A stretch of DNA of 41,679 nt, taken from Rhodobacter sp. (GTDB lineage: Bacteria > Pseudomonadota > Alphaproteobacteria > Rhodobacterales > Rhodobacteraceae). This document shows positions 1 to 41,679 of the stretch, one piece after another (within the stretch, counting starts at the first letter, position 1; the number at the start of each line of letters is the position of its first letter). A model generated the notes under the pieces. It made no database searches. It worked only from the letters and a program-made list of their open reading frames with translations, and was not told where the DNA came from. The stretch lies in the NCBI GenBank assembly GCA_027487395.1, contig JAIYDR010000238.1, positions 1 to 41,679 of the forward strand, written 5' to 3'. Position numbers and translations under genes: made by a program.

Positions 1-209
1 CTGCCGCGACGCGCCTGCTGCCCGTGATTGCTGAGGTCCGCCGCGCGCTGTCAGCGCAACCGGGGTGCCTTTTGTCGCGGATGTCGGGCAGTGGGGCGAC
101 GTGCTTTGGCCTTTTCGCCGATCCGCTCAGCGCCAACGCAGCGGCCCGCGCTATAGGTGCGGCACAGCCTGCTTGGTGGGTTGCAGATGCGCCTGTTTTC
201 GCGGGCTAA
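1..209 (+). CDS. ispE: 4-diphosphocytidyl-2-C-methyl-D-erythritol kinase, C-terminal part (5' truncated by window edge)
   Basis: GHMP-kinase C-terminal motif [15 protein letters not shown]; next to a polyprenyl synthase. Confidence 0.85.
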
Positions 210-305
210 ATCTCGCACCGGAGCCAAATGCTGAGGACGCCATGGCTGCGCAAACCCATGGACAGCGGGGTGTGAACCCACGGGCCTTTGGCACAGAAAG
301 CAACC

Positions 306-1349
306 TCAGTTGATCCGCGCCACGACGTAATCCGCCAAATCTGCCAGCATGTCGCGTAGATCATGCGAGGGCAGGGTGGTTAGCGCCGCCTTGGCTTGGG
401 CCACCCAATCCAGCGCCTCAAGCCGCGATGCCTCCATGGTGCCATGCCTTTGCATCAAGGCGATGGCATGGGCCAAATCGCCATCCTGCTGGTCGCCCTT
501 TTCGATCACGCGCGTCCAACAGGCGCGCTCTTCGGCATCCGCCTTGGCCACGGCCTTGATCACCGGCAGGGTCAGCTTGCGCTCGCGGAAATCGTCGCCG
601 GTGTTCTTGCCGATCACCGCATCCGATCCACCGTAATCCAGAAGGTCATCGACGATCTGGAACGCCACGCCCAAGGCATCGCCAAAGGTCCACAGGGCGC
701 GCACCTGATCTTCCGGCACGGCGGCGATCACGGCCCCCACCTCGGTTGCCGCGGAAAACAGCGCGGCGGTCTTGCCGCGCACGACTTTCAGATAAATCTC
801 TTCGGTCGTCCGCAAATCCTGTGCGGCGGTCAGTTGCAGCACTTCGCCTTCCGCAATCACCGCACTGGCATTGGCCAGAATATCCATCACCCGCAGCGAC
901 CCGGTTTCCACCATCAACTGGAAACTGCGGGCAAAGAGGTAATCCCCCACCAGAACCGAGGATTTGTTGTCCCACAGCAAGTTCGCCGTCGGACGTCCCC
1001 GGCGGCGCAGGCTTTCGTCCACCACATCATCGTGCAGCAGTGTGGCGGTGTGGATGAATTCCACCGTCGCGGCCAGCTTCACATGATTGTCACCCTGATA
1101 GCCGCACATCCGCGCGGCGGCGAGCGTTAGCAGCGGGCGCAGGCGCTTTCCGCCCGCCTCGATCAGATGCGCGGTCACTTCGGGAATGCGCGGCGCGTGT
1201 TCGCTGGCCATCCGCAGCCGAATCAGCGCATTCACCGCCGTCATGTCATCGGCCAGCCAATCGGCCAGACGTTCTTGCGGTTTGCGTGCGGCTTCGTCCA
1301 GACCCATGCGCGTCACCTTCGCCTTCCTCTCGACAGCCGGGGCCTTCAC
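306..1349 (-). CDS. polyprenyl diphosphate synthase (octaprenyl/solanesyl type); start may be internal (MGLDEAARK)
   Basis: LLHDDVVDESLRRRG and FQIVDDLLDYGG (both Asp-rich motifs), GGKRLRPLL. Confidence 0.93.
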   Translation of the reverse strand: MKAPAVERKAKVTRMGLDEAARKPQERLADWLADDMTAVNALIRLRMASEHAPRIPEVTAHLIEAGGKRLRPLLTLAAARMCGYQGDNHVKLAATVEFIHTATLLHDDVVDESLRRRGRPTANLLWDNKSSVLVGDYLFARSFQLMVETGSLRVMDILANASAVIAEGEVLQLTAAQDLRTTEEIYLKVVRGKTAALFSAATEVGAVIAAVPEDQVRALWTFGDALGVAFQIVDDLLDYGGSDAVIGKNTGDDFRERKLTLPVIKAVAKADAEERACWTRVIEKGDQQDGDLAHAIALMQRHGTMEASRLEALDWVAQAKAALTTLPSHDLRDMLADLADYVVARIN

Positions 1350-1366
1350 CCCTTAAGTCTTTTTCC

Positions 1367-1582
1367 ATGAAAGAGCTTTTGCGCAGCACTGACCCGACGA
1401 TCATCGCCTTTGCTTCGGCACTTCTTGAGGGCGAGGGTATAGAGGTATTCGATCTGGACGTCCACACGAGCATCCTCGAAGGGTCCTTGGGCATCTTGCC
1501 GCGGCGACTGATGGTGCGCGATGCCGACCACTTCCTTGCCAGCGTCGTAATCCGGGACAATGGCATCCCGACGGGGCGTTAG
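1367..1582 (+). CDS. DUF2007-type small protein
   Basis: MKELLRSTDPTIIAFASALLEGEGIEVFDLDVHTSILEGSLGILPRRLMV resembles DUF2007 (putative signal transducing protein). Confidence 0.8.
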   Translation: MKELLRSTDPTIIAFASALLEGEGIEVFDLDVHTSILEGSLGILPRRLMVRDADHFLASVVIRDNGIPTGR

Positions 1583-1598
1583 AACGGGGGCGTTGGGC

Positions 1599-2363
1599 GT
1601 GGAGCGTTTTGTCGACACGGACTTGAGCGATGACAAGTTCCTGATGGGCCGCTTGCGCCTGTTGCAGCCGATGCGCGGCTATCGCGCGGCGACCGATCCG
1701 GTGCTGCTCGCCGCCGCTTGCCCGGCGGTGACGGGGCAGCGGGTGCTGGATTTGGGCTGTGGGGCAGGGGCGGCCAGCCTGTGCCTTGGCGTGCGGGTGC
1801 CGGCGTTGGCGCTGGCGGGGTTGGAGGTGCAGCCCGCCTATGCCGATCTGGCCCGCCGCAACGCCGACCGCAATGGGCAAGCGATGGAGGTGCATGAGGG
1901 CGACCTGACCACCATGCCTGCGCCTTTGCGCCGGGGGTTTGACCATGTGATCGCCAACCCGCCCTATTACCCAGGCGGAGGCACGCCCTCGCCTGTCACC
2001 GTCCGGGATCGCGCGCTGCGGGTTGACACCCCTATCGCCGCTTGGGTGGCCGCAGCAGCGGCGCGGCTGGATCCCGGCGGCTGGCTGACCATGATCTTCG
2101 CCACGCCCTGCTTGCCCGAGGCACTTTCTGCGCTGCCGCCCAAGATGGGCTCGGCCCTTGTGCTGCCGCTTGCGCCGCGTCAGGGGCGCGAAGCACCACG
2201 CGTTATCCTGCGCGCGCGCAAAGGAGGGCGGTCGCCGTTCCGCCTGTTGGCCGCCTTTGTCCTCCATGACGGTGCTGCTCATGACGGGGACCGCGAAAGC
2301 TATACGCCTGCTGCCAATGCGGTGTTGCGCGATGGCGCTGATCTTTCGGCCGCGTTTGGCTGA
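1599..2363 (+). CDS. tRNA1(Val) A37 N6-methyltransferase-like class I SAM methyltransferase (start 1599 GTG or 1560)
   Basis: VLDLGCGAGAASLCL SAM motif, IANPPYYPGGG NPPY motif. Confidence 0.85.
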   Translation: MERFVDTDLSDDKFLMGRLRLLQPMRGYRAATDPVLLAAACPAVTGQRVLDLGCGAGAASLCLGVRVPALALAGLEVQPAYADLARRNADRNGQAMEVHEGDLTTMPAPLRRGFDHVIANPPYYPGGGTPSPVTVRDRALRVDTPIAAWVAAAAARLDPGGWLTMIFATPCLPEALSALPPKMGSALVLPLAPRQGREAPRVILRARKGGRSPFRLLAAFVLHDGAAHDGDRESYTPAANAVLRDGADLSAAFG

Positions 2364-2461
2364 TCGTTAAACCTGTCCTAAAGTCTGCACGACAATTTCG
2401 TGACACGACTCATATTCTGTGGTGCACTGGTCGAACGGACAGCAACCACAGGAGGATTAAA

Positions 2462-2626
2462 ATGACGGTCGCTTCGCATCTGCAGGAACTGCGTCGCAAG
2501 CACGAACACCTCTCTACACAGGTTGAGAAGGAGCAGCGCAGTCCCGCCGCGGATGCTCTGAAGATTGCCGAACTGAAAAAGCAAAAGCTGAAGCTCAAGG
2601 AAGAGATGGGTCGGTTGATGCAATAA
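2462..2626 (+). CDS. DUF465/YdcH-like small protein (54 aa)
   Basis: MTVASHLQELRRKHEHLSTQVEKEQRSPAADALKIAELKKQKLKLKEEMGRLMQ translated by hand; AGGAGG-type ribosome-binding site upstream; absent from the ORF track because it is short. Confidence 0.85.
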   Translation: MTVASHLQELRRKHEHLSTQVEKEQRSPAADALKIAELKKQKLKLKEEMGRLMQ

Positions 2627-2629
2627 GCA

Positions 2630-3487
2630 TCAGGTCTTTGCGCTGGCCCGTGCCGCCAGCGCCGCCCCCCCCGCGATCAGGACCGCCGCGATCAGCAGCG
2701 TCCAGCTTGGTGCCGTGAACCCTGCGAGGACCAGCGCCAGAGTTGATAAAAGCGGGGCAGCATAGGAGGCGACGCCCAGCAACTGGATGTCGCCTTTTTT
2801 CATGCCGATATCCCAAGTGAAAAAGGCCGCGCCGACCGGCCCGATGCCCAAGGCGATGACAGCCAGCCAACCGCTTGTGCCCTCTGGCCAGACGGTCTGC
2901 TCCAGCGCCAGATGGGCGGGCAGGGACAAGAGCGCGGTGCCAAGGCAATAGATCGTCACACTTTCCGTCGGCACATCGCCCAAACGGCGCGACAGCACCG
3001 AATAGGCGGCCCAGGTGACGGCGCACAGGAAACCGAGCCCTAGCCCGGTCAGGTTCACCGCCCCGCCAGCGCCGCGGTTCAACACGATCAGCGCCGCGCC
3101 CGCAAAGGCGACCAGTGCGCCGATGATATGGGCAGGGCGGATCGTCTCACCCGGTAGGAGGCCGGAAAAGAGCACGATGAACAGCGGCCAGAGATAGGCC
3201 ATCAAGCCGGTTTCCGCACTCGGGGCCACGCGAAAGGCGGTGAAATACAGCGCGTGATAGCCAAAGAGGCCAAGGATGCCAAAGGCATAGACCCGCCAAG
3301 ATATCCCCTTAAGCCGCGAAAGCCCGTTCCGCAGCGTCCAGATCAGGCCGAGCGTGCCGCCGATGCCGAAGGTCAGAACGTTGAGCAGGAAGGGCGGCAC
3401 GGGCGCAGAGCCGATGGTGAACAGCGCGAGCAGCGCCCACATCAGGATGGCGGTAAAGCCGATGGCGGTGGCGTGTTGGCGTGTCAT
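2630..3487 (-). CDS. DMT-family (EamA) transporter
   Basis: About 10 hydrophobic segments, EamA repeats; start MTRQHATAIGFTAILMWALLALF. Confidence 0.88.
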   Translation of the reverse strand: MTRQHATAIGFTAILMWALLALFTIGSAPVPPFLLNVLTFGIGGTLGLIWTLRNGLSRLKGISWRVYAFGILGLFGYHALYFTAFRVAPSAETGLMAYLWPLFIVLFSGLLPGETIRPAHIIGALVAFAGAALIVLNRGAGGAVNLTGLGLGFLCAVTWAAYSVLSRRLGDVPTESVTIYCLGTALLSLPAHLALEQTVWPEGTSGWLAVIALGIGPVGAAFFTWDIGMKKGDIQLLGVASYAAPLLSTLALVLAGFTAPSWTLLIAAVLIAGGAALAARASAKT

Positions 3488-3542
3488 GGCGCTTCCTGCA
3501 AGGTCGGGTGCAGGTGTAGCGAAGGTGGTGAAAAAGGGAAGG

Positions 3543-3786
3543 GACCAGAGGACCGACGCGACAACGCGCCAGTGGCGCGGTTCGCCGGTCCGATTGCGGC
3601 TGCGGCAACGCAGTCGCAAGGGGTTGTCCGCAGTCCCAAGGTGTCAGGCACGGGGCACGACCGCCCGGCGGGTGCGATTTATCGCGCCCGCCCCCCGCAG
3701 GGCGGGCGCGGCCCGAGCGTGAGGCGCACGGGCGGGCTTGATGAACCGTGGTGATCCGCGCGGGTCACTTGCCCCGCGCGACTGTG
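3543..3786 (+). repeat. structured intergenic repeat, copy A
   Basis: 3543-3623 matches the reverse complement of 7659-7739 with one difference in 81 nt; two further conserved blocks and three conserved stem-loops. Confidence 0.9.
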
Positions 3787-3808
3787 CTGGCCAAGGTTCT
3801 TCGGCCTA

Positions 3809-4534
3809 TCACACGAAGAACTGCCCGCCGTTCGCGCTGATGGTGGCGCCGGTGATGAAACCTGCATCCTCGGCCGCCAAGAACACCACGCAGCGCGCGA
3901 TTTCTTCGGGTTCGCCCAGACGGCCAACTGGGATTTGCGGGATTATGCGCTCGTTCAGCACTTTTTCATCAATCGCGCGGACCATTTCCGTGCCGATATA
4001 GCCCGGGCAGATCGCGTTGACGGTGATGCCCGCCCGCGCGCCTTCTTGTGCAAGCGCCTTGGTAAAGCCCAGATCGCCCGACTTGGCGGCGGAATAGTTG
4101 GCTTGCCCGGCCTGACCCTTTTGCCCATTGATCGACGAGATGTTGATCACGCGGCCAAACTTGCGGTCCCGCATGCCCGACCACAGCGGATGGGTCATGT
4201 TGAACAAGCCCGTAAGATTGGTGTCGATGACTTCTTTCCACTGGCCGGGGGTCATCTTGTGGAACATGGCGTCACGGGTGATGCCCGCATTGTTCACCAG
4301 CACATCGACCGGTCCAAGATCAGCCTCAACCTGCTTGATGCCCGCGGCGCAGGCATCGTAATCGGCCACGGACCATTTGTAAGTCGGGATGCCGGTCGAT
4401 GCGGTGAAAGCCGCTGCGGCTTCGTCATTGCCCGCGTAGTTTGCTGCGACGGTGTAGCCCGCCGCTTTCAACGCGACCGAGATCGCCGCCCCGATGCCGC
4501 GCGATCCGCCGGTCACCAATGCCACTCTTGCCAT
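3809..4534 (-). CDS. phaB: acetoacetyl-CoA reductase
   Basis: SDR motif TGGSRGIG, NNAGITRDAMFHKMTPGQW, YSAAKSGDLGFTKALAQEG, C-terminal ANGGQFFV. Confidence 0.95.
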   Translation of the reverse strand: MARVALVTGGSRGIGAAISVALKAAGYTVAANYAGNDEAAAAFTASTGIPTYKWSVADYDACAAGIKQVEADLGPVDVLVNNAGITRDAMFHKMTPGQWKEVIDTNLTGLFNMTHPLWSGMRDRKFGRVINISSINGQKGQAGQANYSAAKSGDLGFTKALAQEGARAGITVNAICPGYIGTEMVRAIDEKVLNERIIPQIPVGRLGEPEEIARCVVFLAAEDAGFITGATISANGGQFFV

Positions 4535-4595
4535 GGATCATCCTCCTAGATGTCTTTCTCAGTATCTTTGAAATGGTGTTACTCAAATGAACGTA

Positions 4596-4618
4596 GGCGC
4601 GCAACATTATTGCGCGCC
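4596..4618. terminator. phaA-phaB intercistronic stem-loop (9 bp perfect stem)
   Basis: GGCGCGCAA-CATTA-TTGCGCGCC; no clear U-tract on the minus strand, so it may be a processing or attenuation element. Confidence 0.6.
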
Positions 4619-4668
4619 CATTTTGCATTTGCAGCAATTCGCCGCAGCGTCATCGCGCAGAGTGACGA

Positions 4669-5844
4669 TCAGCCGCGCTCAAGGCACATGGCGACGCCCA
4701 TGCCGCCACCGATGCAGAGCGTGGCCAGACCTTTGCTCACATCGCGGCGGGCCATTTCAAACAGCAGCGTGTTCAGGATGCGCGCGCCCGAGGCCCCGAT
4801 AGGGTGGCCGATGGCAATCGCGCCGCCGTTGACGTTCACGATGGCCGGGTCCCAGCCCATGTCCTTGTTCACGGCGCAGGCTTGGGCGGCGAAAGCCTCA
4901 TTCGCCTCAACCAGACCCAGATCGCCGACCGACCAACCGGCCTTGGCTAAGGCTTTGCGGCTGGCGTGGATCGGGCCGACGCCCATGATCGACGGGTCCA
5001 AACCGGCAGTGGCATAAGAGGCGATACGCGCAAGAACGGTCAGGCCGCGCTTGGCTGCTTCTTCTTCTGACATCAGCACAACCGCTGCCGCGCCATCATT
5101 CAGACCCGAGGCATTGCCTGCAGTGACAGAGCCATCCTTGGTGAAGGCGGGGCGCAGTTTGGCCATGCTGTCCAAGGTCGCGCCGTGGCGGATGTATTCG
5201 TCGGCATCGACGGTGGTGTCACCCTTGCGGGTCTTGATCACGAAGGGGATGATCTCATCCTTGAACTTGCCAGCCTTTTGCGCGGCTTCGGCCTTGTTCT
5301 GGCTGGCCAGCGCGAATTCGTCCTGCTGATCGCGCGAGATTTGCCACTGGTTGGCGACGTTCTCGGCGGTTTGGCCCATGTGATAGCCATTGAAGGCATC
5401 CCACAACCCGTCGCGAATCATCGAGTCGATGAAATTCAGATCACCCATTTTTTGTCCGGCGCGCAGATGCGCGACATGGGGGGACAGCGACATGTTTTCC
5501 TGACCACCTGCGACGATGATCTTGGCATCCCCCAGTTGCACATGCTGTGCGCCCAAGGCCACCGCGCGCAGACCCGAGCCGCAGACCTGATTGAGTGACC
5601 AAGCGCTGGCCTCTTTCGCCAGACCAGCGCGGATATGCGCCTGACGGGCGGGGTTTTGGCCCTGACCGGCGGTCAGCACTTGGCCGAGGATGGTTTCCTC
5701 GACCTCTGCCTTGTCGATGCCTGCGCGGGCCACGACCGCTTCGATCACCGCGGCGCCCAGTTCATGCGCAGGGGTGGCCGCGAACGACCCGTTGAAGCTG
5801 CCCACGGCGGTCCGCGCCGCCGCGACGATTACGACATTGGTCAT
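4669..5844 (-). CDS. phaA: acetyl-CoA acetyltransferase (beta-ketothiolase)
   Basis: [45 protein letters not shown]. Confidence 0.96.
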
Positions 5845-5886
5845 GGCTGGTCCTTTTTCTATGCCGGTTTCCGGCATGCCTAAAAT

Positions 5887-5907
5887 TCATGCCGCCTTGC
5901 AGCATGA
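5887..5907. promoter_or_regulatory. TGC-rich inverted repeat upstream of phaA
   Basis: TCATGCcgccttgcaGCATGA, perfect 6 bp arms, 43 nt upstream of the phaA start. Confidence 0.4.
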
Positions 5908-5981
5908 CTAGGCGTGCGTCAAATCAAAAGCAACATTCTTGCGCGCCCAGATTGACGCAGGGGAAGATCGGATTTTCCAAA

Positions 5982-6869
5982 TCATGCCGGTTGTAACCGC
6001 GAGGGGCTGAGTGGGGATTTGCCCCGTGCCGCCTGCTGCTCTGGTCGGTGCCCCGGCAGCGACAGGTTTGGCGCGCCGAAGTGATAGCCTTGCAGACAAT
6101 CGAGGCCCAGCGCGCGCAGCCAAGCGGCCTCTGCCGCAGTCTCAACCCCTTGGGCGATGGTGACCATGTCGAATTGCCGCCCCACGGCCATCAGGGCGGC
6201 CATCAGCACCTGATTGTCCGGGTTCTTTTCGATACCACGGGTGAACTGCGCGTCGATCTTTAGGATATCAAAGGTCAATTCGCGCAGGTAGCGCAGCGCG
6301 CACATGCCGCCGCCAAAACCGTCAAGAGCAAAGCTGATGCCGTGGCGGCGCATTTCGGCCATGAAGGCGGCCACCACTTCGGGCATTTGCATGGCAGAGG
6401 ATTCGGCGATTTCAAAAATCAGCCGTTGTCCCAAATGCTCGCGCCCTGTCAGCCCCCTGCGCAAAATGCGCGTCCAGCGTGGATAGCCCATTGATCGCGC
6501 TGAAAGATTGACTGACAGCCGCAGGTCTGGGTCCTGCGCCAACGAATCCAGCCCGATCGCCAAGGCGACGCAGTCAATCTCACGGCCGGTGTCGCGCTCT
6601 TCCACCGCAGTTACGAACTCGCGCGCTGGAATCACCCGTCCGGTCGGGTCCAGCACCCGTACCAACCCTTCGAAAAAGCCGGTGCGCGACGGATCTCCCG
6701 CCACCACCACCGGCTGATAGGCCAGCCGGAGGCGGCGCGCGGCCACCGCTTCGGCCACCATGGCCGGAACATCCTGATCGCGCAATGCCAAGGCGACGCC
6801 CAACGCGGTGTCTTCGCCGATGCCCGGCCTAGATTGATCTTGCCTGTGTCGATGATCTGTTGCTTCCAT
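5982..6869 (-). CDS. EAL-domain protein, probably catalytically degenerate
   Basis: LAYQPVV, FFEGLVRV, LSVNLSARS, FEIAES, ALDGFGGGMCAL, LKIDAQF, AQGVET, LQGYHFG. Confidence 0.88.
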   Translation of the reverse strand: MEATDHRHRQDQSRPGIGEDTALGVALALRDQDVPAMVAEAVAARRLRLAYQPVVVAGDPSRTGFFEGLVRVLDPTGRVIPAREFVTAVEERDTGREIDCVALAIGLDSLAQDPDLRLSVNLSARSMGYPRWTRILRRGLTGREHLGQRLIFEIAESSAMQMPEVVAAFMAEMRRHGISFALDGFGGGMCALRYLRELTFDILKIDAQFTRGIEKNPDNQVLMAALMAVGRQFDMVTIAQGVETAAEAAWLRALGLDCLQGYHFGAPNLSLPGHRPEQQAARGKSPLSPSRLQPA

Positions 6870-6953
6870 GACTTACCCCCATGTTCGACCCACGCTCGAC
6901 AGCATGCCGCCGCAGGGTTTAAGACGAGGTAAAAAGGGGAATGGGGATTGGGC

Positions 6954-7511
6954 ATGGACGGACAACGTTGCCCATGGTGCGGGACCGATCCGCTGTATGT
7001 GGCCTATCATGACACGGAATGGGGCGTGCCAGAGTTTGACAGCCGCGCCTTGTGGGAAAAGCTGATCCTTGACGGATTTCAAGCGGGGCTAAGCTGGATC
7101 ACGATCCTGCGCAAACGCGACAGCTTTCGTGCGGCCTTTGCCGGGTTTGAGCCTGAGGTGATCGCAGGCTGGGGAGAGGCTGAGGTGTCGCGCCTGCTCG
7201 CCGATCCGGGGATCATCCGCCATCGCGGCAAGATTGAAGGCACGATCAAATCCGCCCGCGCCTATCTGAAGGTGCAAGACGGTGAGGGGTTTTCGGATTA
7301 CTTCTGGAAGCATCTGGACGGCGTGCCGCAGGACAACGCGCCTTTGGTTCCCGCCCATGTCCCGACGCAGACGCCGCTGTCTGTGGCGCTGTCGAAGCAG
7401 TTGAAAAAGGATGGCTTTACCTTTTGCGGGCCGACGATTGTTTACGCCTTCATGCAGGCGACGGGGATGGTGAATGACCATTTGCTAGGATGCCCGGCGC
7501 GACGGGGGTGA
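6954..7511 (+). CDS. tag: DNA-3-methyladenine glycosylase I
   Basis: RCPWCGTDPLYVAYHDTEWGVP, ILDGFQAGLSWITILRKR, GPTIVYAFMQATGMVNDH. Confidence 0.96.
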   Translation: MDGQRCPWCGTDPLYVAYHDTEWGVPEFDSRALWEKLILDGFQAGLSWITILRKRDSFRAAFAGFEPEVIAGWGEAEVSRLLADPGIIRHRGKIEGTIKSARAYLKVQDGEGFSDYFWKHLDGVPQDNAPLVPAHVPTQTPLSVALSKQLKKDGFTFCGPTIVYAFMQATGMVNDHLLGCPARRG

Positions 7512-7523
7512 GCGAAACAACGC

Positions 7524-7739
7524 CACAGTCGCGCGGGGCTAGTGGCCCGCGCGTATCGCAACAGGACCACCATGCCCGCCCTGCGGGGGGCGGGCGCGCA
7601 AAGGACGCACCCGCCGGGCGGTCACGCCCCGCGCCTGATGCGTCAAGTCGGTTTAAACCCCCTTGCGGCTGCGTTGCCGCAGCCGCAATCGGACCGGCGA
7701 ACCGCGCCACTGGCGCGTTGTCGCGTCGGTCCTCTGGTC
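7524..7739 (-). repeat. structured intergenic repeat, copy B (inverted relative to copy A)
   Basis: See copy A; the same blocks occur in the same order on the minus strand. Confidence 0.9.
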
Positions 7740-7743
7740 GCAC

Positions 7744-8697
7744 CTACCCCCTTGGCGCGGCCGCCCGTGACAGCCGGTCGTTGATCGCGCGGCCAAGGCC
7801 CATCATCGGGATCGGGGCGAAGGCGATGGTGCCGCCCTCGCCTGCCAAAGCATCGGCCTCGCGTAGGATGTGGAACAGGCGGGCGGCGGCCTCTATCTCA
7901 TCCCCGGTTTCAGAAAGCGACAGCGTCGCACCGGGACAGGGGCCGAAACCGACCCAAACCTCTCTGGCCAAAGGTGCCGCAACGTTCAGACACACCCGTG
8001 CACCGGGGGCATAGTGGCTGGCCAGTTGGCCCGGGGCGCTGGGCTTTGCCGCATCGCCGCCACTTGGCAAAACCATGCCCAAGGACGCCTCCAACGCCTC
8101 AAGGGCTACACCGCCGGGGCGGAGCAACGTGGGGTGGCCATCAAGGCCAAGGATGGTCGATTCGACTCCCACCTTGCAGGCGCCACCGTCCAACACGGCC
8201 TCAATCCGGCCCGACAGCCCCTCAAGCACATGCGCGGCACGGGTGGGCGATACCTTGCCCGAGGGATTGGCCGAGGGCGCGGCCAAAGGCCCGTCAAACG
8301 CCGCCAACAGCGCCCGCGCCACCGGATGCGCGGGCACCCGGATCGCCACCGTGGGCAATTCCGCCGTAACCAAGGCCGACAGCCCTGCATCGGCGCGCAG
8401 GGGCAGCACCAGCGTTAAAGGACCGGGCCAGAATTGCGCCGCCAAATCCTCGGCGCGGGCGTCAAACACCGCATAGCGCCGCGCGGTTTCCAAATCCGGG
8501 ACATGCACGATCAAGGGGTTGAACCGGGGCCGCGCCTTGGCCTGAAAAATGCGCGCCACGGCATGATCATCGCGGGCATCGCCGCCAAGGCCATAGACCG
8601 TCTCTGTCGGGAATGCGACAAGCCCGCCCGCGCGCAGGATATCTGCGGCGCGGATGATGCCCTGGGGTTTCGGCAGCAGGCTTTCGGTCGCGATCAT
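7744..8697 (-). CDS. L-threonylcarbamoyladenylate synthase (Sua5/YrdC family); an upstream in-frame start near 8754 is possible
   Basis: GGLVAFPTETVYGLGGDA, APSANPSGKVSPTRA, VESTILGLDG; C-terminal Sua5 domain. Confidence 0.93.
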   Translation of the reverse strand: MIATESLLPKPQGIIRAADILRAGGLVAFPTETVYGLGGDARDDHAVARIFQAKARPRFNPLIVHVPDLETARRYAVFDARAEDLAAQFWPGPLTLVLPLRADAGLSALVTAELPTVAIRVPAHPVARALLAAFDGPLAAPSANPSGKVSPTRAAHVLEGLSGRIEAVLDGGACKVGVESTILGLDGHPTLLRPGGVALEALEASLGMVLPSGGDAAKPSAPGQLASHYAPGARVCLNVAAPLAREVWVGFGPCPGATLSLSETGDEIEAAARLFHILREADALAGEGGTIAFAPIPMMGLGRAINDRLSRAAAPRG

Positions 8698-8821
8698 GGT
8701 GACGCAGCGTTTGGGGTTGAGCCGGATGTGACTTGAGGTATCGCTTAGGGCCATAGCGTGTGACCCTCCCTTTGCCAAGCAACCCTGTTTTTCCGACTGA
8801 GTCTGACCAAAGGACCGACCG

Positions 8822-10528
8822 ATGCCCTATCATGCCCCCGTCAATGACCTGCGCTTCATTCTGGATCATGTCGCGGGGTTTGATCGGGTCGCCGCCACCG
8901 AGCGTTTCGCTGATGCCACCCCCGACACTGTCACCGCCATCCTGACCGAGGCGGGGCGCTTTGCCGAAGGTGTCATGGCCCCGCTGAACCGGGCCGGGGA
9001 CAAGAATCCTGCGCTGCTGGAAAATGGCGTCGTCCGCACCACACCCGGCTTTGCCGAGGCCTACCGGGCGTTGGCCGATGGCGGTTGGATCGGTCTTGCC
9101 GCCGATCCGGCACAGGGCGGTATGGGCCTGCCGCAGACCTTGGCCACTTGCGTGACGGATATGTTCTCTGGGGCCAATCTGGCGCTGCAATTGAACCCCT
9201 TGCTGTCGATCGGGCAGATTGAGGCGCTGGAGCATCATGCCTCAGACGCGCTGAAGGCGCTGTATCTGCGCAAGCTGATTTCTGGCGAATGGCAGGGGAC
9301 GATGAACCTGACCGAACCGCAGGCGGGCAGCGATCTGGGGGCGCTGACCACCCGCGCTGAGCCGTTGGCCGACGGCAGCTACGCGGTGAGCGGGCAAAAG
9401 ATCTATATCACATGGGGCGATGCAGATTTCGCGCGCAACATCTGTCATCTGGTGCTGGCGCGTCTGCCGGATGCGCCCAAGGGCTCGGCCGGGATCAGCC
9501 TGTTCTTGGTGCCGAAATTCCTGCCCGATGCGCTGGGCAACCCAGGCCCACGCAACAGCCTGTCCGTTGTGTCACTGGAGCATAAACTGGGCCTGCACGG
9601 CAGTCCGACTTGCGTGATGCAGTATGATGCCGCCAAGGGTTGGCTGGTGGGTGAGGCGAACCGTGGCCTTGCCGCCATGTTCACCATGATGAACAACGCC
9701 CGTCTCGGCGTGGCAATGCAGGGTGTCGGCGTGGCCGAGGCCGCACTGCAACAGGCGGTGGATTACGCGCTGAATCGCCGTCAGGGCCGCACGCTGGTGG
9801 AGGGCGCGGGCACGATCATCGATCACGCCGATGTGCGCCGGATGCTGGCCACCATGCGGGCCGAGGTGTTCTCTGCCCGCGCCATCGGCCTGTCCTGCGC
9901 GGTCGCCATCGACATGGCTCATGCCACTGGATCGGCAGAGTGGGCGGCACGGGCGGCGCTGCTGACCCCCATCGCAAAGGCCTATGGCACAGATGTCGGC
10001 ATGGCCGTCACCCAACAGGCTGTGCAGGTGCATGGGGGCATGGGGTTCATCGAAGATACCGGTGTGGCGCAATTCAGCCGCGATGTGCGCATCACCGCGA
10101 TTTACGAAGGCACCAATGGCATTCAGGCGATGGACCTTGTCGGTCGCAAGATGCAGGATGGCGGTGAAGCCGCGCTGCGCCTGATCGACGAGGTGCAAGC
10201 CGGGGCCGAAGCCGCCCGCACCGTGCTTCCCGATCTGGCAGGTGATGTCTGGTCGGCGGCAGAGGCGCTGCGCGACGCCACCGATGCGATGGTCAAGTCT
10301 GACATGAACGACCGTTTCGCCGGGGCTGTGCCATACCTGCGTGCCTTTGCGCTGGTGCTGGGGGGGCATTTCCACCTGCGCGCCGCGCTGGCCGGGGGGG
10401 GCAAACGCGCTGCCCTTGCCCATGTGGCGATCAAGCGGATCCTTCCCGCCTATGCCGCCGCTTTGGCCGAGGCGCTGGACGGCGCCGACAGCCTTTATGC
10501 CCTTTCGCCCGAGGATTTGGCAGCGTAG
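8822..10528 (+). CDS. acyl-CoA dehydrogenase (long form, DmdC-like C-terminal extension)
   Basis: MNLTEPQAGSDLGAL, QKIYITWGDAD, VHGGMGFIEDTGVAQFSRDVRITAIYEGTNGIQAMDLVGRK. Confidence 0.92.
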   Translation: MPYHAPVNDLRFILDHVAGFDRVAATERFADATPDTVTAILTEAGRFAEGVMAPLNRAGDKNPALLENGVVRTTPGFAEAYRALADGGWIGLAADPAQGGMGLPQTLATCVTDMFSGANLALQLNPLLSIGQIEALEHHASDALKALYLRKLISGEWQGTMNLTEPQAGSDLGALTTRAEPLADGSYAVSGQKIYITWGDADFARNICHLVLARLPDAPKGSAGISLFLVPKFLPDALGNPGPRNSLSVVSLEHKLGLHGSPTCVMQYDAAKGWLVGEANRGLAAMFTMMNNARLGVAMQGVGVAEAALQQAVDYALNRRQGRTLVEGAGTIIDHADVRRMLATMRAEVFSARAIGLSCAVAIDMAHATGSAEWAARAALLTPIAKAYGTDVGMAVTQQAVQVHGGMGFIEDTGVAQFSRDVRITAIYEGTNGIQAMDLVGRKMQDGGEAALRLIDEVQAGAEAARTVLPDLAGDVWSAAEALRDATDAMVKSDMNDRFAGAVPYLRAFALVLGGHFHLRAALAGGGKRAALAHVAIKRILPAYAAALAEALDGADSLYALSPEDLAA

Positions 10529-10538
10529 ACCCGCCTGC

Positions 10539-11567
10539 ATGGACGGTATCCGACACCCCTTCGACATTCCGCCCGCCGAGGGTGCCGCGACCGAGGTTGC
10601 GCCGGGCGTGCTCTGGCTGCGCCTGCCCTTGCCGATGGCGCTGGACCATGTGAACGTCTTCGCGTTGGACGATGGCGATGGCTGGACGCTTGTGGACACC
10701 GGTATGGACACAGGGCGCAGCCGCGCGGCGTGGCAGACCGCGCTGGATGGTCCGCTGGCGGGCAAACCCGTGAGCCGGGTGATCGTCACGCATTACCACC
10801 CCGATCATATCGGTCTGGCAGGCTGGTTTCAGGCGCAGGGGGCAGAACTGCTGACCACCCGCACCAGTTGGATCACGGCGCGGATGCTGGTCTTGGACCG
10901 GCAAAGCGAACATCCGCATGAAGCGATTCAGTTTTTCCGTCGCGCCGGGGTGTTGGGTGGTGCGTTGGCGGCAAAGGCGGCGGAAAAGCCCTTCAACTTT
11001 GCCGATGTCGTCTCACCTTTGCCGTTGGGCTTCACACGCCTGTCCGAAGGTGACACAGTCACAGCGGCGGGGCGGCGCTGGTTGGTCCGCTTTGGTCACG
11101 GCCATGCGCCGGATCATGCGACACTGTGGAGCATGGATGACCACCTGATCCTTGGCGGTGATCAGTTGCTGCCGGGGATTTCGGCCAATCTGGCGGTCTA
11201 TCCGACCGAGCCTGCCGCCGATCCCGTGACAGAATGGATGGACAGCGCCCGCGCGTTCCAGCCCCACGCACGGGAAGATCACCTCGTCCTTCCGGGTCAC
11301 AAATTGCCCTTCACCGGCCTGCCGCTGCGGCTGGTGCAGATGATCGACAACCACGTCGGCGCGCTGGACCGGTTGGTGGTGCATTTGGCCACCCCGCGCA
11401 CGGCGGTTGAGTGCTTCCTGCCGCTGTTCAAGCGCGAGATTGGCCCGACAGAATTTGGCTTTGCGCTGGTGGAATCGGTGGCGCATCTGAATTGCCTGTT
11501 GCGGCAACGGCGGGTGTCGCGGTCGCTCTCAGGCGACGGCGCGTGGCTGTGGCATGCGGCAGAGTGA
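10539..11567 (+). CDS. MBL-fold metallo-hydrolase
   Basis: VTHYHPDHIGLAGW (HxHxDH-type), FGHGHAPDHATLW, LGGDQLLPGISAN. Confidence 0.92.
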   Translation: MDGIRHPFDIPPAEGAATEVAPGVLWLRLPLPMALDHVNVFALDDGDGWTLVDTGMDTGRSRAAWQTALDGPLAGKPVSRVIVTHYHPDHIGLAGWFQAQGAELLTTRTSWITARMLVLDRQSEHPHEAIQFFRRAGVLGGALAAKAAEKPFNFADVVSPLPLGFTRLSEGDTVTAAGRRWLVRFGHGHAPDHATLWSMDDHLILGGDQLLPGISANLAVYPTEPAADPVTEWMDSARAFQPHAREDHLVLPGHKLPFTGLPLRLVQMIDNHVGALDRLVVHLATPRTAVECFLPLFKREIGPTEFGFALVESVAHLNCLLRQRRVSRSLSGDGAWLWHAAE

Positions 11568-11682
11568 TGCAATGACCCTTTTCCCACCCCAATCTTACGC
11601 CAGGGCTTGCGTGGCAAGACGTGACAGCGCGTCGTGAATCGGGTAAAGCGCGGCCAAACGCTGATCACGAAAGGAACGCGAC

Positions 11683-11817
11683 ATGGCCGAACATAAGCAT
11701 GGCAGCATGGACACCTCCACGCAGGAGAAGACTTTCAACGGCTTCATCTCGATGACGAAATGGTCCGTTGTGGTGATCTTTGCGATTTTGATCTTCCTTG
11801 CTCTCAGCGGCACCTGA
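11683..11817 (+). CDS. aa3-type cytochrome c oxidase subunit IV (44 aa)
   Basis: MAEHKHGSMDTSTQEKTFNGFISMTKWSVVVIFAILIFLALSGT; AAAGGAACG RBS; absent from the ORF track because it is short. Confidence 0.85.
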   Translation: MAEHKHGSMDTSTQEKTFNGFISMTKWSVVVIFAILIFLALSGT

Positions 11818-11885
11818 TCTGATGCGAGCCGGCGCTGCTTTTGGACGCCGGTTTCCCATCGCCGCGCTTTAAGGGTTTCCCGTTC

Positions 11886-12500
11886 ATGTTCCGCATTCTT
11901 TCGATGCTTATTCTTGCCGTCAGCTTGGCGGCCTGTGTCGGGGGTGCCGAACCGAAATGGGCACCCGACGCGGATGTCACGGCCGCGCGCTTTGTGGCCG
12001 AAGGGCCGCCCTCGATCACGCTTTACACGGTGATCAACAACCGGTCGCAAGCGGGGGCACATTCGGGCCTGCTGATCAATGCGTCTGAGCGGATCTTGTT
12101 TGACCCGGCGGGGACATGGCATCATCCGCGGATCCCGGAACGCAATGACGTGCATTTTGGTATCACCGACAAGATCAAGAATTTCTACATAGACTACCAC
12201 GCGCGTGAGACGTTCCGCGTCGTGGAACAGACGCTCATTGTTTCGCCGCAGGTTGCTGAAATTGCGGCAACGCGGGCCAAGGCTTATGGCGCGGTGCCCA
12301 AAGCGCAATGCGCGCGCTCTGTCAGCTCGATCCTGTCGGGGGTGCCTGGGTTTGAAAGCATCAACTCAACATGGTTCCCAAAGGCGCTGATGGATGAGTT
12401 TGGGCAACTGCCGGGTGTGACAGGTCGGATCATCCGCGATGAGGATGCTGACAAGAACCATGGTGTCTTGTTGATACAGGCGGCAAATGCGCCAAACTGA
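11886..12500 (+). CDS. putative lipoprotein of unknown function
   Basis: Signal peptide with lipobox: MFRILSMLILAVSLAAC. Confidence 0.75.
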   Translation: MFRILSMLILAVSLAACVGGAEPKWAPDADVTAARFVAEGPPSITLYTVINNRSQAGAHSGLLINASERILFDPAGTWHHPRIPERNDVHFGITDKIKNFYIDYHARETFRVVEQTLIVSPQVAEIAATRAKAYGAVPKAQCARSVSSILSGVPGFESINSTWFPKALMDEFGQLPGVTGRIIRDEDADKNHGVLLIQAANAPN

Positions 12501-12506
12501 TGCGCT

Positions 12507-12833
12507 TTAGCCCATAAGCGCCAAACAGGCGTATAGCGTCACCGCTCCGCCGAGGATCGCACCCAGCACGCTGCGGGTGATGACCCCGACCAAAAGTGTC
12601 ATCCCTGCTGCCGCCAGTCGGGCCGGGTCGGGATGGCCACCCGTGGCTGCGGGCCAGAGCACACCGGGCGCGACCAGTCCGGGCAGCACCGCCACGGCGG
12701 TATAGCGCAACGCGCGGGTCAGCCATGCGGGCAAGGGGCGGTTGCCCAGCATCCCCAGAAAGGAAAACCGGATCAGATAGGTGCCCACTGCCAATAGCGG
12801 CATCACCGTCCAGAGTTGGCCTTTGTCAACCAT
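12507..12833 (-). CDS. azlD: AzlD-family branched-chain amino acid exporter subunit
   Basis: About 100 aa, TYLIRFSFLGMLGNRPLPAWLTRALRYTAVAVLPGLVAP; overlaps the azlC end. Confidence 0.88.
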   Translation of the reverse strand: MVDKGQLWTVMPLLAVGTYLIRFSFLGMLGNRPLPAWLTRALRYTAVAVLPGLVAPGVLWPAATGGHPDPARLAAAGMTLLVGVITRSVLGAILGGAVTLYACLALMG

Positions 12834-13536
12834 GGTGACGCCCCTGTTCCAGCCGCCAATCCAGGACGGCCCCTGCCGCCATCGCGCATGCGGCAGCGCC
12901 CAGAACCCCGGTCCCCCACGGCAGACCCGCCAGCAGCAACGACATCAGGATCGACACTCCGGCGGCCAAGATATGCGGCAGGCTGCGCAGCAAGGGGGCC
13001 ACCATCGCCAGAAAGGTGATCGGCAGCGCGAAATCCAAGGCATACTCCGGCGGGATTGCCCGACCCGCCAAGGCCCCACCCAACGAGGCCACATACCAGA
13101 CCGGCGCAACGGGCAAGAGCGCGCCGAAAAAGAATGCCACCTTGGCCATGATCGGCAGATCGGGATTGCGCTCATATTCGATCGACGACACGGCGAAACT
13201 TTGATCCACCAGAAAATAGGCCATCAGCGCCCGCCATCCCAAAGGCGCGCGTCCCAGATGCGGCGCAAGCGCCACGGAATACATCACCATCCGCAGGTTC
13301 ACCGCCAAGGCCGTCGCCAGCACGATCAGCGTCGGCGCATTGTCCTGCATCAGTTGCAGTGCGGCGAATTGCGACGCCCCGGCAAAGACCGTCACCGAAA
13401 ACATCATGGTTTCCAGAACGTTCAACCCGGCCTCGGTCGCCACGACGCCAAAGAGCATCGCAAAGGGGATCACGACGATGGTGAAGGGCAGGGAATGGCG
13501 TGCCCCGCGCCAGAATGCGGCGGATGTCTCGGTCAT
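12826..13536 (-). CDS. azlC: AzlC-family branched-chain amino acid exporter subunit
   Basis: FAMLFGVVATEAGLNVLETMMFSVTVFAGASQFAALQLM. Confidence 0.92.
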   Translation of the reverse strand: MTETSAAFWRGARHSLPFTIVVIPFAMLFGVVATEAGLNVLETMMFSVTVFAGASQFAALQLMQDNAPTLIVLATALAVNLRMVMYSVALAPHLGRAPLGWRALMAYFLVDQSFAVSSIEYERNPDLPIMAKVAFFFGALLPVAPVWYVASLGGALAGRAIPPEYALDFALPITFLAMVAPLLRSLPHILAAGVSILMSLLLAGLPWGTGVLGAAACAMAAGAVLDWRLEQGRHHG

Positions 13537-13626
13537 GCTGGGCTGTCTTTCCGCTGCGCGGCGTGTCTTTACCTGCCGCCTTGATGGCCTTAGGCAAAGG
13601 GAAGGGCAAGACAGGAGACACCACAG

Positions 13627-14214
13627 GTGCGGATTTTCGGTGTGATCCTCGCCGGGGGCGCGGGGCGGCGGATGGGCGGGGTGGACAAAGCCACGCTGCG
13701 CCTTGCCGGACGCAGCCTTGTCGCCCATGCCGTGGACCGCCTTGAACCACAGGTGGAGCGTTTGGCGATCAGCGCCAATGGCGATCCGGCGCGTCTGTCG
13801 GCGCTGGGCTTGCCGGTGCTTGCGGATGCGCAATCGCAAGGGCCGCTGTCTGGGGTGCTGGCCGCGTTGGATTGGGCCGCACCGTTCGGGGCGACGGCGG
13901 TGGTGACAGCGGCGGTGGATACGCCGTTCTTTCCCGGTGATCTGGTGCCACGGTTGATCATGGCCTCGGACCCCTCCGGCATTGCGCTGGCGCGGTCCGG
14001 CGGGAATGACCATCCGACCTTTGGCCTTTGGCCTGTGACGCTGCGCGACGAGCTGCGCGTCTTTCTGGACAGCGGGGTTAAGGCCTCCGTCCGAGCTTTT
14101 GCCGATGCGCGCGGCGCGGCGCGGGCGGATTTCCCGGATGACGGATCGTTCCTGAACCTGAACACTCCCGAGGACCTGTCCCGCGCGGAAGCCCTGATCC
14201 GGGGTGCGGCATGA
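13627..14214 (+). CDS. mobA: molybdenum cofactor guanylyltransferase
   Basis: VILAGGAGRRMGGVDKATLRLAGRSL; AAVDTPFFPGDLVPRL. Confidence 0.94.
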   Translation: MRIFGVILAGGAGRRMGGVDKATLRLAGRSLVAHAVDRLEPQVERLAISANGDPARLSALGLPVLADAQSQGPLSGVLAALDWAAPFGATAVVTAAVDTPFFPGDLVPRLIMASDPSGIALARSGGNDHPTFGLWPVTLRDELRVFLDSGVKASVRAFADARGAARADFPDDGSFLNLNTPEDLSRAEALIRGAA

Positions 14215-15563
14215 GGGTATACGGCGTCATCGGCTGGAAAAACTCGGGCAAGACCGGGTTGATGGAACGTCTGGTGGCCGAGATCACGGGGCGGGGATTT
14301 TCCGTCTCGACCGTCAAACATGTCCATCACGATGTGGACCTTGATCACCCCGGCAAGGACACCTTTCGCCATCGTGCGGCGGGCGCGGTTGAGGTGGTTT
14401 TGGCATCCGCCCACCGCTATGCCATCTTGCACGAACATCGCGGGCCAGAGCCTGACTTGACGGCGGTTCTCTCGCGCCTGTCGCCTGTCGATCTGGTGCT
14501 GGTCGAAGGTTACAAGCGCGACAGCCACCCCAAGCTAGAGGTCTGGCGTCGGGAAACCGGTCATCAGATGATCCAACCGGGTGACCCTTTGGTCCGCGCC
14601 GTGGCGACTGATGCGGATGTGGGGGGGCTGCCCGTCCCAGTGCTGGATTTGAACGACACCGCAGCGGTCGCGGATTTTGTGCTGGCTGAGCTTGGATTGC
14701 CGGTAGGTGATACGGGTCTTGACACTGTGGCGGTGGTAGATTGGTCCTCCTCTGCCTCACCCTCACCTGCCAAACCTTCGGCCGATGCGATTTGGATTGG
14801 GGTCGCTTCGGCCTCAGGCGAAACCACCAGCTACCACCGCACCCGTGCCGATGCTGAAACCGCTTTGCGCGCGCTGATTGACACCGAACGCGCGGCAGGG
14901 CGACGTCTGCTGATCGGCTTTGATTTCCCGATGGGCTATCCCGCCGGTTTCGCGGCCCGCTTGACAGGCACGCCCCATGCCCGCGCGGTTTGGCACTGGC
15001 TGGCGGGGCGGATCACCGATGGGCCAGACAATGCCAACAACCGCTTTGCCGTGGCCGATGCGATCAACGCCAGTTTCGGCAGCGGGCCGTTCTGGGGGCG
15101 ACCCAACAGCCTGCCCTTGCCGCACCTGAGTGAAACCAAGACGGTGGATTACGCCCGTCTTGGCCTGCACGAACGCCGCTTGATCGATCAAGCCATCCCC
15201 AAAGCGCAACCGGTGTGGAAACTCTACACCACGGGGTCGGTGGGCGGGCAGGCGCTCATGGGTTTGCCGATGATTCACCGTCTGTCCAACCTTCCCGGCG
15301 TGGCGGTTTGGCCTTTTGACGCCCCAGACGCGCCGGTGGTGCTGGCCGAGGTTTACCCGTCGCTTCTTGGGGGCCGTGTGACCGCCGAAGGCGGGATCAA
15401 GGATCAAGCACAGGTGCGACTGCTTGCCCGTGCCCTGTGGCGACTGTCGACGGCGGGGAAACTCCCTGCGCTGTTTGCCACCCCGCAAGCGCCAGTTACA
15501 ACCGAGGAAGGCTGGGTTCTGGGCGCGGGGTTTGACACCCTGCTGGACGAGGCCGCTGGATGA
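14211..15563 (+). CDS. mobB: MobB (MGD biosynthesis adaptor) fused to a large C-terminal DUF429/RNase H-fold-like domain
   Basis: N-term VIGWKNSGKTGLMERLV, STVKHVHHDVDLDHPGKDTFRHRAAGA; C-term VAVVDWSSSA, LIGFDFPMGYP, VLAEVYPSLLG. Confidence 0.9.
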   Translation: MRVYGVIGWKNSGKTGLMERLVAEITGRGFSVSTVKHVHHDVDLDHPGKDTFRHRAAGAVEVVLASAHRYAILHEHRGPEPDLTAVLSRLSPVDLVLVEGYKRDSHPKLEVWRRETGHQMIQPGDPLVRAVATDADVGGLPVPVLDLNDTAAVADFVLAELGLPVGDTGLDTVAVVDWSSSASPSPAKPSADAIWIGVASASGETTSYHRTRADAETALRALIDTERAAGRRLLIGFDFPMGYPAGFAARLTGTPHARAVWHWLAGRITDGPDNANNRFAVADAINASFGSGPFWGRPNSLPLPHLSETKTVDYARLGLHERRLIDQAIPKAQPVWKLYTTGSVGGQALMGLPMIHRLSNLPGVAVWPFDAPDAPVVLAEVYPSLLGGRVTAEGGIKDQAQVRLLARALWRLSTAGKLPALFATPQAPVTTEEGWVLGAGFDTLLDEAAG

Positions 15564-16150
15564 CTGCCGCCTTTACCCTGAACCACGGTCTGCCTGCCGA
15601 TATGCGCGATCAGGCGGTGGCTTTGTATTGGCAGGCGTTTGGCCCCAAACTGGGCCGCGTTATGGGGCCCGAGGATAAGGCGCTGCGCTATCTCTCACGC
15701 GTCATGCGGTTGGAAAACGGCATCGGCGCGCTGGACGGGCAGGGGCGCTTGCTGGGGTTGGCGGGCTTTAAGACCGATCAGGGCAGCTTTGCCGGCGGCA
15801 CGATGGCGGACCTGGCCGAGGTTTATGGCCAAACCGGCAGCCTGTGGCGCGGCATGCTGTTGCGGACGCTGAGCGATGAGAGCGATCCCGAGATGTTCTT
15901 GCTAGATGGTCTGTGCGTCGCGGATGGCGCGCGCGGGCAGGGGGTCGGCACGGCGCTGGTGAATGCCATCTGCGATGAGGCGCGCCGCCGGGGCTATCAC
16001 GCCGTGCGGTTGGATGTCATCGAAGGCAATGACCGCGCCCGCGCCCTGTATGAACGCGCGGGCTTTTTGCTGGACCGCACCGCCCGCATCGGGGCGCTGC
16101 GCCATGTGTTCGGCTTTGCCGCCGCGCATGTGATGGTGCGGCGGCTGTAG
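15560..16150 (+). CDS. GNAT-family N-acetyltransferase
   Basis: DGLCVADGARGQGVGTALVNAICDEARRRGYHAVRLDVIEGNDRARALYERAGF. Confidence 0.92.
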   Translation: MTAAFTLNHGLPADMRDQAVALYWQAFGPKLGRVMGPEDKALRYLSRVMRLENGIGALDGQGRLLGLAGFKTDQGSFAGGTMADLAEVYGQTGSLWRGMLLRTLSDESDPEMFLLDGLCVADGARGQGVGTALVNAICDEARRRGYHAVRLDVIEGNDRARALYERAGFLLDRTARIGALRHVFGFAAAHVMVRRL

Positions 16151-16154
16151 TGGC

Positions 16155-16850
16155 TCAACCCGGAACCGCCAAACCACGCTGGACGGCGGGACGGGCGAGG
16201 AAGCGTTCCAGATAGCCCGGGACGTTTTGCAGCTCGGCATAGCCCACCAGATCGCCTGCCTTGTAGAAATCGCGCAAGGTGCGCAGCCATGGGGCGATAG
16301 CGATATCTGCAATGGAATAGTCGCCCACGATCCAGTCTTTGCCCTGCAATGCGGCATCTAGGACCTTGAGCAGACGCTCTACCTCGGCGCGGTAACGTTC
16401 TTTCGGGCGGGGGTCTTCAATGTCTTTCCCGGCGAAGGTGTGGAAGAACCCAAGCTGGCCAAACATCGGCCCAAGCCCCCCCATCTGCCATATCAGCCAT
16501 TGCAGGGTTTCATAGCGCTTGCCTTCGGGTATCAGTTTGCCGGTTTTCTCCGCCAGCCAGATCAGGATCGCGCCGGATTCAAACAGCGGCAGCGGTGCGC
16601 CATCCGGACCGTTCGGGTCAATCAGCGCCGGAATCTTGTTGTTGGGGTTCAGCGAGAGGAACTCGGGCGTCATCTGGTCATTGCTGGCGAAATTGACCTT
16701 ATGTGCCTCATAGGGCAGGCCCAACTCTTCCAGCGCGATCGAGACTTTGGTGCCATTCGGGGTGCCGAGGGTATAAAGCTGGATCACCTCGGGCCGTGAG
16801 GCAGGCCAACGGCGGGTGATGGCAAAGGCGTCAAGCGCAGATTGTGTCAT
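16155..16850 (-). CDS. glutathione S-transferase family protein (YghU-like)
   Basis: QLYTLGTPNGTKVSIALEELGLPYEAHKVNF, NPNNKIPALID, FESGAILIWLAEKTG. Confidence 0.92.
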   Translation of the reverse strand: MTQSALDAFAITRRWPASRPEVIQLYTLGTPNGTKVSIALEELGLPYEAHKVNFASNDQMTPEFLSLNPNNKIPALIDPNGPDGAPLPLFESGAILIWLAEKTGKLIPEGKRYETLQWLIWQMGGLGPMFGQLGFFHTFAGKDIEDPRPKERYRAEVERLLKVLDAALQGKDWIVGDYSIADIAIAPWLRTLRDFYKAGDLVGYAELQNVPGYLERFLARPAVQRGLAVPG

Positions 16851-17020
16851 GGCAGGGGTTCCTTGGGGCCGGATCTTTGCGATCGGTCGGCAAATGCGTG
16901 ATGGTGTCAAACCAGCGCAAGATGCGACCGGACCGCAGCAAAGTCCAGTGCGGCCGTCCCCGGACCATCGGGCATCCTGTGCCGCAGGATCGTTTGGGCC
17001 ATGACTGGCGACGGGCAATC

Positions 17021-17082
17021 AAAAAAAGACCCTCTTCCCTAACCCTGCTCGACATCGTCGAAGCGGGTCACGGCAGAGGGCC
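17021..17082 (-). terminator. rho-independent terminator for the puc operon
   Basis: On minus strand: GGCCCTCT...(nested CCCGCTTCGAC/GTCGAGCAGGG)...AGAGGGTC followed by TTTTTTT. Confidence 0.8.
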
Positions 17083-17156
17083 TTGGCTTTCGTCAACCGG
17101 ATGGCCGGTTCCGCAGCGGGGAGTGCGCCGAAGAACCGCCGGTTAACGAAGGGCGG

Positions 17157-17792
17157 TCAGCGCAGGATCGTCGGGTAATCTTCGCGCGACGACCAGTTCT
17201 TCGTCAGCAGCGGCAATCCGAACATCGACGAGACCAGCATCCCGCCGCCAATGGCCGAGTTGCCTTTCTTTGGTGTCGACACCAGTTTCATCGGCCAGAA
17301 CATTTTCGACATATACCCACCACCGCGCATGGCCGAGGTGCGGGGCTTGCTTTGCATAATCGGGTTGCTGCCCAAGATATGCCCATGTGACGACCGGCTG
17401 AACGAGTTCGACATCAAAAGCGGGTGGCTCTTCATGACGCTGTTGGCATGGCGGGCATCGGGATATTCGCGCAGATAGACGTCTTCATCTTCCAGACCGA
17501 CATTCAGCGCCGGGTGTTTGCGCAGAACCTTGATCGCGGCGCGGGCGGTGCCCACCGGGTTGAACGGCGCCTGAACCACCAAAAGCGCCTGACCGCCGGT
17601 CATTGCCGCCTGATAGGCCTTGGCCGAGAAGGCCGTGACGCGTGCGGACTTCATCGCGGCCGCAGCGCCGCCACTGACATCGGCGGTGATGATATGGATG
17701 ATGTCCTCATCCAGCCCATAGCTCAACAAGCTGGCCTTGGCCGCCGCTGCCGCGGAGGAGTCAGAATAAAGCCGCGTGATGATTGTCGTCAT
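17157..17792 (-). CDS. puc-operon-linked protein of unknown function; N-terminal half resembles general-stress GSP17M/YflT-like domains
   Basis: MTTIITRLYSDSSAAAAAKASLLSYGLDEDIIHIIT; follows pucC closely on the same strand and precedes the terminator; basic Ser/Gly/Met-rich C-terminus. Confidence 0.75.
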   Translation of the reverse strand: MTTIITRLYSDSSAAAAAKASLLSYGLDEDIIHIITADVSGGAAAAMKSARVTAFSAKAYQAAMTGGQALLVVQAPFNPVGTARAAIKVLRKHPALNVGLEDEDVYLREYPDARHANSVMKSHPLLMSNSFSRSSHGHILGSNPIMQSKPRTSAMRGGGYMSKMFWPMKLVSTPKKGNSAIGGGMLVSSMFGLPLLTKNWSSREDYPTILR

Positions 17793-17844
17793 TTTGCACC
17801 TGTTGTCCTGATGGCCCGAAAGGACCGGTTCACATGTTTTTCAG

Positions 17845-19332
17845 TCAGCGTGTTCTTCCAGCCGCGAAGGTTTGCGGTGTTCTAGGCTGCGCTCCGTGCG
17901 GTTCCGTGCCACCCGAAAGATAGGTAGTTTGGACCGGATCGACATCAATGGGTCTGGATTCAGACTTGCCACGCAGTGGCAGGGCCAAAAGCAGTGCCAG
18001 TGCCAAGAGGCCAGCTTCGATCAGGAACACCGATGTATAGGGCGCTGCGGCGGACGCGCCCACGACCTCGGTCGCCACGATCGTATCGCGCACTGCACCC
18101 CCAATGGCGATGGCAAGCCCGGCCGATGTTGCCTGCACCGCACCCCAAGCGCCAAGCGACAGACCGATCTGATCGCGCGGCGCCGAGCGCATCGTGGCCG
18201 TCAAGGTGCCATGTCCGAACAGCCCGGCACCAAAGCCCGCCATCAGCGTGCCTGCCATCAGCATCGGCACCGACAGCACCGACGATGACCAGACAATCAG
18301 CCCAAAGGCCGGTAGCCCCACGGCTGCGCCAAACAACGCCATGTCGATGGGCCGCGTCCCCGCACCCAGCCAACGCGACGCCAGGACAAAGCCGACAAGG
18401 CTGCCGCAGGCCAGAAACACGGTCAGCCGCGTTGTGTCGGCAATGCTCATCATCAGGACTTGACCGCCAAACGGTTCCAACAACACGTCTGCCATGCCAA
18501 AGCCAGCCGTCCCAAGCCCGATGATCGCCAAAAGCCGGAACATGCCCTTGCGTTCGGTCAGACGGGCCCAGGCTTCGCCAAAGGTGACCTCTGGACCCTT
18601 CGGCGCAAGCGCCCGCATCCGGTCGCGTGCCTCTTGCTTCCACATCGCAAAGAAGTTCAGCGCGACAGTGATCACGGCCGAGCCTTGAATGACCTGAATC
18701 AGGCGGCCTGGTGTGTAATTCTGCAACAGTGCGCCATAGGTGAAGGCGCTGACGATCATGCCGACCAGCAGCATCACATACATCAGGCCCACGACCTTTG
18801 GCTGATCTTCTTCCGGCACCAGATCAGTGGCCAGCGCCAGCCCGATGGTTTGCACGATATGCACGCCCGCGCCGACCAGCAAGAATGCCAGCGCGGCAGA
18901 ACTGAGCCCAATCCAGCGCGGCGCATCAATCGCTTCGCCGTAACCAGACAGCACCAAAAGCGCGAAGGGCATGATGGCAAAGCCACCAAACTGCAGCATC
19001 GTGCCTTTGAAGATATAGGGCAGGCGCCGTAGTCCCAGCGCAGACTTTAGCCGATCAGAGCGAAAGCCGATCAAGGCGCGAAACGGGGCAAATACCAGTG
19101 GTAGCGCCAGCATCGCACCAACGAGGGTGGCTGGCACGCGCAATTCCACGATCATCACACGATTCAAGGTGCCGACCATCAAGACAAGCGCCATGCCGAC
19201 CGTCACTTGAAACAGGGACAGGCGCAGCAAGCGCGAAAGCGGCACCTCATCGGAAGCGGCGTCGGAAAAAGGCAAGAACCGGACCCCGACCCCCGAGATT
19301 TTGCGAAGCGCGAAACTCTTGTAGTTGAACAT
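17845..19332 (-). CDS. pucC: PucC-family (BCD/LhaA) light-harvesting assembly protein
   Basis: RLSLFQVTVGMALVLMVGTLNRVMIVELRVPATLVGAMLALPLVFAPFRALIGFRSD; 12-TM MFS-like. Confidence 0.95.
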   Translation of the reverse strand: MFNYKSFALRKISGVGVRFLPFSDAASDEVPLSRLLRLSLFQVTVGMALVLMVGTLNRVMIVELRVPATLVGAMLALPLVFAPFRALIGFRSDRLKSALGLRRLPYIFKGTMLQFGGFAIMPFALLVLSGYGEAIDAPRWIGLSSAALAFLLVGAGVHIVQTIGLALATDLVPEEDQPKVVGLMYVMLLVGMIVSAFTYGALLQNYTPGRLIQVIQGSAVITVALNFFAMWKQEARDRMRALAPKGPEVTFGEAWARLTERKGMFRLLAIIGLGTAGFGMADVLLEPFGGQVLMMSIADTTRLTVFLACGSLVGFVLASRWLGAGTRPIDMALFGAAVGLPAFGLIVWSSSVLSVPMLMAGTLMAGFGAGLFGHGTLTATMRSAPRDQIGLSLGAWGAVQATSAGLAIAIGGAVRDTIVATEVVGASAAAPYTSVFLIEAGLLALALLLALPLRGKSESRPIDVDPVQTTYLSGGTEPHGAQPRTPQTFAAGRTR

Positions 19333-19384
19333 CGGCTGGCCCGCTCATTCTTGGGAATTGAATCATCCCCTCGCGAGAGTTGAC

Positions 19385-19424
19385 GTGTGAGGCCCCCTGG
19401 CCGGAGGACAAGGGAGCCTCACAC
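19385..19424 (-). terminator. pucA-pucC intercistronic stem-loop (probable mRNA stabiliser/attenuator)
   Basis: GTGTGAGGC-C-CCCT ... AGGG-A-GCCTCACAC, 13 paired bp with one mismatch; located between pucA and pucC. Confidence 0.75.
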
Positions 19425-19459
19425 TTTCGCAGACCACCCTGCGTGGAGGGTGGATAAGC

Positions 19460-19765
19460 TTAGTTCGACGCCATCAGTTCAGGCCGCTTCAAGATCGCAA
19501 GGGCCGTCGTGCCATCCGGCATCGTGATCAGGACTTCCTGCCCTGCCGAAGCAGAGTAGGAGACTTTGGCTGCATCCTGCTCGGGCAGGACAAGCGAAGC
19601 CGCCGCCATGCCGCCAGCCGACTTGCCGGACAGGAAATCAGCAACCCAGGTCGTGTTGCTGAGAACGGCGACGTGGACGGCGAATGACCCCACGGCGACC
19701 GCACTCAGGAACAAAGGCACCCCAACGGTTGGCTTAACGACAAGCCACATTTTTGCGTTGTTCAT
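19460..19765 (-). CDS. pucA: LH2-type light-harvesting alpha subunit with long C-terminal extension
   Basis: [47 protein letters not shown]...; 101 aa. Confidence 0.95.
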
Positions 19766-19775
19766 GATGCGCCCC

Positions 19776-19931
19776 TCACCCAAGCCACGGTGTGGTAACA
19801 GCCACCAAGATATGCGCGATGAGGGCGATGACGCCGAACACGCGCGTACCGTCGATCAGGTAGCTGTGGACTTCTTCTGCTTCTCTCAAGGTCAGGCCAG
19901 TCGGCCACACCTTGTCAGGATCGTTGGACAT
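19776..19931 (-). CDS. pucB: LH2-type light-harvesting beta subunit (51 aa)
   Basis: Hand translation [51 protein letters not shown]; absent from the ORF track because it is short. Confidence 0.96.
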
Positions 19932-20063
19932 ATGAGTTCCTCCGTGCCCTCGTCGTCACTTTCAGACAGGGGCAGAGTGACGACATTGGCTCTGCCCAGT
20001 CCAGACAAGCGAACGACTCGCAGCCTGCTTGATGGACCTGTGCCAAGATGTCACTACTGATTT

Positions 20064-20092
20064 ACACTTTCAAGTGTCTATAATGATTGACA
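20064..20092 (-). promoter_or_regulatory. puc upstream region with PpsR/CrtJ-type motif TGT-N12-ACA and adjacent palindrome
   Basis: TGTCTATAATGATTGACA (20075-20092) fits TGTN12ACA exactly; overlapping palindrome ACACTT-TC-AAGTGT (20064-20077); about 140 nt upstream of pucB. Confidence 0.75.
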
Positions 20093-20460
20093 CTTATTCA
20101 AGTTTTGTCGTAGTGAAAAGTGAATTATTCACCCAAATATTCAGTAATAACAATATTTTAAACTGATGGCTCTGAGCCACAAGCTGTGCCTTGCAAAGGT
20201 GCATCCCGAAAGATGTGCAAGCAAAGTTGCCGAAATACGACTCCATCTCTCGATTGGCGACGATCGTCCGTTCGGACGGAACACAAAGAGTGTCAACCTT
20301 GCTGCTGCGGGAGGCGGTGGCGCGCCGGCGAAGGCCAACCCTGTCGTCGGGCGGCCATCATCGCAGCGCGATCGGGCGCCAGCGTCGTGTTGCGATCACC
20401 CATGGCCCCGGCGCCGTCACATAGGCGAAGACGGTGGCCAAGAGACACAGTGCCAAACGG

Positions 20461-21411
20461 TCAGACCGGAAGGGAGCATCCCAAATCGGTCAGCACTGAC
20501 CGGAACGCCGTAGTCCCCCGGATCAAGGCTTTGTGTTCCAGATCAACCAGTTGCTCAGGCGACAGCCGCGATTGGTCCAGTACAAGATAGCCCGGATCAA
20601 AGGGCGGATCGGCAAAAGCGAAGGCCCCTTGGCCCAGCGTCACACCCGCCAAAGGCGCGCGGCTTTCACGGATCGGTGCACTGTAGGCCCAGACGTTTTC
20701 AAACGTGATCCGTCTCAGCCCCTGATCCAGAAGGCGCTTGGTCAGTCGCGTCAGGGGCAGGACCCCATCACCAACGGCCACGCCAACCACCCTGAGCTGT
20801 CCTGCATGTTCGGGGCGCACCATGACGTGGTCTTTGAAATGGACGGAATGGACATGCGGCAAGACCGCATCCAAAGCGGCCTCGGGGTCTTCCAAGACCA
20901 TTTGTGAGTTGCCATAGTCATAGAGGATCTTCAGTGCAGGGTGCCCGACGGCCTCGACGATGCTGGCCAGTTCCGGGCCGGTAAAATCCTCGTGGTTTTC
21001 CAAGACGATGACGACACCAAGATCATGCGCAATTGGCGCTGCGGCGGTCAGGTCGCGGATGGTCGCCGCCATCATCTCTGCCGGGGTGCCGCTGTGCCGG
21101 GTGTAGGTGCGCAAGGACGTTGCCCCCATCCGCTGGGCCACACGGAGCAGTTCGGTCATATGGGAAGGCGCGGTTCCCGAGGTGTCCACTTCCAGACTGA
21201 AGCCAAGCCCCTCAAGATGCGTCCGCAGCCGATCCATCCGCCAGCTTTCCCGGCCACCAAGGTGGCGATAGTTCGGATTGTTCAAAGACAGGCTCAGGCC
21301 TTTGAACCCAAGGTCTGCCGCCAGGTCCGCAAAGGCGATGCAGTCAAAACCGGAGCTATGGGCAAAGTGATGCCACAGGCTAAAGCTATGAATTGTAGGC
21401 TCAATCTGCAT
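20461..21411 (-). CDS. sugar phosphate isomerase/epimerase family TIM-barrel protein
   Basis: AP-endonuclease-2-like fold: ADLGFKGLSLSL, VIVLENHEDFTGPELASIVEAVGHPALKILYDYGNSQMV, VHSVHFKDH. Confidence 0.85.
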   Translation of the reverse strand: MQIEPTIHSFSLWHHFAHSSGFDCIAFADLAADLGFKGLSLSLNNPNYRHLGGRESWRMDRLRTHLEGLGFSLEVDTSGTAPSHMTELLRVAQRMGATSLRTYTRHSGTPAEMMAATIRDLTAAAPIAHDLGVVIVLENHEDFTGPELASIVEAVGHPALKILYDYGNSQMVLEDPEAALDAVLPHVHSVHFKDHVMVRPEHAGQLRVVGVAVGDGVLPLTRLTKRLLDQGLRRITFENVWAYSAPIRESRAPLAGVTLGQGAFAFADPPFDPGYLVLDQSRLSPEQLVDLEHKALIRGTTAFRSVLTDLGCSLPV

Positions 21412-22255
21412 CGCATCGATCCATATCGGTCATTTCGGCGGCAAAGGCCGCGGCATAGCGATCCCGAACCTCGGCCTCGGCGCGGGTTTCCGAGCGCCAA
21501 AGGCAATAGGCTGCCATACGCCACGCATAAAACGGACGCAGCGCCAGATATCTTGCTTTTAGGTCGGGGCGGGCAAGGGCGTGCCAGAAGGCGGCGCGTT
21601 CGGAGGCGGTCAGAACCGCGTGTTCGCTGAGGATCTGGAAGGCGGGCGACAGAAAACTGTAGATGTCCTCGGCCAAGTCGCCGGCAGCGGGGCATTGCCA
21701 ATCAATGATCCGCACGTCTGTGCCTTGTGCGATCAGATTGCCGGGCCCAAGATCGGTGTGTATGAGCGAAAGCCGGGCAGGGGGGGCTATATCCTGCGGT
21801 GCAGGGCGCCGGGTGGGAGCGGATGTGCATAGAGCAAACAGGGCATCACCCTCAGCCAGAATATCTGCCGGATGCAAGGGTACGCGGCGAAAGCCCTTGG
21901 GGTCTGCCGCCTCTTTGCGCAACAGGATCCGGGCCACTTCGGCTGTTCCGGTCCGCCAAGGGTGGCCTTCGACATAGTCATAGATCATGACGGACGTCTC
22001 TGGCCAGTACTGCAAAAGCCGGGGGGCCACGTCCAATCCATCAAGTCGCTGCAAAGCGCGGGCTTCGTCATCTGGTCGATTTGGAAAGAGGGTTCCGGTC
22101 GTTTCGGGCGCGAAGCGTTTCAAGACCCGTTTGGCGGGTCCGGTCTGGATCAACAGCACCTCGTTCAAATAGCCACCCTTCAAGGGAAACAGTGCCACTG
22201 GTCCTTGCCAAAGCCCGGCCTCTTTCAACAAGGTCTCAACTAGTTCCTGGGTCAT
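21401..22255 (-). CDS. APH/choline-kinase-fold phosphotransferase
   Basis: LSLIHTDLGPGNLIAQGTDVRIIDWQCP (HxDxxxxN + IDW). Confidence 0.88.
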   Translation of the reverse strand: MTQELVETLLKEAGLWQGPVALFPLKGGYLNEVLLIQTGPAKRVLKRFAPETTGTLFPNRPDDEARALQRLDGLDVAPRLLQYWPETSVMIYDYVEGHPWRTGTAEVARILLRKEAADPKGFRRVPLHPADILAEGDALFALCTSAPTRRPAPQDIAPPARLSLIHTDLGPGNLIAQGTDVRIIDWQCPAAGDLAEDIYSFLSPAFQILSEHAVLTASERAAFWHALARPDLKARYLALRPFYAWRMAAYCLWRSETRAEAEVRDRYAAAFAAEMTDMDRCDAD

Positions 22256-23250
22256 TGATGCGCCTGCAACCGGGCCAGAAGTGCCGCTTCAATCTCCAGT
22301 CCCTCGACCGCCAAGCGCACCTTATTCGCCTCGCGCCGCGCATTGGGCAAGCGCGCGCCTTCCTGTTCGGTGATTGACGCCATCAAGTGCTGAATGCTGG
22401 TGTCGAAGCCGCCAGAGGAAAACCCCTGCGGGTCGATGGCGATAAAGAACTGGCCATTGTCGATGGGGACGCCGTCATTGTCGGTGAACGAGCCTTGCTC
22501 TAGCCCAAGCCTGCCCCCGGCCAAGGCGGCGCAAAGCACTTCCACCAGCAGGCCGATGGAGAATCCTTTGACCCCACCGGCTGGTGCCATTGACCCGGCA
22601 AGCCCCGCCTTGGCATCGGTCGTCGGTGCGCCTTTGGCGTCCAACGCCCAACCCAGAGGAATGGGTTGGCCTTCATCCGCGGCACGTTTGACGGCCGTCC
22701 AAGCAACGGCCGTGGCCGATTGATCGACCAAGAACGCAATCTGACCGCCGGGAGCGGGCACGGCATAGGAGATCGGGTTGGTCCCGATGATCGGGCGATG
22801 ACCGCCAACCGGGGCAACCGTCGGCACTGCATTTGTGGCCCCGATGGCCAAAAGACCTGCCCGCGCCAAAGTGCCGGTATGAAATCCCAATGTCGCGGCG
22901 TTGTAAGAGTTGAAGACCCCCATGGCCGCAATGCCTTGCGCTTTCGCTGCCGGAATAAGGTTGGAAAACCCTGCCTCGATCGCGGGGTGGGCAAATCCAT
23001 GGCGCGCATCCACGCGAAAACTGCTGGACGAAAGGGCGATCACCTCAGGCTCGACCGTCCCTTTCACCTTGCCACTGCGCAAATGCTGGCAATAGTAATC
23101 AAGCCAGTAGAAGCCGTGCCCCTCAAGCCCCGAGAGTTCGGTATCCAGAATGGCCTCTGTGAAGTAGGGTGCATGCCGTTCGGCAAGCCCGCTGCCTGTT
23201 AAGGCGGATCGGATCAATTCACGCGCAGAGGGTAGATCGAGAACCGGCAT
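22252..23250 (-). CDS. Ldh-family (malate/L-lactate/ureidoglycolate dehydrogenase-like) oxidoreductase
   Basis: SGLEGHGFYWLDYYCQHLRSGKVKG, HGFAHPAIEAGF, IGTNPISYAVPAPGG. Confidence 0.92.
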   Translation of the reverse strand: MPVLDLPSARELIRSALTGSGLAERHAPYFTEAILDTELSGLEGHGFYWLDYYCQHLRSGKVKGTVEPEVIALSSSSFRVDARHGFAHPAIEAGFSNLIPAAKAQGIAAMGVFNSYNAATLGFHTGTLARAGLLAIGATNAVPTVAPVGGHRPIIGTNPISYAVPAPGGQIAFLVDQSATAVAWTAVKRAADEGQPIPLGWALDAKGAPTTDAKAGLAGSMAPAGGVKGFSIGLLVEVLCAALAGGRLGLEQGSFTDNDGVPIDNGQFFIAIDPQGFSSGGFDTSIQHLMASITEQEGARLPNARREANKVRLAVEGLEIEAALLARLQAHQ

Positions 23251-23553
23251 TTTGGGGCCTTTGCGTCTGAAAAGACTTTGGTCGTTGGCCGAAGTCACTC
23301 GACAGAGCACCTCTCCGGGCGGAGCCGTCTATCATGCAAACGACGAGGTCCCCTTGAATGCGACCTGCACCGCCGTTCCATATGGCACGAGGCTCTTCAA
23401 GCCTTCGACTCCGCTGGGAAACCGTAAACTGTGACAAAGGGTGCTCCATTGGCAGATACCCCCAAGGCAGCATGGCAAAGTGAGGGACGCAAAAGCTCGC
23501 GAATGGACGCGGCCGTTTGTCCGAGGCCCGACAAGAGTGCGGCCAAAGAGTCC

Positions 23554-24745
23554 CAGGGCTATCGCATTTGGCCGATGATGGATTTGGCGAAGTCGTCGGA
23601 CCATCCGGATCGTTTTCGCTTTCTTGAGATTGGGAGTTTCGGGCGCGCGGTTCGGAGCAGGTTGAGTGTGAGACGCCGGAGGATGGCGAGGTTTTGGGGT
23701 CCGTTGTCGGCGCGGTTTCTGGCGCGGTCCTCGTCGAATGTGACGTCGAGGACCCAGTGGAGAGAGTTCTCGATGGCCCAGTGGCTGCGGACGGCGCGCG
23801 CGAAGGCTTGTGGAGAGAGCCGAGCGGAAGAGAGGTAATAGCGGGTGGAGGGCGGGCCCTCATCGCGGGTTGCCGTGACAGCGGCCAGCATGGCGAGGCC
23901 GGGCATGGCGGGGGCACCCGGCTCGGCCCTGTCACCAAAGAGCCAATCTGTGGAATGGGTTACGCGGTGTTGGCGGGTCTCGATCCGACCGTGGTCGGCA
24001 TCGGTGGTCACGAAGGTCTCCAGCGCCTCGGGCGGGTCGGCGAAGAAGCGCTCGACCTCGGCCAGCATCGCCGGGCGATTGGCCTTCAGCGCGAAGAGGT
24101 AGTCGCCGCCCCGCTCGAGCACCAGTTGCGCCGTCTCGGTCTGGGCGTGGATCGCATCGCCGGTGACCAGCGCCCCGTCGAGCGCCAGCGTGGCCAAGAG
24201 CGCGCGGGCGGCGGTGATCTCGTTCTCGCCCGGCGCGACGGCCCGCTGCCCCAGGCTGACCCGCGCCTCTGCCCCGAAGGCCGTCACCACATGCAGCGCC
24301 GAGCGGCCAGCCGCGCGGTCGAAGGACCGCCGCAAGGTCTTGCCATCGATGGCGATGACCCCGGCACCATCGGCCCCCAGGTCGGTCAGGAACGCCTCGA
24401 AGGCCCGCCCAAAGGCCTGTGGGTCCAGCAGCCTGAACACCCGGCTGAACGTGTCGTGGCTCGGCAAGCCATTCTCCAGACGAAGAAACTCCCGCAAAAG
24501 CACCTCCCGGTCCTCGGCGAACTCGGCAAAGTCCACACAGCTTTCCGCGCCGCAGACCGAAGCCACCAGAGCAATCGCAAGGATGTCGAGAAGGTCATGC
24601 CGCTGCGCGTTGCCCGACCGCGGGTCAGGCAGGTCTCGGAAAATCGTCAGCAGCGAAGCCATCGGAAAACTCCCCAGCAGGAGAAACCCAAAGAATCCAC
24701 TTCAAACCGATAATCCAGACCAATTTCTCAAATGCGATTCCCCTG
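23554..24745 (-). mobile_element. ISAs1-family insertion sequence
   Basis: Terminal inverted repeats CAGGGCTATCGCATTTG (23554-23570) and CAAATGCGATTCCCCTG (24729-24745), 15/17 identical, bracketing an ISAs1-type transposase. Confidence 0.9.
23559..24662 (-). CDS. ISAs1-family transposase (H-repeat-associated type)
   Basis: DLPDPRSGNAQRHDLLDILAIALVASVCGAESCVDFAEFAEDRE, VIAIDGKTLRRSFD, SHWAIENSLHWVLDVTFDEDRARNRADNGPQNLAILRRLTLNLL; stop codon overlaps the TIR. Confidence 0.95.
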   Translation of the reverse strand: MASLLTIFRDLPDPRSGNAQRHDLLDILAIALVASVCGAESCVDFAEFAEDREVLLREFLRLENGLPSHDTFSRVFRLLDPQAFGRAFEAFLTDLGADGAGVIAIDGKTLRRSFDRAAGRSALHVVTAFGAEARVSLGQRAVAPGENEITAARALLATLALDGALVTGDAIHAQTETAQLVLERGGDYLFALKANRPAMLAEVERFFADPPEALETFVTTDADHGRIETRQHRVTHSTDWLFGDRAEPGAPAMPGLAMLAAVTATRDEGPPSTRYYLSSARLSPQAFARAVRSHWAIENSLHWVLDVTFDEDRARNRADNGPQNLAILRRLTLNLLRTARPKLPISRKRKRSGWSDDFAKSIIGQMR

Positions 24746-24770
24746 TGAGGGGGGGGGGCGGGACGGCCGC

Positions 24771-24795
24771 GCCCCGATGCTTTGGGCATCGGGGC
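24771..24795. terminator. perfect 10 bp stem-loop between IS and amidohydrolase gene
   Basis: GCCCCGATGC-TTTGG-GCATCGGGGC; no U-tract. Confidence 0.45.
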
Positions 24796-24913
24796 AACAC
24801 CAACTGTTGCGCCCCCAGGATAGCATTTCTCCCGGTTCTCCCTCTATCTCTCCCCGCTTGGCATCCCCCCCTCCTTCGTCATAGCCTCCCCGCAAAAGCC
24901 GAGGGGGGCCACC

Positions 24914-25744
24914 ATGCGGATCGACGCTCATCAACACCTGTGGGACCCGGCGCGCGGGGATTACGGCTGGATGCCGAAGGATGACCCGATCCTGTCCCGC
25001 CTCTACACGCCCGAGGAGTTGGAACCCCAACTCCGCGCCGCAGGGATCGATGCCACGGTCTTGGTTCAGGCCGCGCCGACGGTGGCGGAAACCGATTATA
25101 TGCTCGACCTCGCCGACCGCACCCCGTGGATCATGGGCGTGGTGGGCTGGGTGGATTTCGAAAGCCCTGCCTCCCTGCCCGTGATGCAGCGGCTGGCAAA
25201 GCATCCCAAATTCAAGGGCCTGCGCCCGATGATCCAAGATCTGCCGCAGGACGATTGGATGCTGCGCGAGGATGTGCAATGGGCCTTCCGCGCGCTCTGC
25301 GATCTCGGTCTGCGCTTTGACGCCTTGGGTTTTCCCCGCCATATCGCGCCGTTCCAGACCCTGCTGCGCCGCTATCCATCGATGCCCGTCGTGCTGGACC
25401 ATTTCCTGAAACCGCAAATCCACGGCCACCCCGAAGGCTTCCAATCTTGGGCCGATGGCATGTCCCGCTTGGCGGACGAGTCCTTTGCCTGCATCAAATT
25501 CTCGGCCCTGATCACCGAGGATATCCCCGACTGGAGCGTGGACCGCCTGCGTCCCTATGCCGATCACATCTTTGACCGCTTCGGGGCGGAACGCGTGATG
25601 TGGGGCTCTGACTGGCCGGTCTGCCGGTTGCGCGGCGAATACGCCGATTGGCACGCCGCCGCCGTGACCCTGACAGACGGGTTAAGCGAGATTGACCGCA
25701 CCCTGATCTTCGGCGGCACAGCGGCGGGCTTCTACGGCATCTGA
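24914..25744 (+). CDS. amidohydrolase family 2 protein (L-fuconolactonase-like)
   Basis: MRIDAHQHLWDPARGDYGWM, VLDHFLKP, MWGSDWPVC. Confidence 0.92.
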   Translation: MRIDAHQHLWDPARGDYGWMPKDDPILSRLYTPEELEPQLRAAGIDATVLVQAAPTVAETDYMLDLADRTPWIMGVVGWVDFESPASLPVMQRLAKHPKFKGLRPMIQDLPQDDWMLREDVQWAFRALCDLGLRFDALGFPRHIAPFQTLLRRYPSMPVVLDHFLKPQIHGHPEGFQSWADGMSRLADESFACIKFSALITEDIPDWSVDRLRPYADHIFDRFGAERVMWGSDWPVCRLRGEYADWHAAAVTLTDGLSEIDRTLIFGGTAAGFYGI

Positions 25745-25798
25745 TCCGGCACCGAAGAAACCCTTTCGTCACAAAACCTTCACTGGACTTCGCGCCGC

Positions 25799-25826
25799 AT
25801 TTCTATATTTCCCGAAATATGGAAAT
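25799..25826. promoter_or_regulatory. putative ArsR operator overlapping the arsR-arsC start codon
   Basis: ATTTCtATATTTC-CC-GAAATATgGAAAT, 13 bp arms with one mismatch. Confidence 0.65.
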
Positions 25827-26661
25827 GACAGCCGCCACCCAAGCCTTCGCCACCCTCGGCCATCCCGGTCGCCTTGCCGTGTTCCGGCTGTTGATGCGCT
25901 TTGCCCCGCAAGGCGTGCGGCCAACGGAAATCGCCGAGGCGCTGGGGCTGAAGCAAAACACGCTGTCGCACCATCTGGCGGACCTGACCGAGGCGGGCTT
26001 GGTGCAGGTCACCCGCCAAGGGCGATCGCTGTTCTATGCCATCGATCTGGCGGTGGCCGAGGCGATGATCGCCTATCTCGCGCTCGATGTTGGGCGGGCA
26101 CGCGCTGACCTTCTGACCACAGTTCACACCATGACAGGACACTCCACCATGCAAGCCTCTGGTTTCAATGTGCTGTTCGTTTGTACCGGCAACTCTGCCC
26201 GGTCGATCTTTGCCGAAGCGCTGTTGCGCGATTTGGGCAAAGGCAAGATCATCGCCCATTCCGCCGGAACCCGCCCCGGAACGGAGCTGAACCCCTTCGC
26301 GCTCGACGTGCTGCGCCGCAATGGCCACGCAGTGGGTGATCTGCGCTCCAAACACATCTCCGATTTTCAGCAACCAGACGCGCCGGTAATGGATTTCGTC
26401 TTCACCGTCTGCGACACGGCGGCGGGTGAGGACTGCCCGCCTTGGCCGGGCCAGCCGATCACTGGCCATTGGGGCCTGCCCGACCCGGTCAAGGCAACCG
26501 GGACCGAGGCCGAAAAGGCGCTCATCTTTTCCCAGACTTACGGGGCACTGCGCCGGCGGATCGCGGCCTTTGTCGAACTGCCCTTTGCCGAACTGAACCG
26601 CCTGTCGTTGCAAGCCCGCGTCGATGCCATCGGCACCGACACCTCTGATCTGAAAGGCTGA
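25819..26661 (+). CDS. ArsR-family HTH regulator fused to LMW-PTP-type arsenate reductase (ArsR-ArsC)
   Basis: [43 protein letters not shown]; Ars[20 protein letters not shown] (CX5R), [27 protein letters not shown]. Confidence 0.95.
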
Positions 26662-26666
26662 CCCCC

Positions 26667-27674
26667 ATGACCCGCATCGCCCTGAACGGCCTTGGCCGCA
26701 TCGGCAAACTCGTCCTGCGCGATCTGATCGACACCGGCGCGGGCGGTGAGATTGTGCTTTTGAACGACCCGATGGGCGATGCTGAACAGCACGCCCTGCT
26801 GATGGAGTTTGACTCTGTCCACGGTCGCTGGCGCACCCCAGTTGGTCACACGGCGGATGCGCTGGTGCTGAACGGCCAGACCATCCGCCTGACGCATGAG
26901 AAAACCATTGAGGCGCTGCCCTTGGCCGAACTGGGCGTCGATCTGGTGATCGACTGTACCGGCGTGTTCAAGACCGGGGCCAAGGTCGCGCCCTATTTCG
27001 CAAGCGGCGTGAAAAAGGTCGTGGTCAGCGCGCTGGTCAAGGATGGCGGGGCGCTGAACATCGTTTACGGCGTCAACCATCATCTGTACGACGGCTCGCA
27101 AGCCCTTGTCACGGCAGCCTCTTGCACCACCAACTGCCTTGCGCCGGTGGTCAAGGTGATCCACGAAAACCTTGGCATTCGCCACGGATCGATCACCACC
27201 ATTCATGACGTCACAAACACCCAAACGATCGTGGACCGCCCGGCCAAGGACATGCGCCGCGCGCGCTCGGCCCTGCTGAATCTCATCCCCACCACCACTG
27301 GCAGCGCCACGGCGATTGCGCTGATCTACCCGGAACTCAAGGGCCGCCTGAACGGCCATGCCGTCCGCGTGCCGCTGCTGAATGGCTCGCTGACCGATTG
27401 CGTCTTTGAGGTGGAGCGTGCGACGACCGTGGAAGAGGTCAACGCCCTGTTCGCCGCCGCCGCCGCAGGACCGCTGGCGGGCATCTTGGGCTATGAAACG
27501 CGCCCCCTCGTGTCCTCGGATTTCACCAACGACCCGCGCTCGTCGATCATCGACGCGCAAAGCACGATGGTCACCGGCGGCACGCAGGTGAAGGTCTACG
27601 CGTGGTACGACAACGAATGGGGCTATTCCTGCCGCCTCGCCGACATCACCCGCATGGTCGCCCAAAGCCTCTGA
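26667..27674 (+). CDS. ArsJ-associated glyceraldehyde-3-phosphate dehydrogenase
   Basis: GAPDH fold INGLGRIGK-like start ([14 protein letters not shown]), catalytic [14 protein letters not shown]; sits between arsR-arsC and arsJ. Confidence 0.95.
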
Positions 27675-27792
27675 TCCCTTCCCCGTTGCTCAAATATCCC
27701 GGGGGGTCGTTCATCGGCTTCGCCATCGGTTCGAGAACTGATGGACGACGGGGGCTGGCCCCCCGCTCCTATCCGAAAAAACAGGAGCCTCC

Positions 27793-29040
27793 ATGTCTGT
27801 CGTAAACCCAATCCGCGCCTATGCCGCTGTCACTGCGGCCTATTGGGCCTTCATGCTGTCAGACGGGGCCTTGCGGATGCTGGTTCTGTTGCATTTCAAC
27901 GCCTTGGGATTTTCACCGGTGCAACTGGCGTGGCTGTTTCTGCTCTATGAGGTGGCGGGGATCGTGACCAACCTTGCCGCTGGCTGGCTGGCCGCCCGCT
28001 TTGGTCTGGCGGCAACGCTCTATGCCGGATTGGCCTTGCAAATCGGGGCCTTGGCGGCTTTGGCGCAGCTGGATCCGGCGTGGTCGGTTGCGGCTTCGGT
28101 GGTCTTTGTCATGGCGGTGCAGGGCGTGTCGGGGGTGGCCAAGGATTTGGCCAAGATGTCCTCGAAATCGGCGGTCAAACTGTTGGCCCCCACTGCCGAG
28201 GGCGGACTGTTCCGTTGGGTCGCCTGGCTGACCGGATCAAAGAACGCGGTCAAGGGTTTGGGCTTTTTCCTTGGTGCCGCACTTTTGGGGCTGGCTGGGT
28301 TCACAGCCGCAGTTTGGGGGATGGCGGCTGTGTTGACGGTCATCCTGATCGCGGTGCTCTTGTTCCTGCCGAAAGGTCTGCCCGGACGGATGAAAGCGGA
28401 GGAGGCATGGTCAGGCTGGCGCTCGCGCGATGTCCGCGTAAACCGACTGTCACTGGCACGGCTGTTTCTCTTCGGCGCACGCGATGTGTGGTTCGTCGTC
28501 GGTATCCCGATCTATTTCCAGATGGTGCTCTCGGATGGCACGGCCGAGAGCCGTCGCGCGGCGTTCTTCCTTGTCGGCGGTTTCATGGCGCTCTGGATCA
28601 TCGCCTATGGCGCGGTACAGGCCATGGCCCCGCGCATCCTTGGCGGCAAGGGGCAGTCTGAGGGCGCCATCACCCGCAAGGCAGTATCATGGGCCGGCGC
28701 CTTGGTTCCTATTCCCTTTGCGCTGGCGCTGGCGGCGACTTTGGCAGGGGGACCGACGCCTTGGCTGACGGGGCTTTTGGTGGCGGGATTGCTGCTGTTC
28801 GGCTTTGTCTTTGCGGTCAATTCCTCGGTCCATTCCTATCTGATCCTTGCCTTTGGACAGGCCGAGCGGATCACCCGCGATGTGGGGTTTTACTACATGG
28901 CCAATGCGGCGGGGCGACTCATCGGCACGCTGCTTTCCGGCCTGAGCTATCAATTCGGCGGTCTGTCCCTCTGCCTTGCCACCGCAGGTGCGATGGCACT
29001 GGCCAGTTGGATCGCAGCCCGACGCTTGCTGCCCGGCTAG
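27793..29040 (+). CDS. arsJ: organoarsenical efflux MFS transporter
   Basis: 12-TM MFS; YWAFMLSDGALRMLVLLHFNALGFSPVQLAWLFLLYEVAGIVTNLAAGWLAARFGL is typical ArsJ; follows the GAPDH gene. Confidence 0.92.
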   Translation: MSVVNPIRAYAAVTAAYWAFMLSDGALRMLVLLHFNALGFSPVQLAWLFLLYEVAGIVTNLAAGWLAARFGLAATLYAGLALQIGALAALAQLDPAWSVAASVVFVMAVQGVSGVAKDLAKMSSKSAVKLLAPTAEGGLFRWVAWLTGSKNAVKGLGFFLGAALLGLAGFTAAVWGMAAVLTVILIAVLLFLPKGLPGRMKAEEAWSGWRSRDVRVNRLSLARLFLFGARDVWFVVGIPIYFQMVLSDGTAESRRAAFFLVGGFMALWIIAYGAVQAMAPRILGGKGQSEGAITRKAVSWAGALVPIPFALALAATLAGGPTPWLTGLLVAGLLLFGFVFAVNSSVHSYLILAFGQAERITRDVGFYYMANAAGRLIGTLLSGLSYQFGGLSLCLATAGAMALASWIAARRLLPG

Positions 29041-30017
29041 GCCAGAGGCTGCCACGCCTGCATCACAGTCTGCCCGCGCCCTGCCCGCTTGGCGGCGTAT
29101 AGGGCGGCATCGGCTTGCCTGAGCAAGGCATCGGGCTGCGGAAAGGCACGCGGCGGTGACAGGATCAAGCCGCCGCTGGCCCCGATGCGGCAGGGCTGAC
29201 CCTCAAACGGGATCGGACGTGCCAAGCGCCGCGTCACCCGCTCGGCCACCTGCATCGCCCGCGCGGCATCGGCCATGCCTGAGAGCAGCACCACGAACTC
29301 ATCCCCGCCCAAGCGCGCCAGCGTATCCCCGGCCCGCGTCTCCTGCGTCAACACGCGGGCCACTTCTGCCAGCACATGATCGCCCGCGGCATGGCCAAGG
29401 CTGTCATTGACCTGCTTGAACCGGTCCAAATCCAGTTGCAGCAGCGCGAAACCTTCGACCCCGGCGCAGTGATCGGCCAAAGCGCCCTCTAGCGCGCGGC
29501 GGTTGCGCAGGCCGGTCAAGGGATCGGTCAGCGCCTGTTCTTGCGCCACAGCCTGCGCGCCCTGCAAGCGGCGGTTCAGGCTGCGCAATTCGCTGGACAC
29601 GGCAGCATTCGCCTCAACCAGCCACAACAGGTCAACCGTGCGGTCGGTCGGGCCGAAATCGGCTTCGGTCAGCTCCAGATCCCGCACGGCGGAGGGCACA
29701 TCGACAAAGGCCAAGGCGAGCAGAAGCCCACCCCCCGGCACGGGCAGCGCAAGGCCCTGCATCGGATGGCGCGGATCACTGCGCAGCACCAGTTCCACCG
29801 GCCCCCCTTGCCACAGCGCGTCAAGATCAGTGGGACGGTGCAGGGTGAACAGGTCGGTGACCCCATGCTCCACCGCGCCCGCACCGATCAGACGCCGGAG
29901 TGTTGGGCCAAACCCGGTCACCCGCCCCTCTGCCGCCAGTGCCAGATGCAGGGGCATCAACCGCGCCAAAAGGCTTGCCGGAAACATCGTATCGGTCTGG
30001 GCGAAAGCGACGGTCAT
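29037..30017 (-). CDS. diguanylate cyclase with HNOBA-like N-terminal domain
   Basis: GGDEF active site RLGGDEFVVLL, RxxD I-site (RAGD) 5 residues upstream of GGDEF; N-terminal PxHLAL, WLVEANAAVSSELRSLNRRL. Confidence 0.92.
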   Translation of the reverse strand: MTVAFAQTDTMFPASLLARLMPLHLALAAEGRVTGFGPTLRRLIGAGAVEHGVTDLFTLHRPTDLDALWQGGPVELVLRSDPRHPMQGLALPVPGGGLLLALAFVDVPSAVRDLELTEADFGPTDRTVDLLWLVEANAAVSSELRSLNRRLQGAQAVAQEQALTDPLTGLRNRRALEGALADHCAGVEGFALLQLDLDRFKQVNDSLGHAAGDHVLAEVARVLTQETRAGDTLARLGGDEFVVLLSGMADAARAMQVAERVTRRLARPIPFEGQPCRIGASGGLILSPPRAFPQPDALLRQADAALYAAKRAGRGQTVMQAWQPLA

Positions 30018-30604
30018 GCGGGGGCAGCCAGCCGAAAATCGCGGGCTAGGGCGTGGTGTCCGTCCAGCAGATCGATGCGGATGCAGGGCGTGCCCGCCTC
30101 GGCCTCGATCAGCACCAGGGCACCATGCTCATCCGCCATCGCCCGGATCAAGCCCACCAGCAGCGCGGCAAAGGGGGCCGACAGTATGTCCCCCTGCCCG
30201 CCCGCAACGGTCACACGAAAGCATTCCGGGGTCAGTGCCGAAACCTGCAGCGCGGGCAGGTGCAAATCAGGCACGGCCAATCGCACCCGCCCCGGCAAAT
30301 GGGTCAGCGAATGCACAAAATCAGGAAACCCAGCCCCGCCAAAACGCAACAGGCGCCGCACACCATCCCGCCTTGGGTGGGAGACAAGATAGGTCCCCAT
30401 ATCCTCCAGCAAGCTGTCGCGGCTGCGGTTCAGCCGTGTCGCCGCACGGTCCAGCAGCGCCATCGCCAAAGCGGGGTCATAGGTCAGCATTGCCTCAAAC
30501 CCCTGCGCGGGCAGGCGTAGGTCAGAGGCCACCGCCTGCCAGAACGCAGCACCCCAGATGTCGCGCAGAAAGGATTGAATCGCCCGAAGGATCAGCCCAT
30601 GCAT
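30014..30604 (-). CDS. H-NOX (heme NO-binding domain)-like protein, proximal His absent
   Basis: MHGLILRAIQSFLRDIWG, FGGAGFPDFVHSLTHLPGRVRLAVPDL, C-terminal GLIRAMADEHG; overlaps the downstream GGDEF gene by 4 nt. Confidence 0.85.
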   Translation of the reverse strand: MHGLILRAIQSFLRDIWGAAFWQAVASDLRLPAQGFEAMLTYDPALAMALLDRAATRLNRSRDSLLEDMGTYLVSHPRRDGVRRLLRFGGAGFPDFVHSLTHLPGRVRLAVPDLHLPALQVSALTPECFRVTVAGGQGDILSAPFAALLVGLIRAMADEHGALVLIEAEAGTPCIRIDLLDGHHALARDFRLAAPA

Positions 30605-30659
30605 CACCCACCCCCTGTCACCTTGGGGGCAGATTAGGATGCGATCCTTAAGCCATTCC

Positions 30660-32390
30660 TTACGGCAGCAGCACCAAGCCGGTTTCCGCCCCCCCCAGAT
30701 CAATCCGATTGATCGGCGCAGGCGTCAGCGCGGGTGGCGCATTCTGCAGCGCCAGCAACAGTGCCTCGGCGGTGGCGAATTGCGGCAAGGCCCCGGTCAA
30801 GGACCCGACGGTGACAAACCGCGCCAAGCCGTCATCGCCCAAGGCCAGCCCGGAAAGCTCGACCCACCCCCCCGCGTCGCGGGTCACGACCAAACCCTCT
30901 TCGCCCGGCCAGCGCGGCAGGAAATCCCCCACCACAAAAACGCAGCCCGGACGCCCATCGGCAAAGGTGCTGCGACAGGCGGCAAGCCATATCTGCATCG
31001 TCTCTGGCAGGACGGCGGTCATCAGCAAGTCGCGCGTCGCTGTGGCCCCCGGCGGCTGCAAGGGCATCGCGGCGGTCAGATGGGCCAGCACCGCCGCTTG
31101 GGGCACAGGTTCGGGGACGATCGCCTCTTTTAACCGGCTGGCCAACGCCTCTTGCCCCGGTTGCTTGGCCATCTCTTCCAGGCTTGCGCGGGCGGCGGCC
31201 CCCGCCTTACCCCAGCTTTCCAGCGCCACGACATCCAGCGCCGCAATCGGGGTTTTTCCGGTCTCAAACCGGGCCATTTGATCCTTGGCCGAGATATCCT
31301 CGGCCGGGATCACTGCCAGCCACAGCGCCGCCAGCACGACCGTCACCAAGGCCATCCCGCTATTCGCGCTGCGGATGCGCGCCATCCAACGCGACCCCAA
31401 CGCAACCGATCCGGCATAGGCCAGACCGTACCCCAGCCCGAGCCCGGCCAAAAGCGCAATGAACAGCCTGTCCGGCGTCCAGCCATAGTCCTCCACCCGC
31501 AGCCAGACCGCCCAAGCCGCCAGCGCGGCAGGCAAGGGCAGCATCAAGGCCATCGCCTGCGTTGCGGTGCGCATCAGCTTGCCTTTGACGGCCTGCTCAT
31601 CCTCACGGTCAACAGCCGTGGTCACCAGCGTCGCGGCGGCGGCGGTCATGGCAAGCAGCGTTGCCGCCGCCGATAGCCCGCCAAAGCCCGCCATCCCGTT
31701 CAAGGGCAGCGCCATCAGAAACACCACCAGCACCACAAGCACCGGGATCAAAGGCAGCCTCAGCAACCCCAAGACCAGCGTGGGCGACAGTATCCCGGCC
31801 ATTTCGGCCACCACCGCCAAGGACAGGCCCAAAGCCGTCCCAATGATCAGCCACTTTATCGGATCAATCATCAGCAGGGTATCGATGACATCCAGCCCGA
31901 CCAAGCTAAACAAAAGATGCGACAGGCCGATCAGCGCCCAGACCAGCGCGGTAAAGATCAGCGCCGCCGTGATGCGCACCACCAAGGACCAGCTTTCGCG
32001 AAACAGGCTTGCGTAATCGCGCCACCCGGCCTTGCCTCCCGCCGCGATCAGAAAGGGCAAAGGCAGGAAGGCAACGGCAAAGCCAGACAAGATCGGCAAG
32101 CCGGTCGACAGGTAAGCCTCAGCCGTCGCATAGCGCTGCGCCCCCACCAGCATCAGCCCGGCCACAGCCACCCCCACGAGCAGCGCAGACAACGTTGCCC
32201 GGCCATAGCGCACCGGCCCCACCATCACCATCAACGCACCGGCAAAGACCGCCGCAAACACGGCACTTCCCAAGGCAATTTGGTCCGAGACCTGATCCCG
32301 TCTCAGCACCTCGGCCAACGCATACAGCCCTGCGCCGCAGAGCGCACCCGTGAGTGTCAGCGCCCCTCGCCGCCGCAGACGCCTGTCCAT
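30660..32390 (-). CDS. DUF4153-type multi-pass membrane protein
   Basis: Many TM segments in the N-terminal two thirds and a soluble C-terminus; RDYASLFRESWSLVVRITAALIFTALVWALI. Confidence 0.8.
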   Translation of the reverse strand: MDRRLRRRGALTLTGALCGAGLYALAEVLRRDQVSDQIALGSAVFAAVFAGALMVMVGPVRYGRATLSALLVGVAVAGLMLVGAQRYATAEAYLSTGLPILSGFAVAFLPLPFLIAAGGKAGWRDYASLFRESWSLVVRITAALIFTALVWALIGLSHLLFSLVGLDVIDTLLMIDPIKWLIIGTALGLSLAVVAEMAGILSPTLVLGLLRLPLIPVLVVLVVFLMALPLNGMAGFGGLSAAATLLAMTAAAATLVTTAVDREDEQAVKGKLMRTATQAMALMLPLPAALAAWAVWLRVEDYGWTPDRLFIALLAGLGLGYGLAYAGSVALGSRWMARIRSANSGMALVTVVLAALWLAVIPAEDISAKDQMARFETGKTPIAALDVVALESWGKAGAAARASLEEMAKQPGQEALASRLKEAIVPEPVPQAAVLAHLTAAMPLQPPGATATRDLLMTAVLPETMQIWLAACRSTFADGRPGCVFVVGDFLPRWPGEEGLVVTRDAGGWVELSGLALGDDGLARFVTVGSLTGALPQFATAEALLLALQNAPPALTPAPINRIDLGGAETGLVLLP

Positions 32391-32520
32391 AATCGCCCCT
32401 CCTCAACCTACATGCGCCGAAGGCTATCCGCTGCTGTGCCGTCACGGAAGAGGGCGCAGAACGGGAACTGATGGCGCTAACGCGCGTTGTTTGCCGACGA
32501 TCCTGATCCAGAGGTTCACT

Positions 32521-32769
32521 ATGTCCCCCTTGTCCGCCGTGTCTGTCCTGAAAGAGGCCGCCATCCCGACCGTCTTTGGCGTGAATTGCTCTTTGGACGG
32601 GTTGCACTCCGTTCCAACGCCGCCGCCCAATCCTGATCCCGAGGATGACCCTCCCGAGGAAGACCCGGCAGAGGATGCGCCTTTCCCCGATGACGTTCCA
32701 CAAGAGATGCCGCCGAACGACGACCCGACTTGGGACATCCCAGATGAGATGGCGCTTTCGACCAATTGA
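32521..32769 (+). CDS. small very acidic, proline-rich protein (82 aa)
   Basis: ATG at 32521 with AGAGG about 6 nt upstream; PTPPPNPDPEDDPPEEDPAEDAPFPDDVPQEMPPNDDPTWDIPDEM. Confidence 0.5.
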   Translation: MSPLSAVSVLKEAAIPTVFGVNCSLDGLHSVPTPPPNPDPEDDPPEEDPAEDAPFPDDVPQEMPPNDDPTWDIPDEMALSTN

Positions 32770-32912
32770 CCGGCCCGAGCACTGCAAGATCAGACCGGCG
32801 GCCATCGCACCACGGCCAATCGGCCCGCGCAATTTCAGACTTGAGAAAGCCCAATGCCCGTGGCCGCGCGTCTGAAAACGGGCGTTGACCGATATCTTGT
32901 GCAGGCAAGGCG

Positions 32913-33698
32913 TCATTCGGCAGGAACGCGCACCCGTTCAACGGCAAATGCGGCAGTGCGGGCAAGATCGGACAGTGTCGCCTCCAGCGCCAGTTGGGCC
33001 TCGGCCAGCGCAGCAAGTTCATTCAGACAGGCCGTGACGTCGGTGGCATGACTCTGGCGCAGATGCTCTGAATAGCAGGCCAGCATCGCAACGGGTTGCT
33101 CCTCGTAATGAACCGCGACAGCGATCATGCTTTGATAGGCGGCAAATTTCCCATTGAAGCAGTTAATCCGGCCAAAGCCCGGCGAAAGGCGTGCTTCGGG
33201 AATGAAGATCAGTTTCCGATAAAGGTCCTTGATCGCAAATCCGCGGACATCGCGATCAGGCAGATGGCCGAAGCGGCTTGCAAAATACAAAAAGCGGTCA
33301 CCCATAAAGGCCAACCCTGCTGCGTGAGACTGGGTCACAAGACAGGCCACACGGCAAAGACCATCAAGACGAGGTTGATCCTGCGGGACAAGTTCACGCA
33401 ATTTTTGCAGGGCTGCAAGTCGCCGCAACTCCGCAGTGTGGTCCTCATCGCGCAGCATCGCCGCATTCGTCAAGGGTGATGTCGCGGCTTGCGCCGCATC
33501 GTCTTTCGATTTGTCTTGCGACTTCGGCAAAGAGTATCCTTCCAATGGGTCAAGCCGTTTCACAACGCGGTATTCGGTTGTACACGGGGCCAAGCTATTG
33601 GCCTTACAAACCGTTCTGCACCAGAAACGGTCAAATCGGTTGATGCGGCGGCGATTTTGCGAGCATGTCCGGCGCAGCACGATGTCGCATGACAACAT
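32913..33698 (-). CDS. GAF-domain-like protein (N-terminal start uncertain)
   Basis: ALQKLRELVPQDQPRLDGLCRVACLVTQSHAAGLAFMGDRFLYFASRFG...DVRGFAIKDL, ends in a helical ALAEAQLALEATLSDLARTAAFAVERV. Confidence 0.7.
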   Translation of the reverse strand: MLSCDIVLRRTCSQNRRRINRFDRFWCRTVCKANSLAPCTTEYRVVKRLDPLEGYSLPKSQDKSKDDAAQAATSPLTNAAMLRDEDHTAELRRLAALQKLRELVPQDQPRLDGLCRVACLVTQSHAAGLAFMGDRFLYFASRFGHLPDRDVRGFAIKDLYRKLIFIPEARLSPGFGRINCFNGKFAAYQSMIAVAVHYEEQPVAMLACYSEHLRQSHATDVTACLNELAALAEAQLALEATLSDLARTAAFAVERVRVPAE

Positions 33699-34186
33699 GC
33701 TGATCGTTCAAATTCGGGGGCCTTCGACACCTCACGACTTGCAGATTTTATGTGGTTTCAACTTTAGAACCATCCAGCACGCAAAAACTGTTTCATTGCC
33801 ATGATGTACATCGCGGAGGATGGGTTTCCAATCCTGCGGAAATAACGCGCCTCCGCAAAGTCGATTGCTTCCAAGGCATCTGCCATACTTATGGGCAGAT
33901 TGAATGCATCGCCGCCAAAGTTACGGTGCAATCTCTAAATGAAAAACGCAAGGCATTGCCCGCAAAGGCAGAGCGCCTGCCGTCTGGCAAGGCAGCTTGA
34001 ATTCAGGGCACCCTGTGGCGCCCGATTTGCTCCAATAGAAAATGTAAATTTTACAGCAACTTAAACAGAGTTTTTGATTGGACTAACCGCCCTTTGCGCG
34101 AAATGCCACCTCGGCACCTATTCTTTCGGACAGGCCATAGCCCAAGTCGGACGATGCGCGCAGGGCAATCGCCGCGCCTGACCGGA

Positions 34187-35743
34187 TCAGAAATCGGTGG
34201 GCGCGCCGCCTTCTTGTTTGCGGCGGGCAACAAAGCGGCGCAAATCCTCTTTGTGATCGCCGTTCATCGCGGGTTCTTCGAACTCAGCCAGGATCTGCTT
34301 GTAAAGCTGATGCGCCCGTTCGGCGGTCCAGGTAGAGCCGTCCAATTGCCACGCCTCATAGTTGCGCCAATCCGATACGAAGGGTGTGTAAAAAGCGGTG
34401 GTATAGCGGTCTTGCGTGTGCTGACAGCCAAAATAATGCCCACCGGGGCCGACCTCTTTTATCGCGTCAAAGGCAATGTCATCCTCACCGGTGGCAAAGG
34501 TCGCCTCTTCGAAATAGCGCTGGATCATCTGCAGCACTTCGCAATCCATGATGAACTTTTCAGGCGAGGCAATCAGACCGCCCTCCAGCCAGCCCGCCGC
34601 GTGATAGACCATGTTGGTCCCCGACTGCACCGCCGCCCAAAGGCTGTTTGAGGTTTCCCACATCGCCTGCCCGTCCGGCACGTTGGCAGCACAAACCCCG
34701 GAAGAGCGCATCGGCAACTTATAGTGCCGCACCAACTGCCCGGTCATCTGCGTCGCGCGCATGTATTCCGGCGTGCCAAAGGCCGGAGCCCCCGATTTCA
34801 TATCGACGTTCGACGTAAAGGTGCCAATCGCCACCGGGCAACCCGGCGCGATGTATTGTAGCAAGGCGATGGCCGACAACGCCTCGGCCAAGGACAGCGC
34901 CACGGCCCCCGCCATCGTGACCGGGGCCATCGCCCCGGCAAGGGTAAAGGGCGTCACAACAACCGGCTGCCCCCGCCGCGCCAGACGCATGGCACCATCC
35001 AGCATTGGATAGTCGTGCTTCAACGGCGAGACAGAGTTGATATTGGTGTACATGCGCGGCTTGGCGCGAAATTCCTCTTCGGACAAACCGCCCGCGATGC
35101 GGGTCATCTCCATGACGTCTTCGACACGCTCGGCCCCCAAGGAATAAGCGTGAACGACCTTGTCCGTCAGGGTCAGCTTTTCATAAAGGCAATCCAGATG
35201 CCGCACCGCAGGGTGAATATCAATCGGCTCTACGGGGTAGCCACCCGCAATGTGGATGCAGTTGAAATACTGCGTCAGCTTCATGAATTCCTTGAATGTC
35301 TCAAAGTCCCCGGACCGCTTGCCACGCTCCAGATCCCAAGCGTTCGGCGGCGACGAGACGTTGACAAACACCATATGCTTGCCGCCGATGATCAACTCCC
35401 GCTCAAGGTTGCGCGGGGTGATGGTGAATTCGGACGGGGCCTTGGCCACCATTTCCATAATGAAGTCCTCATCGAACTTCACATTGGTCCCATCAACCTT
35501 GCAGCCCGCCTGTTTCAGGATCGCCACGGCCTCTGGGTTCAGCATCTCGATGCCAAGCTCTTTCAGGATGCGCATTGCGCCCCGGTGAATCCGCTGCACG
35601 CCGTCGGCATCGAGGGGTTCCACCGGACGGTCAGGGTTGACCGGAATGCGCCAGGGCATCTGGTCGATGACGGCGGTTCCGGCGCGTTGCTTGTTGCCCG
35701 CGCGGCCCCCTGCGCGACGCTTGCGGCCCGGTTCTTCGGTCAT
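34187..35743 (-). CDS. trimethylamine methyltransferase family protein (non-pyrrolysine MttB homologue)
   Basis: COG5598-like; GYPVEPIDIHPAVRHLDCLYEKL, YTNINSVSPLKHDYPMLDGAM; uninterrupted frame, so no in-frame UAG. Confidence 0.93.
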   Translation of the reverse strand: MTEEPGRKRRAGGRAGNKQRAGTAVIDQMPWRIPVNPDRPVEPLDADGVQRIHRGAMRILKELGIEMLNPEAVAILKQAGCKVDGTNVKFDEDFIMEMVAKAPSEFTITPRNLERELIIGGKHMVFVNVSSPPNAWDLERGKRSGDFETFKEFMKLTQYFNCIHIAGGYPVEPIDIHPAVRHLDCLYEKLTLTDKVVHAYSLGAERVEDVMEMTRIAGGLSEEEFRAKPRMYTNINSVSPLKHDYPMLDGAMRLARRGQPVVVTPFTLAGAMAPVTMAGAVALSLAEALSAIALLQYIAPGCPVAIGTFTSNVDMKSGAPAFGTPEYMRATQMTGQLVRHYKLPMRSSGVCAANVPDGQAMWETSNSLWAAVQSGTNMVYHAAGWLEGGLIASPEKFIMDCEVLQMIQRYFEEATFATGEDDIAFDAIKEVGPGGHYFGCQHTQDRYTTAFYTPFVSDWRNYEAWQLDGSTWTAERAHQLYKQILAEFEEPAMNGDHKEDLRRFVARRKQEGGAPTDF

Positions 35744-35905
35744 GGCATCCCCTCCGTCTTGCAGGCCGCGTCCAGTGACTGTCGGGCCTTTGGTGCAAGA
35801 TGGACGAAAGCACAGGGGGAAGGACAGCCGAAGCGCGACGCAATCGCGTCGTTTTTCGCGCGCGTGTCCGGTTTAAGCGGGGCTTTCAGCGCGGCGGCCC
35901 TGCGG

Positions 35906-36601
35906 TCAGCCTGTGGTTCGGGTGTCGATCCAAGCCGCAAGCCCACCGATATCGGGCAAAACCGCATCCGCATGGGGCGCAAGGTCACGGGCGGTGGCGA
36001 TGCCCGTCAGGACGGCAATGCGGTGCATTCCGGCCGCATGCCCTGCCTCCAGATCATGGCGGCTGTCACCGACCATGGCGACGCGGGCCGGGGAAAGCCC
36101 TGTCGCGCGGCAAAAGGCCAAGAGCGGCCCCGGTGCCGGTTTCGCACCGTGCCCGGAATCGAAACCTGCGACAAAGGTGAACAGGTCAGAAATCCCCGCC
36201 GCCGCCAGATGGGCATGGGCAGGCGCTTCGGCGTCATTGGTGACAAGGCCCAGCGTCAGGCCGCGCGCGCGCAAATCGCCCAGCACGGCGCGCAGATCGA
36301 CGGCAGGCACCATCGGCGCAACAGCAGCAAGCCGATTGATCCGTGCCAACATCGCCATGCCATCCGCGCCGGGGAAGCAGGGCAACAAATCCTCGGCAAT
36401 CTCATCGGGCGTGCCCGCGATCACGGTGCTGTCCGGGGCGAATTCCCCCGTAACCGGATCAAAGCCAATGGCGCGACCCAGTTCGGCGCGGCGCTCTGGC
36501 GTTTGGGCCAACTCCTCCAAAAGCGAGGTCGCCCAAGCCCCCCAACTCAGGCGGAAATCAAAGAGCGTGCCGTCTTTGTCGAAAATGATGCCGTCGATCA
36601 T
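35906..36601 (-). CDS. HAD-superfamily hydrolase (phosphoglycolate phosphatase-like)
   Basis: IIFDKDGTLFDF, LVTNDAEAPAHAHL, PARVAMVGDSRHDLEAGHAAGM. Confidence 0.93.
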   Translation of the reverse strand: MIDGIIFDKDGTLFDFRLSWGAWATSLLEELAQTPERRAELGRAIGFDPVTGEFAPDSTVIAGTPDEIAEDLLPCFPGADGMAMLARINRLAAVAPMVPAVDLRAVLGDLRARGLTLGLVTNDAEAPAHAHLAAAGISDLFTFVAGFDSGHGAKPAPGPLLAFCRATGLSPARVAMVGDSRHDLEAGHAAGMHRIAVLTGIATARDLAPHADAVLPDIGGLAAWIDTRTTG

Positions 36602-36665
36602 CGCCCTGTCCCTCACCTTTGCGCCACACTGTCCGAGGCAGGGCTGGGAATCAAGCACGCGCCCT

Positions 36666-36950
36666 TTACGTCCAATGCGGTCCCGGCCCGCCCGGCAGCA
36701 TAGCCCGCGCCTGTAACGGGCGGTCATAGGGCAGGCCCGCCGCATCACAAAAACCGATGATCCATTGGTCATCCATCAGCAAAAAGTCGAGAACTGCGGC
36801 CAGGAACTCCGGCTCTGTCGCCCGTGCCGCGGCCTCTTGCGCCGAGGCTCCGGTCGCCCCGAGAAATGTCTGGAACAACTCATCTTGTGCTGCCAGCCAC
36901 CCCAGTGCCTGCAGTCCCAACGTCTCTGCGCTTGCCTGTGCTTTGGCCAT
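36666..36950 (-). CDS. DUF3572-type protein
   Basis: 94 aa; ALGWLAAQDELFQTFLGATG, AVLDFLLMDDQWIIGFCDAAGLPYD. Confidence 0.85.
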   Translation of the reverse strand: MAKAQASAETLGLQALGWLAAQDELFQTFLGATGASAQEAAARATEPEFLAAVLDFLLMDDQWIIGFCDAAGLPYDRPLQARAMLPGGPGPHWT

Positions 36951-37095
36951 GGGGTCCCCCTTGCAAGTGTCGCTGTGCCCCCTGCGCATCTGTGATCCAT
37001 TCGTAAAGGAATGGGCAATCTTTTCTTAACCAGTTTCCCCGAGAAGGGGGAAGCCAAGACAGAAGGCGATCGGCAGAGGGGCAGACAGGGCGGCG

Positions 37096-38466
37096 ATGGT
37101 GGCGGGCAAAATCCTGGTCGTGGACGGTATCGCCACCAATCGCGTGGTGCTGAAGGTAAAGCTGGACGCAGCCTTTCACCTGACGCTGACCGCCTCGGAT
37201 GGCGCAGCCTGCCTTCGGATGGCGCAAGAGGAACGTCCAGACTTGATCTTGCTGGATCAATCGCTGTCCGATCAGTCGGGCCTGTCCGTGCTGCACCGCC
37301 TGCGTGCTGATCCCCGCACAGCGCAGGTGCCGGTCGTGCTTTTGGATCGCGCACCGAATGATGCGTTGCGACGCGCAGCCCTGACGGCGGGTGCGGTGGA
37401 TGTCATGGACAAGCGGGTGGACAACCAACTCCTGCTGGCCCGCATCCGCAACCTCCTGCGCCTCCGGGCAGAATTGCAAGACAGCGACCTGCCGCTGATC
37501 GGGCTGGCAGAGTCTGGTGCCGCCTATGTCGCGCCGGGGCGGGTGGCGCTGGTGTTTCAGCGCGCTGAGGTTGCGTTGAAGCTCCGGCGGATGCTGGCAG
37601 GGGTAATGTCGGATCGGATCCTCGCTTTGCGGCGCGACGCGGTGCTGGGGGTCGGGGATGATGCTTTCCCGCAGCCGGATGTGTTCGTGCTGGACGGCGG
37701 GCTCTTGCCGGGAGGAGGCTTGCGGTTGCTCTCGGAACTGCGCAGCCGGACCGAAACACGGTATGCAGGGGTCTGCCTGTGGCAAGGCTCAAGCGATACC
37801 GCTGAGGCGGCGCAGGCCTTTGATCTGGGCGCAGATGAAGTGTTCACACCCGATATGTCGGCTTCTGAACTGGCGCTGCGCCTCTCTGCCGTGATCGCCC
37901 GTCGGCGCCACGGGCAGCGGTTGCGGGGATTGCTGCGCAACGCGGCCCGATTGGCGGTGGTGGATGATCTGACGGGGCTGTGGAACCGCCGCTATGCATT
38001 GCCACACTTGGCCAGCATGGCCGATGCGGTGCAGGCCAAGGCGCAGGGGCTGGCTGTGATGGTGCTGGATATTGATCGTTTCAAATCGGTGAATGATCGT
38101 TACGGCCACGGCACCGGCAATGCAGTTTTGGTCGGGGTGGCGCAACGCCTGCGCGATATCCTTGATGCTTGGCCGGGCGACGCATCGCTGATCGCCCGAA
38201 TTGGCGGTGAGGAGTTCTTGGTCGCCTTGCCCTGCCCCACCGCGCTAGAGGCACGCCGCAGGGCAGAGGCTTTGTGCGACGGCATCCGCAGCCATGCCGT
38301 GACGCCTGAGGACGCGCCGCCGATCACGGTAACGATCTCGGTCGGGCTGGCCATGCTGGCGGGGCGGGAACCTGTGGCTGATGCGCTAGAACGCGCCGAC
38401 CGCGCGCTTTTGGCGGCGAAAGAACGTGGGCGTGACAGGGTAACCTTGGCGCGCAATGTGGCCTAA
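37096..38466 (+). CDS. PleD-like response regulator with GGDEF output (diguanylate cyclase)
   Basis: REC ILVVDGIATNRVVLKVKL...LILLDQSLSDQSG; second REC-like region; RIGGEEFLVALP; DLTGLWNRRYALPHL. Confidence 0.93.
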   Translation: MVAGKILVVDGIATNRVVLKVKLDAAFHLTLTASDGAACLRMAQEERPDLILLDQSLSDQSGLSVLHRLRADPRTAQVPVVLLDRAPNDALRRAALTAGAVDVMDKRVDNQLLLARIRNLLRLRAELQDSDLPLIGLAESGAAYVAPGRVALVFQRAEVALKLRRMLAGVMSDRILALRRDAVLGVGDDAFPQPDVFVLDGGLLPGGGLRLLSELRSRTETRYAGVCLWQGSSDTAEAAQAFDLGADEVFTPDMSASELALRLSAVIARRRHGQRLRGLLRNAARLAVVDDLTGLWNRRYALPHLASMADAVQAKAQGLAVMVLDIDRFKSVNDRYGHGTGNAVLVGVAQRLRDILDAWPGDASLIARIGGEEFLVALPCPTALEARRRAEALCDGIRSHAVTPEDAPPITVTISVGLAMLAGREPVADALERADRALLAAKERGRDRVTLARNVA

Positions 38467-38619
38467 AGGGTGGTAGGCCCAACGCCGCGCAGGGCCAGAC
38501 AGCGAAGGTCAGGTGTTGCCATTCCCCCACCCGTGTGACCCCGCGGCCCTAGTGACCAAGGAATTGCTCCCGCCTTCTGCAAAGGTGACACAGACCAGCG
38601 CCGTCATCACCCGAACCGC

Positions 38620-39108
38620 TTAATCCCGTCCGCGCATCGGGTGCTGGAAGGCGCGTTCCAAACGGTCGGCGAAATTGCGGCGCTCTTGGGCTGACATGGC
38701 AGCGATGCGCTCTGCCACCAATTCGCGGCCCAGATTGATCCGGTCAAGCAAGCGCCCCTGCTGCGCCTGCATCAACGCGGTCAGTTTGGTCAGGTCAAGC
38801 GTCTCAGCCCGCAACAGCGCCACCAGCGCCGCGCCTTCGGACCGCATCTGGTCGCGCATGTCACGCATGTTCACGTCCCGCGACAGAAACGCGTCGCGCA
38901 TCGCCGCGCGGTCTATGGGCGAAAATGCCTCACTGTAGGGGCCGAAGTCCAACTCTCGGATATAGCGCCCGCGCGGACCGTCGCGCAGCAAAGCCCCCGC
39001 CACGATACCGGCAACCGCAAGGTTCAGCGCCACCGAAACAGCCAGCGCGATCCGCAACCCCTTACCATTCTTGGGCTTTGCGGCACTAGGCGAGGGAAGG
39101 TCGGTCAT
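38620..39108 (-). CDS. periplasmic CnrX/CpxP/Spy-like sensor (Metal_resist family)
   Basis: Single N-terminal TM then helical domain: FSPIDRAAMRDAFLSRDVNMRDMRDQMRSEGAALVALLRAETLDLTKLTALM. Confidence 0.8.
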   Translation of the reverse strand: MTDLPSPSAAKPKNGKGLRIALAVSVALNLAVAGIVAGALLRDGPRGRYIRELDFGPYSEAFSPIDRAAMRDAFLSRDVNMRDMRDQMRSEGAALVALLRAETLDLTKLTALMQAQQGRLLDRINLGRELVAERIAAMSAQERRNFADRLERAFQHPMRGRD

Positions 39109-39476
39109 GGCGTCACCTCGGGGATCATATCTTCAAGGCTGGGCATCAGGGACAGGCTGTCAATTTGCCCACCGATCAATGCGGCAGAGAGGTCCGACAG
39201 GCCGGTGGGTTGGACAAAGCCGATCAACAGGCCAGCGGCGGCTGCACTGCCCATGCCTGCCAAGGCCCCAAAGCCGCCGAAAAACTCGATCACCCCGCGC
39301 CAAAGCCCAACCGGAGCCGGCGCGGCTGCGGCGACAAAAGCCGGGGACACGGGCTGCAAGGCCACAGCATCGGACAGCACCCGGCCCATCAGCGCCTCGG
39401 ACGGCTGGGCGGGACGGGCCCGCGCCGCGCTGAACAGCGCGTCAAGATCGTCAAATTCGGTGTCACGGTCCTGCAT
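39105..39476 (-). CDS. putative membrane anti-sigma factor
   Basis: 123 aa, short cytoplasmic N-terminus, one TM (GALAGMGSAAAAGLLIGFV); between ECF sigma and periplasmic sensor genes. Confidence 0.65.
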   Translation of the reverse strand: MQDRDTEFDDLDALFSAARARPAQPSEALMGRVLSDAVALQPVSPAFVAAAAPAPVGLWRGVIEFFGGFGALAGMGSAAAAGLLIGFVQPTGLSDLSAALIGGQIDSLSLMPSLEDMIPEVTP

Positions 39477-39481
39477 CTGCC

Positions 39482-40090
39482 TTACTCCTCATCCTCATAT
39501 CCCAGCGCGGCCTTCTGCCCCGACAGGATCGCGGCCAAAGACCGCTTGCCCCGCGCGGTCAGGCTTTCAACCGCCTCGGTTCCGATGTCCATGATGGCGG
39601 CGATTTCGGGGTTGGACATCCCCTCCAGATGGCGCAGCACCACCGCCTGTCGTTGCCGGTCGGGCAACTGGCCAAGAGCCGCATCCAGCGCGGCCATGCG
39701 GTCGGCCTCGATCATGCCGGCCACGGCCCCCCGGCCTTCGTCCGCAACTTCGGGCGCATCCTCCAGCGGGGTGGCGGCGCGGCGGGTCCGGGCGCGTTGA
39801 CGGTCGGTGACAAGGTTCGTCACCACCCGGTAAAGCCAGGTGGATACCTGTGCCTCACCGGCGCGCCAATCGGGCGCGATCTTCCACAGGCGCAGCATGG
39901 CTTCTTGGGTCACATCCTCGGCCTCAGCCCGGTCCGACAACAGACGCGCGGCGTAGCCCAGCACACGCGGCACCAACCGGCGTGTCAACGCCGTTGCGGC
40001 CAGGCGGTCGCCATTGGCGTAAAGCACCAAAAGCGCCTCATCGGGCGCATCGTCCAGTGCCTCTGTCGTGGTGTCGCGTGGCATGTCCAT
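39482..40090 (-). CDS. ECF-type RNA polymerase sigma factor
   Basis: SDRAEAEDVTQEAMLRLWKIAPDWRAGEAQVSTWLYRVVTNLVTDRQRARTRR; LDAALGQLPDRQRQAVVLRHLEGMSNPEIAAIMDIGTEAVESLTARGKRSL. Confidence 0.92.
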   Translation of the reverse strand: MDMPRDTTTEALDDAPDEALLVLYANGDRLAATALTRRLVPRVLGYAARLLSDRAEAEDVTQEAMLRLWKIAPDWRAGEAQVSTWLYRVVTNLVTDRQRARTRRAATPLEDAPEVADEGRGAVAGMIEADRMAALDAALGQLPDRQRQAVVLRHLEGMSNPEIAAIMDIGTEAVESLTARGKRSLAAILSGQKAALGYEDEE

Positions 40091-40172
40091 CTTCGTCCGA
40101 TAGCCGGTTTCGGCGGCACTCGCAAATCCGCTCCGCCCCATAGCATCCGGGGCGGAGCAGCCTTGATTGCGA

Positions 40173-40712
40173 TCAGTTGCGCCAGAAGCGCCAGCCATGG
40201 CCGCCTTTGCCGCCGTGGCCGCGGCCTTCACCGCCGGGGCCTTCAGCGCGAATCGCGTCCAACTCGGCTTGCGTTACTGCGCCGTCGCCATCGGCATCGG
40301 CATGGTCGAACAGCATCGCAGGACCGGGACGCGCGGCCATTTCGGCAGCGGTCAGCAAGCTGTCGCCGTCGGTGTCAAGATTAGCCACCATCCGCGTCGC
40401 CATATCGGTCGCACGGGCGGTCATCTCGGCCACGCGGGCAGCGGTCAGTTCTTCGACTGAGAGTTTGCCATCCTTGTTGACGTCGATCTTGCCCGCCTCG
40501 GCGGCGCGCCAAGCGGTCAGTTCCGCCTCGGTCACCTTGCCATCCTTGTCGGCATCGACGGCGGCAAAGTCAAAGCGCGGTCCCGGACCCATACCCATTT
40601 CCATGCCTTGCATGTCGCCCTTGGGACCACGGTCGGCGAGTGCAGCCGAAGAAAAAGCGGCCCCGGTCACGGCGGCAAGGGCAAGGGCGGTCAGGATGTT
40701 TTGGTACTTCAT
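40173..40712 (-). CDS. secreted EF-hand protein (four EF loops)
   Basis: Signal peptide; loops DADKDGKVTEAE, DVNKDGKLSVEE, DTDGDSLLTAAE, DADGDGAVTQAE. Confidence 0.9.
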   Translation of the reverse strand: MKYQNILTALALAAVTGAAFSSAALADRGPKGDMQGMEMGMGPGPRFDFAAVDADKDGKVTEAELTAWRAAEAGKIDVNKDGKLSVEELTAARVAEMTARATDMATRMVANLDTDGDSLLTAAEMAARPGPAMLFDHADADGDGAVTQAELDAIRAEGPGGEGRGHGGKGGHGWRFWRN

Positions 40713-41014
40713 GATCTGTGTCTCCTCACAGGGCCGACGTCATGTCCGCCCATCTGCAAGGTGAAACGTGGTCTTTTCCACTTTCCGTCGCGGGGGATGC
40801 AAAAATTATCATCACGCAAACGCGCGTGAGGCATTTTACCGCCCCGCTGTTTCCAAGGGCGGAATTCCGCGCTGTGGCGTTCTGTCCCCTCAACATTTCC
40901 GCTCCAAACTTCTACTTACTGGCTTTAGTCTGACGTATCGTCCCCAAGACAAAGGGGGAGGGTGACCGCTTGTCGGGCTTTCAAGGCAAACCGGGACAAA
41001 GGCGGAAGGCACAT

Positions 41015-41419
41015 ATGCCGGACGGGCAAGACATATTGCAGGGCGTGATCGACACCGACCGTCCGGTGAAACCCGCGATGTTGCGCGGGTGGCGCTGCCG
41101 TTGCCCCAATTGTGGCACGGGGCCAATGCTGCGCGGCTATCTGACCGTGCGCGACCATTGCCCAGTGTGTGGCGAGGCCCTGCACCATCAGCGCGCCGAT
41201 GACGGACCGGCCTATCTGACGATCCTCATCGTCGGGCATCTGCTGGCGCCGATCATGCTCTATGTCTTCACCAACTACCAACCTGACCCGCTGGTGGCCT
41301 CGTCGGTGTTTTCCGTCGGCGCGGTGGCCTTGTCGCTGTACCTGCTGCCGCGTCTGAAGGGGGCTTTGGTCGCCTTGCAATGGGCCAAGCGGATGCACGG
41401 CTTTGGGGAACGGGTGTGA
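41015..41419 (+). CDS. DUF983 membrane protein
   Basis: Zn-ribbon-like CRCPNCGTGPM...CPVCGEALHH followed by two TMs. Confidence 0.9.
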   Translation: MPDGQDILQGVIDTDRPVKPAMLRGWRCRCPNCGTGPMLRGYLTVRDHCPVCGEALHHQRADDGPAYLTILIVGHLLAPIMLYVFTNYQPDPLVASSVFSVGAVALSLYLLPRLKGALVALQWAKRMHGFGERV

Positions 41420-41679
41420 GCGAAAACATTCGCCCTGCCGCAACGCTGGTGCTGTTGCGCCAAGGCCCGACGGGCCCGGAGGTGCTGATGGGTCTGCGCG
41501 GGGCGCAGGCGGTGTTCATGCCGTCGAAGTATGTGTTTCCCGGCGGTGGCGTCGATGCCGCTGACCATGCGGCGGGGCGGGTGGCGGGTCTGTCGGACCA
41601 GTGCCGTCATCGCCTGTCGCTGAACCTGCTGGAGGACTCCCCTGCCCCCGATGCGCTGGCCGCCGCAGGTCTGCGCGAA
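41416..41679 (+). CDS. NUDIX hydrolase, N-terminal part (truncated by window end)
   Basis: RPAATLVLLRQGPTGPEVLMGLRGAQAVFMPSKYVFPGGGVDAAD; 4 nt overlap with the upstream gene. Confidence 0.85.
   Translation, partial: MSENIRPAATLVLLRQGPTGPEVLMGLRGAQAVFMPSKYVFPGGGVDAADHAAGRVAGLSDQCRHRLSLNLLEDSPAPDALAAAGLRE

Follow-up and report, generated by a model that had tools for sequence, protein, structure and literature searches.

A probable LH4/High-800-type antenna operon, pucBAC-orfX, in a Rhodobacter genome

The puc operon and its putative control elements

The window analysed here is a stretch of 41,679 nucleotides (contig JAIYDR010000238.1, positions 1 to 41,679) from a Rhodobacter sp. genome of the family Rhodobacteraceae (assembly GCA_027487395.1). 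A real puc operon with its full gene set can be read directly from the sequence, and it is most likely of the LH4/High-800 type already known from marine Roseobacter relatives. The genes and the features associated with them are as follows.

17157..17792, minus strand: orfX, 211 aa, fourth of the puc operon genes, without a match in Pfam or NCBIfam
17845..19332, minus strand: pucC, antenna assembly/bacteriochlorophyll delivery protein (PF03209, E=5e-143)
19385..19424, minus strand: strong RNA hairpin with a 14-bp stem in the pucA-pucC gap (z -5.2, 0/200 shuffles as stable)
19460..19765, minus strand: pucA, LH2 alpha subunit, 101 aa, with Val41/Phe44/Leu45, Ser27 and His31, the B850 ligand position (translation, Pfam, HMMER)
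19463..19624, minus strand: C-terminal extension of PucA, residues 48-101, a flexible linker and a predicted beta-hairpin (alignment, AF2)
19631..19636, minus strand: codons of Phe44 (TTC, 19634-19636) and Leu45 (CTG, 19631-19633) (sequence)
19776..19931, minus strand: pucB, LH2 beta subunit, 51 aa (PF00556, Pfam)
20049..20066, plus strand: PpsR/CrtJ-type box TGT-N12-ACA upstream of pucB (consensus match)
20075..20092, plus strand: second PpsR/CrtJ-type box TGT-N12-ACA upstream of pucB (consensus match)

The spacing between pucB and the downstream pucA is 10 bp, and gaps of 127 bp and 52 bp follow between pucA and pucC and between pucC and orfX. The hairpin in the longer gap occupies a position typical of mRNA-stabilising intercistronic hairpins. 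The sequence TGT-N12-ACA is the consensus of PpsR/CrtJ (PMC10890935), and besides the two boxes upstream of pucB a third site (19913-19930) overlaps the pucB start. Since the entire window contains only 7 such sites against a shuffle expectation of 4.6, the boxes were judged on their clustering and on the finding that 60 of the 62 related loci have one or more such sites. As a control, the window shuffle expectation was preferred to a pucC background, which gave zero sites.

Identity and colour-setting residues of PucA

The initial annotation had described a PucA with Phe44-Leu45 on the minus strand at 19460-19765, and translation, codons and alignment all bear this out. The plus strand reads caggaa at 19631-19636, which gives TTC for Phe44 and CTG for Leu45 on the minus strand. 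The protein matches PF00556 (LHC) with E=4.5e-13 over residues 3-41. As in other LH2 alpha chains, its one LHC domain spans the membrane once and contains the His that ligates B850; this residue, His31, is invariant in 62 PucA relatives. HMMER aligned residues 1-49 to the Rhodobacter sphaeroides LH2 alpha chain (7PBW, B800-850) free of gaps, with W40 V41 A42 D43 F44 L45 opposite W40 L41 P42 A43 Y44 Y45. A shift of W-V-A-D-F-L relative to W-L-P-A-Y-Y, named in the initial annotation as a refuting condition, is absent over this range, and the residue numbering holds. The two chains share Ser27 and His31 but differ in the Tyr44-Tyr45 pair of R. sphaeroides. A chance reading frame is not a suitable explanation for pucA because pucB lies 10 bp upstream, pucC lies downstream, and Phe44 and Leu45 are present in most of the 104 distinct relatives.

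Regarding known structures, the best PDB match of the window PucA is the Rhodopseudomonas palustris PucD complex 7ZE3 (E 1.9e-15), which has V41 F44 M45 and thus shares Val41 and Phe44 with the window chain while carrying Met45 in place of Leu45. The Phe44-Leu45 pair is native to LH3 of Rhodoblastus acidophilus 7050, as the initial annotation had stated, and it is found in the PDB sequence of this B800-820 complex (1IJD) together with Tyr41. That annotation was silent on Val41, on the roughly 50-residue C-terminal extension of PucA and on the fourth operon gene.

Expected absorption of the complex

The number of hydrogen bonds to the B850 pigments is correlated with the absorption wavelength in nine structures, in which two C3-acetyl bonds correspond to about 850 nm, one to about 825 nm and none to about 800 nm (PMC9618040). 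LH3 of Rbl. acidophilus 7050, absorbing at 820-824 nm, keeps a single C3-acetyl bond via Tyr41, which bonds the alpha-B850 acetyl group (PMC9618040, Table 1). In the 803 nm complex 7ZE3 the B850 hydrogen bonds are absent and no substitute donor is found (PMC9618040). The window PucA combines V41, F44 and L45, and therefore lacks an acetyl donor at each of the known positions. Val41, Phe44 and Leu45, at the sites that usually serve the alpha chain for this purpose, would be unable to form hydrogen bonds to the C3-acetyl groups of B850-type pigments. The unbonded groups would be expected to lie out of the plane of the bacteriochlorophyll ring, and the band of the coupled ring would shift to the blue until it coincides with that of B800, leaving a single peak at about 803-806 nm.

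Antennae with a single peak near 800 nm, designated LH4, have been reported for Roseicyclus mahoneyensis (806 nm), Roseobacter litoralis (806 nm) and Dinoroseobacter shibae (804 nm), as well as for Roseobacter denitrificans (PMC12654162). According to this 2025 review, F44L45 is a motif common to the Roseobacter-type LH4 of aerobic phototrophs, and its occurrence in the PucA of Rb. denitrificans and D. shibae is taken on the word of the review (PMC12654162). For R. mahoneyensis DSM 16097 (L042), the WVADFLSG tuning segment of PucA is identical to that of the window. The prediction of about 803-806 nm follows from the lack of a donor in V41-F44-L45, the 803 nm absorption of 7ZE3, the F44L45 relatives at 804-806 nm and the shared WVADFLSG segment of the 806 nm R. 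mahoneyensis complex. The likeliest product of the window pucBA would hence be an LH4/High-800 antenna. The window operon, pucBAC-orfX, is probably of the LH4/High-800 kind found in Roseobacter and belongs to a Rhodobacteraceae host resembling aerobic anoxygenic phototrophs; its complex would show one peak at about 803-806 nm. This wavelength is deduced from the hydrogen-bond correlation and from published spectra of relatives.

The initial annotation had proposed a blue-shifted, LH3-like antenna. A blue shift is indeed expected since the acetyl-bonding tyrosines are gone, but the assignment to LH3 (B800-820) is not supported and probably wrong: Phe44-Leu45 is present, and the Tyr41 donor of 1IJD is replaced by Val41, for which reason membership in LH3 was rejected. 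On the LH3-like reading, the complex would be a B800-820/830 one whose two bands are resolved, like that of Rbl. acidophilus 7050 or the engineered R. sphaeroides Y44F/Y45L. The initial annotation had correctly given the latter as shifted to the 820s nm; without Tyr44 and Tyr45, it absorbs at 826 nm with Ser27 still bonding (PMC9618040). The window PucA shares its residue pair 44-45 with 1IJD and retains Ser27, the C13-carbonyl donor in R. sphaeroides, so that a band at 820-830 nm is possible and the LH4 reading is weakened. It also counts against LH4 that, according to PMC5783997, it is not yet clear how 'B850' moves all the way to 803 nm. Nevertheless, a two-band complex is considered unlikely in view of Val41 and because absorption at 803-806 nm is known both for the best PDB match and for those relatives whose spectra have been published.

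Residue 41 does not determine the colour by itself. The deposited B800/820 chain 9DWZ has F41 F44 Q45, so Tyr41 is not the sole route to 820 nm. Likewise, the absence of Tyr41 alone does not give 805 nm because the 826 nm R. sphaeroides mutant has Leu41, and the absorption of this double mutant implies that other residues must contribute to the colour.

A normal 850 nm complex would require that some other residue supply the acetyl bonds, such as the Trp in the conserved TPWLG of the beta chain. This Trp is retained in the window PucB, and a beta-chain Trp serves as a donor in Phaeospirillum molischianum (PMC9618040, Table 1). However, R. mahoneyensis absorbs at 806 nm with nearly the same PucB, and no donor substitutes in 7ZE3, which makes this alternative very improbable. 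We suggest with moderate to high confidence that the 820 nm label of the window antenna be replaced by about 805 nm. The consequence for annotation is a correction of the two-residue rule: Phe44-Leu45 alone cannot separate an 820 nm from an 805 nm antenna, and residue 41 has to be read too.

Genomic context and distribution

The source genome is fragmented (3.94 Mb, 430 contigs) and 91% complete. A survey of all pucA copies, as proposed in the initial annotation, detected one pucBA pair, that of the window, and one pufBA pair. The window pucBA is the only peripheral antenna detected; a second pucBA could be missing at this completeness. A further pucA of the Tyr type was considered for this genome and rejected with the same reservation, and a search of plasmids with PucA gave no match. 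The genes for the reaction centre subunits L and M and for PufX are present, with pufBALMX on another contig and thus separate from pucBAC. On that contig (C388, L007:1-2723), pufBALM is followed by the PufX gene (PF11511) and dxs. The C-terminus of the LH1 alpha chain encoded there, NPAYNWFSIASAKYSYAPAATE, is of a type that recurs in only 2 of 17 further genomes with puf in this genus.

The Roseobacter LH4/High-800 systems of Rb. denitrificans, Rb. litoralis, D. shibae and R. mahoneyensis share with the window the Phe44-Leu45 pair and the status of sole peripheral antenna. In contrast, the window host has a Rhodobacter-type puf operon with PufX, whereas Rb. denitrificans and R. mahoneyensis have a cytochrome c bound to the reaction centre (PMC12654162). 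The nearest relatives of the window system are largely Tabrizicola/Rhodobacter-type MAGs, which also sets it apart from the Roseobacter LH4 systems. The Rps. palustris PucD-LH2 (7ZE3, B800-803) differs too, since its genome has several puc pairs, only one of which encodes it.

Among 104 distinct PucA relatives, V41-F44-L45 is the commonest form (79 sequences). The puc operon occurs in 6 of the 19 genomes of the window's genus, and a PucA match was found in 38 of 298 genomes sampled across Rhodobacteraceae, comprising 34 of the window's kind and 4 of the classical Tyr-Tyr kind. Given these numbers, Phe44-Leu45 is an ordinary motif for this PucA family. The LH4/High-800 antenna type is already known, and the undescribed part of the operon is orfX.

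The C-terminal extension of PucA

About 50 additional residues follow Gly47 and are conserved among the PucA chains of the window's kind, although in one of the 34 genomes (G225) they are not complete or are broken by a stop. Within it, D84-G85 is invariant in 62 aligned PucA relatives, a set that was chosen for having such an extension. The AF2 model has a low confidence (mean pLDDT 66) and can be used for no more than the helix and the hairpin; it places a beta-hairpin at residues 76-92 around D84-G85, with strands 76-81 and 87-92, after a flexible linker. The topology of LH2 would place the extension in the periplasm, where one could guess that it packs inside the mouth of the ring.

An LH2 alpha chain with a long C-terminal extension is already known in the R. 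sphaeroides paralogue Puc2A (L158), but the extension of this 263-aa protein differs from that of the window PucA, and the R. sphaeroides genome is devoid of orfX. The chain in 7ZE3 is without a long extension. A search of the openly available papers found nothing on the PucA extension, which does not prove its absence elsewhere.

orfX, the fourth operon gene

The gene orfX is the most promising lead of this analysis, and its family might account for some of what is unusual about the High-800 complex. In the window's genus, all 6 genomes that have puc also have orfX, and the other 13 have neither (Fisher p 3.7e-5). Across the family, it was found in 34 of 34 genomes with the window's kind of PucA, in 0 of 4 with the classical Tyr-Tyr kind and in 1 of 260 others. 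The p-values for orfX ignore shared ancestry and operon linkage, the linkage itself being the point here. In this last genome, which has no PucA match, orfX lies in two abutting pieces (G144, contig C3:45695-46367) that look like what is left of a puc operon after its loss.

Searches of Pfam and NCBIfam assigned no family to orfX or its repeat-rich relatives. The AF2 model consists of an alpha/beta N-terminal domain (residues ~1-110, pLDDT ~90 up to residue 100) and an extended C-terminal part without a predicted fold (residues 111-211, pLDDT ~50). A Foldseek search with this model returned nothing significant, the best hits (E 0.05) being CutA/PII-like ferredoxin folds. Relatives of orfX include L024:4905-5945 and L064:4871-5962. 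In many relatives, the C-terminal part contains a variable number of tandem repeats rich in aromatic residues and proline, such as the 25-aa FPIPLISRRKPxxxFAFPRHARMAN or the 15-aa FPFAHIVPGHKYMAK, and strong repeats of 15 or 25-26 aa are present in several of them. The window orfX has two recognisable repeat units with a z of 2.8, which is not decisive alone as at least one shuffle scored as high. Its nearest relative (L011) reaches a repeat z of 8.3.

In their kind, these tandem repeats recall the LH2 gamma ribbon of Rps. palustris (7zcu_S, 97 aa), which has repeats of about 16 aa and was reported by its authors only from Rhodopseudomonas. The 7ZE3 complex carries this ribbon, in which it differs from the window system. 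A search of the PDB with the window orfX gave no match at E<=10, the gamma chain included, and in pairwise shuffle tests of orfX relatives against gamma a few repeat parts reached z 4-5.6, with a median z of 0.6 over all. These comparisons do not demonstrate that orfX and gamma are homologous. By analogy, the High-800 antenna may have three parts, with orfX as a structural component of LH2 that winds around the ring like a ribbon and perhaps binds or orders additional bacteriochlorophylls absorbing at about 800 nm; this proposal is tentative and rather doubtful at present.

The puc operon of D. shibae, like that of the window, has four genes (Dshi_2897-2900) and is regulated by PpsR (PMC10890935), and we infer that its fourth gene is an orfX homologue. 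The openly available papers that were searched yielded nothing on orfX, without proving its absence elsewhere.

Possible exchange of the tuning segment

The residue distribution in the relatives, read directly from their sequences, includes PucA forms that deviate from V41-F44-L45. On a PucC tree of 91 loci, the 11 rows with Tyr44 need 10 changes, at least 7 of them forced by well-supported branches, and their scatter resembles that of shuffled labels. Tyr41 goes with Tyr44 in 9 of the 11 rows, an association of borderline significance (sign test p 0.03). Examples with both Tyr41 and Tyr44, usually with Lys37 (SK..WYN.YL), are L031, L034, L060, L074, L141 and L148, which are scattered on the PucC tree. 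Such forms are predicted to regain the acetyl hydrogen bonds via an unusual residue pair.

A mosaic structure of pucA became apparent in Marivita and its kin when strains with WYNNYL and with WVADFL were compared (L061, L066 and L081 versus L064, L072 and L077). The DNA identity drops to 40-55% over pucA codons ~36-60, compared to mostly 75-97% in the flanks; near the pucA start and over much of pucC it is 85-97%. The residue 36-60 segment of PucA thus seems to have been swapped between Phe44 and Tyr44 forms by recombination in Marivita. An effect of this exchange on the spectrum would be expected from the residues involved, and such natural exchanges of the colour segment render the spectral rule directly testable. 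The pair L081 and L064 illustrates the pattern, as both sequences are near-identical through codon 36 and diverge after it.
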